Shown here one piece after another: positions 1 through 64,000 of a stretch of 64,000 bases of DNA. The translations under genes were made by a program, and so were the position numbers. The DNA is from Candidatus Pyrohabitans jungbluthii. Lineage in GTDB: Archaea > Hydrothermarchaeota > Hydrothermarchaeia > Hydrothermarchaeales > BMS3B. Position 1 is the stretch's first letter; each line of letters begins with the position of its first letter. Below the pieces are notes generated by a model, which worked only from the letters and a program-made list of their open reading frames with translations, was not told the DNA's origin and did no database searches. Where the stretch lies: positions 62,001-126,000 of the forward strand of contig MTMD02000001.1 of NCBI GenBank assembly GCA_002010065.2, given 5' to 3'.

Positions 1-7
1 TTACGTG

Positions 8-39
8 TTGTTAACCACAGGATAAATCAAGGTTAACGA
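8..39. promoter_or_regulatory. BirA-type biotin operator
   Basis: An inverted repeat TTGTTAACC, 14 bases, GGTTAACGA lies 13 bases before the bioY start; the arms match as palindrome in 8 of 9 positions. The architecture (9-base arms, 14-base spacer) is the known BirA repressor signal described for bacteria and some archaea. Together with the biotin transporter directly downstream this predicts biotin-responsive repression. That the local BirA has a DNA-binding domain is inference. Confidence 0.75.
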
Positions 40-51
40 AGGTGGTGAGGA

Positions 52-852
52 ATGTTCATAAGCGAGAACGCAAGGCTCAACTTTTTCAGGTGGCGGTACG
101 AGGCAGAGTTCTACTACAAGCTTGCTCTTGCCTTTACCTTTGCCGGGCTCACCGGCATTGGGGCGCAGGCGAAGCTATACCTTCCCTTCACCCCTGTGCC
201 AATAACAGGACAGGTGTTCTTTGTGCTCCTGAGCGGCGTTGTGCTGGGCAGGAATTACGGCGCGTTGAGCATGGCGCTCTACGCAGCGCTTGGTGCTTTA
301 GGTGTACCCTGGTTCGCCGGGGGTAAGGCTGGAGTAGAGGTGCTCCTGGGCGCAACCGGAGGCTACATCCTCGGCTTCATCCTTGCTTCATACCTGATTG
401 GCTACTTCACCGACACCTACATAAGCTCTCGAAGCCTAGCCTCGCAGCTCGGGCTAATGTTCGCTGGCGTTGGGATAATCTACACTCTTGGCGCAGTGCA
501 GCTCGCTCACGTGGCGAAGCTGAGCACTGGCGAGGCTCTAGCTAAAGGGGTGCTCCCATTCATCCCGGGCGATATACTAAAGGCCCTCGCCGCAGTAGCA
601 ATTTCCACAGCGGTCCTGCCTAAGGCAAGCTATGCCCAGGAAAAAGACGCAGGTGCACAGAGCGCAGGAAGAGCAAGGCTCTACCTCAGCGCCATCGCAG
701 CAACGGCGGCTGCTTTCTTCCTGGCACTCTTCTGGATAAAACTCTTGGGACTCAAAAGCGCGAGCGTGGCGGAGCTTCTGTGGTATTCGCTGACCTACTC
801 CGCAGCGGTGCTCCTGTGCGCCGGAAGCGCAGCCTACCTGGCGAAGAGGTAG
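52..852 (+). CDS. bioY: Biotin transporter BioY (S component)
   Basis: Integral membrane substrate-binding subunit for biotin uptake, alone or with an ECF ATPase module. The first ~190 residues carry the BioY pattern: a PFTPVPITGQ segment near residue 45, the GxxxG-rich helices and the conserved ALGALGVPWFAGG loop, spread over about six membrane helices. The protein is 266 residues, longer than the usual ~190; the extra C-terminal ~65 residues follow a charged linker (QEKDAGAQSAGRAR) and look like two additional helices. A GGTGAGG ribosome site precedes the ATG. No ECF A or T subunit gene is adjacent. The upstream palindrome at 8-39 suggests biotin control. Confidence 0.9.
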   Translation: MFISENARLNFFRWRYEAEFYYKLALAFTFAGLTGIGAQAKLYLPFTPVPITGQVFFVLLSGVVLGRNYGALSMALYAALGALGVPWFAGGKAGVEVLLGATGGYILGFILASYLIGYFTDTYISSRSLASQLGLMFAGVGIIYTLGAVQLAHVAKLSTGEALAKGVLPFIPGDILKALAAVAISTAVLPKASYAQEKDAGAQSAGRARLYLSAIAATAAAFFLALFWIKLLGLKSASVAELLWYSLTYSAAVLLCAGSAAYLAKR

Positions 853-858
853 CCTGAG

Positions 859-3800
859 TCAGACCCGCCTCAGGGCGGAAGTCTTCTGTTCGATATACCT
901 CTCCAGGAGCTCCCCCTTTTTCTTCAACTCTTTATCCTTCTCCTCCAGGAGCTTCTTAAGCTCCCTAACCTCCTCCTCCAGCTTTTCCTTTTCCTCTAGG
1001 AGTGAGGAGTACTTCTTCTCAAGCTGCTTTGCGCTCTTGTATGCGCTTGCCTCTATCCTGCTGAAGATCTTCTCCGCCGTTGCTGTGGCGTTCTTTATAA
1101 GCTGGCCAGCCTGGGAAAGAAACTCCGTCCTTGCCTCTCTGCCCTCCCTGACTCCCGGCGCAGTGCCAACGCCAAGCTTTGCATCCTCGAGGTACTCTAT
1201 CGCAACCCTCAAGAAGGAAACGCACCTCTCCACATCCCCATCAATCCCATCAACGCTCGCAGAAAGGGTGTACAGCTTCTTTATAGACTGAGAGGCGCCC
1301 TCAATGGCGATATCCACCTGCTTTGCGCTGTACTTCCTGAAGCAGGCTTCAACACCCTTCGCAGCCTTCCCCAGCGCTGCGAAGACCTCCTTCTCCAGCT
1401 CCTTAAGCTCCTTCTCAACCTTCACCGACTCCTGGAGCAGCTTCTGCTTTAAGCGAGAATTCTCATTTTTCAGCATCTCCATCTCCGCGCTCAGCTTCGC
1501 AAGCTCTCTGCGCAGCCTCTCAATCTCGACATCCCTCTCCTTCTGCTCTCTAACGGCGCTGTCCACCCTGCCATAGAGGAGCAGGTTCTCCTTTTCCAAA
1601 GTCTTGCACTTCTCCTCATACTGCTCCAGCTTCTGCACCTTTGCTTTGAGTTCCTCGAAGGCTTTGCTTTTCAACGCTGCCTCCTCACGAAGCGAATGGT
1701 ACTCCTTCGCAAGCTTTGCCAGCTCCTCCTTCTCCTGGGTGAGGCTCTCAAGCTCCGTCCTGTACTGGGAAAGCGCTGCCTCCTGCTCGCTGAATTTCTG
1801 CTTCAGCTTTTCATGCTCGCCCTTCAGGGCCTCAAATTCATAAAGCTTCGCGAGCATCCGCTCAATTTCCTTCTCCATCCGGGAGTTCTCTTCCAGCAGA
1901 GCTTTAATCTTGCCTCTCGCCTCCTCAAGCTCCTTCGCATTTTTCTCATTCTCTGCGGTAAGGCTGGTGATTTGTTCCTTCGCCGCCTCAAGCTGGGCCT
2001 CAAGTTTTGCCACCTTGCTTTCTTCCGCCGCTAACCTCTGCTTCAGCTCCTGATTTTCCTTCTCATAGCCTTCGAGAAGCTTTATCCTTGAAACCAGCTC
2101 CTGAATCTCCTTCTCCAGCTTTTCTCTGAGGTTCTCAAGCTCGCCCTTCTCCTCCCTGGTTATCTTGAGTTCTTCCACGCGTGCCCCAAGCTCCTGCTTC
2201 GTGCTATTAAGCTCTTCCTCCAGCTTCTCCTTCATGGCTTCAAGCTCAGCGAGCTTTGCATCAAGCTTCTTAATCGTATCCTCCAGCTCGACGATCCTAT
2301 CCTTGGCCGCGAGAAGCTCTCCCTTCGCCTGCGTCGCCTCCTCCTCGTATTTTTCAAGAAGCTTCACCCTGCTGGCAAGCTCACTCCTCTCGCTACGTAG
2401 CTCTGCAAGCTCATTCTCAAGCGTCGCCTTCTCCACATTCAGCTTCTCTACAAGGGTCTCAAGCTCCTGCTTGGCCTCGGAATCTTTCCTTAGCTGGGCT
2501 ATTTCCCTCTCCTTCTCCTTCAGCTCCTGCGTAGCCCTGCCAAGCTCTTCCCTTTGCTGGGAAAGCTCCTTTTCCAAGCTCGCCTTCTCAGCGAGCGTCG
2601 TGGTAAGCCTGTCCTTTAGCTCAGCTACCTCTCCCTCAAGTTTTTCAATGCTGCGCTTCGCAGAAGCCAGTTCCGCCTTGAGGTCTTCATTTTCCTTCTC
2701 AAAGCCCTCAAGCAGCTTTACTCTACTTACATATTCTTCTATCTTCTCGCTCAACTCCTTAATCTTCGCCTCGTTGTCTATCCTGACCTTCTCAAGAACC
2801 CTCTTCTCCTCTTCGAGCAATTCTTTCTCTTCCTTAATTTTAAGAAGCTCCTCAATCTTTTCCTTTGCCAGACTGTGCTCATTCTCAAGTTTCCTGTACT
2901 CCTGCTCCAGCTTTTGATGTTTTTCTTTAAGTTCTGCCAGCTCCTGCTTCACAGCATCGAGGGTTTTCACCAGCTCGTTAAGCCTGGCGCTCTGCTCCTC
3001 GACGGTAAATTGCGAAGCGCGGAGATTCTCAGTTAACTCCTCAACCTTACCTTCAAGCTCTTGCTTTTTATCACCCAGCACCTGGAGCTTCTGCTTTAGC
3101 TCCCGTATAAGGGAGCGCATCTCCTTCTTCTCAAGATCATCGCCCGCAAACTCCCACTTCTCAACCTTCTCCGCCGAGAAGTCCAGAATAGCGCGAATGC
3201 TCTCATGAGCCCTCTCATAACCTTCAAGAAGTCTGTCTCTGATAAACAGCGTGGCGCGCTCCTCCACCATCTCCTGGTTTCTCGCCAGCAGCGCGTCGAT
3301 CTCTGCCTTCCTCTTCCTTAGTTCACCGAGCTTTTCATCAATCTCCCTCTTCCGCTCCTTCAAGCTATCGCATCTCTCCTTCAGAGAGGGTAGGTCTGAA
3401 AACTCCCTTAGTATCTCCTCCTCCTTTTCCCGCTTTCTCCTCTTAATCACCTCATATTCAGAGGAGAAATACTTCAGCTTGAGCTCAAAAAGGTCTGTCC
3501 TTGCCTTAATCTCCCCTATACTCGCCTTGCCGGTAATCTTTCCCACAAAACCCCCCTTTGGAGAAATCTCAAGAACACCTCCCCCCGATGAGTATTCATC
3601 AAGGAGAGTTTCCAGGGTAACAGGCTTACCGGCCAGCTTAATCTCCACATCCTCGGCATAGGGGGCGATGTCCCTGATAAAAGCCTGCCTCACCCTCGAG
3701 GCTTGCGCTGAGAACTCCCTCTCCACCTCATCTCTACTGCGCTCATACTCCTCAATCTTCTTTGAATAAGCCTCCTCGCAGCTCTTCAGCTTGCCTTCAA

Positions 3801-4167
3801 CTTCCTCAGCCTCCTTCTCCAGGGAGGCTATCTCCTCCTCAAACTTCTTGAGCTCCTGCTCTCCCTCAGAAACCGCCAATAGCTCTTCACGGGTTTTTGT
3901 GACCTGCTCACAGAATTCTTCGAGCATCTCAGAGGCGCGTATCCCCGTATTTTTAACAAAATCCCGCTCCTCTGGGAAATTCTCGTGTATCAGCTTAATT
4001 AGCTCAATAAGAGGGCTGCGAAGCGAGAGTGAGCGTTTTTCTATCTCTGTCAGCATGTCTATAAATTCCCTGCTTGCAGGTTTCTCTAAAGATGAAAGAG
4101 ATTTTATATCCTCATGGATTGAATACCACTCACTTCTGAGCACGTCAAGAAGCTCGCTTACCCTCAT
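859..4167 (-). CDS. Giant coiled-coil protein (SMC-like rod, no ATPase head)
   Basis: A 1102-residue protein, almost entirely Lys/Glu-rich heptad repeats. The N-terminal ~100 residues and a stretch at about 160-225 (rich in Gly, IRDIAPYAEDVEIK then GGFVGKITGK) are the only likely globular parts. No Walker A, Walker B or signature motif is visible, so it is not an SMC or Rad50 ATPase despite the resemblance. A motif of the form SRxKLLEGYEKEN recurs at about residues 477, 598 and 691, with weaker copies further on, showing internal duplication. No signal peptide or membrane helix. It is convergent with bioY and divergent from the receptor gene at 4352. Function unknown; a structural or scaffold role is inference. 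Confidence 0.8.
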   Translation of the reverse strand: MRVSELLDVLRSEWYSIHEDIKSLSSLEKPASREFIDMLTEIEKRSLSLRSPLIELIKLIHENFPEERDFVKNTGIRASEMLEEFCEQVTKTREELLAVSEGEQELKKFEEEIASLEKEAEEVEGKLKSCEEAYSKKIEEYERSRDEVEREFSAQASRVRQAFIRDIAPYAEDVEIKLAGKPVTLETLLDEYSSGGGVLEISPKGGFVGKITGKASIGEIKARTDLFELKLKYFSSEYEVIKRRKREKEEEILREFSDLPSLKERCDSLKERKREIDEKLGELRKRKAEIDALLARNQEMVEERATLFIRDRLLEGYERAHESIRAILDFSAEKVEKWEFAGDDLEKKEMRSLIRELKQKLQVLGDKKQELEGKVEELTENLRASQFTVEEQSARLNELVKTLDAVKQELAELKEKHQKLEQEYRKLENEHSLAKEKIEELLKIKEEKELLEEEKRVLEKVRIDNEAKIKELSEKIEEYVSRVKLLEGFEKENEDLKAELASAKRSIEKLEGEVAELKDRLTTTLAEKASLEKELSQQREELGRATQELKEKEREIAQLRKDSEAKQELETLVEKLNVEKATLENELAELRSERSELASRVKLLEKYEEEATQAKGELLAAKDRIVELEDTIKKLDAKLAELEAMKEKLEEELNSTKQELGARVEELKITREEKGELENLREKLEKEIQELVSRIKLLEGYEKENQELKQRLAAEESKVAKLEAQLEAAKEQITSLTAENEKNAKELEEARGKIKALLEENSRMEKEIERMLAKLYEFEALKGEHEKLKQKFSEQEAALSQYRTELESLTQEKEELAKLAKEYHSLREEAALKSKAFEELKAKVQKLEQYEEKCKTLEKENLLLYGRVDSAVREQKERDVEIERLRRELAKLSAEMEMLKNENSRLKQKLLQESVKVEKELKELEKEVFAALGKAAKGVEACFRKYSAKQVDIAIEGASQSIKKLYTLSASVDGIDGDVERCVSFLRVAIEYLEDAKLGVGTAPGVREGREARTEFLSQAGQLIKNATATAEKIFSRIEASAYKSAKQLEKKYSSLLEEKEKLEEEVRELKKLLEEKDKELKKKGELLERYIEQKTSALRRV

Positions 4168-4290
4168 TTAGATCACACTCATTTGTGGAGTTTGGTATCC
4201 ATTTTTTAAAAGCCTTACGCATAGGGAGGATTGGTGCATAAAATTTTTGAAATATTTTTCAATTAAAGGGGGTGATGTGAAGATTCGTTC

Positions 4291-4306
4291 TAAAAAAGTT
4301 TATATC
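4291..4306 (+). promoter_or_regulatory. BRE/TATA promoter of the receptor gene
   Basis: TAAAAAAGTTTATATC: an A-rich BRE-like tract joined to a TATA box, about 50 bases before the receptor ATG. The same AAAAAAGTT core recurs before the first HEAT gene (6467) and the MinD gene (9817). Confidence 0.6.
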
Positions 4307-4351
4307 AAATAAATTTAAAAATTTTTAAATATTAATTCAGGGTGCACTGAG

Positions 4352-6442
4352 ATGCTCGGGATTATAAAAAAGGTTGGGTCGGCAATAAGGAACATGAAAC
4401 TTGTTTATAAAATTGTTGGAAGCTTTCTGATTATTGCCCTCCTATCCCACGCTGTGGGAATAATCGGGTACATGAAAATCGGAGAGATTAATTCAGCAAC
4501 TGCGAGGATATCTCAGGAGGCGTGGCCAAAAGCCGAAGCTTCTGCCCGGCTCTCAGAGGAGCTTTTTCTGCTTTCAGAATCTGCACTTAAGTATGCGGTT
4601 GCAGATTCTGAGATGCGCAAGGAGCTTAAAGACAGCTACTTCACCAGGGGAGAGAGATTGAGAGAGCTTATAGCTGAGATGGACGCCCAGCCTCTACATG
4701 TTCAGGAAAAGGAGGCGATGCTGACAATAAAAGAGACCTTCCCAAAATTCTTTGAGGCCGGGCTTACGCTGATGAGCGCATACGAGGAACTGAGCACAGC
4801 AAGAGAAGAGATTTCAGAGAAGGCTGAGGAGATCCACGAGGTGGGAGATGAGATAATCGAGACATCTGAAAGTCCTGCAATTAAAGAAGGAATCATAGAG
4901 CAGATGCTGGCAGCCTATGAATACATCAGCATCGGAGAAGAAGAGGAAAAGGAAAGGTTCTGGGAGGTTGGAAATAAATTAAAGGAACTGCCTGAGTATT
5001 CGAGCATAGAGGAAGAGCATACGCATTTTGAGGAGATTGCTGCAGGGCTTTTCGATACTTACGAGGATATGAAGGTGAAAGAAGCTTATGCAGAGGAGAG
5101 GAGGAGAGAATTTGAGAATTACAGAGACATTATTGTAACAAATGCCAGGAACCTCATTGAGGTGCAGAGGGAAACAATGGTCAGTGCAATGGCCACTGCT
5201 ATTCAGGAAAGTCAGGACACCAAAGAGGAATTGCAGACTGTTGCAGGTGCCGCAGTGCTTCTTGCTTTGATTTTTGCCATTGTTGGAGTGAGGACGATTA
5301 CCCGCCCGCTGAAGGAAATTTCAGAGAAGGCCAAAAAGGTTGCTAGGGGTGACCTGACGGTGGAGATCCGCAGCCAGAGCAAAGACGAGCTAGGTGAAGT
5401 TGCTAACTCCTTCTCTGCGATGCTTAAATCCCTGAGAGAGCTTATTGGTGATGTAAGAAGGGTGGCAGAAAACATCGCCTCTTCCTCCCAGCAGCTTTCT
5501 GCCACCAGCCAGAACGTCACTGCCTCGGCGGAGGAGATCAACAGCATAACCCAGGAGATAGCGGAGAGCTCTGCTACTGTCGCCTCAAAGACTCAGGAGA
5601 CAATGAAGGTCATGGACAATATGGAAGGCTCCCTTAACAGGGTGGAGGAAAGCGTGGCAAGAGCGATGAGCATAGCTGCTAGAACACGGGAGACGGCTGA
5701 GCAGGGAAGCGATGCCGCAAAGGAAGCGCTGGGCAGGATCAGTGAGATGAGAAGGCTAACCTCTCACACATCTGAGATGGTGAGAGAACTCGGGGAGAGC
5801 ACACAGAAGATAAGGAGGATCGTGGAAGTGATCTCCAACATCGCGGAGAAGACGAACCTGCTCGCTCTAAACGCCGCGATAGAGGCTGCGCGCGCAGGTG
5901 AGCATGGTCGAGGCTTTGCTGTAGTTGCGGAGGAGATAAGAAAGCTGGCGGACAGCTCTGCAAAGTCGGCAGAGGAAATAGGAAGCATAATCGACGAGGT
6001 AGGGAGGAAGGTAGGACAGGTGGTAAGCGAAATAGAGGCAAGTGCTGAGGATATAGAGAGTGGCACCCAAGTGGTGAGCAGTGCCCTTGCTTCTTTCAAC
6101 GAAATAACAAAAAGTGTTGAGGAGACCAGTGGGGTAATAGGTGAGATAAATCTCGCCACCAAAAAGCTTAAAAATGATGCAAGGAGCGTAATTGAATCAG
6201 CTAACTCCATTGCGGCAATGATAGATGAGACTGCTGCCGCAACCCAGGAGACAGCCGCCGCTGTTCAGGAGCTTAGCGCCGCGATGCAGGAGCTTGCAGC
6301 CATGGCTGAGCATCTCTCTGAGGCGGCGCAGCAGCTTGAGGATTCTGTGAAGATGTTTAAGGTCACTGATTCACCACCTACGAAGTCCGTGGAGCCTCAA
6401 AGCACATCTAAAAGCGTTATATTGGAAAGCTTAAGTAAATAG
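4352..6442 (+). CDS. Methyl-accepting chemotaxis-type receptor
   Basis: A transmembrane receptor whose cytoplasmic hairpin would control a CheA kinase. Helix 1 is at about residues 19-41, an extracytoplasmic all-helical sensor spans roughly 42-290 (four-helix-bundle type), helix 2 is at about 293-315, a HAMP domain follows ([20 protein letters not shown]), and the long signalling coiled coil runs from about 380 to 660. The conserved hairpin tip [19 protein letters not shown] is at about 499-517. There is no C-terminal CheR-tethering pentapeptide. GGTG lies 7 bases before the ATG. No che or archaellum gene is near; instead two HEAT proteins and a MinD ATPase follow on the same strand. Confidence 0.93.
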
Positions 6443-6466
6443 AATCTCAAATTTTGTGATAGTTGC

Positions 6467-6486
6467 GAGAAAAAAGTTTTATATTG
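6467..6486 (+). promoter_or_regulatory. BRE/TATA promoter of first HEAT gene
   Basis: GAGAAAAAAGTTTTATATTG, BRE-like A tract plus TATA box. A start about 25 bases downstream would fall near 6505. This places the in-frame GTG at 6456 upstream of the promoter, and so favours ATG 6501 or ATG 6525 as the true start of the next gene. Confidence 0.6.
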
Positions 6487-6500
6487 TCAAGCATAAGGCT

Positions 6501-7934
6501 ATGAATAAAGGAAAAGAAATAGGGATGATCCCCTTGGAAGCTCTGCTGGAGGAAGTGACCCAGCTTAGGGAGCTGGAGAAGACCTATCTCAAGGTTATAA
6601 AGGCGCTTCATCTTGAATGTACGAGACTTGAAGAGGAGGTTTCTCAACTCAGGAGGCTGAAAGAAGAGGTTAAATATCTGCAGCAGCTTGAGCTTTGGTA
6701 TATCAAGGCGCTCAAGGGCTTGAACGAGGAATGCAATCGCCTTGAGAGGGAGATTTATGAGTTGAAGAGGAGGAGCGTCTTACCCCAGACGTCTGTTAAC
6801 ATCGAGAGGTACCTTGAAGGTGACTTCACGCTTCTGGAGCTTCTTGCCTTTGCAGATAGCAGAGTTAGCCTGAAAGCGCTTAAAAAGGCATCCAGCTGGC
6901 TTGGAGTGGAATACAGAAGAGCAAAAGAGGAAATCAAGAAACTCGAGAGAGATGGGATTATCTACCTTAAAAATGGGCATGCGGTGATAAGAAGCGAGGT
7001 GCAGGAGCAGTTCAGAGATTACCTGCTCCGCAGTATTCCAGATAGAGATGAGATAATAGAAAACCTCAATGCCGATGCCATTGAAGCTGTTGAGCTGCTC
7101 CGCCGCAGACGTGGCGTGCTAACAAAAGACAAATTTGAAGAGCTGGACGTGGATAAGAAGGCTGCACTTCTGAAGCTTGTAGAAAAGAAGCTACTCTTCA
7201 GAACCATCGACAGGGATGGTGAGTTAATCTACTTCATGCCCGAAGAAGTTCTCGAGCTAATGGAGGAGCTTCGAGTAGAGGTTGCGAAACGCTCAAAAGT
7301 GACAAGAGAAGAGTTGATGAAAAAATTGAACATCAAAGACCCGACGGAGGAGGAAATTGACCTCATACTAAGCACATTCAATGAGTCTGAACTGGAGCCG
7401 GCTGAGCTTGAAAGCAATGAAACACTTATTGAAGCTTTCCGCAATGAGCAGGTTGATGTGTTGGTAAACGCTCTGAAGAGCGAAGATGTGCACATCCGCA
7501 GATTCGCTGTCTCTGCCCTGTGGAAGATTGGAAGCAGGGATGTGGTGGAACACCTTATCGAGATGCTCGACGATACCGACGCCTATGTTAGAAGGCTCGC
7601 CATCTCGGCGCTATTGAAGATTCCCGACGAGCGCATGGTGGAGCCGATGATAAGGAAACTCGACGACGAGGACAGCATGGTGCGCTACTCCGCTGCGTCC
7701 TACTTTGACAACTACCCTCACTCAAGCGCTTTTCCCTCGCTAGTGAAAGCTCTTAGGGATGAGGACAGCATGGTGCGCACCGTCGCCGCCTCAGCGCTCG
7801 GCAAGCTTGGCATGAAAGAGGCTGTGCCATATCTGATAGAGGCTTTAAGGGATGAGGACGCGTGGGTAAGGCACTGCGCTGCTGAAGCTCTGGACAAGAT
7901 AAAAGGCAGGATAAAAAATGTACGATTGGCTTGA
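6501..7934 (+). CDS. HEAT-repeat protein with N-terminal coiled coil (paralogue 1)
   Basis: Soluble protein of about 477 residues. Order: a coiled coil of two homologous halves (QLRELEKTYLKVIKALHLEC and YLQQLELWYIKALKGLNEEC, each ending in an LExEIxELKRR-like helix); two helical winged-helix-like segments (about residues 95-265, using ATG 6501); a linker [19 protein letters not shown] also present in the next gene; then about five HEAT (PBS-lyase type) repeats of ~31 residues to the C-terminus. An in-frame GTG at 6456 extends the frame but lies before the TATA box; ATG 6525 is also possible. Overlaps the following paralogue by 17 bases. HEAT arrays usually bind protein partners; the partner is unknown. 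Confidence 0.82.
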   Translation: MNKGKEIGMIPLEALLEEVTQLRELEKTYLKVIKALHLECTRLEEEVSQLRRLKEEVKYLQQLELWYIKALKGLNEECNRLEREIYELKRRSVLPQTSVNIERYLEGDFTLLELLAFADSRVSLKALKKASSWLGVEYRRAKEEIKKLERDGIIYLKNGHAVIRSEVQEQFRDYLLRSIPDRDEIIENLNADAIEAVELLRRRRGVLTKDKFEELDVDKKAALLKLVEKKLLFRTIDRDGELIYFMPEEVLELMEELRVEVAKRSKVTREELMKKLNIKDPTEEEIDLILSTFNESELEPAELESNETLIEAFRNEQVDVLVNALKSEDVHIRRFAVSALWKIGSRDVVEHLIEMLDDTDAYVRRLAISALLKIPDERMVEPMIRKLDDEDSMVRYSAASYFDNYPHSSAFPSLVKALRDEDSMVRTVAASALGKLGMKEAVPYLIEALRDEDAWVRHCAAEALDKIKGRIKNVRLA

Positions 7935-9834
7935 TAAGTTGCTGGAGGAGGATGAGAAGGAGCTTAAGGAGATTTCATTCCCTAGAGGTAAGAAGCTCGA
8001 AAAGCACTTCAGAAACCTCAAAGAGGTAAAGAAGTTCATTGAGAAGTCAAAATTTACTGGGATAGTAAGGGCCAAGTCGAGAATTGAAAATGTCTTTCTC
8101 CTGTATCTCCAAGGGGAACTTGCTGGAGCTGCTACCTTTTCAAGGCTTGGGCTGTATACCACATTTGGAGAAAAGGCCCTCAGTAACATCCTTGACTCCA
8201 GTTTCGTTATAGAGTCTATAGAGGAGTATAATCATGAAGAACTCTACTCTACGCTTATTTCAAATCCTGAGATGGTAGCCAACAAGAACCTCCAGAGGAA
8301 AATCTTCAGTATAAGTGAGACCATTGACACCCTCCCCCCAGAGACTGTTGGGCTGCTTGAGATGCTGGTATTCAGTGAGGGGGCTGTACAGAGAGAGCTA
8401 CTGAGAATTGTTAGCCTATCGGTATTTCTCTCTGACTTCGGAGAAAATGACTTCAATGCTGCCATTGACACAATAGATAAGCTTGACTTTGTAACAGAAC
8501 GCAATGGCGGTTATGAAATCAGCAGTGAATACAAAGCCCTGCTGCGGCAGATATTTCTCAAGCGTGCCAAGGTGGAGAAAGCGAGGGAACTTATTAGAAC
8601 CGACCAAACCACCAGTCAGCTCCTTTCCCTTTTAGCCGATACCGGAAAGGTCAGCTACAGTGAACTCAAAAAATTTCTAGGTGGAGAGGTGGACACAGCG
8701 ATAAGCAAGCTTGTGAGCCTTGGGGCTCTGTTTAGAGGCGTGGACAGCAGCGGTTTGCCAACCGTATTCCTCCCGAAAGCGCTTCATGAACAACTCCTCG
8801 CAGAAAGGACAGAGGAAAACCAGCGTGTGGAAGAGGTGGAGCTGAGCAGGGAAGAGCTGATGAAAAAACTCAATATACGTGAACCCACAGATGAGGACAT
8901 CGAGGCTATAGTTCGCTCTATACTGGAGGAGTCTGAGGATGAACTTGAGGCACTTCATCCCCTTATTGAAGCACTGAGAGAGGGCGATGCTCGGGTAAGA
9001 AGCGTCGCAGCCTCCGCCCTAGCAAAGATAGGCGACGCGCGTGCAATTGAGCCCCTGATACATGCCCTGTTTGATGAAGACAACAATGTGAGGGTAAGCG
9101 CTGCAAAGGCGCTGGGCACGTTGAAGAGCCCAAAGGCTGTAGAGCCCCTGATTGAAACACTCAGCGACGAGGATAGTGCCGTAAGAGCAAGCGCTGCAAA
9201 AGCCTTGGGGAGCATTGGCGACACGCGCGCAATAGAGCCTCTGATCTCTACCCTTAGCGACGGGGACAGCACGGTAAGAGCAAGTGCCGCAAGAGCTTTG
9301 GGGAGCATCGGTGACGAACGCGCAATAGAGCCTCTGATTGAAGCCTTTTATAAGGAAGAGGATGAACTTGCGCGCAGGGACATAATATCCGCGCTTTCCG
9401 GTTACAGAGACGAGAGAATACTGGAGATTATGATACAGTGTCTTAAGGATAGAGATGCCTATGTGAGGCGCATCGCCGCCTCGGCGCTCTGGAAGAGTGG
9501 CGGTGAGCGTGCCATTGAACCACTCATCGAGGCGCTCAAAGATGAAGAAAGCACTGTGAGATACTGCGCAGTCTCAGCTTTGGATGGAGTCAAGGATGAG
9601 CGCGTGATTGAGCCGCTCATAGGGGCACTCAACGACAATGATGATATGGTGCGCACCGTCGCTGCCTCTGCCCTGGGCAAGATTAATGACGAGAGGGCGA
9701 TAGAGGCGCTCAAGAAGGCACTTAATGATAAAAGCGAATGGGTTCGAAACTGTGCTGCTGAGGCACTACAGAATCTCGGCGTTAACATCCCAGACACCAA
9801 ACCTGAGACACTCTTCGAGAAAAAAGTTATATAA
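7918..9834 (+). CDS. HEAT-repeat protein (paralogue 2, nine repeats)
   Basis: 638 residues. The N-terminal ~300 residues are mixed alpha/beta with winged-helix-like parts (for example [20 protein letters not shown]). The linker [18 protein letters not shown] is nearly identical to the one in the preceding gene. Nine consecutive ~31-residue HEAT repeats follow from about residue 345, most of the form IEPLIxxLxDxDxxVRxxAAxALGxIGDERA. The last four or five repeats align one-to-one with those of the preceding gene (AYVRR, VRYxAxSxxD, [12 protein letters not shown], WVRxCAAEAL), so the genes are tandem duplicates and the extra repeats arose earlier in the array. Translation probably couples with the 17-base overlap. 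No enzymatic motif seen. Confidence 0.82.
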
Positions 9835-9836
9835 GC
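9817..9836 (+). promoter_or_regulatory. BRE/TATA promoter of MinD gene, inside the HEAT gene 3' end
   Basis: GAGAAAAAAGTTATATAAGC overlaps the last codons and stop of the second HEAT gene. It shares its first 12 bases with the box at 6467. Transcription would begin near 9855, leaving a short leader with GGAGGT. Confidence 0.6.
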
Positions 9837-9869
9837 ACTGACTACGTAACCTCTACCGGAGGTATGCGA

Positions 9870-10667
9870 ATGGGCACATCTATAACAATAGCTGCCGGCA
9901 AGGGTGGTACAGGCAAAACAACCATAAGTGCCAATCTTGGAATCGCTCTTGCACAGAGGGGGAAGAGTGTCACAATTCTCGACGCCGACATAGCGATGGC
10001 AAATCTGGAGCTTATTCTCGGAATGGAAGGGAAAAGCAGAACCCTGCAGGACGTGCTTGCAGGGGAGTGTGAGATTGAGGAGGCCATATATGAGGGTCCA
10101 GGTGGAGTTAAGGTTGTTCCGGCAGGCATAAGCTTGAGCAAGCTGAAAAGGGTGAATCCAGAGAGGCTCGCTGGGGTTATGGAAAGTCTTGTGGATAGAA
10201 CCGATATTCTAATTATTGACGCTCCTGCAGGCCTTGGAAAGGAAGCATACATTGCTCTCTCCATGGCAGAAAATCTCATACTTGTGGTAAACCCTGAGAT
10301 TTCGTCACTATCAGACGCGCTTAAAACAAAAAAGGTAGCTGAGATGTGCGGCACAAACGTGCTTGGTGCGATACTCAACAGGGCAACAGGCAATGAGTTT
10401 GACCTTACTGCGCATCATGTAGGCGCTGTGCTTGAGACACAAATCCTGACGGTGGTGCCGGAAGACAGCGAGGTTAAGAAAGCCTCTGCAATTGGTGTGC
10501 CTCTAGTTATAAGCTCACCCACATCAAAGGCTGCTATTGCAATAAACAGGCTGGCGGCAGAGCTTCTCGGCGAGGAGTACATACCTCCTACAACTCCTGA
10601 GAAAAAGAAGAGCATCCTGCAGAGACTTCTGGGTGGGCTGAAACTTAAGACAAGAAGCGCACCTTGA
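9870..10667 (+). CDS. MinD/ParA-family ATPase with membrane-targeting tail
   Basis: P-loop ATPase of the deviant Walker A type: KGGTGKTT at residues 11-18, then the switch [10 protein letters not shown] at 38-47 and Walker B-like [12 protein letters not shown] near residue 110. Such proteins dimerise on ATP and position cell components. The C-terminus ends in a basic amphipathic stretch ([16 protein letters not shown]), like the MinD membrane-targeting helix. ATG 9870 is preferred over ATG 9864 because GGAGGT ends only at 9863, giving a 6-base spacing. It follows the receptor and the HEAT pair and precedes a single-helix membrane peptide. Whether it positions the receptor, as ParC-type ATPases do in bacteria, is inference. 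Confidence 0.9.
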
Positions 10668-10677
10668 GTGGATACGC

Positions 10678-10908
10678 ATGGTGGACGTTTACACCTCCTT
10701 AAAAATTCTCTACTTTCTCTTCGGAATAAGCCTAACCTTGAACGTAATCCTTGCCTTTAAGGTTAGAAGCCTCCGCCTCAAGATAGAGGAGATGAACAGC
10801 CGGATTACACTGTCTGAAGAGGAGATCCAGCAGATAACCGCACGCCTGAAGCGTCTTAGCGAGCTTCATGGCGACATAGAGCTTCCCCCAATCACACTGA
10901 GAAGGTAG
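10678..10908 (+). CDS. Small single-pass membrane protein with coiled coil
   Basis: 76 residues: one membrane helix at about 7-29 (LKILYFLFGISLTLNVILAF), then a charged helix likely to form a coiled coil (LRLKIEEMNSRITLSEEEI) and a short tail. Ten bases after the MinD stop, so probably co-transcribed; it might anchor a MinD or HEAT partner (inference). The 3' end overlaps the convergent PadR gene by 43 bases. No family recognised. Confidence 0.65.
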   Translation: MVDVYTSLKILYFLFGISLTLNVILAFKVRSLRLKIEEMNSRITLSEEEIQQITARLKRLSELHGDIELPPITLRR

Positions 10909-11774
10909 CGCAAGGAATCTGAGAACTCCCTGAACCTCGCCCTCGCAACCTCCTTGCCCTTTGACGTTATCACGTACATTTTACCTCTCCCTTTGTGGAA
11001 GGATTCCTGCTTTATAAGCCCCTCCTCAGCCAACTCATGCAGAAGTGGGTAAACCATGCCCTGACTCACAAGCACACCGTAGCGATGGAATATGGTTTTG
11101 ATGATATTGTAACCATGCATTGGCTCCTGCATTAGTATGGAAAGGATTATTAAATCCAGAAACTTTTTCACCAGGCTCTCGGTTATCTCAGCGGAGATTA
11201 TCTCGATTCGCCTTTCTTGCGCCTCTCCAGAAACAACGAGGGGTGCGATTACTGTTTTCTCTGCATCAGCCGAAACCACCACTAAGCTGTATAGTCTCAG
11301 AATCTGTTCTAGGAATTCGCTGTCCACCGCCTCGACATTGAAGCAGGTGACAAATGTAGCTTCAGGAAACCTGCCAAATAAATCTTCGAGTACTGAAATA
11401 AACTCTCTGCGCAGGAGATAGCCTGGAGAAGTATCAAAATCGAGAACCGCAGCGCCTCTTTTGTGCTCTATTAAAAATTTTTCAAGGGCTCTGCTAAGGT
11501 TTTGAAGGGTGTTCTCAGCCTTTGCCACCGACTTCTTTATGCCCATTTCATAAATCCTCAGGTTACCTCTGACCCCAAGCTCAACCGCACTCTCCACAAA
11601 GGCGTAAGAATAGAATACACCCTTATTTTCAGATAAACCTGCTTTAACAAAAGCTCTCACCGCTTCCTGCTTATCAAGTTTTGAATCATAGAGAAAAAGC
11701 ACTTTATCTCCATCTGCAATGTTTTTAAACACAAACACTTTACTTTTTACAGGAAAAACCAAAAACTTCTTCAT
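10866..11774 (-). CDS. PadR-type regulator with N-terminal MEDS/DUF835-like sensor
   Basis: 302 residues. The C-terminal ~95 residues are a PadR winged helix (LIILSILMQEPMHGYNIIKT, VSQGMVYPLLHELAEEGLIKQ, GRGKMYVITSKGKE). The N-terminal ~200 residues resemble the degenerate RecA-fold MEDS/DUF835 sensory domain: GDKVLFLYDSKLDKQEAVRA, YSYAFVES, AAVLDFDTSPGY, but no P-loop. The combination is a one-component regulator whose ligand is unknown. A TATA-like TTTATAAT sits about 25-30 bases before the ATG on the minus strand. Its 3' end overlaps the small membrane gene of the HEAT/MinD cassette. Confidence 0.78.
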   Translation of the reverse strand: MKKFLVFPVKSKVFVFKNIADGDKVLFLYDSKLDKQEAVRAFVKAGLSENKGVFYSYAFVESAVELGVRGNLRIYEMGIKKSVAKAENTLQNLSRALEKFLIEHKRGAAVLDFDTSPGYLLRREFISVLEDLFGRFPEATFVTCFNVEAVDSEFLEQILRLYSLVVVSADAEKTVIAPLVVSGEAQERRIEIISAEITESLVKKFLDLIILSILMQEPMHGYNIIKTIFHRYGVLVSQGMVYPLLHELAEEGLIKQESFHKGRGKMYVITSKGKEVARARFREFSDSLRYLLSVIGGSSMSP

Positions 11775-11825
11775 GCAAATTATATATCAACACAGAAGAT
11801 TATAAAATTTTCTCATTATTGAGAC

Positions 11826-12434
11826 TTAGGCTGAGAAATTACTGCCCAGCTCCTCAAGCTTCCTGCGGAGTTCACTCTCCTTTATCGCAACCGTAACCTC
11901 GCCCAGAGTGCGCTCCATTATCATCCTGGCAACGTCCTGCTTGCGCTTTATCGCCACGATGGCGCTTGGATAAACAAGAGAGTTAAGCTCGTGGGTTATC
12001 TCATCCATAATATCAAGAAGACGCTCTATCTCGCTCAGCCTATCCTCGCGAAGCAGGTCTAAAATTCGCCTCCTGAGTTCGCCCACCACATCCGCCAAGC
12101 CAAGGAGGTACCACTCAGGAGGCACGCGAAGCTCTCTATGCGAGGGCACATCTTCGCCGCGCAGGAGGCACAGCGTAAGCCTTGCCTCCACGTACTCCTG
12201 CACAGCCTCCTGAAGCAAGCTAAACCTGAAGTCGTCCTCAGCAAGCATGGAAATTAGCTTCTCTGCCTCGTGGAGAAGCTCCTCCGCAGCTTCATACTGG
12301 CTGCGATGAAGCTCACGTAGAGCCTTTGTAGCCAGCCTCCTTATCTCCCGCCCTAAGCTAAAGACCTCCTCACGTCGAGCATCCTTGATGTCGAGCTCTT
12401 TCTTTATATCTGCCATTATCTCCTTTATACCCAT
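11826..12434 (-). CDS. Translin family protein
   Basis: 202-residue all-helical protein of the translin/TRAX family, oligomeric nucleic-acid binding proteins with RNase activity in some archaea. Diagnostic stretches are YLLGLADVVGELRRRILDLL (compare eukaryotic GLADLTGEL), the N-terminal helix RREEVFSLGREIRRLATKAL, and the C-terminal LVYPSAIVAIKRKQDVARMI. Lies six bases after the TYW1 stop, so the two RNA-related genes form an operon. The role of archaeal translins in vivo is not settled. Confidence 0.85.
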   Translation of the reverse strand: MGIKEIMADIKKELDIKDARREEVFSLGREIRRLATKALRELHRSQYEAAEELLHEAEKLISMLAEDDFRFSLLQEAVQEYVEARLTLCLLRGEDVPSHRELRVPPEWYLLGLADVVGELRRRILDLLREDRLSEIERLLDIMDEITHELNSLVYPSAIVAIKRKQDVARMIMERTLGEVTVAIKESELRRKLEELGSNFSA

Positions 12435-12440
12435 GACGCT

Positions 12441-13352
12441 TCATCCCTTTTTAATAAGAAAAACTTTGCTGTCCCGCGAGGCGTCGACCACCTCATAGCC
12501 TGTGGCCTCGGCAAGGGCTCTCGCAAAGGCTTCTACCTCCTCATAGCTCGGCATATCCTCGCGTCTCAAGCGGCGCCGGGAGTAGCCAACGTGCACATAA
12601 CCTTTAGCTTCCACGAAATCAGGCTCCGCTCGCTCTATGAGCGGGACAAAGGCTTCAGGCGCCTCCAGGTTGTAACCGCGCACCAGGGTTATGCGTACAA
12701 CCTTCCTGCTTCTGCTCTGGGAGAATACCTCAAGACTGTGCATTAGGCGCTGCCATCCATCTCGAACTCGCGGAGCGTTAATCCTGCGGTAAAGCTCCTC
12801 ATTATAGGCAATAAGAGAGAGGTAGAGGCTGGTAGGGCGAACCTCTGCAATTCGCTCAGGGTTCATGCCGTTGGTCACAAGGAAGGTGGTCATTCCGCGT
12901 CGATGGAATGCTTCGATTAGCTCTCCTATGTACGGATAGTTCGTGGGTTCGCCAGCGAGGGAGATTGCCACGTGCTTGGGCGAGTAGGCTTCTTCCATCT
13001 CCTGCCTGGTGACACGCTCCCTCTCGCCCCAGTAGCCGCTGAGCAACGCGCGTTGAGCCTTAATCGCCTCCTCCACTATAAACTCTGGCTCGTCGTACTC
13101 GCCCTGCATCTCCGCGCCCAGAGTGTGCTCCACGGGGCGCCAGCAGAAGAGACAGGAGTGCTGGCACCACGCCACGCTGGGCGTCATCTGCAGACAGCGG
13201 TGCGAGGCTATGCCGTAAAACCTGGATTTATAGCAGGAACGCTTTCTGAGGAGGCGTTCTTTGGTCCAGTGGCATACCTTGACCGCAGAGTGCCTGCCCA
13301 CTATGCGATAGCTCTGCTTCTCCAGAATCGTCTTAACCTCAGGTGTCAGCAT
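12441..13352 (-). CDS. taw1: 4-demethylwyosine synthase TYW1 (radical SAM)
   Basis: Makes the tricyclic wyosine base at G37 of tRNA-Phe from m1G and pyruvate. The radical SAM motif CQHSCLFC gives Cys63, Cys67 and Cys70; Cys27, Cys40 and Cys53 match the ligands of the second 4Fe-4S cluster known in archaeal TYW1. HRCLQMTPSVAW and the GEPTNYPY segment are also typical. The start is set at ATG 13352 because homologues begin with this LTPEVKTILEKQ segment; an upstream in-frame start at 13421 adds 23 unlike residues. Divergent from the DUF1152 gene. Confidence 0.9.
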   Translation of the reverse strand: MLTPEVKTILEKQSYRIVGRHSAVKVCHWTKERLLRKRSCYKSRFYGIASHRCLQMTPSVAWCQHSCLFCWRPVEHTLGAEMQGEYDEPEFIVEEAIKAQRALLSGYWGERERVTRQEMEEAYSPKHVAISLAGEPTNYPYIGELIEAFHRRGMTTFLVTNGMNPERIAEVRPTSLYLSLIAYNEELYRRINAPRVRDGWQRLMHSLEVFSQSRSRKVVRITLVRGYNLEAPEAFVPLIERAEPDFVEAKGYVHVGYSRRRLRREDMPSYEEVEAFARALAEATGYEVVDASRDSKVFLIKKG

Positions 13353-13396
13353 GATTTTTATACTTAAGGTTAACGTCTTAGCATAATGCGATACCC

Positions 13397-14320
13397 ATGA
13401 GCTTCGAGGAGATTGCAACAAGGGCGAGGAAAGCGCTGGTGATAGGCATTGGAGGGGGAGGCGACATAATAGGCTGCATCCCCACAGCGAGGTACCTCTC
13501 TTTCCTGGGCGTTGAGGTTATACTCGGCGGGCTCACCTGGGAGCGGAGGGTGGTGGACCCAAAGCCAGGACCCAGGCGTATAGATGAGCTGGAGAACTGC
13601 ACCCCCATCTGTACTGCCATGGCGCTGGCAAATTCTCGCACAAAAACGAGTTACGGTACCCCTCTTACGGAGAGCGTAGCTTCAGAGGTGCTTGGCGAAG
13701 AGGTAGTGCTTCTGGACATAAACGGCGGCGCTATAGCTACGGCTGAGGCGCTTCGCTGCGCCATTGAAAAGCTTGGAATAGATATGGTCGTGGGCATAGA
13801 CGTAGGAGGCGATTCCCTTGCAAAGGGGGATGAACGCGGAGTTCAGAGCCCTCTCGCGGATGGGATAATGCTCGCCGCACTGGCGAAGCTTCCCGTTCCA
13901 AGCCTTCTGGGGGTAATAGGCTACGGCAGCGACGGCGAGCTTACAATTGAGGAGCTTCACCGCAACGTGGCTGCGTTAATTGAAAAAGGCGCATTACTTG
14001 GGGCAAGGGGCGCCACGAGGGAAGACTTGGAGATTATGGAAAAAATAGCCTCTGCAACTGCCACAGAGGCTTCCAAGCTGGTAGTTGAGGCAGGGAAGGG
14101 GAGATACGGAGCGTATAAAATCAGAAAGGACTCGCGCAGCGTTTATCTCACACCCTGTGCGCTTGTAACCTTCTACTTCTCTTCCAAGCATGTGTTTGAG
14201 TTCAGCAGAATAGCTCAGCTAATCGCATACACAGAATCCCTAAAGGAGGCTGACGAAATTCTGAGAAGTCATGGTTACCTGACTGAGCTTTACTTTGAGG
14301 AGGGTGACGCAAAAATTTAA
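13397..14320 (+). CDS. DUF1152 family protein
   Basis: 307 residues of an archaeal family of unknown function. Recognised by ALVIGIGGGGDIIGCIPTAR at the N-terminus, then GGLTWERRVVDPKPGPR, VLLDINGGAIATAEALR and MVVGIDVGGDSLAKGDE. The glycine-rich loop suggests a nucleotide or phosphate binding fold, but no activity is established. A TATA-like TTTTTATACTTAA at 13353-13365 supports ATG 13397 with a short leader. Confidence 0.82.
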   Translation: MSFEEIATRARKALVIGIGGGGDIIGCIPTARYLSFLGVEVILGGLTWERRVVDPKPGPRRIDELENCTPICTAMALANSRTKTSYGTPLTESVASEVLGEEVVLLDINGGAIATAEALRCAIEKLGIDMVVGIDVGGDSLAKGDERGVQSPLADGIMLAALAKLPVPSLLGVIGYGSDGELTIEELHRNVAALIEKGALLGARGATREDLEIMEKIASATATEASKLVVEAGKGRYGAYKIRKDSRSVYLTPCALVTFYFSSKHVFEFSRIAQLIAYTESLKEADEILRSHGYLTELYFEEGDAKI

Positions 14321-14345
14321 TACCCGTAGCAACCTTCTAATTACT

Positions 14346-14495
14346 ATGAAGCGCGAGCTTGTGGGCATACTCACGAGGAGCGAGAATCAGCCTGCGCTCA
14401 AGGATGAAGAAGGCAAGATACGCTTAATTTACAACCTGTTCGACGGGCTAAGCGGAAAGAAGATTAGGGTTACAGTGGAGACCCTTGAAGACTAA
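14346..14495 (+). CDS. Small conserved-looking protein, 49 residues
   Basis: ATG 14346 gives MKRELVGILTRSENQPALKD and ends VETLED. The frame opens earlier (14295) inside DUF1152, but a TATA-like AAAATTTAATACC at 14311-14323 places transcription start near the ATG at 14346, suggesting a leaderless message. Compact beta-rich composition; no motif or family recognised. Ends overlapping the convergent prefoldin gene by four bases. Confidence 0.55.
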   Translation: MKRELVGILTRSENQPALKDEEGKIRLIYNLFDGLSGKKIRVTVETLED

Positions 14496-14860
14496 CCAGC
14501 GCCTCCACTGCGCGAGGCGCGGGCGCGAATGGCTTCCTGAATTTTCGCCTGAAGTTCCTTGAGGCGAGAGGTTACTTTCTCCTCCTGGCGCTTTAGCGTA
14601 TTTATCCTGAGCTCCAGCGTCTCCTTCCTGTCTTTGAGTTCCGCCTCTACCTTGCCCTTCTCACTCTTTATGAGCAGGTTGCCCACACTCTTGTAGACCT
14701 CGGCATCTTCGCCGAGCTTCTGCACCTCCTCCAGAGCGCGGGTAACCTCCTTGAGCTGGAGCTCAATCTGCAGCCTCTGCGTGGCTATTGCCTCAGCCTG
14801 CTGCTGAAGCTGCTGAAACTGGGCAAGCTGATGCTGAAGTTGTGGGGGTATCTGCTCCAT
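14492..14860 (-). CDS. pfdB: Prefoldin subunit beta
   Basis: 122 residues, the usual length. Two long helices flank a hairpin (EDAEVYKSVGNLLIKSEKGKVE), the prefoldin beta signature; the N-terminal coil is Gln-rich (LQHQLAQFQQLQQQAEA). Forms the jellyfish-shaped hexamer that passes unfolded proteins to the thermosome. Last gene of the long minus-strand operon starting at rpl15e. Confidence 0.93.
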   Translation of the reverse strand: MEQIPPQLQHQLAQFQQLQQQAEAIATQRLQIELQLKEVTRALEEVQKLGEDAEVYKSVGNLLIKSEKGKVEAELKDRKETLELRINTLKRQEEKVTSRLKELQAKIQEAIRARASRSGGAG

Positions 14861-14863
14861 TTC

Positions 14864-15112
14864 TCAACCTCCGGTTAGCTGAATCGCAAGTTTGAGCCAG
14901 CGCATGAAAGATGAGAGCGAAGCTCTCAGAGATGCGGCGTCGCGAGCGCAAACCTCGAGTATTATCTTGCTGCCCTCTCTTTTAAAGGTTGCCCTGGCTC
15001 TATTCGATGGCGACGCACTCACCTCAGGCAGCACCGCTGCATGCACCACCTCTGCCTGAGCCTCTGTATCGAAGCTTATCTTAATCCTCGCCTCTCCCGA
15101 GCGCATCCTCAA
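14864..15112 (-). CDS. pcc1: KEOPS complex subunit Pcc1
   Basis: 82-residue Pcc1/CTAG-type protein, the dimerisation subunit of KEOPS, which makes N6-threonylcarbamoyladenosine at tRNA A37. Pattern: a strand ARIKISFDTEAQAEVVHAAVLPE, then a strand with IILEVCARDAASLRASLSSFMRWL. Overlaps the Brix gene by 32 bases; ATG 15106 is a possible alternative start. Its place between prefoldin beta and a Brix gene is the common archaeal arrangement. Confidence 0.82.
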   Translation of the reverse strand: MRMRSGEARIKISFDTEAQAEVVHAAVLPEVSASPSNRARATFKREGSKIILEVCARDAASLRASLSSFMRWLKLAIQLTGG

Positions 15113-15515
15113 TCACCTTCTCCACGTTGAACTCCGGTCCATCTCGCAGCATAAGCGAGGTGCCGCGCTGCATTACGATGCCCTCTTCCACACCCAGAGC
15201 ATGAGCAAGCTTGGCGGCAAGCTCTCCCTGCGTAGAGTAGCCGTACCTGCGTTTAATCTCCCGCGTAAGCATCGCGCGGCTCAGCTTCAGAGCGAGCACG
15301 CGAGAGCGGGATCGGTAAACCTCAATAAGCGAAGGGTTCCCCCGCCTCTCCTTGATCATGACCAGGCGGTCTTCTTCGCTAGGTACGAGGGAGAAGATAT
15401 ACTCAAGGTTCGCCTTACCCCGCGTGAGATAAGCCGCACCAATAGCTTTGGCAACGTCTCTGCTAAAGCTGCGAGTGCGCGGCGATGGCTTGCGCGAGGT
15501 GGTAACTAATATCAT
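15081..15515 (-). CDS. Brix-domain ribosome biogenesis protein
   Basis: 144-residue archaeal Brix/Imp4-like protein. Starts MILVTTSRKPSPRTRSFSRD, the family opening, with LVPSEEDRLVMIKERRGNPS in the middle. Homologues take part in rRNA processing and large-subunit assembly. Starts 2 bases after the rpoP stop and overlaps pcc1, consistent with tight translational coupling. Confidence 0.82.
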   Translation of the reverse strand: MILVTTSRKPSPRTRSFSRDVAKAIGAAYLTRGKANLEYIFSLVPSEEDRLVMIKERRGNPSLIEVYRSRSRVLALKLSRAMLTREIKRRYGYSTQGELAAKLAHALGVEEGIVMQRGTSLMLRDGPEFNVEKVIEDALGRGED

Positions 15516-15517
15516 CC

Positions 15518-15649
15518 TCAGCGAGCTTTAACCCGCTTCACAACGCTTGAGCGAACCTTGAATAATATCTTATAGCCACAGAAGGGGCAGCGCACTGGCT
15601 CATCCTTCGCTAGCTCTACCTCGCGCTGACAGCTACCACAGCGGTACAT
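15518..15649 (-). CDS. rpo12: RNA polymerase subunit Rpo12 (RpoP)
   Basis: A 43-residue gene read by hand: MYRCGSCQREVELAKDEPVR then CPFCGYKILFKVRS and a basic tail. Zinc-ribbon Cys4, Cys7, Cys21 and Cys24 match the archaeal Rpo12/eukaryotic Rpb12 family, and the length is typical. It fills exactly the space between rpl37ae (2 bases away) and the Brix gene (2 bases away). Confidence 0.92.
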   Translation of the reverse strand: MYRCGSCQREVELAKDEPVRCPFCGYKILFKVRSSVVKRVKAR

Positions 15650-15651
15650 GC

Positions 15652-15918
15652 TCACTCACCTGCCGCCTTCTTCACAGCGCGCTCCACTGTAAGCGCCGCC
15701 GCTGTCTGCGGAACATAGGCGCCACCAGTAAACTTTGCACCGCACTTTCGGCATGCCCATATCCCTGAAGCCACGCGCTTCACAGCGCGTCGCTGGCACA
15801 CTGGGCAGGTGTGGCGGAGCCGCTGCTTCCTGTCTATCTCAAGCCACTTCTTTCTCAAGCGCATTCCATAGCGGGGTCCAAATTTACCAGCAGACCCAAC
15901 TTTCTTTGTCCTTCCCAT
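15652..15918 (-). CDS. rpl37ae: Ribosomal protein L37Ae (eL43)
   Basis: 88 residues beginning MGRTKKVGSAGKFGPRYGMR. Zinc ribbon CPVC (38-41) and CRKC (56-59). ATG 15918 is preferred over the in-frame GTG at 15927 because GGTGA, which contains the rrp42 stop, sits at proper distance before it and the protein then starts at the family's usual residue. Confidence 0.93.
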   Translation of the reverse strand: MGRTKKVGSAGKFGPRYGMRLRKKWLEIDRKQRLRHTCPVCQRRAVKRVASGIWACRKCGAKFTGGAYVPQTAAALTVERAVKKAAGE

Positions 15919-15923
15919 GAGAA

Positions 15924-16718
15924 TCACCCGGGTATGTGCTTTCTGAGAAATTCCGCCTTCTCTCTCCCCCGCCTAACGATGTCAAGGATTTCCTCCTGAG
16001 TAAAGGTGCCACTCCCACCCTTCTGCATCGCCACTATTTCGCCGCGCTCGTTGTAGCCTATGGTGAGCCTAGCATCGAGCACCTCTTCCTCCTCAAGGCA
16101 GGGGTCTACCACTATGTGCCCGCCTATCTTCGCAAAGGTCACCTCCACCGGGGTGTCCACTATTGGAAGCTTCTCCTCCGTCTTGGTCTTGTAATCTATC
16201 CTGCCGTTCTCCTCCAGCTTCGGAAAGACCGCATTCTTCAGCGCGGCAATTGCTCCCAAGGTGCAGGCATCGAAGAGGTTGCCGTCGTAGTCAAGGGGGT
16301 GGAGGTCTATAAACACTATCCAGACAAGTTCTCCCTCCTTTATGCACAGCTTCTCCATGTCTATGCACTGGGACTCGCGTATTGCGCGGTCAACCACGCG
16401 TGCTAATTCAACTGTATCCTCGTCTGGCGGGCCACGCTCAAAGCTAGGGCTTGCCAGGGGTATAAGCTCAGCGTTGGTGGTGAGCACACCCGAGTCTGGC
16501 ATATCCGGGAAGGGCTCGCCTACCGCAAGTTTAACCCCAACCATTACCTGGGTCTTTCCAAGCTTCACCAAAGCCGAACCCTCAGCGCGCTGGTTTATGC
16601 CAACCTCAACGCTTAGCTCGCGATACTCGTCAAAAGCCCTGCCATCCACGCGCTTGCCGCTATTGAGAAGGTTGACAATGTGGTCCCGCTTAACGTCAGC
16701 GATAATCTCCTGTCGCAT
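15924..16718 (-). CDS. rrp42: Exosome subunit Rrp42
   Basis: 264-residue RNase PH-like but inactive ring subunit of the archaeal exosome, pairing with Rrp41. Shows GKRVDGRAFDEYRELSVEVG at the N-terminus, MPDSGVLTTNAELIPLASP and DLHPLDYDGNLFDACTLGA. Starts on TAATG, overlapping the rrp41 stop by one base. Confidence 0.95.
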   Translation of the reverse strand: MRQEIIADVKRDHIVNLLNSGKRVDGRAFDEYRELSVEVGINQRAEGSALVKLGKTQVMVGVKLAVGEPFPDMPDSGVLTTNAELIPLASPSFERGPPDEDTVELARVVDRAIRESQCIDMEKLCIKEGELVWIVFIDLHPLDYDGNLFDACTLGAIAALKNAVFPKLEENGRIDYKTKTEEKLPIVDTPVEVTFAKIGGHIVVDPCLEEEEVLDARLTIGYNERGEIVAMQKGGSGTFTQEEILDIVRRGREKAEFLRKHIPG

Positions 16719-17440
16719 TACTCGCTACCTCCATATCTCTTTCTCAGTGCTTCCTTCTGCTTCTCGTAAACCTGCATGCAGCCCTTAACCGCCAGCTTAA
16801 AAGCCTGCTCAAACTCTTCCTGGGTTAAGTTGCCGTCCATCTGAAGCAGGCTCACCTCGCCAGTGCGTGGCACTATAGCTACTGGCAAATCAGCCTCACC
16901 GTAGTTATCCTCGATGTCAAAGAGGTCAAGCACTATGTGTCCACCCACCTTGCCTGCGGCGCACGCTGGCACGAGGTCTTTCATGGGTATTCCCGCATCG
17001 GCTAAAGCAACGCTTGCGGCGGTTATGCCAGCGCACCTAGTGCCTGCCTGCGCTTGAAGGATTTCTATGAACACATCTATGGCAGTCATGGGATAGAGGT
17101 GGGTGAAGACCACGCTCTCCAGAGCCTGCCTTGTCACCTTTGAAATCTCCATGCTTCGCCTATCCGGACCAGGGCGCTTGCGCTCGTAAACTGAGAAGGG
17201 AGCCATGCTGTAGTATGTGCGCAGCACTGCTCGCTGAGGGTTTGCCTCGTGGCGGGGGTGAATCTCTCTCGGACCGTAGCATGCCGCAAGTACCTTATTT
17301 CCACCCCACTCAACATAAGCTGAGCCATCTGCGCGCTTGAGCACGCCCGCCTCGATCTTCAAAGGTCTCAGCTCATCAACGCGCCTTCCATCCAGGCGCC
17401 TTCCATCTATAATAAACTCTTCTGGTTCACCTACCTTCAT
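16718..17440 (-). CDS. rrp41: Exosome catalytic subunit Rrp41
   Basis: Phosphorolytic 3' to 5' RNase of the exosome, RNase PH fold. [20 protein letters not shown] and [20 protein letters not shown] are typical, and [13 protein letters not shown] carries the catalytic acidic residues. ATG 17440 (MKVGEPEEF) is preferred; the longer start at 17461 would extend the overlap with rrp4 from 14 to 35 bases. Confidence 0.95.
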
Positions 17441-18110
17441 ACTTTTCCCTCTCTCTAACAATCATCTCTTTTATCCTGTCGGTTAAGCCTGAGGTGTGAG
17501 CCTCTGCTTCAATCTTCTTCACAGCGCGCTCCACAAGGTCTGCGATCTCCGGCTTAGCCTTTATCCACACCAAGCCATTCTGCCCAACAAGCATCCTGCA
17601 CCCCGTCTCTTTAACTATCATAGAAATCATGGAGCGCTTTCTTCCTATCACGCGAGGCACCTTCGCTGGGGAAATCTCCACCAAGCGACCACCCTTAATT
17701 ACACGGCAACCACGCTGGCGCATAGTGATGTAAATCCTCCTGTGAGGCGTAACCTCGCGCACGTAGGCGTAGATCACTGTACCTGGGCTCATCACCTGGC
17801 GCAGGGGGGTACGGAAGGGGTCAACCTCGCGGTAGTAGTCGCTGGCGTTGAGTATAGCTGAGTATGGGCAGTTTATGTCCACCTCCCATGCGGTCTCGTA
17901 GACGGTGCCCACCACTGTGCCTATTACAAAGTCCCCAACCTTGGGGTAGTACCTTCCCGTGAGGGGGATAACCCTAACCTTTCCCTTTGTGGTATCCAGA
18001 AGTCCAAGAACTGAAGCATAAACCCTGTCGCCGTCGCGATAAACGCCTTCGCCGACCTTCACCTTACCCTGTGCAACTTCTTCACCTGGTATCACAAGCT
18101 TTCTTTCCAT
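17427..18110 (-). CDS. rrp4: Exosome RNA-binding cap subunit Rrp4
   Basis: 227 residues: N-terminal domain ([20 protein letters not shown]), S1 domain ([20 protein letters not shown]) and KH domain ([20 protein letters not shown]). Forms the cap that feeds RNA into the Rrp41-Rrp42 ring. Nine bases after sdo1, in operon. Confidence 0.95.
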
Positions 18111-18119
18111 GCGCAGACC

Positions 18120-18812
18120 TCACAACATCCTCGTCTCAAAATCGCCCTTTGTAAGCGCGTTTAGTTCACGGAAAAGCTCGTCCACTGCGCCAGCGGGGAG
18201 CTTCATCACAAACGCCCATGAGCCGTCCTTCAGCCACTCCTCCTTCTCGGGCTTGCCAAATTTTATAACAACTGGATAAGCCTTTGCAGCGTAATTCGCA
18301 GGGATCTTTACGGCGAACCTACGCTCCTCAAATTTTATGGGAAGCAAGGGGCGGAGAGCCTTTATTATCGCAGGTATCTGCTCTTCAGCGCTCTTGTGGA
18401 TGTCTATGTTCACCCTCGCCTCTTCCAGCGCCTTCTCAATACGCTGGGGCGGGTGAGGTGTGCCCGTCTGCGGGTTTATCGCATGCCTAGCGATGTAGTT
18501 AACTATCTGCCTGCGCCGCTGCTCCTGCATCTTCCTGCGCTGCTCTGTGGTAAGCTGAATCTCGCCCTTCCTTATAATCTTACGCACAGCTTCCTCAAAG
18601 GAGTTCACCTGCAGCAGCTTAAGCGCATGCTCCAGCGAAGCCTTATCCCCGCGTCTGGCATCCTTAAAAATGGTGTCCACTGCTAAGAGCTTCTCAAAGT
18701 CCACGTCCTTACCCTGCTTCACCTCAAGGGCGAGATCAGGATCAACCAGAATCTCAAAACGCTCGCCCCTCGTCTCGAGGCGAGCTATCACCGCCTCATC
18801 GAGGCTGACCAT
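18120..18812 (-). CDS. sdo1: Ribosome maturation protein SDO1 (SBDS)
   Basis: 230-residue SBDS orthologue: N-terminal FYSH domain ([27 protein letters not shown]-like [18 protein letters not shown]), helical middle ([20 protein letters not shown]) and ferredoxin-like C-terminus. Helps release the anti-association factor aIF6 from the large subunit. Six bases after psmA's stop. Confidence 0.95.
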
Positions 18813-18817
18813 TGGCG

Positions 18818-19561
18818 TTACTCCTCTTCTTCCTTCTCTGTCTTCTTAGGTACCTTCTCTATGTACGCCTTAACCTCCTGAGGGGTGAACTTCCTGAATT
18901 CATGCGTTGAAAGCTCAACCACAGCCATGTCAATGGATGTCTCACTCATCTTACCATCGGTGACCTCATTCATTATCTTGAGTGCAAGGTCTATCGCCTC
19001 ATCCTTCGTTAAATCATCGCGGTACTCGTTCTCAAATATCTCCATCGCCGTGCTCCTGCCGGCGCCTATCGCCGTTGCCTTGTACTCAATCAGCGCTCCA
19101 CTTGGGTCTGTCTCAAAGAGGCGCGGGGCTTCGTTCACGCCTGCGATGAGCAGGGCGATACCAAAGGGTCTAACCCCTCCGTGTTGGGTGTAAAGTTGCT
19201 TGAAGTCGCATATCTTCTTGGCGAGCAGCTCCACATCTATGGGCTCGCCATAGGTTATGCGATGCACCTGGCATTCAACGCGTGCCCTGTCAACAAGAAC
19301 ACGCGCATCGGCAACCAAACCAGAGGTTGCGGCGGCGATGTTATCATCAATCTGAAAAATCTTCTCTATACTCCTCGCCTCCACGAGCTTGGAGGTAATG
19401 CGCTTATCCACAGCAAGGAGAACGCCGTCGCTGTACCTTATTCCCAGCGAGGTGGTGCCACGCTTCACCGCCTCCCTCGCATACTCTACCTGAAATAGCC
19501 TTCCGTCAGGGCTGAACACAGTGATAGCCCTGTCATAACCCATGCTCGGCATTGGTTGCAT
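18818..19561 (-). CDS. psmA: Proteasome subunit alpha
   Basis: Outer-ring subunit of the 20S proteasome. [20 protein letters not shown] and [14 protein letters not shown] are the canonical N-terminal gate segment. About 247 residues with an acidic C-terminal tail (KTEKEEEE). The start is set at the fourth in-frame residue ([11 protein letters not shown]), matching homologues; the frame could extend to 19570. Overlaps rnp2 by 29 bases. The beta subunit is not in the window. Confidence 0.95.
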
Positions 19562-20084
19562 CTTCTTCACCTCTCAAATCACTTTTTGTGACCCCGATAA
19601 ACCTCATCTTCTGAAACTTTAACCTCTCAATGAGCTCCTCATCACGAGGCAGGGCATCAACCCTTTCTCCACTTTCCCTAACAACTACAAACTCCTTGCC
19701 CTTAAACTTTACTGTCCTCTCAGAATTTATAAAGTGTCTCCTCCTATTTAAAAACTTCCTCTTGAGCGCCTTCACTGTACCGCTCACGCCCAGGCTGCGA
19801 AGGTGGACGCGGTCTCCCGAGATTTCCCCCACCAGACTGAGGGCGGCGATCACGTTAGCCACGCTGCGGTGGGAGCATACCACAAAGCCTTCCTGCGTGG
19901 CCTCGTCGAAGTCCAGCACAAAGAGGTTAAACTCCGCCACCTTGGTTTCGCCGAAGAGGGCGAGCGCTGAACTTACTATTGCTCTGGCCACTTCCTCCCT
20001 GCTGAAGGGGCGGTCGCTCTCCACGCAGAAGGCGACGTAGCGCTTTCTCTCCCTAAGCGCAGGTGGCAAGGCTTTAATCTTCAA
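19533..20084 (-). CDS. rnp2: RNase P protein component 2 (Pop5) with C-terminal extension
   Basis: Pop5-family protein of the tRNA 5'-end processing ribozyme. The core (about residues 1-118) has ALPPALRERKRYVAFCVESD, FNLFVLDFDEATQEGFVVCS and LRSLGVSGTVKALKRKFL. The protein is 183 residues, around 60 more than a plain Pop5 core; the tail is basic then mixed (RRRHFINSERTVKFKGKEFVV) and not recognised. Overlaps rnp3 upstream and psmA downstream. Confidence 0.85.
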   Translation of the reverse strand: MKIKALPPALRERKRYVAFCVESDRPFSREEVARAIVSSALALFGETKVAEFNLFVLDFDEATQEGFVVCSHRSVANVIAALSLVGEISGDRVHLRSLGVSGTVKALKRKFLNRRRHFINSERTVKFKGKEFVVVRESGERVDALPRDEELIERLKFQKMRFIGVTKSDLRGEEDATNAEHGL

Positions 20085-20739
20085 CCAACCTCACCCCCTG
20101 CGCAATCTCGCGCTTCGCCAGCTTTTTCTTTTCCAGTATCTCCTCGGGCACCTCCTCAAGGGCGCGCCTCGCCTCTTCGCGGGTGAAGCCTATGCTCAGA
20201 AGCACCGCCTCCGCTTCCTTTGTGCTCCTGAGCCCATACCTGCTTTTAGCTCCTGAAGTTACCACAATATTGAAGTCGTACTTTCTGCTCAGCAGGAGTA
20301 TTCTGTGCACCTTCTGGAGGTGCCTTACCCTCGCAACACCCCTGGCTGCGATTATGCTGCTGAGATCAACCTCAATCGCCACGTGGTTCTGCGCCGCCTG
20401 CCTTGCAATCACAGCATCTACACCCGAGTCACGCCTTCCAAGGTAGGGATGAGCCAATATATCGACACGCGAATCACGAGTGGCAGCGCGATTGATCGCT
20501 GCCTCGCCACCGTGCACCACCACGTAGTCGAAGTTTCGCCAGCTGGTGCGGAGCGCCTTAATCAGAGCACGCTTACTATCCGCCTTTATCTCCACGCCTG
20601 AGAGAGCGTTGTCATAAGCTATGCCATCGCAGAGTCCCAGCCTTATCCCCAGGGTACGTGCCTCTTCAAGCAGCCTCGCAGGAGAGTCAACGCCTTTGGA
20701 ATTCAGTGAATGAACGCGCAGGTCTATGAACATCCTCAC
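20074..20739 (-). CDS. rnp3: RNase P protein component 3 (Rpp30)
   Basis: 221-residue TIM-barrel Rpp30 homologue, partner of Pop5. Shows FIDLRVHSLNSKGVDSPARL, VHGGEAAINRAATRDSRVDI, HPYLGRRDSGVD and VVTSGAKSRYGLRSTKEAEA. Overlaps neighbours on both sides (ATGA with the gene upstream). Confidence 0.92.
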   Translation of the reverse strand: MRMFIDLRVHSLNSKGVDSPARLLEEARTLGIRLGLCDGIAYDNALSGVEIKADSKRALIKALRTSWRNFDYVVVHGGEAAINRAATRDSRVDILAHPYLGRRDSGVDAVIARQAAQNHVAIEVDLSSIIAARGVARVRHLQKVHRILLLSRKYDFNIVVTSGAKSRYGLRSTKEAEAVLLSIGFTREEARRALEEVPEEILEKKKLAKREIAQGVRLVED

Positions 20740-21155
20740 CGCCCGAGAAGTTTTTTAATCCCCTCCTTTATCTCGTCTTCGTTGTAGGGGTAGCTTGTAA
20801 CCACAAGCACAACCTGAAGCCCCTGCCCAAGGCGCAGCTTGCCAAGATATGCCTGCATCTTGTCCAGGCGAATGTAGAACCTGCCCTGCTCAAAGCGCTG
20901 CTCCACCTCTTCGCGCAGCCTCTTAAGCTCCTCCTCAGGTAGAGCTTCTGTTAGCCTCTTCAGAAAGGCGCGAATCTCGCGCTGCCTCGTTAGTTCTGCT
21001 TCCAGAATAGCTATGGGGTTGCCAAACTGACCCCTCGCGTGGCTCTGCTTAACCTCCACCTCTATGGGAAAAATGTTGGTGAGGGCAAGCTTTACCCTCT
21101 CCACCTCTTCGGTTGCGTGGGCGAAGCAGCTTGCCTTAACGCTGAGTACCCTCAT
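20736..21155 (-). CDS. Predicted exosome-associated RNA-binding protein (COG1325)
   Basis: 139-residue archaeal protein of the COG1325 family, always found with RNase P and exosome genes. VLSVKASCFAHATEEVERVK and the SHARGQFGNPIAILEAELTR segment match. An RNA-binding role is predicted from context, not shown. ATG 21155 is used: it overlaps the rpl15e stop as TGATG, while the GTG one codon earlier is less likely. Confidence 0.8.
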   Translation of the reverse strand: MRVLSVKASCFAHATEEVERVKLALTNIFPIEVEVKQSHARGQFGNPIAILEAELTRQREIRAFLKRLTEALPEEELKRLREEVEQRFEQGRFYIRLDKMQAYLGKLRLGQGLQVVLVVTSYPYNEDEIKEGIKKLLGR

Positions 21156-21739
21156 CACTTTCCTTTGCGCTGATGCGCCCTTATGCTGGGTCTGACCTTC
21201 TCAGCACCCTTACCTTTATTCCTCAGACCGCGGGAACGCTTGCCAGCGCTTGTAAGCCCGCGGAACACTCGCCCGCGGTGAGCCTTGCCAGCGATCCAGC
21301 ATAGCTCTTTATCATTGCGCACCGCCGGGTGGTGGGGGTCGACCATGATTACCTCAAAATACTCATACTTTCCGTCCTTACCAACCCAGTAGGAGTTGAG
21401 CACCTCCAGGTTTGGATACCTGCGCTGGGCACGTTCTTCCGCTAACCACTGCAATGACTTTTTAGGGGTGTACTTCACCACACCCATTCGCTTTGGCCTA
21501 CGTCCGGCGTTGGGGCGCTCCTTCCTGCGCCCGCCTTTGCGAATCCTAGCGCGAACAACAATTATACCCTGCTTTGCCTTGTAGCCCAGCGCCCTCGCGC
21601 GGTCTAAGCGAAGAGGCGCTGGAACACGCACCACGCTCGCGCCATGGTGCCACTCTGGCAACCGCTGGCGCATTAGCTGGTGAACATAACTTTCACTGGG
21701 TCTCTTCCACGCCTGCGCTATGTACTTGTATGCACCCAT
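21155..21739 (-). CDS. rpl15e: Ribosomal protein L15e
   Basis: 194 residues, opening [20 protein letters not shown]; also [20 protein letters not shown] and the basic C-terminus ([19 protein letters not shown]). First gene of the 14-gene operon. ATG 21739 is chosen because GAAGGTG lies 7 bases before it; the frame could start at 21748. Confidence 0.95.
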
Positions 21740-21797
21740 TTTTTTCACCTTCAGAATTAGAGGATAAAAATCCGAGTCTTTCTAAACTGATGCGGTA

Positions 21798-21812
21798 CCG
21801 TATATAAAGATT
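21798..21812 (-). promoter_or_regulatory. TATA promoter of the rpl15e-pfdB operon
   Basis: On the minus strand AATCTTTATATACGG, a strong TATA box about 60 bases before the rpl15e ATG, giving a ~35-base leader. It is the only clear promoter seen ahead of the 14 closely packed genes. Confidence 0.65.
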
Positions 21813-21988
21813 ATTGAGAGGTGGAGATTGCTGTGATGAGGGTATGAGAATGAAAATATTAAATGGTTTTGGGAGCGGCATTGATGTTCTAACCAAAAAT
21901 CTCCCAATAAAGCGACCTTAGGTGCACTGATAGATAATAGATGGCTAAGATTAATTGAGAGGACTGCAGAGAACAGAACGGTTACAGA

Positions 21989-22275
21989 TTACCTCTCTGG
22001 TTTTATTTTTGTCGACAAGGATATGGTGATGGTTTTTTGTTTATTTCCCTCTCCACCTAAGTTAAATATCCCTATATTTAGCCCACCAGAACCGCTGACT
22101 GTAACAGAGCCCCTAATCTCTATGGTTACATCACTTTCAGTTTCAATGCTTGCTTTAATTTCCTTGTTTATTGAGTCTAGAATTTCTCTAAGTTCAACTG
22201 TATTTTTGGTGGTTCTTTTACTTCTTTTCGAATTTCGGAAAAATCGATCGGACCAGTTGCAACATACATTTTCAT
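21989..22275 (-). pseudogene. Frameshifted small gene, trypco2-like C-terminus
   Basis: Reading the minus strand, ATG 22275 opens MKMYVATGPIDFSEIRKEVK and stops after 32 codons. From about 22215 the -1 frame carries on without interruption: TVELREILDSINKEIKASIE, then DVTIEIRGSVTVSGSGGLNI and GIFNLGGEGNKQKTITISLS, to a stop at 21989. The joined product would be ~95 residues. The helix followed by beta strands ending in a G-rich loop and KIKP resembles the trypsin-co-occurring domain 2 (trypco2) of conflict-system proteins; this is from memory and tentative. The region is AT-rich unlike its neighbours, which suggests foreign origin. A sequencing error is an alternative to decay. The rest of the 666-base gap (21740-22405) shows only promoters. 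Confidence 0.5.
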
Positions 22276-22405
22276 ATACTTACCCCCTATATAGTTTCGT
22301 TAGATTTGGAATATTATTTATACTTATTGTCTATACTTTACTGTTTGTAGTATCCCACCACGTCACATTGAAAACAAATAAATACCCAGCGGGAAAGGAA
22401 TTACC

Positions 22406-23455
22406 ATGCCCACCTACGCTATGCGCACTGTGCTTGGGGTTTTCCTATTCTCCGAGGAGGGGAAGCTTCTTACCTTTGAACCTTTTGCCGAAGAGGAAGC
22501 TGCAGAGAAGATTTCTTCTCCAGAACTTACTGAAGAGGAAAAGAAGCTGAAGGAGAGGTTTCCGGATGCGAGATTTGAGCCCATTGATGAATTTCCAACC
22601 CCAGGTGGCGAGTTCCTGAGGAGCAATCTGGACGCCATTCTTTCGCAAATTGGGATGAGTAGAAGCGAGTACTACTCCCGCCTGCGCCGCGTTGCCTTCG
22701 CAATTGTCAAGGCGAAGCTTAAACGCTCCCTTGAAAAGCGGGACCTGCTCATAAAGCAGGCTGTGCTTGCCCTCGAGGAGCTGGACGAAGCCCTGAATGT
22801 GCTCTCCGCTCGGCTTAAAGAGTGGTACCTCATCCACTTCCCGGAGATTGAGGATATAGAGGCGGAGAAGCTGGCTGAGCTAATTCATCGCCACGGCAGA
22901 AGGGAAGCTCTTCCCGGTTATGCGGAGCTTGCGCAGCGCTCGGCCGGGGCTGAGCTTACAAACGAGGACATTGAGATGCTCCGCACCTTCGCCAAAGATG
23001 TACACCAGCTTTATAAGCTCAGGGATAAGCTCCAGAGCTACCTGCAGCAGCTGATGGAGACGCTGGCTCCAAATGTTAATTATCTAGTGGGCGCTACCAT
23101 AGGCGCAAAGCTTATTGCGCTTGCCGGTGGTATAGCAAAGCTCGCGGGTATGCCGGGTAGCAGAATTCAGGTTCTGGGCGCCGAGAAGGCGCTGTTCCGC
23201 CACCTTCGCGGGCGCGGTAGACCGCCCAAGCACGGGGTGATATTCCAGTACCCAGCGATTAAAGCGGCGCCAAAGTGGCAGCGGGGCAAGATTGCGAGAA
23301 GCCTCGCAGCGAAGCTTGCAATTGCCGCTCGCCTCGATGCATTTGGCGGAGAGTTCGCTGCAGAGGAGCTGAAAGAGAAGTTTGAGAGGCGCGTTGAGGA
23401 GATTAAGAAAAAGTACCCAGCGCCGCCAAAGCGGAAGAGGAGGCGGAGACGGTGA
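22406..23455 (+). CDS. nop5: Nop5 (Nop56/58-like) box C/D RNP core protein
   Basis: 349 residues. N-terminal domain, central coiled coil (KRDLLIKQAVLALEELDEAL) and the Nop domain (NVNYLVGATIGAKLIALAGG, GSRIQVLGAEKALFRHLRGR, PKHGVIFQYPAI), with a basic tail of Lys/Arg. Bridges fibrillarin and L7Ae on guide RNAs for 2'-O-methylation. GTGA overlap with the fibrillarin gene. Confidence 0.96.
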   Translation: MPTYAMRTVLGVFLFSEEGKLLTFEPFAEEEAAEKISSPELTEEEKKLKERFPDARFEPIDEFPTPGGEFLRSNLDAILSQIGMSRSEYYSRLRRVAFAIVKAKLKRSLEKRDLLIKQAVLALEELDEALNVLSARLKEWYLIHFPEIEDIEAEKLAELIHRHGRREALPGYAELAQRSAGAELTNEDIEMLRTFAKDVHQLYKLRDKLQSYLQQLMETLAPNVNYLVGATIGAKLIALAGGIAKLAGMPGSRIQVLGAEKALFRHLRGRGRPPKHGVIFQYPAIKAAPKWQRGKIARSLAAKLAIAARLDAFGGEFAAEELKEKFERRVEEIKKKYPAPPKRKRRRRR

Positions 23456-24111
23456 AGATTCAGGAGCTCTTCGATGGAGTTTACAGGATTGGCGAGGACA
23501 TAGCCACGCTCAATCTCACACCTGGCAAGAGGGTGTACGGGGAGAAGCTGGTGAGATGGGGAGGAAAGGAATACCGCCTGTGGAATCCCTACAGGAGCAA
23601 GCTCGCCGCCGCTATTCGCCTTGGACTTGAGCAGCTTCCGCTGGGCAAGAGCGCAAAGGTGCTCTATCTAGGCGCCGCTCAGGGCACGACTGCTTCGCAT
23701 GTGAGCGACATAGCGCGGGAAGGCGTTGTTTACTGCGTGGAGTTCTCACCCCGAGCAATGCAGTCTCTTCTCGCCTTAGCCGAGGCGAGGGAGAATATCA
23801 TACCCATCCTGGCGGACGCCTCAAAGCCCGAGAGCTACTCATACCTTCTAGAGAAGGTGGATGTGGTCTATCAGGACATCGCCCAGGCGAAACAGAGCGA
23901 GATTTTGCTGAAGAATGTGCGGGCGTACCTGAAGGAAGACGGTCACTTTATGCACGTGATTAAGGCGAGAAGTATAGATGTAACAGCGAAGCCGGAAGAG
24001 GTGTTTGAAAAAGAAGTAAAAAAGCTCAAGGAGGCTGGACTGGAAGTTATTCAGAAGCTGAGGCTCGAGCCCTACGAGAAGGACCACCTCTTTGTGCTGG
24101 GTAGAGCTTAG
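23452..24111 (+). CDS. flpA: Fibrillarin-like 2'-O-methyltransferase
   Basis: 219 residues, GTG start inside the nop5 stop (GTGA). SAM-binding Rossmann motif AKVLYLGAAQGTTASHVSDI, then YCVEFSPRAMQSLLALAEAR, DVVYQDIAQAKQSEILLKN and the catalytic-region lysine in HVIKARSIDVTAKPEEV. Catalytic subunit of box C/D RNPs for rRNA and tRNA. Confidence 0.97.
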   Translation: MKIQELFDGVYRIGEDIATLNLTPGKRVYGEKLVRWGGKEYRLWNPYRSKLAAAIRLGLEQLPLGKSAKVLYLGAAQGTTASHVSDIAREGVVYCVEFSPRAMQSLLALAEARENIIPILADASKPESYSYLLEKVDVVYQDIAQAKQSEILLKNVRAYLKEDGHFMHVIKARSIDVTAKPEEVFEKEVKKLKEAGLEVIQKLRLEPYEKDHLFVLGRA

Positions 24112-24296
24112 CGGCGCCACTCAGCGTAAACCGGACAGGTGATGCACTCAGCCGGCGGGGAATTCTTGTCCTCTATCTTCTCGGGGCACTCAGGATAGCT
24201 TCCGGTGCAGTTGGGATACTTCCTGCGTATCTTCTCCCACGCAATCTCAGCCTCAGACTTCCTCCTGGGCATCTTTTTCTGCTGCTTCCTCGCCAT
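24108..24296 (-). CDS. Small Cys-containing protein
   Basis: 62 residues: a basic start (MARKQQKKMPRRKSEAEIAW) and four cysteines (30, 37, 51, 54) arranged C-x6-C-x13-C-x2-C, which could hold zinc or an Fe-S cluster. A TATA-like ATTATATACC (24331-24341, minus strand) lies about 40 bases before the ATG. The stop overlaps the fibrillarin stop by four bases. Family not recognised. Confidence 0.6.
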   Translation of the reverse strand: MARKQQKKMPRRKSEAEIAWEKIRRKYPNCTGSYPECPEKIEDKNSPPAECITCPVYAEWRR

Positions 24297-24350
24297 TCTT
24301 ACACCAAAAAAGTGTTGCTGTGCGGAGGGTATATAATACTTTTGGAAATC

Positions 24351-24668
24351 CTAAATAACAACCATCACCTCAAAATGCACTATGGTTACGAATTCACTTT
24401 CGCTCAGCTTTCCGTAAATTCGGCGCAGCACTCTGAGAAGCTCCTCTCTGCTGGCGAAGCCGTCCCGCCTGGCGTCCTCATCTGTAAGCTCGGCAATGCG
24501 TTTCACCTCGCTCCCTAGCACCCTTGCCTTGGCGAAGGGCTTGTGATTCACTGTAAGCTCTACCACCTCCCCCTTAGCGTACCTTCGCTTTCCCTTCCTC
24601 ACTGTCGTGCTCTTCCTGCCCCTGAGAATCAGCCCGACGTACTCAGGGTTGAAGTTTATTCTCCTCAT
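24351..24668 (-). CDS. ASCH/PUA-like domain protein
   Basis: 105 residues with the ASCH fold pattern: YVGLILRGRKSTTVRKGKRR, GEVVELTVNHKPFAKARVLG and ELTDEDARRDGFASREELLR. ASCH proteins bind RNA or act on modified nucleosides; the substrate here is unknown. The start overlaps the tmcA end by 26 bases, suggesting coupling to tRNA modification. Confidence 0.82.
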   Translation of the reverse strand: MRRINFNPEYVGLILRGRKSTTVRKGKRRYAKGEVVELTVNHKPFAKARVLGSEVKRIAELTDEDARRDGFASREELLRVLRRIYGKLSESEFVTIVHFEVMVVI

Positions 24669-26934
24669 ACCACACCCACACCTTTCTTATCGCCCTGGTG
24701 AGCGTGCCAAAGGCGTTGCCCAGCTCATCCCAGCCCTTGTGCTGAAGGCACTTTCCTATTACAACAAGCTCCTCTTCGGGCGTAAGCTCCGCTCTCCTTG
24801 CTCTTGAGAAGTGGTATCTCATCAGCGGCTTGGCGATGTCACCTATGCTCTCGTAATAGCTCAGGTTGGAGAAGTACTTCTCAAGTCTGGTTTTGGCTAC
24901 GCGGTCTAAACTCGGGTCTGGCACCTTCGCATCTATCTTTAGGCTTCTAAGCATAAGCATCGCCACGCTCGTGTTGAGACTCCTCAGTTCGTCTGCCAAG
25001 TACTCTATCAGCCTCTTAACAAACTCCGCATTTATCTCCGCAACCCTCTTCTCAAGGCTGGAGGTAAGAGGTTTGATTACAACTAGGGTATGCTCCCCGG
25101 AAATCTCATTTCTCTGCGCTGTTATGTGCACCGGCACAAAGGCATTGCGATCCCAGAAGCGCATAAGCTCAGCAGAAACCCCAAAACCAGCGGCAAGGTA
25201 GGCATCGCCCCTCTCCCTTGCCCACTTCTCCAGCTCACGCAGCGCAAAGCTTCCTATACCAAGGTTCATCGCCTTAGGGTGGGTGGCAATCCTCACTATG
25301 CGAAGCCCTCTCAGCTTTGGAAACTCCTCATCGCAGTAGTGCTTGAGTATCACATCGGGCACAATTTGACCCTTAGGTCTGTAACCCTGAGCCATCGCAG
25401 CAATTAGCTCATCCTCAATCTCGCCCTCCTCAGCCACGTGGAGCGAAGCCACCGTTTTCCCGTTCGCCACCACGCGAAAGGCGAAGTGCTTTGGAATGTC
25501 GCCGAGGATGAGCACATCTGAAGGCTTGTTGCGGTAGTGGGCGAGAATATATATCCCGAAGAACTCCCTCAGTAAGCGGTCGTTGGAGTAAAGCTCGTCC
25601 CTGTCGAGGGGCTCAAAGCTAAGCTCCCCAGCTTTAATTGCTTCAAGGTCTCCATCGGTAAGCTGCGCAGGCTTGGCGTCAAGCAAGAGCACATCGTATA
25701 ACCATGCTTCTACGGGGTCGCCAGCAGCATAGCGTATGGGCTCTGAGAGGTTCATCTTTACAACCTCGTACTCACCAGAGGACTCGAATTTTCTCAGAAA
25801 GCGTATGCTGAATCCTCTACCCGCGCCCTCGTAGCCATGAATGGTGCTGGAGAAGATTATGTAATCCGCCTCGCCTCTGGTTAGCTCCCACAGTACCTCC
25901 ACTGCAAGCGCAGCAGCCTCGTCCACAATTATGACATCTGCATAGTCCTTTTCTGTCAGCGCCCTGCGCGGCACCGCATATTCCACGCGGGCGTACCTGC
26001 TGTTTATCAGCGTTATAAGTTCGCCCTTTTTCCTCACAAAAAAATCCGTCATCCCCTGCCTTATCATCGCCTTCTTGAGAAAGAGGAAGTAGGTCTGCAC
26101 TGCTCGCGGAGAGGGTGCCACCACGAGCACGCGAACAGCGCGCTTAAGCCTGCGGTTGAGCACAGAGATTAAGTAAGGCGTGAGTATACCCAGAAGCGCC
26201 GTCTTTCCCCTGCCTCTATCAGCAGTGATAACCGCTGCCTTCCGCTTGCCTGCGAGAAAGCCCTCAAACCGGCGAAGCACATCTACCTGGTCCTGGGTGG
26301 CGCACAGCTTATACAGCTTCTTCTTTATCTCACTCTCCTCAGGTAGCCTGAGCTTCTGCTTCTTCTCAGCGGTTTGCTTTAGGTCAAAGCCCTTGAGCAC
26401 CTCTCCAGCGTCGCAGTCGAAGAAGATAGCTCCCGCTGCCTGCATGCTCTTCTCTATAAACCTGCGGTAAAAGCGGGGAACAACCTCGCTTCGCTGAGCT
26501 TCGCCAGCGAGGTCTTCATGGAGCCAGGATATTAAGCTGCGCCATGCTTCTGGCTGAGGCGAGAGGGCGAGGATTACTCCACCTTCGGCGATGGTTTCAA
26601 CAGCTATGCCAAGGTCATTGGGGTTGAATCCCTGCGTCAGGTCGATGAGCAGCGCTTCGTAGGTCTCGCCCAACACGCGCTGCGCCTCCCCGAAGGCTAC
26701 GAATGCACCAGAGAAGCGCTTCTTTGCAGCGTCTATAAACTCTTCCTTACCTAATACGAGCAGCTTATCCTTCTTACCTGCAATTTTCCTCCATGCCTTC
26801 AAGACACGTGCAGCTAAGGCGAGCGTCTCCGTGTCCACCTCAGAGGTGCACAGGAACACAGCAAAGCGGTGGCGGTTGCGCAGCGAAATATTGCTCGCCC
26901 GTTTCACCTCAGAAAGAAGAGCCTCCACCGACAT
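24643..26934 (-). CDS. tmcA: tRNA(Met) cytidine acetyltransferase TmcA
   Basis: 763 residues. Domains in order: N-terminal DUF1726-like (about 1-190), RecA-like helicase with Walker A TADRGRGKTALLG near residue 240 and Walker B-like DVIIVDEAAAL near 335, GNAT acetyltransferase (RIATHPKAMNLGIGSFALRE near 550) and a C-terminal helical tRNA-binding domain. Makes N4-acetylcytidine using acetyl-CoA and ATP; the archaeal enzyme may modify rRNA and other RNAs as well. Confidence 0.95.
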   Translation of the reverse strand: MSVEALLSEVKRASNISLRNRHRFAVFLCTSEVDTETLALAARVLKAWRKIAGKKDKLLVLGKEEFIDAAKKRFSGAFVAFGEAQRVLGETYEALLIDLTQGFNPNDLGIAVETIAEGGVILALSPQPEAWRSLISWLHEDLAGEAQRSEVVPRFYRRFIEKSMQAAGAIFFDCDAGEVLKGFDLKQTAEKKQKLRLPEESEIKKKLYKLCATQDQVDVLRRFEGFLAGKRKAAVITADRGRGKTALLGILTPYLISVLNRRLKRAVRVLVVAPSPRAVQTYFLFLKKAMIRQGMTDFFVRKKGELITLINSRYARVEYAVPRRALTEKDYADVIIVDEAAALAVEVLWELTRGEADYIIFSSTIHGYEGAGRGFSIRFLRKFESSGEYEVVKMNLSEPIRYAAGDPVEAWLYDVLLLDAKPAQLTDGDLEAIKAGELSFEPLDRDELYSNDRLLREFFGIYILAHYRNKPSDVLILGDIPKHFAFRVVANGKTVASLHVAEEGEIEDELIAAMAQGYRPKGQIVPDVILKHYCDEEFPKLRGLRIVRIATHPKAMNLGIGSFALRELEKWARERGDAYLAAGFGVSAELMRFWDRNAFVPVHITAQRNEISGEHTLVVIKPLTSSLEKRVAEINAEFVKRLIEYLADELRSLNTSVAMLMLRSLKIDAKVPDPSLDRVAKTRLEKYFSNLSYYESIGDIAKPLMRYHFSRARRAELTPEEELVVIGKCLQHKGWDELGNAFGTLTRAIRKVWVWYEENKLQP

Positions 26935-26976
26935 GATACCCCCATCTAATTGCTAAAATAACAACAAAAAGGCTCG

Positions 26977-28059
26977 CTACATCAGGAGGCTGAGGTACTC
27001 TTTAAGTAGCGACGGGTAAAGGCGTGGGTTGAATAGGATGTTGGTTATAAAGTAGCACTCATGAGTGCAGCAGCAGGCATTGCTCTTTATTTCAGCAACC
27101 ACCCGCCTCGCGTCCTGCGATGCGAGTAGCTTATTTATGTCGTAGTCATACTCGCGCAGATTTCCCATCTTCTTCTCAAGAAGCTCACACGGGTAAACGT
27201 CGCCGGATTCTGTTACCACCAGGTTGAGCTTGCCAGCGTAGCACGGAATTAGCCTGCGCTTCTCCTTGGCGGTGCGATATATCAGCCTGCGCTGGAGAAT
27301 GTCCTGTGCCGCCTTCAGCCTAGCCCCCGGGAAGCGGTACACCTTAGCCTTTCCAGAGCGCAGCTCCTGCTCCATCCTCTCAATAAGTTCGCGATAGCGT
27401 TCCATATCCACGCGTTTCATCTTCTCGCTCACGTCGCCGCGAATGAGCGAGAGGGTGTGGGTTTTTATGCTCTCCATGCGGGAGACGTACTCGAAGATCT
27501 CCTCTATTTTATCCTGGTTGGCGGAGCAGAACACGGTGTTTATGCCAAGCTCGAAGTTCGGGTACTTATCAAGCAGAGGCGAAAGCCTCTCGTATGTCTC
27601 AAGCACCTTCTCAAAGTTGCCCCTGACTCCGCGAATGGTGTCGTGGTCCTCGGCTATGCCGTCCAGGCTTAGTTTCACTGTTACTGTGCTCTTTCGGCAA
27701 TGCTTCAGAATCTCTTCAGTCTTTTCTGCGATGCGTTGCGGAAGAAGCCCATTGGTGGGCAGGAGCATAATCACCGGCTTAGTGTGCCTGTAAAAAACCT
27801 TTGCAATCTCAACTATATCTTCGCGGAGGAACACCTCGCCACCCGAGAAAGCCAGCCAGAGAAGTTCAGGCATGCTGGAGGCGAAGCGCTCAATCTCTCC
27901 CAGAGAAAGCTCATCCTCTTGCACTCCTCTTTTCTCTTCATTTAGATAGAAGCAGAACCTGCAGGCGGAGTTGCACCGCCTGGTTACAAAGAAGGTAAGC
28001 TGCACAGGCTTATCCTTGATAAACACCTGCCTCACGTGGCGCAGCGGCGAGTACCTCAT
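26977..28059 (-). CDS. Radical SAM protein with SPASM-like C-terminus
   Basis: 360 residues. CNSACRFC near residue 29 is the radical SAM CxxxCxxC motif, followed by WLAFSGGEVFLR (GGE) and SLDGIAEDHDTIRG. The C-terminus has further cysteines (CYAGKLNLVVTESGDVYPCE, then ACCCTHECYF), a SPASM-like auxiliary cluster region. Such enzymes modify peptides, lipids or cofactors; the substrate is unknown. Overlaps by four bases with the upstream glycosyltransferase, so the two probably work on the same surface or lipid pathway (inference). Confidence 0.85.
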   Translation of the reverse strand: MRYSPLRHVRQVFIKDKPVQLTFFVTRRCNSACRFCFYLNEEKRGVQEDELSLGEIERFASSMPELLWLAFSGGEVFLREDIVEIAKVFYRHTKPVIMLLPTNGLLPQRIAEKTEEILKHCRKSTVTVKLSLDGIAEDHDTIRGVRGNFEKVLETYERLSPLLDKYPNFELGINTVFCSANQDKIEEIFEYVSRMESIKTHTLSLIRGDVSEKMKRVDMERYRELIERMEQELRSGKAKVYRFPGARLKAAQDILQRRLIYRTAKEKRRLIPCYAGKLNLVVTESGDVYPCELLEKKMGNLREYDYDINKLLASQDARRVVAEIKSNACCCTHECYFITNILFNPRLYPSLLKEYLSLLM

Positions 28060-29060
28060 CGCAAAACCCCCAGCTTCGCTTTGAGTATGTAGAGTCCTGT
28101 GCCTAAAGCGGCGCCTATCGCTACTGCAACGGGGTAAACAAGGAAGAAGTAAGCCGTAGCAGCAATCGCGAAGCCTGCGCCTTTTGCATTATAAAAGCTC
28201 CTTATGAGATTGCGGCTTACGTAGAGGTTGAGGAACTGCGGGAGAAGGGCAAGAGCTAGGGGAGTGCCAAAGAAAGCCCAGCTTAAGAGCAGCGCAAGGG
28301 TGGCAAAGAACATTGCCACGTTCACCTTGAGCTCCACCGATGCAGCGCCAGAATCAGCGAGCAGATCGCGATTGCGCAGGGAGTAGAGCGTCCAGTACAT
28401 GCTCTTTCGCACAGCGTTTCTCAGGGATTTTAAAAGGTTGAAGTTGAAGATATGCCCCACCTGTATCCTGGGATCCAACCTGAGCCTGTAGCCAGCCCTT
28501 TTAAGTCTGTGGCTGAACTCCACATCTTCCACGCTGGTGGTGTGCCCCATGAGATTATCCCTTACAAAACCGCCAGAGCTTTTGAAAAGCTGCGCATCTA
28601 TAGCCAGGCAGTGCGTTGCGAGGTAGTCCGCCTCCTCGCGCTTGGTCTCGCAGTAGTTGACGTAGACCGATTGAAAGGTGCTGAAGAACCCCTGGGAGAA
28701 AGGTGGTATCTTGGTGTAGGTGCCGCCCACTATGCGAGAGCCGTTGCTCATGGCACGATTCACAAGCTTCAGCGTGTCCCTTGCGAGCACACAGTCCGCG
28801 TCTATGAAAAGCAGAACCTCGCCTTTGCTGTGCTCAGCGCCGACGTTTCGCGCCACGCTCGGGCCGAGCTGCCTCTCAAGCTTTATCAGCCTGCATGGAT
28901 AGCGCTTTATAATCTCTACCGAGGCGTCTGTCGACGCGTCATCAACCACGATTACCTCGAAGTTGGAGTAATCAGAAGCAAATACGCTCTCAAGGCACGC
29001 TTCCAGCGTAGCAGAGCCATTTCTGTTTGGTATTATCACAGAGATGAACTTCTCCTTCAT
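28056..29060 (-). CDS. Family 2 glycosyltransferase, membrane anchored
   Basis: 334 residues. GT-A fold: ISVIIPNRNGSATLEACLES, VIVVDDASTDASVEIIKRY, the DxD-type FIDADCVLARDTLK and GHTTSVEDVEFSHRLKRAGY. Two or three membrane helices close the protein (VAMFFATLALLLSWAFFG; YFFLVYPVAVAIGAALG). Likely transfers a sugar to a polyprenyl phosphate or a surface glycan. ATGA overlap with the radical SAM gene. Confidence 0.88.
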   Translation of the reverse strand: MKEKFISVIIPNRNGSATLEACLESVFASDYSNFEVIVVDDASTDASVEIIKRYPCRLIKLERQLGPSVARNVGAEHSKGEVLLFIDADCVLARDTLKLVNRAMSNGSRIVGGTYTKIPPFSQGFFSTFQSVYVNYCETKREEADYLATHCLAIDAQLFKSSGGFVRDNLMGHTTSVEDVEFSHRLKRAGYRLRLDPRIQVGHIFNFNLLKSLRNAVRKSMYWTLYSLRNRDLLADSGAASVELKVNVAMFFATLALLLSWAFFGTPLALALLPQFLNLYVSRNLIRSFYNAKGAGFAIAATAYFFLVYPVAVAIGAALGTGLYILKAKLGVLR

Positions 29061-29104
29061 TCATTTAAAAGCCACAGGTTAACCTGCCCTGCGATATTTG
29101 TAGG

Positions 29105-30850
29105 ATGTTATCTATACTATATAGGACAATCACGGAGAGAGGTTTTAAATTGCAAACAGATGAGCTTAAAAGTAAGCTGCTGAGCACCCGAGGCATAGCT
29201 GTCGCCTCTCTGGTTATAACCCTCCTGCTCTTCCACTTCCGTAGCTATGATGACAATCGCACTACAAGCTGGCGCTGGGTTTTTGCCAGCGGCGACACCA
29301 GCTTTGCTGTGCTGCTTTGCCTCTTCGCCTTGGGCATTGCCTATATATTCTCCAAAATTGAAGTAAAGGAGCGCCACGAGGGGAAGGTACTCTTCGCCTT
29401 CGCCTTTATCTCAGGCGTCCTTTTTCTCCCAATACCAGAGATTATGATAGACACAGCGCGATACTTCACCTATGCCAAGTACGCCGAGCTTTATGGCTTG
29501 GGCTACTTTGTGAAGGAGTGGGGGTACGCGATAAAGCCCTGGACAGACCTGCCTCTGGTGCCCTTCATCTATGGCATAATTTTCCGCTTTCTGGGTGAGT
29601 CCAGGCTGTACATTCAGGTATTCAATCTGCTCCTCTTCTCGAGCAGTGTGCTGCTAACTATGAGAATTGGTGACGTGCTCTTTGGAAAAGGTACAGGCTT
29701 CTACGCCGGCTTGGCTCTGCTCGCCATGCCCTACTTTCTCATTCAGGTGCCCCAGATGATGGTAGACGTGGCAACGATGTTCTTCCTAACCTTGGCGGTT
29801 TACTCCACAATAAACGCACTGGAAAAGGGCACCCTCGCTGCGGCAGCATTTGCAGGAGTTGCGGTAGCTTTAGCCTTCTTCTCGAAGTACTCCACCTGGA
29901 CAATGCTCTCCGTGCTAGCGGTGGTTTTTGTGATATATGCTAGAAAAAACATGGAGAAAGCGCTTAAAATATATACGATAATCGCTGCCCTTTCTGGCTT
30001 GCTAATCGCAGCGGTTATACTGCCAAAGCTTCCTGTGTTTGTAGAGCAAATCGAGCTCTTGAGGAGTTATCAAGCCCCAGGGCTGAGAAGGTGGAGTGAG
30101 AGCTACCTCTCGACCTTCTTCTTTCAGATTCACCCCTTTGTGAGCCTCGCCGCAATTTATGCCCTCTACCTGGCGGTAAAAGAAAGGCGTGGCGAAGTAG
30201 CCATAGCTTTGTGGCCTTTCTTACTGCTTTTTCTCCTGGATGTAAAGAGGATACGCTACACACTGCCCCTGTTCCCCATGCTGGCGCTGCTTGCGGGCTA
30301 TGCAATAAGCAGGGTAAAAGACGCTGAGACAAGGAAATTTCTCGCCGGTTACGCAATGAGCTTTTCCATTCTCCTCGCCCTCTTCGCCTTTCTGCCATTC
30401 ATTGAATCACTGAGCATTGTAAATCTTCGCGATGCTGGAGAGTTTCTCGACACCCTGAGCGTTGAAGAGGTTGAGGTCCATACGTGGGTACCGCCAAAGA
30501 CTAGCTACAACCCCAGCATAGCCGTTGCAATGCTTGACCTTTTTACGAGCAAAGAGATAATCTATAATCCTGATCCAATAATCCCGCCTGAGAAAGAAAA
30601 AATACTGCGCTCGCCCATAAGATTCACCTGGGAGTATGAGGTTCCCCCCTACTACAGGCGCAACTCCTCCGCAGAGGTCGTGGTTATAATTCAGAGGCAG
30701 TACAATGGCATGCCCGCATATCTTGAGCAGAGAGTTTCCAACCTGACCCTTCTCGCAAGATTCAACTCCACCATAGAGGGGCTATTCCGCTTCCGCACCC
30801 TCATAGATGTATATGGCCCTGCGCAGATTTCGCAGGTAGAGAAAAAATAG
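29105..30850 (+). CDS. GT39/PMT-like membrane glycosyltransferase
   Basis: About 581 residues with roughly ten membrane helices and a C-terminal extracytoplasmic domain of ~170 residues bearing NSS, NLT and NST sequons. The first loop has PEIMIDTARYFTYAKYAELY, resembling the acidic catalytic loop of dolichyl-phosphate-sugar-dependent GT-C enzymes. The frame opens at ATG 29105, but a TATA-like ACTATATAGG at 29117-29126 and a GGAGAGAGG ribosome site favour TTG 29150 as the true start. Divergent from the GT2/radical SAM pair. Confidence 0.75.
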   Translation: MLSILYRTITERGFKLQTDELKSKLLSTRGIAVASLVITLLLFHFRSYDDNRTTSWRWVFASGDTSFAVLLCLFALGIAYIFSKIEVKERHEGKVLFAFAFISGVLFLPIPEIMIDTARYFTYAKYAELYGLGYFVKEWGYAIKPWTDLPLVPFIYGIIFRFLGESRLYIQVFNLLLFSSSVLLTMRIGDVLFGKGTGFYAGLALLAMPYFLIQVPQMMVDVATMFFLTLAVYSTINALEKGTLAAAAFAGVAVALAFFSKYSTWTMLSVLAVVFVIYARKNMEKALKIYTIIAALSGLLIAAVILPKLPVFVEQIELLRSYQAPGLRRWSESYLSTFFFQIHPFVSLAAIYALYLAVKERRGEVAIALWPFLLLFLLDVKRIRYTLPLFPMLALLAGYAISRVKDAETRKFLAGYAMSFSILLALFAFLPFIESLSIVNLRDAGEFLDTLSVEEVEVHTWVPPKTSYNPSIAVAMLDLFTSKEIIYNPDPIIPPEKEKILRSPIRFTWEYEVPPYYRRNSSAEVVVIIQRQYNGMPAYLEQRVSNLTLLARFNSTIEGLFRFRTLIDVYGPAQISQVEKK

Positions 30851-30859
30851 GGGGAGAGA

Positions 30860-31048
30860 CTAAATCCTCCTGTTCAACTCCTCAAGCAGCTTCTCGAGGT
30901 CTAACCCGCGGTCCTCAGCAACCTCTCGCAGTGTGCGCTTCATCGTAGTAAAGTCGCACTCACAGATATTGTGCTCCAAGAGGTAATCCACAGCTTCCGG
31001 ATACTCCCTGAAAATCTGGGCTATTTTCATATCAGGCGTTATCGCCAT
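30860..31048 (-). CDS. DUF1858/ScdA-N-like small protein
   Basis: 62 residues from ATG 31048 (GAGGT precedes it, just after the usp stop). Helical MKIAQIFREYPEAVDYLLEH, then NICECDF and a second helix region LREVAEDRGLDLEKLLEELN. This is the pattern of DUF1858 and of the N-terminal domain of ScdA/RIC di-iron repair proteins, whose central Cys motif here is C29-E-C31. A redox or cluster role is inference. Co-transcribed with the stress protein. Confidence 0.68.
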   Translation of the reverse strand: MAITPDMKIAQIFREYPEAVDYLLEHNICECDFTTMKRTLREVAEDRGLDLEKLLEELNRRI

Positions 31049-31052
31049 GGCG

Positions 31053-31508
31053 CTACCTCGCCACAAGAACGCTGCACGGCGCGCGCTCCACAACCTCCCT
31101 ACCAACGCTGCCCATCAGCATAGTCCTGCGCTTTGAATGGGGCCCCACAACGATGATGTCAGCGCCCTCCTCTTCGGCGGTCTTTATTATCTCCTCCGCT
31201 GGGTGCCCTATCTTAACTATCTCCTTCGCCACAAGCACACTGCTCTCGAGGCAGGTCTTTGCCGTTTCAAGCACCTTTTTACCACTCTCGGTGAGAAGGT
31301 CTGCAAAGTTCTTACCTTCCTTCTTTAGACTCTCCAGCACCTCAGTAAACTCTGGTTTTCCCAGAAGCTCATAGTCATAAAGGTCACTGAGGTGAGCTAC
31401 ATATACAAGACAAAGCTCTGCGCCGAACTTCTCGGCAAGTTTCCCCCCCATGTTCAAAGCTTTAACGGAACTCTCGCTCCCATCAAAAGCAACAAGCACT
31501 TTCTTCAT
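31053..31508 (-). CDS. Universal stress protein (UspA family)
   Basis: 151 residues, alpha/beta Usp fold. Ends with the ATP-binding signature GADIIVVGPHSKRRTMLMGS then VGREVVERAPCSVLVAR. GGAGGTG precedes the ATG. Probably one transcript with the DUF1858-like gene downstream. Confidence 0.92.
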   Translation of the reverse strand: MKKVLVAFDGSESSVKALNMGGKLAEKFGAELCLVYVAHLSDLYDYELLGKPEFTEVLESLKKEGKNFADLLTESGKKVLETAKTCLESSVLVAKEIVKIGHPAEEIIKTAEEEGADIIVVGPHSKRRTMLMGSVGREVVERAPCSVLVAR

Positions 31509-31533
31509 CTAAAATACACCTCCAATATAAAAA

Positions 31534-31555
31534 GACGTAGGGAAGTCCCTACGTC
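31534..31555 (-). terminator. Hairpin terminator after cupredoxin gene
   Basis: Perfect 10-base arms GACGTAGGGA and TCCCTACGTC separated by 2 bases. Read on the minus strand the hairpin follows the cupredoxin stop by 8 bases and is followed by CTTTTTATATT, so it looks like an intrinsic terminator. The T-rich tail may also serve as TATA element for the usp gene. Confidence 0.6.
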
Positions 31556-31563
31556 AGTAGCCT

Positions 31564-32226
31564 TCAATAGCCTGCACCGTAGCCAGCGGCTTCGCCATAG
31601 CCAAGCGCTTCTTCTCCGTAACCAGTGGCTTCACCGTAGCCTGCGCCCTCTTCAGCCGCTTGAGCGGGCTGAGCTTCTTCTGCCTTGGGCTTCACTATCA
31701 GCTTGCCTTCCATGCCCTTTTCTCTGTGCCCATTAACCGGGCAGTAGAAGGTGTATTCACCCGCTTTCTCAGCGACAAATTCCACCGTAACCGATGCTCC
31801 TGGCTGTATCCCTGCCTGCATCTGTGCAGTTTCCTCGCCGTAGCCCGCGGCTTCACCGTAACCAGCGCCATATCCAGCGGCCTCGCCATATCCCTCAGCA
31901 GCACCCTCCTCAGGCTTCACTGCATACACACCAAGCTCATCTATGGCAAAGTTGTGCACCTGCGAGCCAACGTTCTTGATGGTTATCCTAACCACGTCTC
32001 CCTCGCTGACGGTTATGCTTGCTGGCTCAAATTTGAACTCCGACGCTTCGATGGTGAATTCCTTTGCTTCAGCGACGCCTTTTGCGGGCGCTGCCGCAGC
32101 AGGAGAGGGTTTTACATCCTCGAGACCTGCTGGTACGCCCGGAGAGAAGCTGTAGCCGACTATGAAGCTAAGCGCCATTGCGGTGACTATTGCAAGCACC
32201 GCTATATCGTCGCGCATTGCGATCAC
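31564..32226 (-). CDS. Membrane-anchored cupredoxin with GYGEA repeats
   Basis: 220 residues. A single N-terminal helix (about 7-25) anchors or exports it, then an Ala/Pro linker and a cupredoxin domain (about 55-180). Type-1 copper ligands are visible: His91 (QVHNF), Cys162 (FYCPVNGH), His167 and Met172. Two blocks of GYGEA/GYGAG repeats are unusual: one inserted in the domain at 111-131 between strands, the other forming the C-terminal tail (195-220). The GTG start at 32226 overlaps the tusA stop (GTGA); ATG 32217 is an alternative. An electron carrier on the outer membrane face is inferred, possibly for sulfur oxidation or reduction. Confidence 0.85.
   Translation of the reverse strand: MIAMRDDIAVLAIVTAMALSFIVGYSFSPGVPAGLEDVKPSPAAAAPAKGVAEAKEFTIEASEFKFEPASITVSEGDVVRITIKNVGSQVHNFAIDELGVYAVKPEEGAAEGYGEAAGYGAGYGEAAGYGEETAQMQAGIQPGASVTVEFVAEKAGEYTFYCPVNGHREKGMEGKLIVKPKAEEAQPAQAAEEGAGYGEATGYGEEALGYGEAAGYGAGY
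31567..31650 (-). repeat. GYGEA-coding repeat, C-terminal block
   Basis: Codes residues 193-220 of the cupredoxin: four GYGE units with small spacers (GYGEATGYGEEALGYGEAAG). A second block of three GYGE units lies at 31831-31905. The DNA repeats (CCGTAGCC/CCATAGCC) suggest slippage growth. Confidence 0.75.
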
Positions 32227-32477
32227 GCCTTCTTTATCCTGTAGACAAATGTACCGCCGTCGGAGCGCTTCTCTATTATCTCATGCCCTTCCTTGTCGCA
32301 GAGCGCTGTAATACTCTCCTCTGAGGAGGGGTTGTCAAAGAGCACTTCAAGTACATCGCCGCTCTTCAGCTTCTGCAGCGTCTTCATTGTGTAGAGTTGG
32401 GGATGTGGACATACATAGCCCTTGACATCCAGCTGGTATACTCCATCTTCAAGCTTCTTAACTTTCACTTTCTGCAC
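32223..32477 (-). CDS. tusA: TusA-family sulfur carrier
   Basis: 84 residues with the TusA/SirA motif: YQLDVKGYVCPHPQLYTMKT, where Cys23 is the expected persulfide carrier in CPxP. The C-terminus is GHEIIEKRSDGGTFVYRIKK. It lies five bases after the YeeE/YedE transporter stop; in bacteria a TusA-like partner (TsuB) works with the TsuA thiosulfate transporter, so the same pairing is likely here. Confidence 0.9.
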   Translation of the reverse strand: MQKVKVKKLEDGVYQLDVKGYVCPHPQLYTMKTLQKLKSGDVLEVLFDNPSSEESITALCDKEGHEIIEKRSDGGTFVYRIKKA

Positions 32478-32481
32478 CTCC

Positions 32482-33873
32482 TTACTCTATCTCTATGTCA
32501 ATATCAAAATCCTCTTCCTTAAGCTGGCGCTCAGTCCACCAGTTGAGGAACTTCACGCTTGCCAATGCGCCGCCGCCCATGCCCAAGAAGAACAGCCAGC
32601 CACCGGGGTCACCGCCAGCAACACGGATGTAGAATGCACCGATGTTGCAGCCCAGTGCTATTCGCGCACCGAGACCCATGAGCGTGCCTCCGAGGATGCC
32701 CCAGACTGCCAGCTCCTTGGTTGGTGCCTTGAACTTGAACTCCTTGTTGAGCAGAGCTATGGCTGCCGCACCAAGGATTATACCTATGGACATGAGCAAC
32801 GCAGGGTTGTGCCACGGCTCGGGTATGCCGTTCATTACGCCAAAGTATATATTGTCCTTCATGTTCCATCCGAACTTCTCCAGCACCCAGGCACCCACCT
32901 GCGCTTCCTGTGTGGTTATATACCAGTAACCGGGGTCAAACACTGTACCTCTCCTAGAAACTTCTTCCACAAAACCAAGCTTCACCAGAGCCTGGCCGAA
33001 GTTTTCTATACCGAACTTGTCCCTGAGGCTCTGCATCGCCATTACGTGGATGCCTGCTATTATGCCAATTAGAATCCCCGCAAGGGTTGTTCTTTTCGAA
33101 GCAGTTATCATCTGCCAGAAGCCGTAAAGCTCGTCTTTGAGACCCAGCTTAACATCCCCGCCGTCCGCAGGCAGTGTTGCTGCTTTCTTCTCTATAATGC
33201 GCCTGACAATGCCCTTCCTAGCAACAAACCAATACGCGAGGCTGAGGAATATCAGCGTGGGTATTATGGTGTTGATGATCGAATTCGCTATAAAGTATTC
33301 GCCAAGGCTAAGGCCCTTACCAAAGAATTTCTCTGCCAAGGTGAACTTAGGCTGCGGGAATATGTAGCCCCTCAGAAGCTTGTCGAACCATCCCTGCGCA
33401 TCTACGAATATCGCTTGAGAGAAGGATATCGCGAGCAGAGCAAGCATAGAGGTGCCATTACCCTCGCCGGTTTTGTACAACGTACCAGAAGCACAGCCAC
33501 CAGCGAGCACCATACCCAGACCAAATATAAGCCCGCCAACAAGTTCATGTATACCCAGTGGGCCAGGATGGAAGGTGCTCAGCTGGTTTGCCGCCAGCAC
33601 TGCCATGATAACGCTGAACACACCCATGGCGACCATTATGCCCACGAACATCCTAGTTACGCCGATGGCGAAGAGGTCGCGCCACGCTGAAGCGAAACAG
33701 AATCTGCCCCACTGCAGAAGTATGCCGTAGGCAAAGCCGAACCATGCGTAGGCAATGATGTACATGTAGATCGGGTTGACTCTATAGTACCACAGGCTTA
33801 TTATCAACATTATGCCAACTACAGAAAAAGCCCAGAATTTCCTCCTTCTATCGGCATCGTCTGCCATATTCAT
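32482..33873 (-). CDS. YeeE/YedE (TsuA-like) sulfur transporter
   Basis: About 463 residues, around 12 membrane helices, with two homologous halves. The conserved cysteine segments of the family are visible: GRFCFASAWRDLF, GGCASGTLYKTGEG and ARIALGCNIGAFY. In TsuA these line a path for thiosulfate. Start chosen at ATG 33873: AAGGAGGAAAGG directly precedes it, whereas the frame could open at 33957. A TATA-like AAAATATAAATATAGG (minus strand) lies about 60 bases upstream. Operon with tusA and the cupredoxin. Confidence 0.9.
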   Translation of the reverse strand: MNMADDADRRRKFWAFSVVGIMLIISLWYYRVNPIYMYIIAYAWFGFAYGILLQWGRFCFASAWRDLFAIGVTRMFVGIMVAMGVFSVIMAVLAANQLSTFHPGPLGIHELVGGLIFGLGMVLAGGCASGTLYKTGEGNGTSMLALLAISFSQAIFVDAQGWFDKLLRGYIFPQPKFTLAEKFFGKGLSLGEYFIANSIINTIIPTLIFLSLAYWFVARKGIVRRIIEKKAATLPADGGDVKLGLKDELYGFWQMITASKRTTLAGILIGIIAGIHVMAMQSLRDKFGIENFGQALVKLGFVEEVSRRGTVFDPGYWYITTQEAQVGAWVLEKFGWNMKDNIYFGVMNGIPEPWHNPALLMSIGIILGAAAIALLNKEFKFKAPTKELAVWGILGGTLMGLGARIALGCNIGAFYIRVAGGDPGGWLFFLGMGGGALASVKFLNWWTERQLKEEDFDIDIEIE

Positions 33874-34085
33874 CCTTTCCTCCTTAAGCTTGTACTGAGC
33901 ATTCTGGAGTATCTTGTTCCCCATACCTATATTTATATTTTTCGAAAGTGGTTTCAAGATAACCGAAATTTAATTCCTCACACTTTCATAAAAATCAAAA
34001 GTTATAATGTTGGATTAATAAATAATAGAAAAATATTTAAACATCTAGATAAAATAGAAAATTTAGCTTATTGGGTGATTTTATT

Positions 34086-34316
34086 ATGGAGCATTTGTGC
34101 GCAGGCAAGAGCATAAATCTGGATTTAACCTTCTGTCCACCAGCGGCAGTGGTTACGTCCAGCTTGAAAAAGGCTGAAAGTGGAGAAGTTTTGCTTGTAA
34201 AGGCATCAAGGTGTCAGGTTGAAATGGTGGAAGCGATTGCAGAGCGGCTTGGTGCAGAGATAATCCAGAAGGAAAAGAAGGGCTCTGCCACAGAACTATG
34301 GATAATTAAGAAGTAG
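34086..34316 (+). CDS. TusA-like protein, CPP variant (copy 1)
   Basis: 76 residues: MEHLCAGKSINLDLTFCPPA, then SSLKKAESGEVLLVKASRCQ and a C-terminal strand ELWIIKK. The TusA fold is clear, but the motif is FCPPAAVV rather than CPxP, and a second cysteine (Cys43) takes the place of the usual acidic DPxx region. Both Cys17 and Cys43 are at identical positions in the copy at 43027. ATG 34086 with GGTGA upstream is preferred over TTG 34071. Divergent from the YeeE operon; a sulfur relay role is inferred. Confidence 0.8.
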   Translation: MEHLCAGKSINLDLTFCPPAAVVTSSLKKAESGEVLLVKASRCQVEMVEAIAERLGAEIIQKEKKGSATELWIIKK

Positions 34317-34513
34317 CTGCGGTTCTGCTATCAAGCGCACAACTTATAAGTATTTTTGTTTTGTCATCTATAAAATATATGTATCTTAAGATAAATTCTT
34401 GTGTTTAGACTTCGTATTTATTTAAATAAAAAAGGCCCCCTTATAAATTTTAACGGCGATTTAATCAGGTTTATAGAAAATCTTATAAGCACGCGTCTGA
34501 ATTATAGTGGTGC

Positions 34514-35731
34514 ATGGGAAAGATAAACCTCTTTTACATAGCGAGGCGCAACCTCAAGCGGAAGTGGTTTAGAAGCCTCGCGCTGATTTTAGCTGTGACA
34601 ATCGCATCAGGTGCTTTATTTGCCAGTGTTTTGATGATGGAAAGCGTTGGGAGAGGTGCTGAGATAAGTACAAGCATGCTCGGCGCAGATGTCATGGTCG
34701 TACCTGTGGGCTATGAAGCCCAGGCGAGAGCATCTCTGCTTGCAGGCGAGCCAAACAAGTTTTACATGTCGCGAAGCGTTGAGGATGAAGTCAAAAAGGT
34801 GCCGGGAGTGGCGCAGACCTCTGTTCAGGTCTTCGCCGAGACCGCCGCATTTCCGTGCTGTGGGTTTACAAAAAGCTTCCTCATAGGCTTCGATCCTGAG
34901 ACAGATTTCACTGTGATGAAGTGGGTGGGTGAGTCGCTTGACCGCCCCTTTGGTAAGGACGACGCAATTCTCGGGTTTTCCCTGGCTGCACTACCCGGAT
35001 TCAAAACCTATGTGCACGGTCACGAGCTGACTGTGTGGGGCAAGCTCAGGCAGAGCGGCATAAAATACTTCGACAACTCTCTTTTTGTGCCTATAGAGAC
35101 CCTCTACAACATAGCTGAGGAGAGCAAGAAGAGGGATGAGGTAGCACCTCTGGAAATAGAGAGAGGGCAGATTTCCGTTGTGCTGGTTAAGGCAGAGGAG
35201 GGCGTATCTCCAGACGTGCTGGAGGTCAGGATAGAGGGGCGCGTTCCCGGGGTGATCGCCATACCCATGCCCCGCGTGCTTCATACCGTAAGAGCACAGA
35301 TGGCAACCCTATTCGGCAGTCTTACCATTCTCGTTGCCGTGCTGTGGGTTGCGAATACGCTCATGGTTGGGGCGATATTCACAACCATAGTGAGTGAGCG
35401 CAGAAAGGAGCTGGGAATACTCCGCGCTATCGGAGCGAACCGCAGACATGTGTTTAGACTGATTCTCGCAGAAGCTGCTTTCCTCACAGCCCTTGGTGGG
35501 CTTCTGGGCATTGCCGCAGGGGGTGCCCTCTTCTATGCCTACAAGGGCATAGTAACCAGCTCCTTCTCAGCACTTAAGATACCATACATCTGGCCCACAG
35601 CCGCGCACGTAGCCGCGATTTCCATTTTCACCCTTATCTCTGCCCTTGCCATGGGAATAATAGGTGCGCTTTATCCGGCTTACACCTCTGCGAAGCTCGA
35701 CCCATACAACGCCATAAGGACGGGTGAGTGA
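34514..35731 (+). CDS. FtsX/MacB-type ABC permease with vicinal Cys pair
   Basis: 405 residues: helix 1 (about 20-42), a large extracytoplasmic MacB-like domain, then three helices (from about 265) ending ALYPAYTSAKLDPYNAIRTG. The outer domain contains Cys115-Cys116 (AAFPCCGF), found at the same place in the second permease of the operon. TSERRKELGILRAIGANRRH is the cytoplasmic coupling loop. Stop and the ATPase start are adjacent (TGAATG). Export or extraction of a sulfur, metal or lipid substrate is possible; none is proven. Confidence 0.87.
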   Translation: MGKINLFYIARRNLKRKWFRSLALILAVTIASGALFASVLMMESVGRGAEISTSMLGADVMVVPVGYEAQARASLLAGEPNKFYMSRSVEDEVKKVPGVAQTSVQVFAETAAFPCCGFTKSFLIGFDPETDFTVMKWVGESLDRPFGKDDAILGFSLAALPGFKTYVHGHELTVWGKLRQSGIKYFDNSLFVPIETLYNIAEESKKRDEVAPLEIERGQISVVLVKAEEGVSPDVLEVRIEGRVPGVIAIPMPRVLHTVRAQMATLFGSLTILVAVLWVANTLMVGAIFTTIVSERRKELGILRAIGANRRHVFRLILAEAAFLTALGGLLGIAAGGALFYAYKGIVTSSFSALKIPYIWPTAAHVAAISIFTLISALAMGIIGALYPAYTSAKLDPYNAIRTGE

Positions 35732-36415
35732 ATGATTATAAAGACAGAGCACCTCTGCAAAACCTACAAGATAGGAGACCAGGTGATAGAGGCGGTTAAG
35801 GGAGTGGATATTGAAATTGAGCGCGGGAAGTTTGTGAGCATTGTGGGGCACTCAGGCAGCGGGAAGACCACTCTGCTCTCGCTGATAGGGGGGCTTACGA
35901 GACCAACCCACGGTAAGGTGTACATAGATGGCATAAATATATGGAATCTGAGCGACGAGAAGCTATCTGAGCTGAGGAATAAGAAGATAGGGTTTATGTT
36001 CCAGTTTTCGAGTCTAATTCCAACACTCAACGCCATAGAGAATGTGATGTTACCAGTAGCCTTTGGAAAAGGTGCAAGCGGAGACGTGGAGAAGCGAGCA
36101 AAGGAGCTTTTGGAGCTTGTGGGGCTTGGGCACAGGATGCGCAACGTACCCTCGCAGCTCAGCGGCGGAGAGCAGCGCCGCGTTGCGATTGCGCGTGCCT
36201 TAATCAACGACCCAGATATAATACTGGCGGACGAGCCCACTGGCGACCTTGACCGAGAAACCGAAGAGGAGGTTATGGAACTCTTTCTGAAGATAAACCG
36301 CGACTTCGGCAAGACCTTTGTGATGGTTACTCACAATCCCGAGCTTGCCAAGCGAACCGACATAACCCTTAGAATGGAAAACGGCAGCATAATTGCGAGA
36401 GAAGAGCATGGGTAA
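35732..36415 (+). CDS. ABC transporter ATPase (LolD/MacB type)
   Basis: 227 residues: Walker A GHSGSGKTTLLSL, Q-loop FMFQFSSLIPTLNAIENV, signature LSGGEQRRVAIARAL, Walker B IILADEPTGDLD, and H-loop VTHNPELA. The LolD-type spacing fits the FtsX-like permeases encoded on each side, with which it probably forms an asymmetric transporter. Confidence 0.95.
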   Translation: MIIKTEHLCKTYKIGDQVIEAVKGVDIEIERGKFVSIVGHSGSGKTTLLSLIGGLTRPTHGKVYIDGINIWNLSDEKLSELRNKKIGFMFQFSSLIPTLNAIENVMLPVAFGKGASGDVEKRAKELLELVGLGHRMRNVPSQLSGGEQRRVAIARALINDPDIILADEPTGDLDRETEEEVMELFLKINRDFGKTFVMVTHNPELAKRTDITLRMENGSIIAREEHG

Positions 36416-37622
36416 GCCGAGCGTAGCCAGGCTGGCCTTTAAAAATTTAAAGCGCAAGCGTTTTAGGGCAATTACACTGATACTTGCCATAGCAATAGCC
36501 ACAGCCTCCCTCTTTTCCAGCATTATTATCCTCAGGAGCGTGGAGCAAGGTTTAGAAAGTGCTGTTGCCCGCCTTGGCGCGGATCTGGTGGTGGTCCCGG
36601 AGGGCTACGAGAAGAAGGCAAGCGAGGTTCTGCTGGGAGGCGAACCCTCGACGTTCTACATGGATTCGAGCATTGTGGGAGAGATTAGGAAAGTGCCTGG
36701 CGTCGCAAAGGCATCGCCGCAGATATTTCTGCAGACTTCCTCTTACCTAATATGCTGCGAGGTCATGGAGACGCTCTTCATCGCCTATGAGCCCGAAACC
36801 GATTTTACGGTAACACCCTGGATAGAGTCCAAGCTTCCTTATATTCCCGAGGAATATGTGGTAACCGGGGGAGGAATACCTGTTTATGAGAACTTCTCCA
36901 TGTACATCTACGGCCACTGGTATGTGGTGTATGCAAGGCTCCATAAAACAGGACTGCGCTACTTCGACTCCACTATTTTTATCCCCATGGACCTCGCGTA
37001 TTCCCTTGCTCAGGAGAGCCAACGCAATCCGCGGGTGGCGAACCTCACACTGAAGCTGGGTAAGATCTCTGCGGTACTGGTGCAGGTTAGCGGTGGCAAC
37101 GCAACTCAGGTTGCCAGGCAAATTGAAGAGCGCGTGCCGGGAACGAGTGTTGTTATGAGCAGCTCCATGGCGTCAAATGCAAAAACGCAGGCGGTCTCAC
37201 TTTTCTCCTCGCTAATAGCTATATCCGCTCTGCTGTGGTTCGCCAACCTCCTGATGATTTCAGCCACTTTCGCAACTATAGCGGGAGAGCGCCGCCGTGA
37301 GTTTGGTCTGCTTCGCGCCATAGGTGCAAAGAGGAGCGATGTGATGAAGCTGATGCTCTATGAGGCAAGTTTCCTCGCCACCATAGGTGCCACCCTGGGG
37401 CTAACCATCGGCACCGCTATATTCTTTGCTTTCAGGGAGGAGGTTACCAAGTCCTTCGAAAAGCTCCTTATCCCATTTTTCTGGCCCAATCTGGATACGC
37501 TACTCGTCACCGCTGTGGTAGCATTCGCCTCCGCGGTGGTCATGGCTTTTCTGGGCACCTTTTATCCCGCGCTTAGCGCGGCAAAGGAAGAGCCATACGC
37601 AGCTATTCGATACGGGGAGTAA
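36408..37622 (+). CDS. FtsX/MacB-type ABC permease with vicinal Cys pair (second)
   Basis: 404 residues, paralogue of the permease at 34514 with the same layout. Cys116-Cys117 (YLICCEVM) matches the Cys pair of the first, and FxAYEPETDFTV corresponds to LIGFDPETDFTV. Start at ATG 36408, overlapping the ATPase by 8 bases; a TTG at 36393 is less likely. Two distinct permeases with one ATPase imply a heterodimeric membrane part. Confidence 0.87.
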   Translation: MGKPSVARLAFKNLKRKRFRAITLILAIAIATASLFSSIIILRSVEQGLESAVARLGADLVVVPEGYEKKASEVLLGGEPSTFYMDSSIVGEIRKVPGVAKASPQIFLQTSSYLICCEVMETLFIAYEPETDFTVTPWIESKLPYIPEEYVVTGGGIPVYENFSMYIYGHWYVVYARLHKTGLRYFDSTIFIPMDLAYSLAQESQRNPRVANLTLKLGKISAVLVQVSGGNATQVARQIEERVPGTSVVMSSSMASNAKTQAVSLFSSLIAISALLWFANLLMISATFATIAGERRREFGLLRAIGAKRSDVMKLMLYEASFLATIGATLGLTIGTAIFFAFREEVTKSFEKLLIPFFWPNLDTLLVTAVVAFASAVVMAFLGTFYPALSAAKEEPYAAIRYGE

Positions 37623-37865
37623 TGATATTAAACCCCGCGTTCACCCGTGGCTACCTATGCTTTATACTCTAAATATACTCTAAATTTATAAATTTTTTAT
37701 ATACCGTCTCACGCACCAGAATTATATATCAAGAAAAAAATACTTATAAATCAAAACTTTTACATTAGTATTACATGCAGATTATAGGTTAATTATCAGT
37801 TGTGCATTTTTATGAATAATCATACTATTTGGGAAAAACTTTATAAGTTATTATGTAGATGTAGC

Positions 37866-37965
37866 AATCGCCCAGGAGCTCCCATCTTCTGGCAGGCTGA
37901 CCCAACGCTGCCGGAGTCTTAGGCTTTGCCCACCCTTCCTGGGCGACCTCCTTCTTCCTTTCAAT
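37866..37965 (+). ncRNA. Candidate structured small RNA
   Basis: In the 391-base gap between the permease and tRNA-Thr no protein frame is convincing. A TATA box (CTTTATAAG, 37840-37848) predicts a start near 37866. Arms TCGCCCAGGA (37868-37877) and TCCTGGGCGA (37937-37946) pair perfectly over 10 bases; inside, TTCTGGCAG (37887-37895) pairs with CTGCCGGAG (37908-37916). The sequence is GC-rich in AT-rich flanks and ends in a pyrimidine run (CTCCTTCTTCCTTTC) like an archaeal terminator. Not recognisable as SRP RNA, RNase P RNA, tRNA or a box C/D RNA. Confidence 0.5.
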
Positions 37966-38013
37966 AACCTTTTATGTAGTCCCCTTTGTGTTTCTTCATC
38001 GACTACTTTTAAC

Positions 38014-38087
38014 GCCTCGGTAGCTCAGCCTGGTAGAGCGTGTGCTTGGTAAGCACAAGGCCGCGGGTTCAAACCCCGCCCGAGGCT
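38014..38087 (+). tRNA. tRNA-Thr (GGT)
   Basis: Full cloverleaf: acceptor GCCTCGG/CCGAGGC, anticodon stem TGTGC/GCACA around TTGGTAA (anticodon GGT), T arm GCGGG-TTCAAAC-CCCGC. Discriminator T; CCA not encoded; no intron. A TATA-like CTTTTATGTAG is about 40 bases upstream. Confidence 0.95.
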
Positions 38088-38202
38088 TTCTTTACCAAAA
38101 TTATAAGCCCCACATTGTTTGGACAATCTTTTCTTTCTTTTGACACACTTTTCCAATGCTCTCACGAAGCTCATAGATACTATATACACCTCTTATCCAC
38201 CC

Positions 38203-38328
38203 ATGGCAAGCCATTACTGCATTTCCTGTGGTGCTCCTCTTGCCCAGGGAAAATATCTCTGCCAAGCCTGTGAGGCCTCGCTTCTGGAAAAACTTTGCGA
38301 GGCGCAACGATATCGAACGAGGCAGTGA
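38203..38328 (+). CDS. Small zinc-ribbon protein
   Basis: 41 residues from ATG 38203: MASHYCISCGAPLAQGKYLC and QACEASLLEKLCEA. CxxC-x10-CxxC is a zinc ribbon. A TATA-like ACTATATACAC (38178-38188) about 20 bases upstream suggests a leaderless message. The frame also opens at 38119 but that part reads poorly as protein. Function unknown. Confidence 0.55.
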   Translation: MASHYCISCGAPLAQGKYLCQACEASLLEKLCEAQRYRTRQ

Positions 38329-38398
38329 AACAACATTCGCCTCAGCAAGTTCATGAAGCCTGAGACTGGGCTAAAAAGCTTAATATCATTACCTACAA

Positions 38399-39457
38399 AT
38401 GGGAGATATGGACATAAAAAGAAGGGCGCTGCTTACCATTGTCGCCATGCTCGGCTCGGCACTGACTTACAAGTATCTGTACCCTCTGCGCTACTTCTTC
38501 CTCGCGCCGCGGGATGTCGAAAGGGTGGTGAGTGTGAGAACAAAGCAAAATGTTTTCACGCATAGCAACAGGTCGCTTGTCTCAGTTGTGGAGGTGGGGG
38601 ACGTCAAGGAGGCGGTTGAGAATGCTGTAAAACTAATCGGCGGCTTCAAGAAGCTCAGGCTTAAAGGGAAGGAGGTGCTTGTAAAGCCAAATGTAAACAG
38701 CGACGACCCCCATCCGGCGACCACAAACCCCGAGGTGGTGCGCGCCACTGTCGAGCTTCTGTATGAAGCGGGTGCTCGCAGAGTTGTTGTGGGAGACATG
38801 AGCGGTATATACTGGCTGCCAACTAAGCAGAGCATGGAGAAAACCGGCATAGCTAAGGCTGCTCTACAAGCTGGTGCAGAGCTTGCCTTCTTCGAGGAGG
38901 AAGAGTGGGTGGCTATGGCGCCACCGCAGGCTAACTACCTGAAGAGCTTTTCAATCCCACGCCGGGTGTACGAGGCTGAAGTATTGATTTCGCTACCTGT
39001 GATTAAGACCCATAAGTACGCGACCTACTCCATGAGTCTGAAAAACTTCGTGGGCATAATCTCCAACGCTGACAGGCGCAAACTACACACCTCTCGCTAC
39101 ATGGAGGAGATGATCGCAGAGATCAACCTCGCAGCAACGCCGGATTTAATAATAATGGACGGAACGCGAAGTATGGTGGCAGGAGGGCCCACAAGCGGGA
39201 GTGTGAAGGAGACTAACGTAATTCTTGCCAGTGGGGATAGGGTGGCAATAGATGTGGTAGGGCTGAGCATAGTTAAGAGCTTCAATGAGTGGGAGCGGGT
39301 GGCTGAGATTGGGATATGGGAGCAGAGGCAGATAAAACGCGCTGTTGAGCTCGAGCTAGGAGCAAATAGCTGTGAGGATATAGAGGTTGTCAGCGCTGGC
39401 GATAGCCCGGCGTTTATGCGGCTTGTGGAGTTTATTAAGAGAGCAATAACTGAGTAG
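38399..39457 (+). CDS. DUF362 family protein
   Basis: 352 residues. An N-terminal signal-like segment after Lys-Arg-Arg (KRRALLTIVAMLGSALTY) suggests export or anchoring. DUF362 features: LKGKEVLVKPNVNSDDPHPA, GARRVVVGDMSG, VLISLPVIKTHKYATYSMSL and NFVGIISNADRRKLH. Often fused or paired with ferredoxin domains elsewhere, but no Fe-S cysteines are present here. Activity unknown. ATG 38408 is an alternative start. Confidence 0.85.
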   Translation: MGDMDIKRRALLTIVAMLGSALTYKYLYPLRYFFLAPRDVERVVSVRTKQNVFTHSNRSLVSVVEVGDVKEAVENAVKLIGGFKKLRLKGKEVLVKPNVNSDDPHPATTNPEVVRATVELLYEAGARRVVVGDMSGIYWLPTKQSMEKTGIAKAALQAGAELAFFEEEEWVAMAPPQANYLKSFSIPRRVYEAEVLISLPVIKTHKYATYSMSLKNFVGIISNADRRKLHTSRYMEEMIAEINLAATPDLIIMDGTRSMVAGGPTSGSVKETNVILASGDRVAIDVVGLSIVKSFNEWERVAEIGIWEQRQIKRAVELELGANSCEDIEVVSAGDSPAFMRLVEFIKRAITE

Positions 39458-39599
39458 TTTATTTTCAGGCTTCTCTGGAAACATCGCAAAGATGGTTGCC
39501 CACTACTTGAGAGCATACGCACCAAAATTTTTATTATAAGCAGACCATATCTTATCCTCAGAAAATTGGATGTATCCCGTCCCAGAAGGGAGCCTGAAA

Positions 39600-40538
39600 A
39601 TGAATAAGATACTCGGCTGCATCTTGATTGTTGCCTCAGGCGTAGCAGCCTATGCCATAAGCAGCATATATCCTGCTCTAAACGCCCTGTTCATCGCCCT
39701 TATTTTCGGCATAGCCTTCGGGAGTATCCTCGAAAGCAAAGAGATGAAAGCCCTGGCAGAGAGGTCTCTCGTGGTAACCCTCCCTGTGGGCATAATATTA
39801 TACGGGGCAAACATAAAGTTCCCTCTTCCATGGGACTTTCCAACACAGGTTATTATCCTCACCTTCCTCTCAGCCACGCTGATGGGCACTGCCGTTTATC
39901 TATTTGCGAAGATACTTAGGGTGAGGGAGAAGCTTGCATTACTTTTAGCATGCGGTACTGCGATATGCGGCGTCTCCGCCATAGCTATACTCTCCCCAAT
40001 AATCAAACCGAAAAAGGAGGAGTTCTCGGCCGCTATTATAATAATAACTGTTGTGGGGCTGACAGGGGCTCTGCTCTACCCCTTCCTGGGCTACATTTTA
40101 GGAATGAGCAGCAAGATTTACGCGTTTATGAGCGGAGCCACACTGCACCAGACTGGTTTAGTCGTGATAGCTTCAAAACCCTTTGGCAGCGGGGTTCTCC
40201 AGGACGGTCTTGCTGTGAAGGGAATACGCATAGCCATGATAGCCTTGGTGGCCCTCTTGGTCTCTTTCGTTTATGCTGAACACAGGTTCTACATCCCGTG
40301 GTATGTGGTTATCTTCCTGCTTGTGGCTTTTCTCACCAGCTTTGTTCTTCCACATTATATTGTTAATATGCTCAAACCCTTCTCCACAATAGCCTTTTCC
40401 ATAACCCTCGCATCAATAGGATTCTCTGTGAATATAAGAGATATTCAGAATATACGTTTGAGCCCACTTATCGCAGCTTATTTGGGCTGGTTCTGCGCAA
40501 TAGGCATATTTATTTTTATTATGGGGTGGGTACTATGA
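39600..40538 (+). CDS. YeiH-family transporter (UPF0324, putative sulfate exporter)
   Basis: About 312 residues with ~10 helices. The family signature ACGTAICGVSAIAILSPIIK is at about residue 115, and HQTGLVVIA follows near 180. Annotated in homologues as putative sulfate exporter without direct proof. ATG 39600 has GGGAG 8 bases upstream; ATG 39570 also possible. The short protein at 42821 resembles the N-terminal extension seen in longer YeiH homologues. ATGA overlap with the sensor gene. Confidence 0.85.
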   Translation: MNKILGCILIVASGVAAYAISSIYPALNALFIALIFGIAFGSILESKEMKALAERSLVVTLPVGIILYGANIKFPLPWDFPTQVIILTFLSATLMGTAVYLFAKILRVREKLALLLACGTAICGVSAIAILSPIIKPKKEEFSAAIIIITVVGLTGALLYPFLGYILGMSSKIYAFMSGATLHQTGLVVIASKPFGSGVLQDGLAVKGIRIAMIALVALLVSFVYAEHRFYIPWYVVIFLLVAFLTSFVLPHYIVNMLKPFSTIAFSITLASIGFSVNIRDIQNIRLSPLIAAYLGWFCAIGIFIFIMGWVL

Positions 40539-42721
40539 GGATGCCGATATTTTTTAAAATAGTCACCATCTCGCTCCTGTTTTCAATGTTATCTCTTGGG
40601 CTCTTCACTGTCAGCTTTGCGACCCCTGGAGGGTTTACCCCAGCTTATTTCCTCTATATGGTGATAATCATCCTGGGAATCTCTCTTTTTGTCGCCGGTA
40701 GCATAACAGAGCCTCTGGAAAGGCTGAAGGTTGGCTTTGAGAGAATTATGAGAGGGGGCAACGCCCATGTGGAGATAAATACTGGAGACGAGTTTGAAGA
40801 CCTCGCCCATGCGTTTAATCACATGGCGGGGGAGTTGACAAGGCAGAGGGAGATGCTGAAGAGGAGTGAGGAGAAGTACAGACTTCTAATAGAGGACATC
40901 AACGACTGGGTATTTGAGCTGGACGAAAACTGGGTTTACACCTATTCCAGCCCCAAGGTCAGGGAAATTCTGGGCTATGAGCCTGAGGAGGTTCTGGGAA
41001 AGACGCCGCTGGATTTCATGCCCGAGGAAGAGAGAGCATTAGCTATTAAAAAAATTAAAGAAATCAGAGAAAAGCAAACTTCGTTTTCGGGGCAGGAAAA
41101 TGTTTTCATGAAAAAGGATGGGAGTTTTGTAGTACTGGAGACCAGCGGCAGGCCATTTTTTGATGAAAATGGAAGTTTAAAGGGTTACAGAGCTGTTAGT
41201 AGAGATATAACTGCAAGAAAGCGGGCTGAGGAGAGATTAGCCTACCTCGCAGGAATTGCTGAGCATTCTATAGATGCGATAATCTCTCTGGACCTTGAGG
41301 GGAGGATAGTCTCCTGGAACAAGGGTGCGGAGATGATGTTTGGGTATAAAGAAGCAGAGGTAATAGGGAATCTAATGAATAGCATTGTGCCAGAAGAGCT
41401 CTGGGATTCCTGTGGGAAGAATTTTAAAAAGGCGATTATGGAGGGCTACGCCAGGGATATAGAGACCATAAGGCTCGCGAAGGATGGGAGAAGGGTGCTG
41501 GTGGACCAGACGCTTACCACAATTTACAACCCCAAGGGTGAGCTTATAGGCTTTGTTGCAATAATGCGAGATATAACCAAGCGAAAGGAGGCTGAAGAAG
41601 AGCTTAAAAGGGCGTACAGGCAACTGGAGGAGAGAACCAAAGAGTTGCTGAAATCCCAGAAGGAGCTGGAATACTTTGCAAACATCGTTGAAAATTCCAA
41701 CGATGCTATCTACTCTGTAAACCTAGATGGAATTATTACCAGCTGGAATAAAACCGCTGAAAAGATGTTCGGCTGGAGAAAAAATGAAGCTATAGGTATG
41801 CAGGCAGGCAAACTACTGCCAGATGAAATTAAGAATGAAACACCCTTCCTTATTCAGAAGGTAAAGCAGGGAGTGAAGTTCATATCCTACGAGACCAAAA
41901 GGGTGAGCAAGGACGGCGCTATAATAGATGTGGATGTGACCATCTCACCAATCTTGGACGAAAGTGGTAATCCAGCGGGATTTTCTGTGATAGCGAGGGA
42001 CATATCTTCCAAGGTTAAAGCCGAAGAAGGGATGCTCAAGAGGATTTTGAAGTACGATGTTAGCAGGGGCAGGATTTACCTGATAGAGGAGCCCTTTCCA
42101 GACCTTGCCAAAGATGTACTCCTTGACCTAGTAAAATGTGGTTATGCAGGCACAGTGATAACAAGGAGGCTCGCAGAGGAGATAGGTGTACGTGGTGTGG
42201 TGTATTTCTGGCTCTCTGAGAAGAGAGGAAAAGATACTCTCTCACCTGAGATTTCTGAGGTGGAGTCTACGATAATGAACCTGCCAAACTGGAACAATGC
42301 CGTGCTTTTAGAGCTGGACTACCTCATCCTTAAAAATGGATTTGAGAAGGTGTTTGAATTCGTCCAGAGAATGAAAGAGGCATTTTATTTCCTGAAAAAG
42401 GGTGTGCTGCTTCTTTCATTAGACCCTGAGATTCTGACACAGAGGCAGGCAAAGCTTCTCAGGAAGGAATGTGGCATTATAAAGCCAAAGCAGCATGAAC
42501 TCCCGCCTGAGGTTTTTGAGATTTTAAGGCATGTTTACATGGAGAACAGGGTAGGGAAGAAACCGTCTATTAAGGAGATTATGCAGAAGTTCAACATTGC
42601 GAGAAATACAGCCAAAAAACGCATACGGTACCTCGAAGGTAAGGAATTGGTGAATGTGGTCAGGGTGGGTAGGCTGAAGTTACTTGAGGTCACAGAGAAG
42701 GGTAAAGAGCTATTCTATTAG
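40535..42721 (+). CDS. Membrane PAS-DUF835-winged-helix one-component sensor
   Basis: About 728 residues. Two helices (about 7-29 and 36-57) with almost no outer loop, HAMP (58-108), PAS1 (about 115-230), PAS2 (236-355), coiled linker, PAS3 (376-495), a DUF835 domain (about 500-635: MLKRILKYDVSRGRIYLIEE, then LLELDYLILKNGFEKVFEFV) and a C-terminal winged helix (KPSIKEIMQKFNIARNTAKK). There is no histidine kinase. PAS loops with SWNKGAEMMFGYKEAE and SWNKTAEKMFGWRKNE are typical. ATG 40535 overlaps the YeiH stop (ATGA). A membrane-bound transcription factor for this sulfur locus is inferred. Confidence 0.88.
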   Translation: MRMPIFFKIVTISLLFSMLSLGLFTVSFATPGGFTPAYFLYMVIIILGISLFVAGSITEPLERLKVGFERIMRGGNAHVEINTGDEFEDLAHAFNHMAGELTRQREMLKRSEEKYRLLIEDINDWVFELDENWVYTYSSPKVREILGYEPEEVLGKTPLDFMPEEERALAIKKIKEIREKQTSFSGQENVFMKKDGSFVVLETSGRPFFDENGSLKGYRAVSRDITARKRAEERLAYLAGIAEHSIDAIISLDLEGRIVSWNKGAEMMFGYKEAEVIGNLMNSIVPEELWDSCGKNFKKAIMEGYARDIETIRLAKDGRRVLVDQTLTTIYNPKGELIGFVAIMRDITKRKEAEEELKRAYRQLEERTKELLKSQKELEYFANIVENSNDAIYSVNLDGIITSWNKTAEKMFGWRKNEAIGMQAGKLLPDEIKNETPFLIQKVKQGVKFISYETKRVSKDGAIIDVDVTISPILDESGNPAGFSVIARDISSKVKAEEGMLKRILKYDVSRGRIYLIEEPFPDLAKDVLLDLVKCGYAGTVITRRLAEEIGVRGVVYFWLSEKRGKDTLSPEISEVESTIMNLPNWNNAVLLELDYLILKNGFEKVFEFVQRMKEAFYFLKKGVLLLSLDPEILTQRQAKLLRKECGIIKPKQHELPPEVFEILRHVYMENRVGKKPSIKEIMQKFNIARNTAKKRIRYLEGKELVNVVRVGRLKLLEVTEKGKELFY

Positions 42722-42820
42722 GCGCAGGTATATTGAAAATATTGACACTTTTTTTGACGATATTGATAAGCAAACTGTCACCCCTAGTTTTTCTAGCGGC
42801 GCAGAAAAGGTGGGTAGGAA

Positions 42821-42988
42821 GTGAGCCAGGGCATTAAAGTTGGAGTGGGAAAGGAGTGGAGCAAGCTGTGGAACACCGAAGAGTGGTGGGCCGTGTGGGA
42901 GGCATTGCTTAAACTCTCTGGCTATGGAAACAGAAAAGATGCGCAGATAGAGAAGGTCTTGAGATACAGCAAAAGCAGCAGGAGATAA
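42821..42988 (+). CDS. Small Trp-rich protein resembling YeiH N-terminus
   Basis: 55 residues, GTG start with AAAAGGTGGGTAGG upstream. MSQGIKVGVGKEWSKLWNTE then EWWAVWEALLKLSGYGNRKD. The WxxLWxxExWWAVW string recalls the cytoplasmic start of longer YeiH-family sulfate exporters (recollection, not checked), yet no membrane helices follow. Lies 38 bases before the CPP-type TusA-like gene, so probably co-transcribed with it. Too short for routine gene finding. Confidence 0.6.
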   Translation: MSQGIKVGVGKEWSKLWNTEEWWAVWEALLKLSGYGNRKDAQIEKVLRYSKSSRR

Positions 42989-43026
42989 TCACTAAAACTC
43001 CATAAACAAAGCTCATGGGTATTCCG

Positions 43027-43257
43027 ATGAAACAGATACATGCCAATAAAATCATAGTGCTTAACAAAACCTTCTGTCCACCTGCAGCGGTGGTGCTCTC
43101 CAGCCTAAAGAAGGCAAAGGCAGGAGAGGTGCTCCACATCAAGGCTTCAGCGTGCCATGCCCAGCTTGTAGCTGACTTAGCTGAGCGCGTAGGGGCCGAG
43201 GTGATATTTAAGGATAAAAATGGCACCTGCACCAGCTTCTGGATTTTGAAAAAGTAG
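43027..43257 (+). CDS. TusA-like protein, CPP variant (copy 2)
   Basis: 76 residues: MKQIHANKIIVLNKTFCPPA, SSLKKAKAGEVLHIKASACH and STRAND-like SFWILKK at the end. Cys17 and Cys43 fall at exactly the same positions as in the copy at 34086, which supports ATG 43027 over ATG 43015. About half the residues are shared with that copy. Convergent with ccdA (one base between stops). Confidence 0.8.
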   Translation: MKQIHANKIIVLNKTFCPPAAVVLSSLKKAKAGEVLHIKASACHAQLVADLAERVGAEVIFKDKNGTCTSFWILKK

Positions 43258-43258
43258 G

Positions 43259-43969
43259 TTAGCGGAGGTACTCAGCCAGCCTGCTCTCAAGCTCAGGCAT
43301 ATACGGTGCCAGCATCGCCTGAAGCACGCGGTCTAGGTTAAAGAAGAAAGCTACTCCTGCGATTATCAGCACCCAGCCTGCGATTTTTTTTGCATAGACG
43401 TTGTACCTGCTGACGCTCGCCACCCTGCTGGTGGCAAACTTCCCGAGATAAGCCACAGCAAGCATTGGTATGCCCAGACCTATTGAATATGCAAAGAGGG
43501 AAACCCCACCCGTAACCACATCGCTGGTTACAAGCATCAGCACCGGGCCAAGCACCGGTCCGACGCAGGGTATCCACACTATACCGAGGGATAGGCCAAG
43601 AAGGAGTGCCCCTAAATAACCTTCTCTCTGCTTTGATGTGAAGCCAGGGATACTGAGCTTGTTGAGGAGCATAGTGGAGTACATCACAAAGTAGCTGTTC
43701 AGCCTCTCGCTAACAAGCATAGCACCCATGAGTATTATGAGGATGATTCCAAATATGCGCAATCCCCCAGAGATGGGTCCCATAGCTTCTCTGAAAATAG
43801 AGGTGAGCACGCCCATGACGGTGAATGTTATGCTCATCCCGGCGACGATTATAAGGGGACGAAGCTTAGAGCCAGCGCCACCAGCCATCACCACCGGCAC
43901 AAGGGGGAAAACGCAGGGTGAGGTGATACTCACTATGCCAGCGAGAAAGGACATGAGCACCAACTTCAT
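43259..43969 (-). CDS. ccdA: CcdA/DsbD-type thiol transporter
   Basis: 236 residues, six helices. The two reactive cysteines are Cys19 (ITSPCVFPLVPV) and Cys135 (GIVWIPCVGPVLGPVL), each before a conserved proline-rich turn. CcdA carries electrons from cytoplasmic thioredoxin across the membrane to outside thiols. Beside Cys-Cys permeases and sulfur carriers, it may keep those outer cysteines reduced (inference). No cytochrome c gene is near. Confidence 0.93.
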   Translation of the reverse strand: MKLVLMSFLAGIVSITSPCVFPLVPVVMAGGAGSKLRPLIIVAGMSITFTVMGVLTSIFREAMGPISGGLRIFGIILIILMGAMLVSERLNSYFVMYSTMLLNKLSIPGFTSKQREGYLGALLLGLSLGIVWIPCVGPVLGPVLMLVTSDVVTGGVSLFAYSIGLGIPMLAVAYLGKFATSRVASVSRYNVYAKKIAGWVLIIAGVAFFFNLDRVLQAMLAPYMPELESRLAEYLR

Positions 43970-44047
43970 TCAGAACACCTTCATAGCTTGCCAAAACTAC
44001 CGAGGCAAAAACCTTTAAAAATTGCAGGGTAATAATTACTGGGGTAG

Positions 44048-44967
<920 letters not shown>

Positions 44968-44968
<1 letters not shown>

Positions 44969-45429
44969 TGGAGAGAGACATACGGGTGAGGAAGATCAAG
45001 GACGGTACCGTCATAGACCACATCACCGCCGGGCAGGCGCTCAATGTGCTGAAGATAATAGGCATAACCCGGGAATTTCCGAAGACAACTGTAACCGTGG
45101 CGATAAATGTGCCTTCCCGGAAAGCGGGGCTGAAGGACATAGTGAAGGTCGAGGGGAAGGAGCTGAGAAGCGAAGAGGTGGACAAGATTGCGCTTATCGC
45201 CCCCAAGGCGACAATAAACATAATTCGCAACTACCAGGTGGTGGAGAAGAAGGAGGTCTCTATACCGCCAAAGCTTGAGGGCGTGCTGAAGTGCGCCAAC
45301 CCTAACTGCATAACCCACTTTGAGCCTGTTAAAACTAAGTTTCATGTGGAGAAGAAGGAGCCCATAAAGCTTCGGTGCCATTACTGCGAGCGAGTAATGA
45401 GTGAGGCAGAGATAGTGAGGCAGTTCTAG
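44968..45429 (+). CDS. pyrI: Aspartate carbamoyltransferase regulatory subunit
   Basis: 153 residues. Nucleotide-binding half (RKIKDGTVIDHITAGQALNV, VAINVPSRKAGLKDIVKVEG) and zinc half with CANPNC and CHYC. Confers allosteric control by ATP/CTP on PyrB in a c6r6 complex. Confidence 0.97.
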
Positions 45430-45434
45430 CGCAT

Positions 45435-46370
45435 ATGGACGTAGCAGAAATCCGCCAGAGGTTTGCAGAGATCAACCCGAAATTCGTGAAGAGGTACGCA
45501 AAGATAGACGATACTGACGAGTTTTACATATACTCAGCAAAGCCTCTGCGACCAAGCATACGGGTTAATACTCTAAAAGCAGATGTCGAAGAGGTTGTGG
45601 AGAGGCTCAGCGAGAGGTTTGAGCTTGAGCCTGTGCCCTGGTGTCCCGAGGGCTTCTGGGTGAGAGGGGAAGAGAAAGTGAGTACTACCATGGAGCATGC
45701 TCTGGGCTTAATTTTTGTTCAGGAAGCGGCGTCCATGCTTCCCCCAGTGGTTTTAGACGTGGAGCCGGGCATGCTTGTGCTGGATGTTGCCGCCTCGCCT
45801 GGAGCGAAAAGCACGCAGATAGCCCAGTACATGCGCAACCAGGGCTGTCTCATTGCCAATGACGTTAGGATGGAGCGAGCAAGGATACTCGCCTCCAACC
45901 TGCAGCGCTGCGGAGTGCTCATCGCAAAGGTTACCCTTAGCGATGGGCGGAGCTTTTCCAGGTATCGCGAAACCTTTGACCGCGTGCTTCTAGACGCACC
46001 ATGCAGCAACGCTGGCATGGTGCGCAAGAACTACAAGTACCTCAAAATATGGGGACAGCGCCGCCCTAAAAAGTACTCCAAGCTTCAGAAGGAACTTATA
46101 AGCGCTGCCTATGAGGCGTTAAAGCCGGGTGGGGTGCTGGTCTACTCCACCTGCACCCTTGACCCGGTGGAGAATGAGGGGGTGGTTGACCACCTGCTGA
46201 TGAACACAGATGCAGAGATTGAGGAGCCAAAGCTTCCTGTTAAGAGGCATCCTGCGTTTTTAGAGTTTGAGGGCAAGAGCTACACCAGCGAGGTGCGCAA
46301 GTGCCTGCGCCTGCATCCCCAGGACAATGACACCGAGGGTTTCTTCGTGGCGAAGGTGGTGAAGCCATGA
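45435..46370 (+). CDS. NOL1/NOP2/Sun-family RNA m5C methyltransferase
   Basis: 311 residues. N-terminal segment with SIRVNTLKA, SAM fold with VLDVAASPGAKSTQIAQYM, then DAPCSNAGMVRKN and YSTCTLDPVENEGVV carrying the two cysteines used for catalysis and release. Substrate (tRNA or rRNA) not decidable from sequence. The next gene supplies the C-terminal domain that homologues such as RsmF carry in the same chain. Confidence 0.92.
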   Translation: MDVAEIRQRFAEINPKFVKRYAKIDDTDEFYIYSAKPLRPSIRVNTLKADVEEVVERLSERFELEPVPWCPEGFWVRGEEKVSTTMEHALGLIFVQEAASMLPPVVLDVEPGMLVLDVAASPGAKSTQIAQYMRNQGCLIANDVRMERARILASNLQRCGVLIAKVTLSDGRSFSRYRETFDRVLLDAPCSNAGMVRKNYKYLKIWGQRRPKKYSKLQKELISAAYEALKPGGVLVYSTCTLDPVENEGVVDHLLMNTDAEIEEPKLPVKRHPAFLEFEGKSYTSEVRKCLRLHPQDNDTEGFFVAKVVKP

Positions 46371-46768
46371 GCGTTACAATGGTACTTGAACTCCTCAAGG
46401 AGCAGTTCGGTGTCGAGAGCATTGACTTCAAGCTGCGCGAAGGCGGAAGCGGGCGTTATTACGCCTACAGGGAATGCGAGCTTGAGATTGAGGAGTTCGC
46501 CTCTGGGGTATACTTCGGAAAGCTGGAGAAAGATGGTCTTCGCCTCTCTGTGGAAGGGTGCTATCTTGTGGGGAGGAATGCTACAAAGGGTATGGTGGAG
46601 GTGAGCAGAGAGCAGGCGGAGCAATGGATGCGCGGCGAAGACCTGGAGATTGAGGCTAGGGGCTATGTGATTCTCCGCTGGGGGAGCTACTTCTTAGGAT
46701 GCGGAAAGGGCAAAGGTGGGAAGATTCTGAACTACCTGCCAAAGGAGAGGAGGGTGCCTTCACCGTAA
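46367..46768 (+). CDS. RsmF-C/PUA-like partner of the methyltransferase (COG3270)
   Basis: 133 residues, ATGA overlap with the methyltransferase. GVYFGKLEKDGLRLSVEGCY, the YLVGRNATKGMVEVSREQAE stretch and GYVILRWGSYFLGCGKGKGG match the C-terminal domain of NOL1/NOP2/Fmu-type proteins. Split into its own gene here, it probably binds the RNA substrate for the neighbouring enzyme. Confidence 0.82.
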   Translation: MSVTMVLELLKEQFGVESIDFKLREGGSGRYYAYRECELEIEEFASGVYFGKLEKDGLRLSVEGCYLVGRNATKGMVEVSREQAEQWMRGEDLEIEARGYVILRWGSYFLGCGKGKGGKILNYLPKERRVPSP

Positions 46769-46818
46769 CCTTTATATACCTAATCATGCTACTATGTAGC
46801 ATGCTAACAAATAGCATG
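46769..46818 (+). promoter_or_regulatory. TATA promoter with interlocked palindromic operator
   Basis: TATA box CCTTTATATACC (46769-46780). Directly downstream CATGCTAC-TAT-GTAGCATG (46785-46803) is a perfect palindrome, and CATGCTA-ACAAA-TAGCATG (46800-46818) a second one sharing its last four bases. Four CATGCTA half-sites thus cover the expected transcription start, as expected for a repressor. The regulator is unknown. Confidence 0.65.
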
Positions 46819-46829
46819 AAGGTGGAAAG

Positions 46830-47627
46830 ATGAGCGAGATTGGCAAGCGCGTCAGACTTGAGAGGATAATAAACCGCGAGACGAGAAAGACAATAATAGT
46901 TCCCATGGACCATGGCGTGAGCTCAGGACCAATCGCGGGCTTAATAGACATGCCTGCAGCGGTGAACAGCGTTGCTGAGGGTGGAGCGAATGCGGTGCTT
47001 CTCCATAAGGGCATAATCAAACATGGACACCGCGGCTATGGGCGAGATATTGGTCTAATAATGCATCTCTCCGGAAGCACCTCGCTTTCACCTGACCCCA
47101 ACAACAAGGTGCTCGTCGCAACAGTAGAGGAGGCGATAAAACTCGGAGCAGACGCTGTAAGCATCCATGTCAATGTAGGCGCGGACGACGAAGCTGAGAT
47201 GCTCACCCAGCTTGGCGAGATAAGCGCAAAGTGCATGGAGTGGGGCATACCTCTCCTAGCTATGATGTACCCCAGGGGAAGGAAAATTGAGAGCGAGCAC
47301 GACGTTGAGGTGGTTAAGCACGCTGCCCGCGTGGGTGCAGAGCTGGGCGCAGATATAGTTAAGACGAACTACACAGGAGACGTGGATACCTTCAAAGAGG
47401 TTGTCAAGGGCTGCCCGGTGCCGGTGGTTATTGCAGGTGGCCCCAAGATGAGCACCGACCGCGAAGTGCTTGAGATGGTAGCAGGCGCAATAGAGGCTGG
47501 CGCTGCGGGAACGAGCATAGGCAGAAACATTTTCCAGCACACCTCGCCAACTAAAATGGTGCGCGCCATCGCGGCGATAGTGCATGAAGGTAAAAGTGTG
47601 GATGAGGCTATGAAGCTTCTCCAGTAG
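46830..47627 (+). CDS. 2-amino-3,7-dideoxy-D-threo-hept-6-ulosonate synthase (DhnA-type)
   Basis: 265 residues, class I aldolase of the archaeal DhnA family: [44 protein letters not shown] (Schiff-base Lys in VKTNY) and [19 protein letters not shown]. Fructose-bisphosphate aldolases share the fold, but the adjacent dehydroquinate synthase II points to the first step of archaeal aromatic amino acid synthesis. GGTGG precedes the ATG. Confidence 0.9.
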
Positions 47628-47630
47628 CGA

Positions 47631-47699
47631 AACTTCGTCACCCTATCGCTTCGCGAGACGGGTAACTTCGTCACCCTATCGCCTGACGGCGAAACGGGT
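47631..47699 (+). repeat. Two tandem repeat hairpins between the dehydroquinate-pathway genes
   Basis: The 19-base unit AACTTCGTCACCCTATCGC occurs at 47631-47649 and again at 47664-47682. Each forms a hairpin: ACCC-TA-TCGC, loop TTC, GCGA-GAC-GGGT (47640-47663), and ACCC-TA-TCGCC, loop TGAC, GGCGA-AAC-GGGT (47673-47699). Loops differ while stems and the internal loop are kept, which favours an RNA structure. Confidence 0.75.
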
Positions 47700-47744
47700 A
47701 ACCCTTATTACCTCTTCATGCAAAGATTATGCAAAGGTGGTGCA

Positions 47745-48857
47745 ATGAAGTTTTTCTGGGTAGATGCAACCTCTGGCGAAAGCTGGGATGAGCGTAAGGC
47801 AGTAATAACCACCAGCCTTGAATCAGGCGCCGCTGGCGTGGTGGTGCGCAGCGAGGACGCAGAGAAGGCTGCCAAGCTGGGCAAGGTGAAGCTGGTCTGC
47901 GAGGGCGATGGATGCGATTGTACGCTGGTGCGCTTCGCCGATAAGGAGCTTCCCTCAAGGCTGGAAGAACTGGAGGATATGGCTCTGGTCAGAGAACTAA
48001 AGGAGAAGGGCAGGGAAGTCGCTGCCTACGTTGAGATTCTCAGCAAAGCCCACGAGAGGTTGGCGGCGCAATTAGCAAGGCTCGCCGATTATATAATCGT
48101 TGTGGGGAAGGACTGGAAGGTAATCCCCCTTGAGAACCTCATAGCAGAGCTTCAGAAGGAAGATGTGAAGGTAATCGCTGGCGTTAAAAACGCGGAGGAT
48201 GCAAAGCTAGCGCTTGAGACCCTCGAGGTGGGTACAGATGGCGTGCTCTTAGAGAGCGATGACGTTAATGAAATAAAGCGCGTCTCAAGCATAGTTTCGC
48301 GCAGTGCGGAGAGGCTTGAGCTAACCTGCGCGAAGGTTGTGAATCTCAGGCAGGTGGGCATGGGCGACCGCGTGTGTATAGACACTGCCTCGCTGCTAAA
48401 GATAGGAGAGGGTATGCTGGTTGGAAGCCAGGCGGCTGGGCTCTTTCTTATCCACTCAGAAACTCTGGAGAGCGAGTATGTTGCCTCTCGCCCATTCCGC
48501 GTGAATGCAGGGGCAGTGCACGCTTATGTTCTTGCCCCGGGAGGAAAGACGCGCTACCTGAGCGAACTTAAGGCAGGGGACGAGGTTTTAGCAGTCGATG
48601 CTGAAGGAAACACCCGCAGGGTTATTGTGGGCAGGGTGAAGATAGAGCGTCGCCCTCTAATGCTGGTTGAAGCGGAGGTGGATGGCAGAGTTTACAAGAC
48701 ACTGCTCCAGAACGCTGAGACCATCAACCTAGTCACCAAGGACGGAAAGCCCATCTCTGTGGCGAAACTCAAGGTTGGGGATGAGGTGCTGATTTACTGC
48801 GCCAGCGAGGGCAGGCACTTCGGCATGGAAGTGGAGGAGACGGTAATAGAGCGGTGA
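47745..48857 (+). CDS. aroB': 3-dehydroquinate synthase II
   Basis: 370 residues; archaeal enzyme converting the product of the upstream aldolase to 3-dehydroquinate with NAD-dependent deamination. Recognised by MKFFWVDATSGESWDERKAV, VVNLRQVGMGDRVCIDTASL, GEGMLVGSQAAGLFLIHSET and RPFRVNAGAVHAYVLAPGGK. ATG 47745 has GGTGGTG upstream; ATG 47718 is less likely. Confidence 0.93.
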   Translation: MKFFWVDATSGESWDERKAVITTSLESGAAGVVVRSEDAEKAAKLGKVKLVCEGDGCDCTLVRFADKELPSRLEELEDMALVRELKEKGREVAAYVEILSKAHERLAAQLARLADYIIVVGKDWKVIPLENLIAELQKEDVKVIAGVKNAEDAKLALETLEVGTDGVLLESDDVNEIKRVSSIVSRSAERLELTCAKVVNLRQVGMGDRVCIDTASLLKIGEGMLVGSQAAGLFLIHSETLESEYVASRPFRVNAGAVHAYVLAPGGKTRYLSELKAGDEVLAVDAEGNTRRVIVGRVKIERRPLMLVEAEVDGRVYKTLLQNAETINLVTKDGKPISVAKLKVGDEVLIYCASEGRHFGMEVEETVIER

Positions 48858-49472
48858 TTATCGCCCTTTCTCTAATGCTTTTTTAAACGCGGCGATGTGC
48901 ACCTCACCGGCGAAGTGCAGCGGAGCCTTTTTACCCTGAGCAACTTCATACCCGGCGGCGGCTCTGCATATGAACTGCACCTCAAGGGCAAATCGCTGCA
49001 CAGCCTTTTCCACAGGCATGCCCACTATTTTCTCTGCCGCTTCCCAGGTGGCGCCGCAGGGTGCACCCTTCTTCACCCTTACGTTGGCGACCTTTCCCTC
49101 GCGTACCTCAACCTCAAGCTCCGGCGTGCCAAAGCGCCGAGCGTATTCCCCTGCTTCCTTCACCTCGCCCAGACCGCAGCACGTGGGCGGGGTTATTGCG
49201 CCGGCGATGCGCCTCCCTGGAGAGATAACTGGTATCCCCTTGCGTTTCGCAACTTCGGCGAGAAACTCACTCAGGTCAGGATGATAAAGGTAGTCAAGCA
49301 CAAGCTCAGCCTCGAAATCGCTGGAAATGTAATCCTCGGGCTCATCTATAATCTCCGGCAGCACCTCAGGTACTGTAAAAATCTTTGTTATCTCAATATC
49401 TCTGCCATACTTTTCAATACCAGCTATTTTGTGGATTCCTCGCCCACCCCTCTGAAAAACAACAATCCTCAT
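48858..49472 (-). CDS. DUF166 family protein
   Basis: 204 residues of an archaeal family without assigned activity. Conserved cysteines: PPTCCGLGEV, KKGAPCGATWEAAEKIVG and VQFICRAAAGY, a pattern that could hold an Fe-S cluster. ATG 49472 overlaps the stop of the small Cys protein upstream (TGATG). GTG 49475 is the longer option. Convergent with the dehydroquinate synthase gene. Confidence 0.85.
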   Translation of the reverse strand: MRIVVFQRGGRGIHKIAGIEKYGRDIEITKIFTVPEVLPEIIDEPEDYISSDFEAELVLDYLYHPDLSEFLAEVAKRKGIPVISPGRRIAGAITPPTCCGLGEVKEAGEYARRFGTPELEVEVREGKVANVRVKKGAPCGATWEAAEKIVGMPVEKAVQRFALEVQFICRAAAGYEVAQGKKAPLHFAGEVHIAAFKKALEKGR

Positions 49473-49612
49473 CACGGACCCGGCTGAAAATCTGGGCAGC
49501 TCCTGTTTTTCTCTATATTCAAATTCCAGCGGTTATGCATAAGGCACCTGTACCGCATGTTGTAGTCAGTTATCAAATTCTCCAGCAGGGCACAGTCCTC
49601 GCACCTTACCAT
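49472..49612 (-). CDS. Small Cys-rich protein coupled to DUF166
   Basis: 46 residues: MVRCEDCALLENLITDYNMR then YRCLMHNRWNLNIEKNRSCP and DFQPGP. Cys4, Cys7, Cys23 and Cys39 plus His26 could bind zinc or Fe-S. A TATA box (TTTATATACA on the minus strand, about 49658-49667) lies ~50 bases upstream. TGATG coupling to DUF166 suggests joint function. Not in any family I recognise. Confidence 0.65.
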   Translation of the reverse strand: MVRCEDCALLENLITDYNMRYRCLMHNRWNLNIEKNRSCPDFQPGP

Positions 49613-49716
49613 GGCACCACCATAGCTGCTGGGATTTAGGGTTTTTGTGGGTTGTTGTGTATATAAATGTTTCCCTTAATTTCTATTTTTTTCTACCCTA
49701 ACTCCTGCCTTCCAAG

Positions 49717-50043
49717 CTATTCATTATTTTTATTATAATGCTCAACCTCCACGTCCAGAGTAATTACCAGACCCTCGCCCAGCATTTCCTTTATTTTTGG
49801 AAGCACGCTCTCTATTGCACCGCTCTCTGCTATGGTGTCAATAACCACAGGCAGGTCCATGCTGAATCTTAAAATGTCAACTGAGTGTTCGCCACTCTTT
49901 GGACCATAGCTCTCTATCCCTCTGAGCACAGTTGCTCCAGGTATGCCGCTCCTCTTTAAAAGCTCCAGCACCGCCTTGTAGGCAGGCTTCCCTTTGTATT
50001 TATAACTTTCACCTATGTAAATTCTAAGCCATTTAGCTTTCAC
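49717..50043 (-). CDS. DUF190 family protein
   Basis: 108 residues: WLRIYIGESYKYKGKPAYKA, SGIPGATVLRGIESYGPKSG and LPVVIDTIAESGAIESVLPK. A PII-like alpha/beta fold known to accompany crcB. Overlaps the crcB gene by four bases, so it belongs to the fluoride operon; a regulatory role is inferred. Confidence 0.88.
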   Translation of the reverse strand: MKAKWLRIYIGESYKYKGKPAYKAVLELLKRSGIPGATVLRGIESYGPKSGEHSVDILRFSMDLPVVIDTIAESGAIESVLPKIKEMLGEGLVITLDVEVEHYNKNNE

Positions 50044-50387
50044 AGAATCCCTCCTGACAGTTTTTTGCCCAAGGCAAAGGCTATAGCACCAAGGAACAGG
50101 TTAAGAGTTATATTTAAAAGAAAACCCTTAAAGTTTCCCCTTTCCGCTAACCTGAAGCTCTCATAGCTCAGAGTTGAGAAGGTTGTGAGGGAGCCAGAAA
50201 AACCCACGGCAAAGAAGAAGTATACTTCATTCCTACCTTCTATGAAAAAGGGGAGAAGAAAGCAGCCCAGAGTGTTCACTGTGAGAGTACCTAGGGGTAT
50301 TTCCTTGAATCCAGGAATTCTGTAGAGGTAGTAGCGCAGCGCTGCACCTAAAGAGCCTCCCAGGGCAACGAGAATAGCGCTTTCCAT
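50040..50387 (-). CDS. crcB2: CrcB/Fluc fluoride channel subunit 2
   Basis: 115 residues, four helices: ALGGSLGAALRYYLYR, GTLTVNTLGCFLLPF, VGFSGSLTTFSTLSYES. Fluoride-specific channel subunit. Starts 4 bases after the first crcB; two different subunits suggest a heterodimer. Confidence 0.93.
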   Translation of the reverse strand: MESAILVALGGSLGAALRYYLYRIPGFKEIPLGTLTVNTLGCFLLPFFIEGRNEVYFFFAVGFSGSLTTFSTLSYESFRLAERGNFKGFLLNITLNLFLGAIAFALGKKLSGGIL

Positions 50388-50391
50388 TCAC

Positions 50392-50781
50392 TCAATCCCT
50401 CCTGGCAAGGTACAGAGCGAAAGCTCTGCCTGAGTAAACTGAAGCAAGACCCAGAATAAAGTTTGAGGTGATATAGATAAAGCTCTGAAGGAAAGGAAGG
50501 TTGAAAGCATCGTAAATAAAAGTAGAAAAGGTGGTGAAGCTTCCCAAGATGCCTGCTGCTATAAGAACTCTGCTCTGCGCTGACAGGGCACCAATATATA
50601 TCTCCTCGTACATGAGAAAGCCCAGCAAAAGGCACCCGAGGATATTAACAGCCAGAGTTGAGTAGGGCTGGGGTATTGCGCCGGAGAAGATATAGCGGAG
50701 GGTTGCTCCAGCACCACCCCCAAGGGCCACAAGAATGTAGGGCTCGACAGCTACAAGCTTGTAATAGGCTGAGTTCTTCAA
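50392..50781 (-). CDS. crcB1: CrcB/Fluc fluoride channel subunit 1
   Basis: 129 residues, four helices: LGGGAGATLRYIFSGA, STLAVNILGCLLLGF, AGILGSFTTFSTFIYDA. The open frame reaches ATG 50829, but that ATG is the conserved GATGACTCCT of the fluoride riboswitch. TTG 50781 has AGGAGGT seven bases before it, so it is the likely start. Confidence 0.88.
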   Translation of the reverse strand: MKNSAYYKLVAVEPYILVALGGGAGATLRYIFSGAIPQPYSTLAVNILGCLLLGFLMYEEIYIGALSAQSRVLIAAGILGSFTTFSTFIYDAFNLPFLQSFIYITSNFILGLASVYSGRAFALYLARRD

Positions 50782-50818
50782 GAAGTGAACCTCCTGATGA
50801 AGCCTCGTCAGCTCAATA

Positions 50819-50875
50819 AAAGGAGTCATCAGCCCTCAGTAGGCTTTGGTGCAGGTGGACGACTCCATCACCCTC
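50819..50875 (-). promoter_or_regulatory. Fluoride riboswitch (crcB motif)
   Basis: On the minus strand the segment begins AGGGTGATGGAGTCGTCCAC and ends GGGCTGATGACTCCT. GGAGTC pairs with GACTCC, GGTG with CACC (the pseudoknot) and GCC with GGC closing a small loop, with GATG motifs placed as in the known crcB motif. A TATA-like element (AACATTTATGC, minus strand, near 50900) fits a start at the riboswitch 5' end. Placed directly before two crcB genes and DUF190. Confidence 0.87.
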
Positions 50876-51011
50876 TCTTCCATCATCTGATAACAGCATA
50901 AATGTTTTTTATTCACTATTTATTACTCAGCCCAATCAGTTTAAGGAATAACCCACAGCACCAACCTCAATATTTTTAACTCCCAAGAGCAATACAAAGC
51001 GTGTGGTGGAT

Positions 51012-52037
51012 ATGAAGACAATTGAGCTTAAAGGCGAAAAGGTTGTAATGATAGACCAGACGCTTCTCCCGCGGGAAGTTAAGCTTATAGAGTGCATCGA
51101 CACAGAGTGCATCGCCGAGGCGATAGAAAACCTGAGAATACGCGGCGCACCCGCGCTGGGCGTTGCCGCCGCCTTCGCCCTCGCCCAGACGGCGCTGAAG
51201 TATGCGAACTCGCCGAGAGAGGTTGTACTTTCCGAGCTGGAGAAGACCTACAAGCGCATAAAGGCTACCCGCCCCACTGCGGTAAACCTGCACCTAGCTC
51301 TCGAGAGGGTTATGAGCAGGGCAAGGGAAAGTGAAAACCCGGCTGAAGCTGCGTATAAAGAGGCTCTCAGGATTTACGATGAGGATTTCGAGGCGAACAA
51401 GAGGCTGGGCGAGTACGGAGCTGAGCTTCTCGAAGATGGCGACGTCGTGCTTACGCACTGCAACACCGGTGCCCTTGCCACAGCCAGCTACGGCACCGCA
51501 TTGGGTGTTATAATCACAGCATGGCATCAGGGCAAGAAGCTTAAGGTGTTTGCCGACGAAACGCGACCACTACTCCAGGGGGCTCGTCTCACAGCCTGGG
51601 AGCTGGTCCAGGAGGATATACCGGTGACGGTTATCACAGACAGCAGCGCCGCCTATGTGATGCGCACCCAGGGGGTGAGCAAGGTTATAGTGGGCGCTGA
51701 CAGAATCGCTGCCAACGGCGATACCGCCAACAAGATAGGAACCTATTCCCTTGCGATACTCGCAAAGGAACACGGGATACCATTCTACGTCGCCGCTCCC
51801 CTCTCAACGATAGACCTGGCGACGCCCAGCGGTGAGCACATACCCGTGGAATACAGGAAGCGCGAGGAGATTGAGTTCTTCAACGGCCAGCGCATTGTGC
51901 CTGCGGAAGCAGAAATACTCAACCCGGCGTTCGACGTTACACCTGCGGAGTACATCTCCGGCATAATAACAGAAGCCGGTGTGCTCACCCCACCCTACGA
52001 GGAGAGCATACGAAGAGCTTTCGAGAGAAAGCGCTAA
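51012..52037 (+). CDS. mtnA: S-methyl-5-thioribose-1-phosphate isomerase
   Basis: 341 residues of the eIF2B-alpha/MtnA superfamily. MtnA-type sites: LRIRGAPALGVAAAFALA, THCNTGALATASYGTALGVI with the catalytic Cys, ADETRPLLQGARLTAWEL, and VGADRIAANGDTANKIGTYS with the catalytic Asp. Works in methionine salvage. The related ribose-1,5-bisphosphate isomerase is less likely since the pattern follows MtnA. ATG 51012 is preferred over GTG 51003 because GGTGG precedes it. Confidence 0.9.
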   Translation: MKTIELKGEKVVMIDQTLLPREVKLIECIDTECIAEAIENLRIRGAPALGVAAAFALAQTALKYANSPREVVLSELEKTYKRIKATRPTAVNLHLALERVMSRARESENPAEAAYKEALRIYDEDFEANKRLGEYGAELLEDGDVVLTHCNTGALATASYGTALGVIITAWHQGKKLKVFADETRPLLQGARLTAWELVQEDIPVTVITDSSAAYVMRTQGVSKVIVGADRIAANGDTANKIGTYSLAILAKEHGIPFYVAAPLSTIDLATPSGEHIPVEYRKREEIEFFNGQRIVPAEAEILNPAFDVTPAEYISGIITEAGVLTPPYEESIRRAFERKR

Positions 52038-52070
52038 GTTATTTATATAAACCAGGGGTTTAATGCTATT

Positions 52071-53474
52071 ATGCGCCTCTACATCCTTCTTCTGCTGCTT
52101 GTCCCTCTCGCTCATGCAGAAACACAGCTCAGCGCTGTAGAGCACAACATAACCTACTTTCTTGGCAAGGAGAACGTCTCGGTAAAGGAGGACATAATCC
52201 TCAAAAACAGGCCCTTCTCAGTAACCTCGCCCATATATTACTACCTCGGGACAGATGCAGAGAGTATAAGTGTGGAGGTCACCGGCGGGGCTGATTATAA
52301 GATCGACGAGACCTATGGAGGGGTGATATTTAATTTTAGAAATGCCTACGCCACAAAGGTGAAGATTAAGCTACTCTACTCCTATCCCCAAAGCCTGCGC
52401 AGAAGCGATGGGAGTTACCTGCTCGCAGGCGAAGCTCTAAAGCGGGTGTACCCCTGGGGAATTAATGTGGTGAACCTGCGCTTTGTTCTTCCGCCAGGGT
52501 TCACCTTCGGAGAGGTCTCGCCCGAGCCACAGGAGAGGGGAGAGAGCTACCTTCTCTACAGGATAACCTACCTCGATGCTCGCGCATATGAGGGATTCCC
52601 GGTAAGCATCGAATATGCCAACTACCGCGAACTTGCAGAGAAAAGCCTGAGCCTGGCAAAAGCGAGAGAGCATGACACCTTCCTCGCTGTGAAGGACGCA
52701 AACCAGAGCATCGAGAATGCTCGAAGCTACGGGGCAAACCAGTCGCAAGCGTTGGCAAGCTTCAACGAGGCACTTACCCACCTCCAGAACTACTTCCAGC
52801 TTGTGAAGCAGGCAGAGCTTATCCTTGAGAAGAACAGTTATGAGGCTTATAGAAAGGCATCCTCAGCGGTAGAGGAGCTTGAGCTCGCGGGCATAAAGGC
52901 GAGGGAGGCCTACAGCAGAGCGAACTTTGCAATTCAGCTCACCCTTGAGAAGAGGCTTGCTACCTTTGAGGAGAACTTAACTAGCTTGAGCAAAGAGGAG
53001 CCGGAAGTGCAGCGCGTTGTCGTGGTAGAGCAGCCCGCGAAAGGCATAAACCTGTACAAGTACGCCTTTTTTGCTCTTGCAGTGCTCTTTATAATATTCA
53101 TCGCAAGCGAGGCTTACCGCATCCTAACACCAAAAAGCTACCGCAGAAGAAGCAGCGTAAAGGATTTCAGGGTGATTGGCGACCTGAAGAGAAAGACTTT
53201 CAACGGATTTGAGAAGAAGGTGGCTAAGGTCAAGCGGGGCGTTGACCTTGCGCAGGAGATTCGAAACCTGAGAAAACGAAGGGAGAAGCTGAAGCTGGGT
53301 ATAGAGAACGCCCGAAAGAAGTTCACCTCTGGCGAGATAACCGCTGAGCTGTATGAGCTGGAGAGAGGGAAGTTTGAGAGGGAGATAGAGGAGATAGACC
53401 GCAGGATTGCGCTGCTGGAGAAGGAGCTTAGTGAGATTAAGAGGCATGGGCATGAGGAAGGTAAGGCAGATTGA
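52071..53474 (+). CDS. Secreted/anchored protein with cytoplasmic coiled coil
   Basis: 467 residues. Signal peptide LYILLLLLVPLAHA, an outer domain (about 17-325) with N-glycosylation sequons (NIT, NVS, NQS, NLT) and a helical part, one membrane helix at about 330-350 (YAFFALAVLFIIFIASEAY), then a cytoplasmic Lys/Glu coiled coil (RKRREKLKLGIENARKKFTS). Resembles no family I can name. The 3' end overlaps deoxyhypusine synthase by 29 bases. Confidence 0.7.
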   Translation: MRLYILLLLLVPLAHAETQLSAVEHNITYFLGKENVSVKEDIILKNRPFSVTSPIYYYLGTDAESISVEVTGGADYKIDETYGGVIFNFRNAYATKVKIKLLYSYPQSLRRSDGSYLLAGEALKRVYPWGINVVNLRFVLPPGFTFGEVSPEPQERGESYLLYRITYLDARAYEGFPVSIEYANYRELAEKSLSLAKAREHDTFLAVKDANQSIENARSYGANQSQALASFNEALTHLQNYFQLVKQAELILEKNSYEAYRKASSAVEELELAGIKAREAYSRANFAIQLTLEKRLATFEENLTSLSKEEPEVQRVVVVEQPAKGINLYKYAFFALAVLFIIFIASEAYRILTPKSYRRRSSVKDFRVIGDLKRKTFNGFEKKVAKVKRGVDLAQEIRNLRKRREKLKLGIENARKKFTSGEITAELYELERGKFEREIEEIDRRIALLEKELSEIKRHGHEEGKAD

Positions 53475-54384
53475 GGTTACCAGTGGAATGAGCGTTGACG
53501 AACTCATGCGCCAGTACAGCGAGGCTGGCGTGCTCGGAGCTGGCGCTTTGGGTAGGGCATGCGACATCCTGGAGGAGATGGTCAGAGCAAGGGCGACCAT
53601 ATTCCTGGGCTTAGCCGGACCCCTCATCGCCGCAGGGATGAGGAACATAGTTACTGAGCTTATAAAAATGGGTGCAGTAAGCGCCATCGTAACCAACGGA
53701 GCAAATGTTGTGCACGACGTCCTCGAAGCAATAGGCGGTGCGCACTACGTGGGCAGCTTTCGCAGCGACGACGCACAGCTGCACAGCGCTGAGATGGGCA
53801 GGATAGGCAACGTCTACACCCGGGTTAAAGACTTTGTTGCCTTTGAGGATTACGTCCAGGAGCTTCTCTCTGGTATCCCCGAAGAGAGGAGGAAGAACCT
53901 CTCAATAAGGGAGCTGCTCTCAGAGATAGGGAAGAGCATAAGCGACGCTAACTCGTTCCTCAGGGCTGCATATGAGCGGCGCATACCCGTGTTCTCCCCG
54001 GCGGTGGTGGATTCAATGCTGGGGTTGCAGCTTTTCTTCTTCGCAGAGAGGAACCACATTGTGTTAAACGCTGTTAAGGATATGAAGGAGCTTGCCCAGA
54101 TGGTTTTCGACGCCTCCGAGGTGGGGGCACTCTTCCTCGGTGGAGGCGTGCCCAAGCATTACATACTGGGAGCTAACTTGCTTCGCGGCGGTATAGACTA
54201 CGGGATTCAGGTTACGATGGACCGCGAAGAATCCGGCTCGCTAAGCGGTGCAAAGCTGGAGGAGGGGATAAGCTGGGGCAAGACAAGAGAGGAAGGCAAG
54301 GTGGTGACGGTGGTGGGCGACGTAACGATAATCTTCCCTCTGCTGGTGGCGAGCCTTAAAGAACGCCTGGGAGGCAGGGAATGA
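53446..54384 (+). CDS. dys: Deoxyhypusine synthase
   Basis: 312 residues. Transfers the butylamine of spermidine to a lysine of aIF5A. Typical: LGAGALGRACDILEEMVRAR, FLGLAGPLIAAGMRNIV, NGANVVHDVLEAIGGAHYVG, and the active site SGSLSGAKLEEGISWGKTR with the catalytic Lys in SWGK. ATG 53446 or 53452 are likely starts; the frame opens at 53407 inside the upstream gene. ATGA overlap with pyrF. Confidence 0.94.
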   Translation: MGMRKVRQIEVTSGMSVDELMRQYSEAGVLGAGALGRACDILEEMVRARATIFLGLAGPLIAAGMRNIVTELIKMGAVSAIVTNGANVVHDVLEAIGGAHYVGSFRSDDAQLHSAEMGRIGNVYTRVKDFVAFEDYVQELLSGIPEERRKNLSIRELLSEIGKSISDANSFLRAAYERRIPVFSPAVVDSMLGLQLFFFAERNHIVLNAVKDMKELAQMVFDASEVGALFLGGGVPKHYILGANLLRGGIDYGIQVTMDREESGSLSGAKLEEGISWGKTREEGKVVTVVGDVTIIFPLLVASLKERLGGRE

Positions 54385-55037
54385 GGCTGCAAAGGGAGCA
54401 CGGGCTCATTTTAGCTCTGGATGTAACCTCGCGCACAAAAGCGCTCAGCGTTGCGGAGAGCGTGGTGGATTACATAGACGCGGTGAAGGTGGGCTACCCT
54501 CTGGTGCTCTCCTGCGGTCTCGAGATTATAAGCGAGCTTAGCGATTTGGGCAAGCCTGTAATCGCAGATTTTAAAGTGGCTGACATACCCTATACCTCAC
54601 GCCTCATCTGCGAGCAGGCGAAGCAGGCGGGAGCAAGCTTTGCAATCGTCCACGGCTTTGTGGGCGAAGACGTGGTCAAAGCATGCGCTGAGGTGCTCGA
54701 CATCTTCATCGTGGCGGAGATGAGCCATCCTGGGGCAAAGGAGTTCATTCAACCTGTCGCAGAGAGGATAGCGGAGCTTGCAAGAAGTTACGCCTTTGGG
54801 ATAGTTGCTCCCGCTACAAGGCCAGAGAGAATTGCGAGGCTGCGCTCTATTGTGGGAGAGCTTGTTATAATTTCCCCTGGCGTTAAGGCGCAGGGCGCTC
54901 GTCCAGGAGATGCGATACGCGCGGGCGCTGACTTCGAGATCGTCGGGAGAGGAATTTACGCCTCTGCTGAGCCACGCAGAAGCGCTGCGGAAATTGCGGC
55001 CGAGCTTAAGGCAGCGATGAAGGAGCACGAAGGTTAG
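54381..55037 (+). CDS. pyrF: Orotidine 5'-phosphate decarboxylase
   Basis: 218 residues, TIM barrel. Active site IADFKVADIP with Asp63, Lys65, Asp68; LILALDVTSRTKALSVAESV at the start and ISPGVKAQGARPGDAIRAGA for phosphate binding. Last step of UMP synthesis. Convergent overlap of four bases with the SpoIIM-like gene. Confidence 0.95.
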   Translation: MRLQREHGLILALDVTSRTKALSVAESVVDYIDAVKVGYPLVLSCGLEIISELSDLGKPVIADFKVADIPYTSRLICEQAKQAGASFAIVHGFVGEDVVKACAEVLDIFIVAEMSHPGAKEFIQPVAERIAELARSYAFGIVAPATRPERIARLRSIVGELVIISPGVKAQGARPGDAIRAGADFEIVGRGIYASAEPRRSAAEIAAELKAAMKEHEG

Positions 55038-55660
55038 CCTGACTCGAGCATAGCCGCGAAGTAGAGGAGCACAAGGATTAAAAGCATGCCAAGCGCATAT
55101 CCGGGTTTGCGAACGAGTGCGCGGATTTCCCTTTCAAAGGTTTCAACATCCCCGCGCATTGCCACGCCTCTTAGCTTGTTGGCTATTGCCAAGCCCAGCG
55201 CAATGCTGCCGAGCATTGCTGGTATCTCTAAAAGGGCGTGGGGCATTAGATAGGAGATAAACTGAGAAATACCCTCGGGGGCAAAACTCCAGAAAAATGC
55301 GCTTATCGCAGTGAGGTTGGCAAAGAGGCTCAGCAAAGGGACAAAGTACAGGTAGAAGAGGCAAGCTCTGAGTGGCGAGGCTATGCGAAAGGTGGCAAAT
55401 CGGGAGAGCACTGCGTAAAGCGGCTCTGTCAGCCTGTCCAGCATCGAGTATGTTTTTTCAGAGGTTCGCCTGTAAATCAGCAGTTCAAGATAGCTTAAAA
55501 TAGTGCCCAGATAAACTGTAACAATGGCGGCTAGCGCATTTTTAAAGAATATGCTGCCAGCAAACGTTGCAGGAATGGCGAAAAGCACATAGGTATAACT
55601 CTTGAGCAGATAACCTGCGAGCACAGCAATTACAACGAGCGCAGCAATGCTTTTCCTCAT
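55034..55660 (-). CDS. SpoIIM/DUF95 family membrane protein
   Basis: 208 residues, about five helices. The PHALLEIPAMLGSIALGLAI segment matches the PHGxxElpa motif of the SpoIIM/DUF95 family, with GTILSYLELLIYRRT nearer the N-terminus. Role in archaea unknown. Overlaps the Cys wHTH gene as ATGA. Confidence 0.78.
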   Translation of the reverse strand: MRKSIAALVVIAVLAGYLLKSYTYVLFAIPATFAGSIFFKNALAAIVTVYLGTILSYLELLIYRRTSEKTYSMLDRLTEPLYAVLSRFATFRIASPLRACLFYLYFVPLLSLFANLTAISAFFWSFAPEGISQFISYLMPHALLEIPAMLGSIALGLAIANKLRGVAMRGDVETFEREIRALVRKPGYALGMLLILVLLYFAAMLESG

Positions 55661-55950
55661 TTCAACAGCGCAAAGAAGAGCTTCCCCTTTTCCGTGATCT
55701 TAATAAACCTACGCGGTCTATCGCCGCGCAGCTTTGTCTCCCTCACCTTAACGAGACCCTTCTTTTTAGCCTCGTCCAGCGTGGCGTCTATCTCCTCACG
55801 AGGCTTGCCCAGCGCCTTTGCTAAGCGAATCTGGCACACCTCGTCGTAGGCACACAGGTTCAGCCCGAGCATTCTACACTTACCGCATATGTCGTCCTCT
55901 TTTATGGGCAGAACCTCAGAAGCAGGGATAAAGCTTATTTTTGTCTTCAT
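55657..55950 (-). CDS. Winged-helix protein with N-terminal Cys cluster
   Basis: 97 residues. Cys22, Cys25, Cys33 and Cys39 (DICGKCRMLGLNLCAYDEVC) form a likely metal or Fe-S site; the rest is a winged helix (REEIDATLDEAKKKGLVKVR, then RFIKITEKGKLFFALL). Could be a redox- or metal-responsive regulator. It is coupled to the SpoIIM-like gene. Confidence 0.68.
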   Translation of the reverse strand: MKTKISFIPASEVLPIKEDDICGKCRMLGLNLCAYDEVCQIRLAKALGKPREEIDATLDEAKKKGLVKVRETKLRGDRPRRFIKITEKGKLFFALLK

Positions 55951-56001
55951 CTTCCTACCTGAATTAAGTTCTGTTTTTCCAGCTATTTAAAATTTCGCTG
56001 C

Positions 56002-56856
56002 TCAGCCCCTCAGAATCTTTACTATCTCCCCATGCATCTCCATGCTGTGCGCTGCCACTATATTAAGCCTCTCTATCCTCAAAAGTGACGCTTCGAGAGG
56101 AGCGCCCTGCATGTTGGTGACAGCGCCGCCCGCTTCTTCCACCACAAGCTTAGCCGCGGCTATGTCGATGTTGCGCAGATATGTACGCACGTCAACGAAG
56201 GCGTCAAAATCTCCTCTAGCAACGTGGCACAGCTCCAGAGCAGCGCTGCCCAGGGTGCGCACCCGCTTTATGCGCTTGAGCAGAGGCATAAGCGTCCCAA
56301 CGCTTTGTGGCGTGGAATAGATGCAAACAGTGGCTTTGCTCAGCTTTCTTGCTTCTACGCTTCTTATCCTCCGCCCATTATACCACGCCCCCTTCCCGCG
56401 CTCTGCCGTGAATTCATCCCCAGAGTAGAGGTTGAGCACATATGCAACGCTCACATCAGCGAGACTCGCACCCTCGCGATAGGGTGCAAAGGCAATGGAA
56501 AGGGCGTAGAAGGGCAAGTTGTGAAGCGCATTGTAGGAGCCGTCGATCGGGTCAACCACGGCGATGTACTCTGGCTCCTCTGTAAGAGCCACGCTGCCTG
56601 CTTCCTCACTGAGCACAAAGAAGGCTTCTTTCTCGCTGAGACGCTTCATCACCACATTTTCAGCTATCTTATCTATCGCCTCTGTGGGCGTGCCATCTGC
56701 GCCAATACCAACCTCACGAGAAGCTTCACCGCTCTCAAGCGCCTCTCTCACTACGCTGCGCAGCTCTGCGCCCACCTTACGGGCAAGATTAAGCAGATTC
56801 ACGAGCTTAGATTGGTGGCGCACTTTATAATTTTTAGCCCGGAAGCACCTGCTCAT
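56002..56856 (-). CDS. Inositol monophosphatase / fructose-1,6-bisphosphatase family
   Basis: 284 residues. Metal-binding motifs: FFVLSEEAGS, VVDPIDGSYNALHNLPFYAL and, near the C-terminus, RNIDIAAAKLVVEEAGGAV. Archaeal members hydrolyse both inositol-1-phosphate and fructose-1,6-bisphosphate. ATG 56856 lies about 25 bases after a TATA-like ATATTTAAACTT, suggesting a leaderless message; the frame opens at 56871. Confidence 0.88.
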   Translation of the reverse strand: MSRCFRAKNYKVRHQSKLVNLLNLARKVGAELRSVVREALESGEASREVGIGADGTPTEAIDKIAENVVMKRLSEKEAFFVLSEEAGSVALTEEPEYIAVVDPIDGSYNALHNLPFYALSIAFAPYREGASLADVSVAYVLNLYSGDEFTAERGKGAWYNGRRIRSVEARKLSKATVCIYSTPQSVGTLMPLLKRIKRVRTLGSAALELCHVARGDFDAFVDVRTYLRNIDIAAAKLVVEEAGGAVTNMQGAPLEASLLRIERLNIVAAHSMEMHGEIVKILRG

Positions 56857-56909
56857 GGTGAACCTGCGCAAAGTTTAAATATCCCCACGGTGAACTCATA
56901 ATCCTCTAA

Positions 56910-57143
<234 letters not shown>

Positions 57144-57231
57144 AATTCTGGTAAACAAGGGGCTTATAGAATAAAAAGAAGGTAGCTGGTTTTGCTCTGA
57201 TAGCTATGCTAATAAATTAAAATGGGGTAAA

Positions 57232-57411
57232 TCACCCCTTATAGAAACATGTCCCCGCAAGGAAGTGCTCGCAGGTGCGCCAGACCTCGCGGGTTCGCCA
57301 GCCGTGTTCGCATACGTGGTATATACAGCACATTCTGCACGAGTCGCGCTCACGCTGGCAGTTGACCTTTGCGTAGTCCTCATCGTTAGCGGTGCATAGC
57401 AGCTTTTCCAT
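57232..57411 (-). CDS. Small eight-cysteine protein
   Basis: 59 residues: MEKLLCTANDEDYAKVNCQR, ERDSCRMCCIYHVCEHGWRT, REVWRTCEHFLAGTCFYKG. Cysteines at 6, 18, 25, 28, 29, 34, 47 and 55, likely binding one or two metal ions or Fe-S clusters. Starts three bases after the DUF35 stop, so it is the last gene of the mevalonate entry operon. No family recognised. A GGGGT/ACCCC hairpin (57224-57238) overlaps its stop and may terminate transcription. Confidence 0.65.
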   Translation of the reverse strand: MEKLLCTANDEDYAKVNCQRERDSCRMCCIYHVCEHGWRTREVWRTCEHFLAGTCFYKG

Positions 57412-57414
57412 TTC

Positions 57415-57819
57415 TCACTCCTCCTTAGCTGGTCTGAATTTGAAGCCGTAGTAGATTAAGCCTGCCTCTCCATCCTCCTGAATCTTCCTGAATACGCTCT
57501 CCACGCGCATTCCTATCTCAACCTCTTCCGGACTAACGTCAACTATCTGCGTTGTCACCATCACACCCTCGTCGAGCTTCACCAGCGCCATTACATAGGG
57601 CGCCTGCCTCTCAAAGCCCTCTGGAGGCGTGCGAATTACAGTGTAGCTCACCACCTCGCCCTTGCCACTGAGCTGAACCTCCTCAAGCTCGCCTCTTCTG
57701 CGGCAGTTTGGGCAGAAGTTGCGCGGGGGAAAGTATATCTCGCCGCAGCGCGTGCAGCGCTTACCTATGAGATTGTACCTGCTCTTCATGTTGCGCCAGA
57801 AGCGTGGTATGCTGCTCAT
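57415..57819 (-). CDS. DUF35 OB-fold protein of the thiolase/HMGCS complex
   Basis: 134 residues. Rubredoxin-like zinc site RCTRCGEIYFPPRNFCPNC (Cys22, 25, 36, 39) then an OB fold (GKGEVVSYTVIRTPPEGFER). In methanogens the homologue bridges thiolase and HMG-CoA synthase, sharing one CoA site to channel acetoacetyl-CoA. Gene order here supports the same complex. Confidence 0.93.
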   Translation of the reverse strand: MSSIPRFWRNMKSRYNLIGKRCTRCGEIYFPPRNFCPNCRRRGELEEVQLSGKGEVVSYTVIRTPPEGFERQAPYVMALVKLDEGVMVTTQIVDVSPEEVEIGMRVESVFRKIQEDGEAGLIYYGFKFRPAKEE

Positions 57820-57828
57820 TATATCACC

Positions 57829-58983
57829 TCACTTCTCAAGGATATGAACCACCGCTGTGCCGCCGCTCCCACCAACGTTGTGAGTCAAGCCCACGTCTGC
57901 ATCAACCTGGCGCTTGCCTGCTTCGCCTCTGAGCTGTAGCACAATCTCCACCACCTGCGCAACGCCTGTCGCACCCACAGGATGCCCCTTTGCCTTAAGC
58001 CCGCCGGAGGTGTTCACAGGTATACGCCCGCCTATGGCGGTTTCTCCCTCCTCTGTGGCCTTGCCTCCCTTGCCAATTTCCACGAAACCCAGCCCTTCAA
58101 TGGCAAGAATCTCACCTATTGTAAAAGCGTCGTGAACCTCCGCAACCTGAATATCGCGTGGCTCGCGCTTTGCCCTCGCGTAGGCTTCTTTGGCGGCGTT
58201 AACCGTGGCGTCAGTGACGGTTATCTTCTTCCTGTCGTGGAGCGCGATTGTGCTCGAGGCTTGGCCGCTGCCAGTGATGTAAACAGGGTTGTCCACAAAT
58301 TCGCGCGCCTTCTCCTCGCTAGCTAAAACAACGCACGCGGCGCCGTCGGTTATAGGAGAGCAGTCCAGCAGACGCAGAGGGTCGGCGACGAGAGGCGAGC
58401 GCAGCACATCTTCGACGGTAATCTTGGAGTGGAACTGCGCATAGGGGTTGTGTATGGCATTCTCGTGGTTCTTCACTGCCACCATGGCGAGCTGCTCTCT
58501 GGTTGTGCCGTACTCATGCATATGCCGCCTTGCGATGAGCGCATATAAGCCAGGGAAGGTCATCCCCATGAAGGCCTCCCACTCGCTGTCGCTGGCTGTA
58601 GCTAGAGTCTGAGTGGTCTTCTCAGTAACCACATCGGTCATCTTTTCTACGCCTCCCACAACCACGATGTCGTGGAAGCCTGAAAGTATGGACATAACTC
58701 CCTGGCGTATCGCTAATCCGCCTGAGGCGCACGCAGCTTCGACACGCGTCGCAGGAATTGGCGTTAAGCCAGCGTGGTCAGCAATTAAGCAGGAGATGTG
58801 CTCCTGATCCACGAAGCGCCCGCCTGACATGTTGCCCACGTAGATCGCCTCGACATCTTTGCCATCTATGCCAGCGTCATTAATCGCCATAGCGCCAGCT
58901 TCAACAAACAGCTGGGAGAAGCTGGTCTCCCAGAGTTCACCGAACTTTGTCAGCCCTACCCCTATAACAGCAACTCTCTTCAT
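57829..58983 (-). CDS. Acetyl-CoA acetyltransferase (thiolase) of mevalonate pathway
   Basis: 384 residues. Active-site Cys85 in [15 protein letters not shown], the [20 protein letters not shown] histidine loop and the C-terminal [14 protein letters not shown]. Condenses two acetyl-CoA. Lies between HMGCS and DUF35. Confidence 0.94.
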
Positions 58984-58986
58984 ACT

Positions 58987-60027
58987 CTACACCTTTATCT
59001 TCTTCCTGAGCTTTACATATGTCGCGTAGTCAATGTACTCCTTGCGTGCGATGAATTCCTCAACGCCCGGCGCCAGGCTTCGCTTCTCCTCTATCGCGTC
59101 CTCGACCACTACGGCGAAGGCATCGCTGCCTGCGCCTGAACCGAAGGAGGTTACCAGGATTCTATCCCCTGGCTTTGCTATATCCAGCACCTTCGCAAAC
59201 CCGAGCAGGGAAGAACCTGAGTAGGTGTTGCCTATCCTGTCCACGAGTATACCTGGCTCCACCTGCTCAGAGGTGAAGCCCAGCTTCTTCGCCACAACGC
59301 GGGGAAACTTACCGTTGGGCTGGTGGAAAACGGCGTAATCAAAATCCTTGGGCTCGAGTCCAAGCTGTGCCATAAGCCCATGGGCAGCGCTGTAAACGTG
59401 CTTGAAGTAAGCGGGCAAACCCGTGAAACGCCCTCCATGTCGGGGGTATGCCTGCCCCTCGCGACGCCAGAAGTCGGGCGTATCTGTGGTGTAGGAGTAG
59501 GTAGCCTCTATGCTCGCAACAAGCTTATCCCTGCCTATAACGAATGCAGCACCACCAGCGGCGGCGGTGTACTCGAGTGGATCTCCCGGCGCTCCCTGCG
59601 CAGTGTCGGCACCTATGGCCAAGCCGTAGTCTATCATGCCAGAAGCAACAAGACCCATGCACGTCTGCACGCCGGCGGTGCCAGCCTTGCATGCGAACTC
59701 ATAGTCGGCGGCGGTTAGGTCAGGCGTAGCCTGTATCGCCGCCGCAACAATAGTTGCAGTCGGCTTAACCACATATGGGTGGCTCTCCGAGCCGACGTAT
59801 ATCGCCCCTAGCTTCTTAGCATCTATCTGCGCTCGCTTTAGCGCATTTCGCGCAGCTTCTACGGCGATAGTGGCGGCATCTTCATCCAGGGCTGGGACAG
59901 CCTTCTCGGCAATCTTGAGAGAGGCTTTTATAACCTCGGCGTTGCCACCCCAAACTCGGGCTATCTCCTCAACCTTTATCCTGTACCTTGGGATGTAAAC
60001 CCCATAACCTGTAATACCAACCTTCAC
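58987..60027 (-). CDS. Hydroxymethylglutaryl-CoA synthase
   Basis: 346 residues. Catalytic Cys113 in [38 protein letters not shown] and the [19 protein letters not shown] histidine region. Makes HMG-CoA for isoprenoid lipids. Three bases before the thiolase. Confidence 0.95.
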
Positions 60028-60041
60028 GCTGCCTCACCTTC

Positions 60042-60749
60042 TCAGCTTGTCTTTCTTCTAAGCTCTCTTATTAACTCATCGCTGCTCTCATGATGGGAGA
60101 GTATCACGGGTATGCGCTCCTTCTCGGCTATTTTAACGCCCAGCGCGTCGACGCTCTTCAGCCCGTGGAGCACTACCACGCCTGGCTTTATTGTGGATAC
60201 GCGTATTGCTATGAAGGGCGACCTGCCGCTGCTAACGCGGGTAAACACCAGCGCCCGCTCAGAGGTTAGCCCGTATATCTTCAGGAACTCTTCCGCTGAA
60301 AGCTCGAGTATAGCGCGGGGAGAGTCGAGGACTGTGTAGCCGTAGATGTACTTGTCCAGAAGCTCTTTGTTGGCGACCACCTCGCCCGCTACCACATCTA
60401 CGAGTTGAGAAGCGCGCATAGGCGTGGCAAACTCGCGTATGTCGAGAATTGCGTCGGTTTTAATTTCGTTGCCCAGCATGCGCTCATACGCGCGGAGCAC
60501 CTTGGAGCCGCGCTGCTCGTCAAGCGTAACAAGTGCCTCCACTATGCGCTTCACCACCGCTACGCCAGGAGAACGGCGACGCCCGCTCTCATAGTCGCTT
60601 ATTACAGAGGTACTGACCCCGAGTGCCTCTGCAAGCTCCTTCTGGGTGACGCCAAACACTTCGCGCCACTTCTTTAGGGTCATCGCCGGCTTTGAGGAGA
60701 GCACTACCTCGCCAGCGATTTTCACAGAAAGTTCCTCGCGCACACCCAT
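60042..60749 (-). CDS. HTH (XRE-type) regulator preceding HMGCS
   Basis: 235 residues: helix-turn-helix at about 25-75 (FGVTQKELAEALGVSTSVIS, DYESGRRRSP), then a ~150-residue domain with STIKPGVVVLHGLKSVDALG, likely a ligand sensor. Fourteen bases before HMGCS on the same strand, so probably an autoregulated controller of the mevalonate operon. TATA-like GTTATATAGG (minus, about 60779-60788) upstream. Confidence 0.86.
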   Translation of the reverse strand: MGVREELSVKIAGEVVLSSKPAMTLKKWREVFGVTQKELAEALGVSTSVISDYESGRRRSPGVAVVKRIVEALVTLDEQRGSKVLRAYERMLGNEIKTDAILDIREFATPMRASQLVDVVAGEVVANKELLDKYIYGYTVLDSPRAILELSAEEFLKIYGLTSERALVFTRVSSGRSPFIAIRVSTIKPGVVVLHGLKSVDALGVKIAEKERIPVILSHHESSDELIRELRRKTS

Positions 60750-60887
60750 GTCATCGCCTTGCTTTCATTGCTCATTCGCCTATATAACAATTTCGGCAAA
60801 AGGAATATGCTAGAACGGCGATTGCCTTACTTGCAGAAAATGAGGGTTATATTTATGTTGTTAACTTTCAAGATTTTTCAGCTTTTC

Positions 60888-60961
60888 GGGGCTGTAGGGT
60901 AGCCTGGTCATCCTCGCGGCTTCGGGAGCCGTGGACCCCAGTTCAAATCTGGGCAGCCCCA
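60888..60961 (+). tRNA. tRNA-Pro (CGG)
   Basis: Acceptor GGGGCTG/CAGCCCC, anticodon stem GCGGC/GCCGT around TTCGGGA (anticodon CGG), T arm CCCAG-TTCAAAT-CTGGG. Discriminator A, no CCA encoded. TATA-like TTATATTTATG about 40 bases upstream. Confidence 0.95.
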
Positions 60962-60964
60962 TCC

Positions 60965-60988
60965 AGGGGAGGGGAATACCCCTCCCCT
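60965..60988 (+). terminator. Strong GC hairpin after tRNA-Pro
   Basis: Arms AGGGGAGGGG and CCCCTCCCCT with AATA loop, ten pairs, four bases after the tRNA end. It may be a processing or termination signal. The remaining sequence to 61097 holds two further weak stems but no gene. Confidence 0.5.
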
Positions 60989-61097
60989 TAGGTTAACCCC
61001 ACCCCGACAGGGATACGTGGGAAAATCACTATGGAAACATGGCGGTATCGTAAGATAGTCTCGTCATGCAACCCGAGAGCAACTGACCGCACTGCCC

Positions 61098-61415
61098 TTA
61101 CTTATAATACCCCCACTCCCTCTTGGGTCCAAAGCTGCGGATTCCAAACTTCAACAGCTGTATTCTGAGGCGCAGAGCATAGTCAGAGCTTATCTCGCCG
61201 CGCTTCTCCAGGTATCTTATAATCTCCATGCCCTCCTCTTCGGTGCTGCACCTGTTCAAAAAGTCGATTACACCCGGGTTATAACCTTTAAATCTGTCCT
61301 TTACTTCCTCATTCTGAGACTCTCTTTCAACCTTTATCCTGATAAAATTGCTCTCCTCTATCTCCTTGGCCAGGTTTGGATACTTCCTCTTAAACTCCTC
61401 ATTGTACTCTATCAT
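61098..61415 (-). CDS. DUF2095-like protein
   Basis: 105 residues: EFKRKYPNLAKEIEESNFIR at the start and RGEISSDYALRLRIQLLKFG with GIRSFGPKREWGYY at the end, as I recall for DUF2095. Helical, charged, cytoplasmic; function unknown. Same strand as the FG-GAP protein gene upstream, 26 bases apart. Confidence 0.7.
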   Translation of the reverse strand: MIEYNEEFKRKYPNLAKEIEESNFIRIKVERESQNEEVKDRFKGYNPGVIDFLNRCSTEEEGMEIIRYLEKRGEISSDYALRLRIQLLKFGIRSFGPKREWGYYK

Positions 61416-61441
61416 CCCTTACACCACAAACTTACTGCCAT

Positions 61442-63295
61442 TCATCTCCTCGTAATAGATTCCTCCAATTCCTCCCTGGGAAGGCGCATGCGCTGCTTTA
61501 AAGCTTTTGCTATTTTATAAATAAGAAAGGCTGCAACACTCATCGCAATTAAGACCACGAAGAAAAAGATCGCCGGCGATAGACCAAAGATCCTCTTTAT
61601 CAGCTTCGCCTCCACGCTTGTGCTTCGCCCTGAGAAAACCTCAACCTCGGTTTCGTAGGGCATGTAACCAGCCTTCTCCAGCCTCACCCTGTACCTTCTA
61701 GGCGGAAGGTAAAGCTCCGCGTCTGTGGTTGCGACACGCTCACCATCGATATAGACTTCAGCACCTGTAGGGATGGAGCTAACCACAAGAAGACCCTTTT
61801 CCACCTCCTCCCTGTAAACATCAAAAGTAACCTCATCGCTGGCGGTGCTCTTCCCATCACTAACCTCGGCGCGTAGCATGTAGCTCCCAGCCTCAAAGGA
61901 TGAGACATCCAGCCTGTAGCTTCCTTCAGCTTCGCTCCCCTGGTAGAGTGTGGTTACTCCCTTAGTGGAAATAAGCTCTATCCTCACAGTGAGAGGGTCT
62001 CCATCAGCATCCTGAGCAACCCACCTCACCTCAACCTCGCCCGAAGCTTTTGCTCCATTAGCTGGTGAGACTATCTCAACCTCGGGGGGAGTGTTCTTTC
62101 TCTCTTCTTCCTCACGTACCTCCTGCTTCTGCGGCTGTTGTGTAACGTCGACACGCCAGCTCACCACCACCTCACTGAAAGGCGCTGAGACAATGCACTC
62201 CACAACGCCAGAACCAAGCTTCGCTGTATAGGTGAATTCGCTATCCCGCGAAACGTCTATGCCATTGAAACGCCAAAGGTAGCTCACCTTCAGCTCGTCG
62301 GTGTGCTCCGCCTCAACGCCAAAACGAACCTCCTCACCCGGCTTTACTGTGAGCTTCTCAGAGGTTGGATGCCGGGAGAGCACCTTAAGTGCGCTATCCA
62401 CATTGCCCAGAAAAATCATTGGTTCAATCTTGTAGTGGCGAAGCACATCTTGGGTGCGCAGCCCCTGAGTGGTGCCGTATGTATAGCCTGGCTCATACCT
62501 CATTAACCTGAGTCTGGTCTCGTAGTAGGCGTACTCCACCCCAACAAGCTCGTCCCTGCCATCGCCGTCAACATCTCCAGCGAGCAAGGCTGCAAAAGGC
62601 TGTGTATATTTTGCCTCCCCTATTTTGTTAAGCTTCTCTGTCAAATCGCGGATGTAGGAGGTGTCGTAAAGAAAGATGGTTAGCCTCGTCTCATATGGCA
62701 AAGCCTGGATGGCGATGAGTTCATCTATACCATCACCGTTAATGTCGCCAGCGAGCCAGTTCTCAAGGGACTCGCGGTACTTGAGCATGTCCAGCTGGCG
62801 CAGCTTCTCTGTTATCCCCCGGGAATACTCAGGATCATAGGTGTAAAGGTAGATCTCTGTCCATGCAACCTTGGGCTGAATAAGGATAAGCTCATCCACA
62901 CCATCGCCATTGACGTCGCCGGCTAGCCACCTTCCTGCTTCGCTACCATGGCGTGCAACGTCGAGGCGTAGCAGCTTATTTTCATCCCTGTCGTAGCGGT
63001 ATATCTCAAGCTTGGAGCCCTGCGCCTCCCTCACCACCTTTATAAGCTCGTCTATGCTATCTCCGTCAACATCACCTGTGAAAAAGTTCGCCCAGTATGG
63101 CAACTCCACCACTGCCTTCTTCTCTAAACCATAGTTGTTGCCATAGGCATAGCCACTTTTGTACTGGAAAAATGAAAGCTCCATTCCCGTGGTGGTGTTA
63201 ACCGCGATTACAACCTCATCCACAGGGTAGGAGGGAAGCGCATGGAGATGCGCGAAGGTGAGCAGTATCGCCAGTGTCACTATGAGCCAGCGCAT
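61442..63295 (-). CDS. FG-GAP repeat / PEGA domain surface protein
   Basis: About 617 residues. Signal peptide (MRWLIVTLAILLTFAHLHAL), four calcium-type FG-GAP repeats (GDVDGDSIDEL, GDVNGDGVDEL, GDINGDGIDEL, GDVDGDGRDEL), two Ig-like regions, a PEGA domain (SSIPTGAEVYIDGERVATT) and a C-terminal membrane helix with basic tail. ATG 63295 lies about 25 bases after TATA (CTTATATATG), hence likely leaderless; the frame opens at 63316. Outer-face adhesion or polymer binding is inferred. Confidence 0.85.
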   Translation of the reverse strand: MRWLIVTLAILLTFAHLHALPSYPVDEVVIAVNTTTGMELSFFQYKSGYAYGNNYGLEKKAVVELPYWANFFTGDVDGDSIDELIKVVREAQGSKLEIYRYDRDENKLLRLDVARHGSEAGRWLAGDVNGDGVDELILIQPKVAWTEIYLYTYDPEYSRGITEKLRQLDMLKYRESLENWLAGDINGDGIDELIAIQALPYETRLTIFLYDTSYIRDLTEKLNKIGEAKYTQPFAALLAGDVDGDGRDELVGVEYAYYETRLRLMRYEPGYTYGTTQGLRTQDVLRHYKIEPMIFLGNVDSALKVLSRHPTSEKLTVKPGEEVRFGVEAEHTDELKVSYLWRFNGIDVSRDSEFTYTAKLGSGVVECIVSAPFSEVVVSWRVDVTQQPQKQEVREEEERKNTPPEVEIVSPANGAKASGEVEVRWVAQDADGDPLTVRIELISTKGVTTLYQGSEAEGSYRLDVSSFEAGSYMLRAEVSDGKSTASDEVTFDVYREEVEKGLLVVSSIPTGAEVYIDGERVATTDAELYLPPRRYRVRLEKAGYMPYETEVEVFSGRSTSVEAKLIKRIFGLSPAIFFFVVLIAMSVAAFLIYKIAKALKQRMRLPREELEESITRR

Positions 63296-63435
63296 AATTA
63301 AAGTAGAGCCGGACACATATATAAGGTTTGACGGTTTATCTGACGGTTAAACTTAAATATCCCTTTGAACCATTTTGATGACGGTGGTTTTAGTGCTGCG
63401 TCTTGGCACACCTGAGCAAAACTGGAGGTATAGCC

Positions 63436-64000
63436 ATGGTTGAGAGTAAGACACTCAAGGTTGAGGAGTACATAATAACAGAAGAGCCCTACTACGAGCC
63501 CGTGGGCAATGAGATTGAGATTTTTGAAGCCGCTTACAAGAACAAGCTCCCTGTTATGCTTAAAGGTCCCACCGGCTGCGGTAAGACCCGCTTCATGCAG
63601 TACATGGCATGGAAGCTTAAGCGCCCCCTAATTACCGTATCCTGTCACGACGACCTGACCTCGAGCGACCTGGTGGGACGCTACCTTGTTAAAGGCGGAG
63701 AGACCGAGTGGGTGGACGGCCCGCTTACCCGTGCGGTTAAGGTTGGTGCTATCTGCTACCTCGACGAGATTGTAGAGGCAAGAAAGGACACCACCGTTGT
63801 GATTCACCCGCTCACCGACGACAGGCGAATTTTACCAATAGAGAAGAGGGGCGAGATAATTAAGGCGCCGGATGAGTTCCTTCTCGCTATCTCCTACAAC
63901 CCGGGTTACCAGAGCGTGCTTAAAGATCTGAAGCACTCCACCAGGCAGCGCTTCGTAAGCATAAACTTCGACTACCCGCCCAAGGAGCTGGAGAAGAAGA
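63436..64000 (+). CDS. CbbQ/NorQ (MoxR-type) AAA+ ATPase, truncated by window end
   Basis: Reading continues past 64000. [20 protein letters not shown], Walker [34 protein letters not shown], Walker [15 protein letters not shown], and sensor 1 [12 protein letters not shown]. Members partner with VWA (CbbO/NorD) proteins to activate metalloenzymes. GGAGGT lies 6 bases before the ATG. Confidence 0.9.

Follow-up and report, generated by a model that had tools for sequence, protein, structure and literature searches.

What unites a chemoreceptor gene with genes for two repeat scaffolds, a MinD-type ATPase and a small membrane peptide in the genome of Candidatus Pyrohabitans jungbluthii, a heat-loving archaeon of the deep sea? 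The five genes lie in a row on one strand of the window (the whole 64,000-nucleotide stretch of DNA analysed) and were originally predicted, from the letters alone, to form a joint localisation or signalling system. All five open reading frames are present on the + strand in the predicted order, and their identities are as had been proposed, with a refinement for the two scaffolds: a chemoreceptor (MCP; 4352–6442, 696 aa), followed by HEAT1 (6525–7934), HEAT2 (7918–9834, 638 aa), a MinD/ParA ATPase with an amphipathic tail (9864–10667, 267 aa) and a single-helix membrane peptide (10678–10908, 76 aa). The row had been drawn from 4291, which is upstream sequence. The HEAT1 frame opens at 6456, and a start near 6525 is likeliest as most relatives begin near there. 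HEAT1 and HEAT2 overlap by 17 nt, HEAT2 and MinD are separated by 29 nt, and MinD and the peptide by 10 nt. Between species, all five genes look to be under purifying selection (dN/dS of 0.06–0.14 where dS was computable; 0.10–0.14 for the peptide gene), and the named relatives belong to the Hydrothermarchaeota.

The first protein has Pfam matches to HAMP (4.3e-15) and MCPsignal (1.7e-42), a sensor region between two hydrophobic segments beginning at residues 21 and 295, and a 16-residue signalling-domain hairpin tip that is invariant save for its first residue among five aligned orthologues (alignment A4), features that mark it as a methyl-accepting chemoreceptor. HEAT repeats are present in both scaffolds (PF03130, HEAT_PBS, 2e-15 in HEAT1 and 7e-49 in HEAT2, with HEAT_2 also identified), but the scaffolds are more than the plain HEAT arrays first supposed, both carrying extra domains before the repeats. 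HEAT1 has an 80-aa coiled coil containing an internally repeated motif, two copies of which share 12 of 24 residues, a level that none of 500 shuffles attained, followed by a winged-helix region and the repeats; the model and its homology to HEAT2 suggest that this winged-helix region is the same as that of HEAT2. In HEAT2, modelling and fold searches point to a beta domain and two winged helices ahead of a longer HEAT array. Residues 22–347 match DUF2226, on which our literature search found no paper; the fold search of this N-terminal part returned no match at E 0.001 or better, and a second search covers mainly residues 114–305.

The ATPase is of the ParA/MinD type by domain match and an archaeal MinD by TIGR01969 (minD_arch; 336.4 bits, where the cut-off is 201.75), with a deviant Walker A motif (GKGGTGKT) at residues 12–19 and MinD-1 (1hyq, 3.5e-81) as its closest solved chain. 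Its best C-terminal amphipathic window exceeds 99.6% of the windows of the same protein, and the C-terminal helix may bind the membrane. Two further genes flank the row. Upstream and divergent lies a 1102-aa coiled-coil protein (859–4167, − strand), which adjoins the cassette in three other genomes as well (G001, G003 and G004); in a fourth, G002, the 4.8 kb preceding HEAT1 contain nothing that matches it. Downstream, a PadR-type regulator whose N-terminal part is MEDS-like (10866–11774, − strand; PadR 5e-15, MEDS 0.012, the latter below cut-off) converges on the peptide gene and overlaps it by 43 nt. It is perhaps linked to the cassette; a PadR/MEDS paralogue with 27% identity (L110:1018–1968) adjoins the che/archaellum cluster.

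Does the row recur? The five-gene order predicted to be conserved is found in the source genome (G000) and in G001, G003 and G004, that is, in three of the four other genus genomes compared, each time with the same flanks; the recurrence is nevertheless that of a syntenic block within one genus. In the remaining one, G002, HEAT1, HEAT2 and the peptide are retained with a MinD remnant between them (matching residues 3–21 only, E 0.001), and the locus has no MCP: receptor and cassette MinD are missing together from a genome that retains Che and archaellum genes. G010, of another family, has HEAT1, HEAT2 and the peptide without MinD, with a 13-nt gap before the peptide. Inspection by eye of the sequence before its HEAT1 suggested a divergent transposase-like start and no MCP end; a join between the MCP contig end (C193) and the HEAT contig (C147) of G010 was rejected, as the ends share no 21-mers and a transposase-like frame precedes HEAT1. 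Overall, the peptide lies downstream of HEAT2 in six of six HEAT-pair genomes, following it immediately in two, whereas MinD intervenes in the other four. At a contig end of G014, a genome without MCP, CheW or ArlDE matches, lies a distant HEAT2-like N-terminal part (20% identity); some of the metagenome-assembled genomes compared are incomplete. The joint system thus stands in part: on the evidence of gene order, the MinD–peptide and HEAT1–HEAT2–peptide units have firmer support than the full row of five. The receptor link is confined to a single genus, where the surrounding block is syntenic, and common descent could by itself account for it.

The strongest new result of this analysis is the tie, seen in gene order, between the micropeptide and MinD genes. 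The peptide has one predicted membrane helix (about residues 8–26) followed by a charged helix. Its core motif LSEEEIQQITARLKRL (10810–10857, + strand) may form a MinD contact site; residues E49, R56 and L57 are invariant (alignment A1). It has no curated family match above cut-off. Within the Hydrothermarchaeota, a micropeptide lies behind MinD in 14 of 23 genomes, and MinD adjoins 17 of the 19 peptide matches of 80 bits or more, a count that excludes a 25-bit match (G006:C32) and five others among 36 peptide matches. Matches of 20–36 bits in G008, G009, G011, G012, G013, G014 and G017 have no adjoining MinD and were not accepted as family. Third copies in G000 (C15) and G004 (C45) were also set aside as ordinary short genes that end at a stop inside the match and are not MinD-linked; the copy in G000 follows an M48 protease gene, and that in G004 a gene of similar appearance. 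Outside the phylum, a peptide of about 60 residues stands right behind MinD in three archaeal families; among the families with the pair, f31 and f51 are putatively Methanococci. Found by its own sequence, it is directly behind a MinD gene (52–61% identity) at 32 of 32 loci examined, one of which (L181) belonged to the search model; the gap lies between −4 and +4 nt at 31 loci and is −56 nt at the other. The micropeptide is therefore a good candidate for the missing partner of archaeal MinD, and a concrete, testable one. Pairs of the other type occur in G005–G009, genomes without MCP or CheW matches; therefore the pair as such is no chemotaxis device.

How, then, might a receptor be involved? 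The original prediction saw no che or archaellum gene nearby, which holds for the identified neighbours in the window (not every open reading frame was scanned), but the genome carries both, on contig C8. There we find two CheA genes, one CheW, CheC, CheD, CheY, ArlCDE and archaellin-like genes, with che clusters at 52–68 kb and 362–378 kb; all CheW-domain matches of the genome are confined to this contig. We therefore rejected the reading of an orphan receptor in a che-free genome, as the two CheA genes and the archaellum cluster contradict it. The genome encodes two MCPs. One is the cassette receptor, with its pair of hydrophobic segments; the other, a PAS receptor of 478 aa, has none and sits in the second che cluster. 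No MCP is present in the archaellum-linked CheA/CheY cluster. Of the nine phylum genomes in which CheW-domain and ArlDE matches occur together, six have the HEAT pair; none of the 14 others does, among them four with an archaellum and no CheW domain and four with a CheW domain and no ArlDE match. The association is equal for Che and for archaellum genes (Fisher p 0.019 each, 0.0008 for both together, in tests that treat related genomes as independent, with five of six HEAT-pair genomes from one genus); a pair tracking Che rather than archaella was therefore rejected, as it is present only where both occur.

We tentatively favour, at slightly less than an even chance, a cassette that supplies a receptor with a dedicated module for scaffolding and for positioning at the membrane. 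The row would be co-transcribed, and its physical contacts, membrane topology and positioning role are putative throughout. MinD would bind ATP, dimerise and sit on the membrane through its C-terminal helix. The micropeptide, fixed by its single membrane helix with the charged helix, at about residues 30–76, facing the cytoplasm, would be the MinD partner, either anchoring the ATPase or activating it. The two HEAT proteins would form a scaffold that also docks on the micropeptide and, as a possible adaptor, couples it to the cassette MCP. A receptor array serving the archaellum-linked CheA/CheY pathway might thereby be placed or held where it is needed.

The most serious alternative, which we regard as unlikely, is that of two independent neighbours, in which HEAT proteins, peptide and MinD form a membrane scaffold unrelated to taxis (serving the envelope, pili or the chromosome) and the MCP merely stands in front. 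The receptor-free G002 locus, the unsupported adjacency in G010 and the MinD–peptide pairs of genomes without MCP or CheW matches agree with it. A role at DNA or the chromosome would also fit the winged helices and the divergent coiled-coil gene, ScpB is among the best, though insignificant, fold matches of the HEAT2 N-terminal part (E 4.2e-3), and one peptide relative (L182) has a below-cut-off FtsL match (8.9e-5). Against this, all six HEAT-pair genomes have Che and archaellum genes, none of the 14 phylum genomes lacking one or both carries the pair, and MCP and cassette MinD are both missing from G002.

A second alternative, which we consider improbable, is that the HEAT pair replaces CheF as the output link from phosphorylated CheY to ArlCDE, with MinD and the peptide only holding the pair at the motor. 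CheF (PF04283) has no match in the source genome and is present in 2 of 23 phylum genomes; it is absent from every one of the six genomes with the HEAT pair and occurs in G020 and G022, both of which combine Che and archaellum genes but lack the pair (G018 has neither CheF nor the pair). In the accessible text of the Halobacterium study, the HEAT_PBS protein OE2401F is essential for taxis and interacts with CheD and a CheF protein; as described there, however, it acts with CheF, not instead of it, and HEAT is the only domain detected (PMC2666748). Between cheD and arlCDE, moreover, lies an uncharacterised gene of 204 aa (L110:5941–6555) that is better placed as a CheF substitute. It is decidedly improbable that the MinD–peptide pair acts in the manner of FleN or FlhG to regulate the assembly of type IV pili or archaella, with the MCP feeding it signals. 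After archaeal MinDs, the closest solved relatives include FleN and other site-determining proteins, but neither the cassette nor the G002 MinD–peptide pair on contig C67 has an identified pilin or pilus ATPase gene beside it; the neighbours identified for the G002 pair are a CoA-ligase-type gene and a phosphoglycerate kinase gene.

Returning to the favoured positioning module, several known systems offer a comparison. E. coli MinE is a small partner encoded behind minD, with a helix bearing an important arginine, and is not an integral membrane protein; the micropeptide is likewise small, encoded behind MinD and endowed with an arginine-bearing helix but, unlike MinE, has a membrane helix, and MinE was absent among matches at E up to 0.1 when seven peptides were compared with Pfam and NCBIfam. 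In a bolder version, which we think doubtful, the micropeptide family would be the missing archaeal MinE counterpart, a partner held in the membrane that sets the MinD ATPase cycle; in Hydrothermarchaeota it would have been duplicated and have gained a C-terminal extension on which the two HEAT/winged-helix scaffolds dock. If true, a general MinD positioning device would have been turned into a chemoreceptor carrier in this phylum.

In bacteria, the adaptor ParP is CheW-like and is encoded with the ParC ATPase. The five cassette proteins have no CheW match, and the cassette lies on contig C1, apart from the che clusters. According to the accessible parts of two reports, ParA-family ATPases position chemoreceptor arrays (ParC/ParP in Vibrio, PpfA in Rhodobacter), ParP of Vibrio contacts MCP and CheA, Vibrio ParC uses a polar landmark and PpfA acts over the nucleoid, and a Halothiobacillus ParC homologue lies in a chemotaxis operon (PMC5706961, PMC10241942). 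The cassette also ties a ParA/MinD-family ATPase to a taxis protein; it differs from ParC/ParP in the predicted membrane-binding tail of its MinD and in that HEAT proteins and a transmembrane peptide would replace the CheW-like adaptor.

Among archaea, OE2401F lies in the Halobacterium che region beside a CheF gene, as far as the accessible text describes it (PMC2666748), and resembles both HEAT proteins as a HEAT_PBS-repeat protein tied to archaeal chemotaxis; it consists of HEAT only, whereas the cassette has two HEAT proteins with winged helices, outside the che clusters of a genome without a CheF match. In Haloferax, MinD4 and MinD2 influence where chemosensory arrays and archaella are placed (PMC11588486, PMC11621097), another tie of archaeal MinD to these structures, and minD2 also has a gene downstream, HVO_0596, with which it is likely co-transcribed (PMC11588486). 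Tagged HVO_0596 is reportedly diffuse and its deletion without phenotype (PMC11588486), so that, going by this partial description, it is probably not a cassette-type membrane peptide; beyond it, no earlier MinD–peptide link appeared among the open-licence PMC papers listed by our literature searches. The accessible descriptions of the minD2 operon contain no HEAT pair or MCP (PMC11588486, PMC11621097). The cassette also suggests a route by which a MinD–peptide pair could be steered towards a chemoreceptor where Che and archaellum genes are present in the genome and a CheF match is not. By analogy, the best reading is that it would be like the bacterial ParC and PpfA systems and Haloferax MinD4 in kind, with different adaptors.

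The window (62001–126000 of contig C1 in the 1.99-Mb home genome, G000) carries on its forward strand, in order, an MCP (4352–6442), the HEAT proteins HEAT1 (6525–7934) and HEAT2 (7918–9834), a MinD (9864–10667) and a 76-residue single-transmembrane peptide (10678–10908), with intergenic gaps of 13 nt (82 nt if HEAT1 begins at its likely start), −17, 29 and 10 nt. This confirms the row described in the original prediction, with domain searches backing the identities of the first four products. The peptide and six tested relatives matched no Pfam or NCBIfam family above its cut-off. The small gene is very likely real, because dN/dS was 0.06–0.14 wherever dS was computable in codon comparisons with G001, G003 and G004 of the same genus (against G003, HEAT1, HEAT2 and MinD gave no computable dS, and the MCP was near saturation).

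The best new content lies in this peptide, a conserved MinD-linked membrane micropeptide that goes beyond the emphasis of the original prediction. A peptide model of 15 rows (14 from behind a MinD, one from behind HEAT2) matched 32 of 297 genomes at E 1e-5, 16 of these within the phylum Hydrothermarchaeota. The peptide is not universal, as 258 of 274 genomes outside the phylum lacked a match at this threshold; in the phylum of G104, 30 of 36 genomes had one. At all 32 peptide loci examined outside the home phylum, drawn from 32 genomes of three families (f16, f31 and f51), a MinD (52–61% identity) lies directly upstream on the same strand; 31 of these loci are independent of the model, and one (L181) is itself represented among its rows. 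The MinD–peptide gap is −4 to +4 nt at 31 loci and −56 nt at one, with an exact 4-nt overlap, an arrangement common among translationally coupled genes, at 17.

Within the phylum, 18 of 23 genomes matched the peptide at E 1e-3, some weakly. Among the 19 matches of at least 80 bits, 17 stand behind a MinD and the other two directly behind HEAT2; in G015, the MinD before the peptide is split across two frames. A MinD was upstream at 18 of 30 phylum peptide loci examined; the remaining 12 are the two HEAT-linked loci, further copies, for example an M48-linked one, and weak matches. Extra micropeptide copies include L173:7005–7190 (−; G000:C15:152004–152168), adjoining a membrane M48 protease gene, and L174:7063–7314 (+; G004:C45), adjoining a similar-looking gene, with MinD absent in the stretch. 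Two or three tandem micropeptide genes follow MinD at L184 (G176), L247 (G309), L246 (G315) and L193 (G043), and single genes elsewhere among the loci examined. The other MinD–peptide pair of the home genome (L119:5691–7413, contig C2) is convergent with a second MinD that lacks a peptide and shares 42.7% identity with the one of the cassette; this arrangement recurs in G001–G005 and G007–G009.

A tree built from 45 MinD rows, some of whose branches are long (the paired MinDs of G006 and G008, identical to that of G009, were omitted), unites the four MinDs of the cassette in a single clade (support 100/100). This clade falls among phylum MinDs that are mostly peptide-paired (15 of 20 rows), a group drawn open with support 92/78. 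Being followed by the peptide requires 5 changes on this tree, against a shuffled mean of 15.3.

The peptide has a 19-residue hydrophobic segment near its N terminus. Every one of the 15 model rows has a neutral or acidic flank before this segment; after it comes a net basic stretch in 14 rows and a neutral one in the remaining row. Under the positive-inside rule, such a charge pattern would place the C-terminal helix in the cytoplasm. Ser18, Asn22, Leu25, Glu49, Arg56 and Leu57 are invariant. HEAT-row peptides of the genus, that of G002 included, carry an extra tail, SELHG(D/E)IELPP, which MinD-only peptides lack; the HEAT-linked peptide of G010 has only a short, different tail. The tail could be a second docking site for the HEAT proteins, with the reservation that the last 14 peptide codons are also constrained by their antiparallel overlap with the end of a convergent regulator gene (10866–10908). 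Peptide and regulator genes overlap by about 46 nt in G001, G003 and G004.

The five-gene order with the same flanks recurs in three of the four other genomes of the genus (G001, G003 and G004). The fourth, G002, retains HEAT1, HEAT2 and, 143 nt past HEAT2, an intact peptide frame, with a MinD remnant between (residues 3–21, 63% identity, E 0.001); no MCP match was found in the 4.8 kb upstream of HEAT1, nor any orthologue of the MCP sensor half in the genome, the best match being to the HAMP-side end (E 6.1e-9). In G010, from another family of the order, the peptide follows HEAT1 and HEAT2 by 13 nt without an intervening MinD; an MCP orthologue (29–34% identity) lies at the end of a different contig. 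A pattern-based scan of an 84,980-species contig collection, from which the home genome was perhaps left out, placed HEAT1 relatives at five loci; named relatives are in Candidatus Pyrohabitans sp. JdFR-17, three Hydrothermarchaeota MAGs and one labelled Euryarchaeota. Of 297 genomes searched with a model of the HEAT2 N-terminal part, 20 gave a match, only seven of them a strong one (G000–G004, G010 and the distant G014), and all seven had contributed rows to the model.

AlphaFold2 models of HEAT2 residues 1–345 (mean pLDDT 83.2, pTM 0.74) and HEAT1 (78.0, 0.41) predict in HEAT2 a β-domain and then two winged helices (residues about 120–217 and 218–305), backed by VIA-align rows with Z up to 11, many of which are helical or generic. 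The HEAT1 N-terminal part is a coiled coil with a repeated motif, and its middle (about residues 144–334) matches the HEAT2 model. Winged helices may serve in DNA binding or in protein binding.

Chemotaxis and archaellum genes have been noted in Hydrothermarchaeota (PMC6775978), in a paper whose main text, by word search, mentions neither MinD nor HEAT repeats. In the home genome, a single strand of contig C8 (362–378 kb) encodes a histidine kinase, CheY, CheA, CheC, CheD, a 204-residue protein, ArlCDE and four archaellin-like genes; C8 52–68 kb encodes a 478-residue PAS receptor, CheW and a second CheA. The genome has two MCPs in all, and the PAS receptor has no hydrophobic segment, which leaves the cassette MCP as the sole membrane receptor of this type. 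The HEAT pair occurs in 6 of 23 phylum genomes, solely among the nine with both CheW-domain and ArlDE matches, and is absent from four archaellum-only and four CheW-only genomes (a below-cut-off ArlDE match in G021 was scored absent); CheF (PF04283) occurs only in G020 and G022, both without the pair. These counts are few, and the genomes are related and some incomplete. The 204-residue protein (L110:5941–6555), between cheD and arlCDE in a genome without a CheF match, is a possible CheF replacement. The che/archaellum cluster is bordered by a MEDS-PadR regulator and, behind it, a lone receiver domain (L110:1018–2336); a paralogue of the regulator (27%) borders the cassette (10866–11774). Also in the window are a 1,102-residue coiled-coil protein (859–4167), divergent from the MCP, with SMC-like matches below cut-off, and a 731-residue signalling protein (40526–42718) with HAMP, three PAS stretches and DUF835.

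The proposal of a joint localisation or signalling system is upheld in part. The data show gene linkage; contact, direction and function we infer. The reading we judge most economical is a membrane pair with a HEAT-coupled MCP: MinD and the peptide would form a membrane positioning pair, to which HEAT1 and HEAT2 would attach through the peptide, bringing the MCP array to it. The MinD–peptide link is the strongest part of this mechanism and the MCP link the weakest. Such a system would resemble ParC–ParP and PpfA, which position chemoreceptor arrays in bacteria, and the MinD4 and MinD2 proteins of Haloferax.

Follow-up and report, generated by a model that had tools for sequence, protein, structure and literature searches.

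Does a cluster of sulfur-related genes on an archaeal chromosome encode a single pathway, or several functions that merely lie next to one another? The question is raised by the stretch from 31564 to 43969 of a 64,000-nucleotide window (the whole of the DNA analysed) from Candidatus Pyrohabitans jungbluthii, an archaeon of hot vents. A preliminary description held that nearly every gene here handles sulfur, thiols or redox, and joined them, as a hypothesis, into one route: thiosulfate or a related species enters by way of YeeE/TusA, its sulfur is carried on CPP-type proteins, and it leaves through an ABC machine whose outer cysteines are reduced by CcdA. Profile searches find the genes where that description had placed them. 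Its census was overstated, since the DUF362 protein, the ABC subunits and the PAS/DUF835/HTH regulator have no sulfur annotation, leaving about half of the genes to handle sulfur or thiols. Comparison with relatives indicates that the stretch consists of separately conserved modules lying side by side and is not one sulfur pathway.

The YedE-TusA-cupredoxin operon

The first module (module A) lies on the minus strand. Its transporter (32482-33867) belongs to the YeeE/YedE (Sulf_transp) family, scoring 165 bits against PF04143 (cut-off 27), and an alignment with E. coli TsuA shows that the three relay cysteines of the latter are conserved. By the curated TsuA models it is not a TsuA, scoring 127 bits against a required 400 and 88.8 against 645. 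A curated YedE/FdhT model likewise falls short (137 bits versus 350), and the protein, at ~460 aa longer than TsuA, forms a subfamily of its own. Beside it is a TusA-family sulfur carrier (32223-32477, minus strand) that reaches 77.9 bits against PF01206, where the cut-off is 28.6, and whose CPHP motif fits the CPxP pattern. The two genes make up a tight operon with a 4 bp gap and a start region at 33879-33867, and this TusA is the partner of YedE in other genera too, at 66-93% identity.

A YeeE-fold transporter with three relay cysteines and an adjoining TusA-family partner recalls the TsuA-TsuB (YeeE-YeeD) system, though the partner here is a TusA with a CPHP motif. By analogy with that system, the three-cysteine channel of YedE would bring in thiosulfate or sulfane sulfur and pass it to TusA inside the cell. 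Because the operon is tight, is kept in other genera and retains the relay cysteines, uptake of thiosulfate or sulfane sulfur by YedE onto a TusA-type acceptor is plausible, and to this extent the first step of the proposed route survives.

A membrane-anchored cupredoxin (31564-32226, minus strand; PF13473/PF00127) completes the operon. Gly-Tyr-Gly repeats interrupt its domain, and an alignment of relatives shows that the ligands His, Cys, His and Met are kept. It is not a family-wide part of the YedE operon, the domain being absent from the counterparts in genomes G005 and G007.

Two-cysteine CPP proteins

Two small proteins with a CPPAAVV sequence are encoded on the plus strand: CPP1 (34086-34316) and its paralogue CPP2 (43027-43257), the latter kept in the genomes G002-G004. 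In CPP1 the CPPA motif is followed by a second cysteine 26 residues later. These proteins and the CPHP protein had been counted together as three TusA-type carriers; the CPHP protein is a true TusA, whereas neither of the other two passes the TusA models (one scores 21.9 bits against PF01206, the other has no match), and their CPPA motif departs from CPxP. CPP1 is nonetheless predicted to have the TusA/YeeD fold, in a model (pLDDT 87.6; best matches 8j4c/8k1r and 1dcj) whose input alignment included TusA rows. Comparison of the CPP profile with YeeD by hhalign gave no significant match, so the likeness between them rests on the fold and on the two-cysteine spacing, which the CPP proteins share with YeeD.

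That the CPP open reading frames are real genes is indicated by purifying selection, dN being 0.02-0.14 in close pairs and dS 0.5-1.1. A TATA-like sequence, CTTATAAG, is situated between CPP1 and the permease gene that follows. Among 297 archaeal genomes searched, CPP proteins occur only in the host genus, and weak matches beyond it turned out to be ordinary TusA. Cys-Cys permeases, by contrast, are found well beyond the genus.

A clade of Cys-Cys permeases

Together with CPP1, three plus-strand genes form module B: permease A (34514-35731; PF02687/PF12704), a LolD-like ABC ATPase (35732-36415; PF00005) and permease B (36408-37622; PF02687), which is ~41% identical to A. The preliminary description was correct in seeing Cys-Cys permeases here; both are of the FtsX/MacB type, with an FtsX domain, a 1+3 transmembrane layout and a MacB-like outer domain at about residues 46-258, and each has a Cys-Cys pair between TM1 and TM2 (residues 115-116 in A). 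They resemble the type VII ABC systems MacB and LolCDE, their best fold matches, in having one N-terminal and three C-terminal transmembrane segments, a large outer domain and a LolD-like ATPase. They are not members of LolCDE itself: matches to curated LolCE models reach 36.3 and 38.9 bits against 362, and the ATPase, at 264 bits, is under the TIGR02211 cut-off of 307.75. Further differences from MacB/LolCDE are that the host permeases carry an outward Cys-Cys pair, that the archaeal host has no outer membrane, and that neither a lipoprotein nor a drug substrate is indicated.

In a phylogenetic tree the Cys-Cys permeases form one previously unrecognised clade that spans archaea and several phyla of bacteria (SH-aLRT 98). 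The outward vicinal pair is conserved through the clade, which argues against chance; a Methylocella permease that falls within the clade has lost the pair.

Neighbours of the permease clade

Three kinds of partner recur across the clade: copper chaperones, a copper enzyme, and redox proteins that are extracytoplasmic. Only five PCuAC copper-chaperone genes exist in 46 archaeal genomes, and four of them are no more than 1.5 kb away from a permease of the clade, an adjacency with a chance probability of ~4e-8 when computed from search-match coordinates. We found no literature on PCuAC together with an ABC permease. A gene for the chaperone NosL adjoins the C8-type clade permease in all five congeners. 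Such a locus resembles NosDFY-NosL, where the same question of copper or sulfur arises, but the C8-type permease is MacB-like rather than NosY-like and NosZ was not found near such loci. Beta-propeller proteins beside the G012, G020 and G001 members were considered as NosZ candidates; one gave a weak L-NosZ match (48.9 bits versus 700) and the others none.

Thiocyanate dehydrogenase is a copper enzyme, and the Methylocella member of the clade comes after its gene. Copper has been suggested for the ABC pairs at that place in Thioalkalivibrio (PMC5328954, PMC5744179). Pairs of this kind, downstream of thiocyanate dehydrogenase in Thioalkalivibrio and Methylocella, have in common with the clade the four-TM layout and an adjoining copper enzyme.

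There is also evidence that does not fit a copper role. No obvious copper gene lies beside the Treponema, Fusobacterium or Acetoanaerobium members, the Methylocella member has no Cys pair, and congener G002 keeps its cupredoxin despite having lost the permeases. Neither PCuAC nor NosL is found beside the host's own Cys-Cys permeases, the nearest copper protein being the cupredoxin of the divergent operon. DUF4418 genes adjoin the Treponema, Fusobacterium, Acetoanaerobium and G044 members, yet DUF4418 is no general partner: it occurs in 2 of 150 archaeal genomes searched, and in none from the host genus.

Some clade members lie beside genes for thioredoxin, Rieske, cytochrome b, FMN-binding or FtrD-type proteins, which would suit a machine that supplies reducing power or small thiols outward to any redox or metal protein close by. 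Such a role has been proposed for FetBCD of the Campylobacter FetMP-FetABCDEF iron system, likewise two FtsX-type permeases and an ATPase, which is needed together with thioredoxins (PMC10783030). The FtrD-linked permeases, however, form a separate branch without Cys-Cys by both tree and motif, so that the Fet/FtrD family is not the home of the host permeases; thioredoxin genes are not constant neighbours, and the tight PCuAC adjacency would go unexplained. We regard this explanation as unlikely. One Fusobacterium clade member is physically beside an FtrD operon.

The idea that the machine handles heme for multiheme cytochromes, as HrtBA or a cytochrome maturation system does, comes from the G012, G020 or G021 members, which adjoin multiheme c, Rieske and cytochrome b genes, and from the appearance of HrtBA among the fold matches. 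That said, MacB-type permeases in general give the HrtBA match (~15% identity), the host, C8-type and bacterial members have no genes of this sort next to them, and the copper adjacency would again be unaccounted for, making a heme function highly improbable.

Separability of the modules

Downstream of a tRNA-Thr gene (38014-38087, plus strand) that marks a boundary between modules lies a further block. It comprises a DUF362 protein with an N-terminal anchor (38399-39457; PF04015, 185 bits), a YeiH-family membrane protein (39570-40538), a sensor/regulator with HAMP, three PAS, DUF835 and HTH-type domains by profile matches (40526-42721), whose gene overlaps that of YeiH by 13 bp, and CPP2, all on the plus strand; a CcdA-type DsbD_TM protein (43259-43969, minus strand; PF02683, 51.9 bits) is convergent with CPP2. 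For YeiH the PF03601 score is 187.8 bits (cut-off 24.5), and TIGR00698, whose name is putative sulfate exporter, gives 229.9, just short of its cut-off of 232.6.

In relatives the genes are largely scattered: the operons of YedE and of the permeases can be separated from each other and from the block with YeiH and CcdA. Other genera keep YedE-TusA with no permeases or CPP nearby, in another family the same permease operon has no sulfur genes around it, and in G002 CPP1 and both permeases are deleted while YedE-TusA-cupredoxin is intact. A single pathway ending in sulfur export is hard to reconcile with this pattern. The genes are co-located in the host genus, and the CPP proteins are two-cysteine and YeeD-like, but CPP does not accompany most members of the clade, and around many of them there are no sulfur genes. 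The position of CcdA also speaks against it as reductant of the outer cysteines: it sits in another block with no adjoining thioredoxin partner, and the host genome has two further DsbD_TM matches. Moreover, importing and then exporting the same atom needs a reason. We consider the export route, with persulfide or thiol as its cargo, quite unlikely. A sulfur link of the permease clade remains, since 3 of ~8 contexts have YedE no further than 10 kb from a clade member and G002 lost CPP1 jointly with its permeases.

A proposed copper or redox role outside the cell

Our overall reading, drawn from sequence comparison and given about an even chance, is of juxtaposed modules in which a probable sulfane-sulfur import operon lies beside an ABC machine for copper or redox proteins outside the cell. 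Judged by the genes around it in archaea and bacteria, module B, a MacB/LolCDE-type machine, most likely loads or redox-maintains the copper (or similar) sites of proteins outside the membrane; what we infer here is which species it handles, in which direction, and what the cysteines do. ATP would drive movement of the outer domains, and the Cys pair may act as a transient Cu(I) or redox site. CPP1 would be a cytoplasmic, TusA/YeeD-like two-cysteine carrier which, in this genus only, may supply module B with sulfur or sense sulfur for it, while the DUF362-YeiH-PAS/DUF835 genes, CPP2 and CcdA are probably independent of both modules.

Sulfur and copper could also meet in one machine, which would build copper-sulfur sites outside the cell with copper from NosL, PCuAC or cupredoxin types and sulfane sulfur delivered via YedE and CPP1. 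We think this very unlikely; it would mirror the sulfur-or-copper question that surrounds NosDFY.

The copper or redox reading of module B replaces a weak single-pathway idea with a testable one, and the two-cysteine CPP proteins widen the known range of TusA/YeeD-type carriers. For Thioalkalivibrio, the ABC genes at thiocyanate dehydrogenase have been raised in print as an open question. Should the reading prove right, the Cys-Cys permeases would offer a way into the assembly of copper sites on the outer side of cells, among them cells whose surrounding water is rich in sulfide.

Organization of the locus

The genome carrying the window (G000) belongs to the Hydrothermarchaeota, close to Candidatus Pyrohabitans, and comprises 1.99 Mb in 15 contigs; oxidation of CO and hydrogen has been predicted from published Hydrothermarchaeota genomes, the acceptor being sulfate or another oxidised form of sulfur (PMC6775978, PMC6759336). 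All of the genes that the preliminary description had joined into one sulfur pathway were found intact. Comparison with relatives places the starts of YedE at 33867, CPP1 at 34086, permease B at 36408 and CPP2 at 43027, slightly different from the longest-ORF starts.

Module A (31564-33867, minus strand) encodes YedE, TusA (32223-32477) and an anchored cupredoxin (31564-32226), with a 4-bp gap between YedE and TusA and a 4-bp overlap between TusA and cupredoxin. In module B (34086-37622, plus strand), CPP1 (34086-34316) is followed by permease A, an ATPase and permease B, whose genes abut or overlap; the 197 bp from the end of CPP1 to permease A hold TATA-like CTTATAAG motifs. A tRNA-Thr gene (38014-38087) between the two halves of the locus looks like an insertion site, and in relatives (L044, 1-1979; L099, 1-990) tRNA-Thr is adjoined by an integrase-like ORF and unrelated sequence. 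The assembly of relative G001 contains two versions of the locus (L041, L042), probably a strain mixture, with CPP1 ~75% identical versus ~98% for permease A.

The transporter and the TusA-like proteins

The transporter is a YeeE/YedE member that keeps the three relay cysteines; scored against the curated TsuA models, it does not qualify as TsuA. Module A probably imports sulfane sulfur or thiosulfate. The cupredoxin domain is interrupted by Gly-Tyr-Gly repeats. In G005 and G007 the protein encoded at its operon position is short and anchored and lacks any cupredoxin domain, and the copper domain therefore appears restricted to the window's genus.

Three TusA-type carriers had been proposed. 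One is a canonical TusA, while CPP1 and CPP2 (43027-43257, plus strand), which are 58% identical, fall below or outside the TusA model. Besides the CPP proteins, G000 has 11 TusA-domain matches, versus 1-3 in most other sampled archaea. The CPP ORFs are under purifying selection (dN 0.02-0.14, dS 0.5-1.1 in close pairs) and carry CPPA where TusA has CPxP, with a second conserved cysteine 26 residues downstream of the first, in KAS[RKA]C. An AF2 model (pLDDT 87.6) has the TusA fold and places both cysteines at or adjoining helix N-termini; among known structures it most resembles the YeeE-YeeD complex and TusA, a result that the TusA rows in its input alignment may have favoured. Cysteines 13 and 39 of E. 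coli YeeD are each important for growth with thiosulfate (PMC11073785). Their spacing equals that in the CPP proteins, although the second cysteine is displaced by one residue in the alignment, and sequence alone gave no significant CPP-YeeD match. Among 297 archaeal genomes searched, CPP proteins are confined to the five of the window's genus; weaker matches outside it proved to be ordinary TusA.

Separability of the modules

The modules occur apart from one another. YedE-TusA with an anchored protein is found in G005, G006, G007 and G016, with no permeases or CPP close by. Conversely, G012 keeps permease A-ATPase-permease B (permease A 65% identical) flanked by a beta-propeller gene and PCuAC and adjoined by thioredoxin, a multiheme cytochrome, Rieske and cytochrome b, with no YedE or TusA in the 19.5 kb examined. 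In the congener G002 only the initial quarter of permease A is left, fused by a deletion to the end of permease B, and a separate deletion has removed CPP1; YedE-TusA-cupredoxin is retained and so, at another place, is CPP2. An assembly fault is a possible cause of these losses, but the two breakpoints are independent. The DUF362-YeiH-PAS-CPP2 block, with convergent CcdA and pyrB, is kept in G002, G003 and G004 on contigs that carry no permeases.

The Cys-Cys permeases and their neighbours

Permeases A and B each have four TM-like segments, with Cys-Cys within the large TM1-TM2 loop. The permease A model resembles MacB, LolCE and related type VII ABC permeases, and the Cys pair is therefore predicted to face outward; confidence in the modelled loop is low. 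Relatives found by tblastn, the bacterial ones drawn solely from plasmid-collection records, include proteins of Methylocella, Treponema, Fusobacterium and Acetoanaerobium and, at greater distance, Vibrio. In a tree of 55 permeases all those with Cys-Cys lie to one side of a single branch (SH-aLRT 98), together with four that lack the pair (that of Methylocella, an archaeal copy linked to PCuAC and, at two loci, the second subunit). FtrD-linked, generic and Vibrio permeases fall outside.

Copper and redox genes recur beside this clade. PCuAC is a single gene in each of 5 of 46 archaeal genomes, and for four of the five copies the distance to a clade permease is 48 bp, 70 bp, 142 bp and 1.4 kb; the contig that carries the fifth is 3.4 kb long. 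If genes were placed at random, such adjacency would have a probability of ~4e-8, a figure made approximate by short contigs and related genomes, yet the four cases represent four genera. In G017 PCuAC has a Tat-type cysteine-rich protein as its neighbour, and in G021 such a protein is encoded near PCuAC (L141, 402-1223; L056, 4721-5524). NosL adjoins the permease of the C8 type (see below) in each of the genus's five genomes; in G015 PCuAC sits between the permease and a second ABC set, the set that NosL accompanies in C8. The Methylocella permease directly follows a thiocyanate dehydrogenase gene. In Thioalkalivibrio two permease/ATPase pairs, whose clade membership we infer from the Methylocella member, directly follow thiocyanate dehydrogenase and are co-induced on thiocyanate; a copper role was suggested for them, with function left open (PMC5328954, PMC5744179). 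DUF4418 stands beside clade members of Treponema, Fusobacterium, Acetoanaerobium and the archaeon G044, and DUF4418, permease and ATPase are likely a functional trio. These adjacencies (L113, 6759-8829; L114, 6551-8877; L115, 6454-8871; L053, 328-2176) span three bacterial phyla and one archaeon. The Fusobacterium member is also adjoined by an FtrD operon and an FMN-binding lipoprotein. As for sulfur, YedE lies less than 10 kb from a clade member in 3 of ~8 hand-counted contexts (window, C8 and G020; rough p 0.002).

The C8 locus

C8 (L010, 4265-14139), a second sulfur/copper locus of G000, encodes its third Cys-Cys permease together with NosL, a second MacB-like ABC set, a LysR-type regulator, a V4R-like protein, TusA, a tandem rhodanese and split, PmpA/PmpB-like YedE halves. 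Congeners have a TlpA-like thioredoxin at this locus that is absent from G000's. The set of regulator, V4R, TusA, split YedE and rhodanese occurs in G005, G007 and G015 with no Cys-Cys permease adjoining. Two further loci (L057, 4529-13431; L108, 4229-9852) cluster DsrE/DsrH, a multiheme cytochrome, a beta-propeller lipoprotein, TusA and split YedE, and L057 additionally carries a Cys-Cys permease pair.

Function of module B

All functional statements made here draw on homology, gene neighbourhood and the literature on relatives. The preliminary description had sulfur exported by the ABC machine, its cysteines reduced by CcdA. CcdA cannot be tied to those cysteines: it sits in another block and has no adjoining thioredoxin partner, and G000 has two further DsbD_TM matches. 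Module B is more likely to serve sites outside the membrane, for copper or for redox, than to export sulfur. The sulfur theme in the window's genus is real and CPP1 may connect it to module B; since the theme may reach module B in this way, a role in copper-sulfur assembly is retained as a novel but improbable reading of module B.
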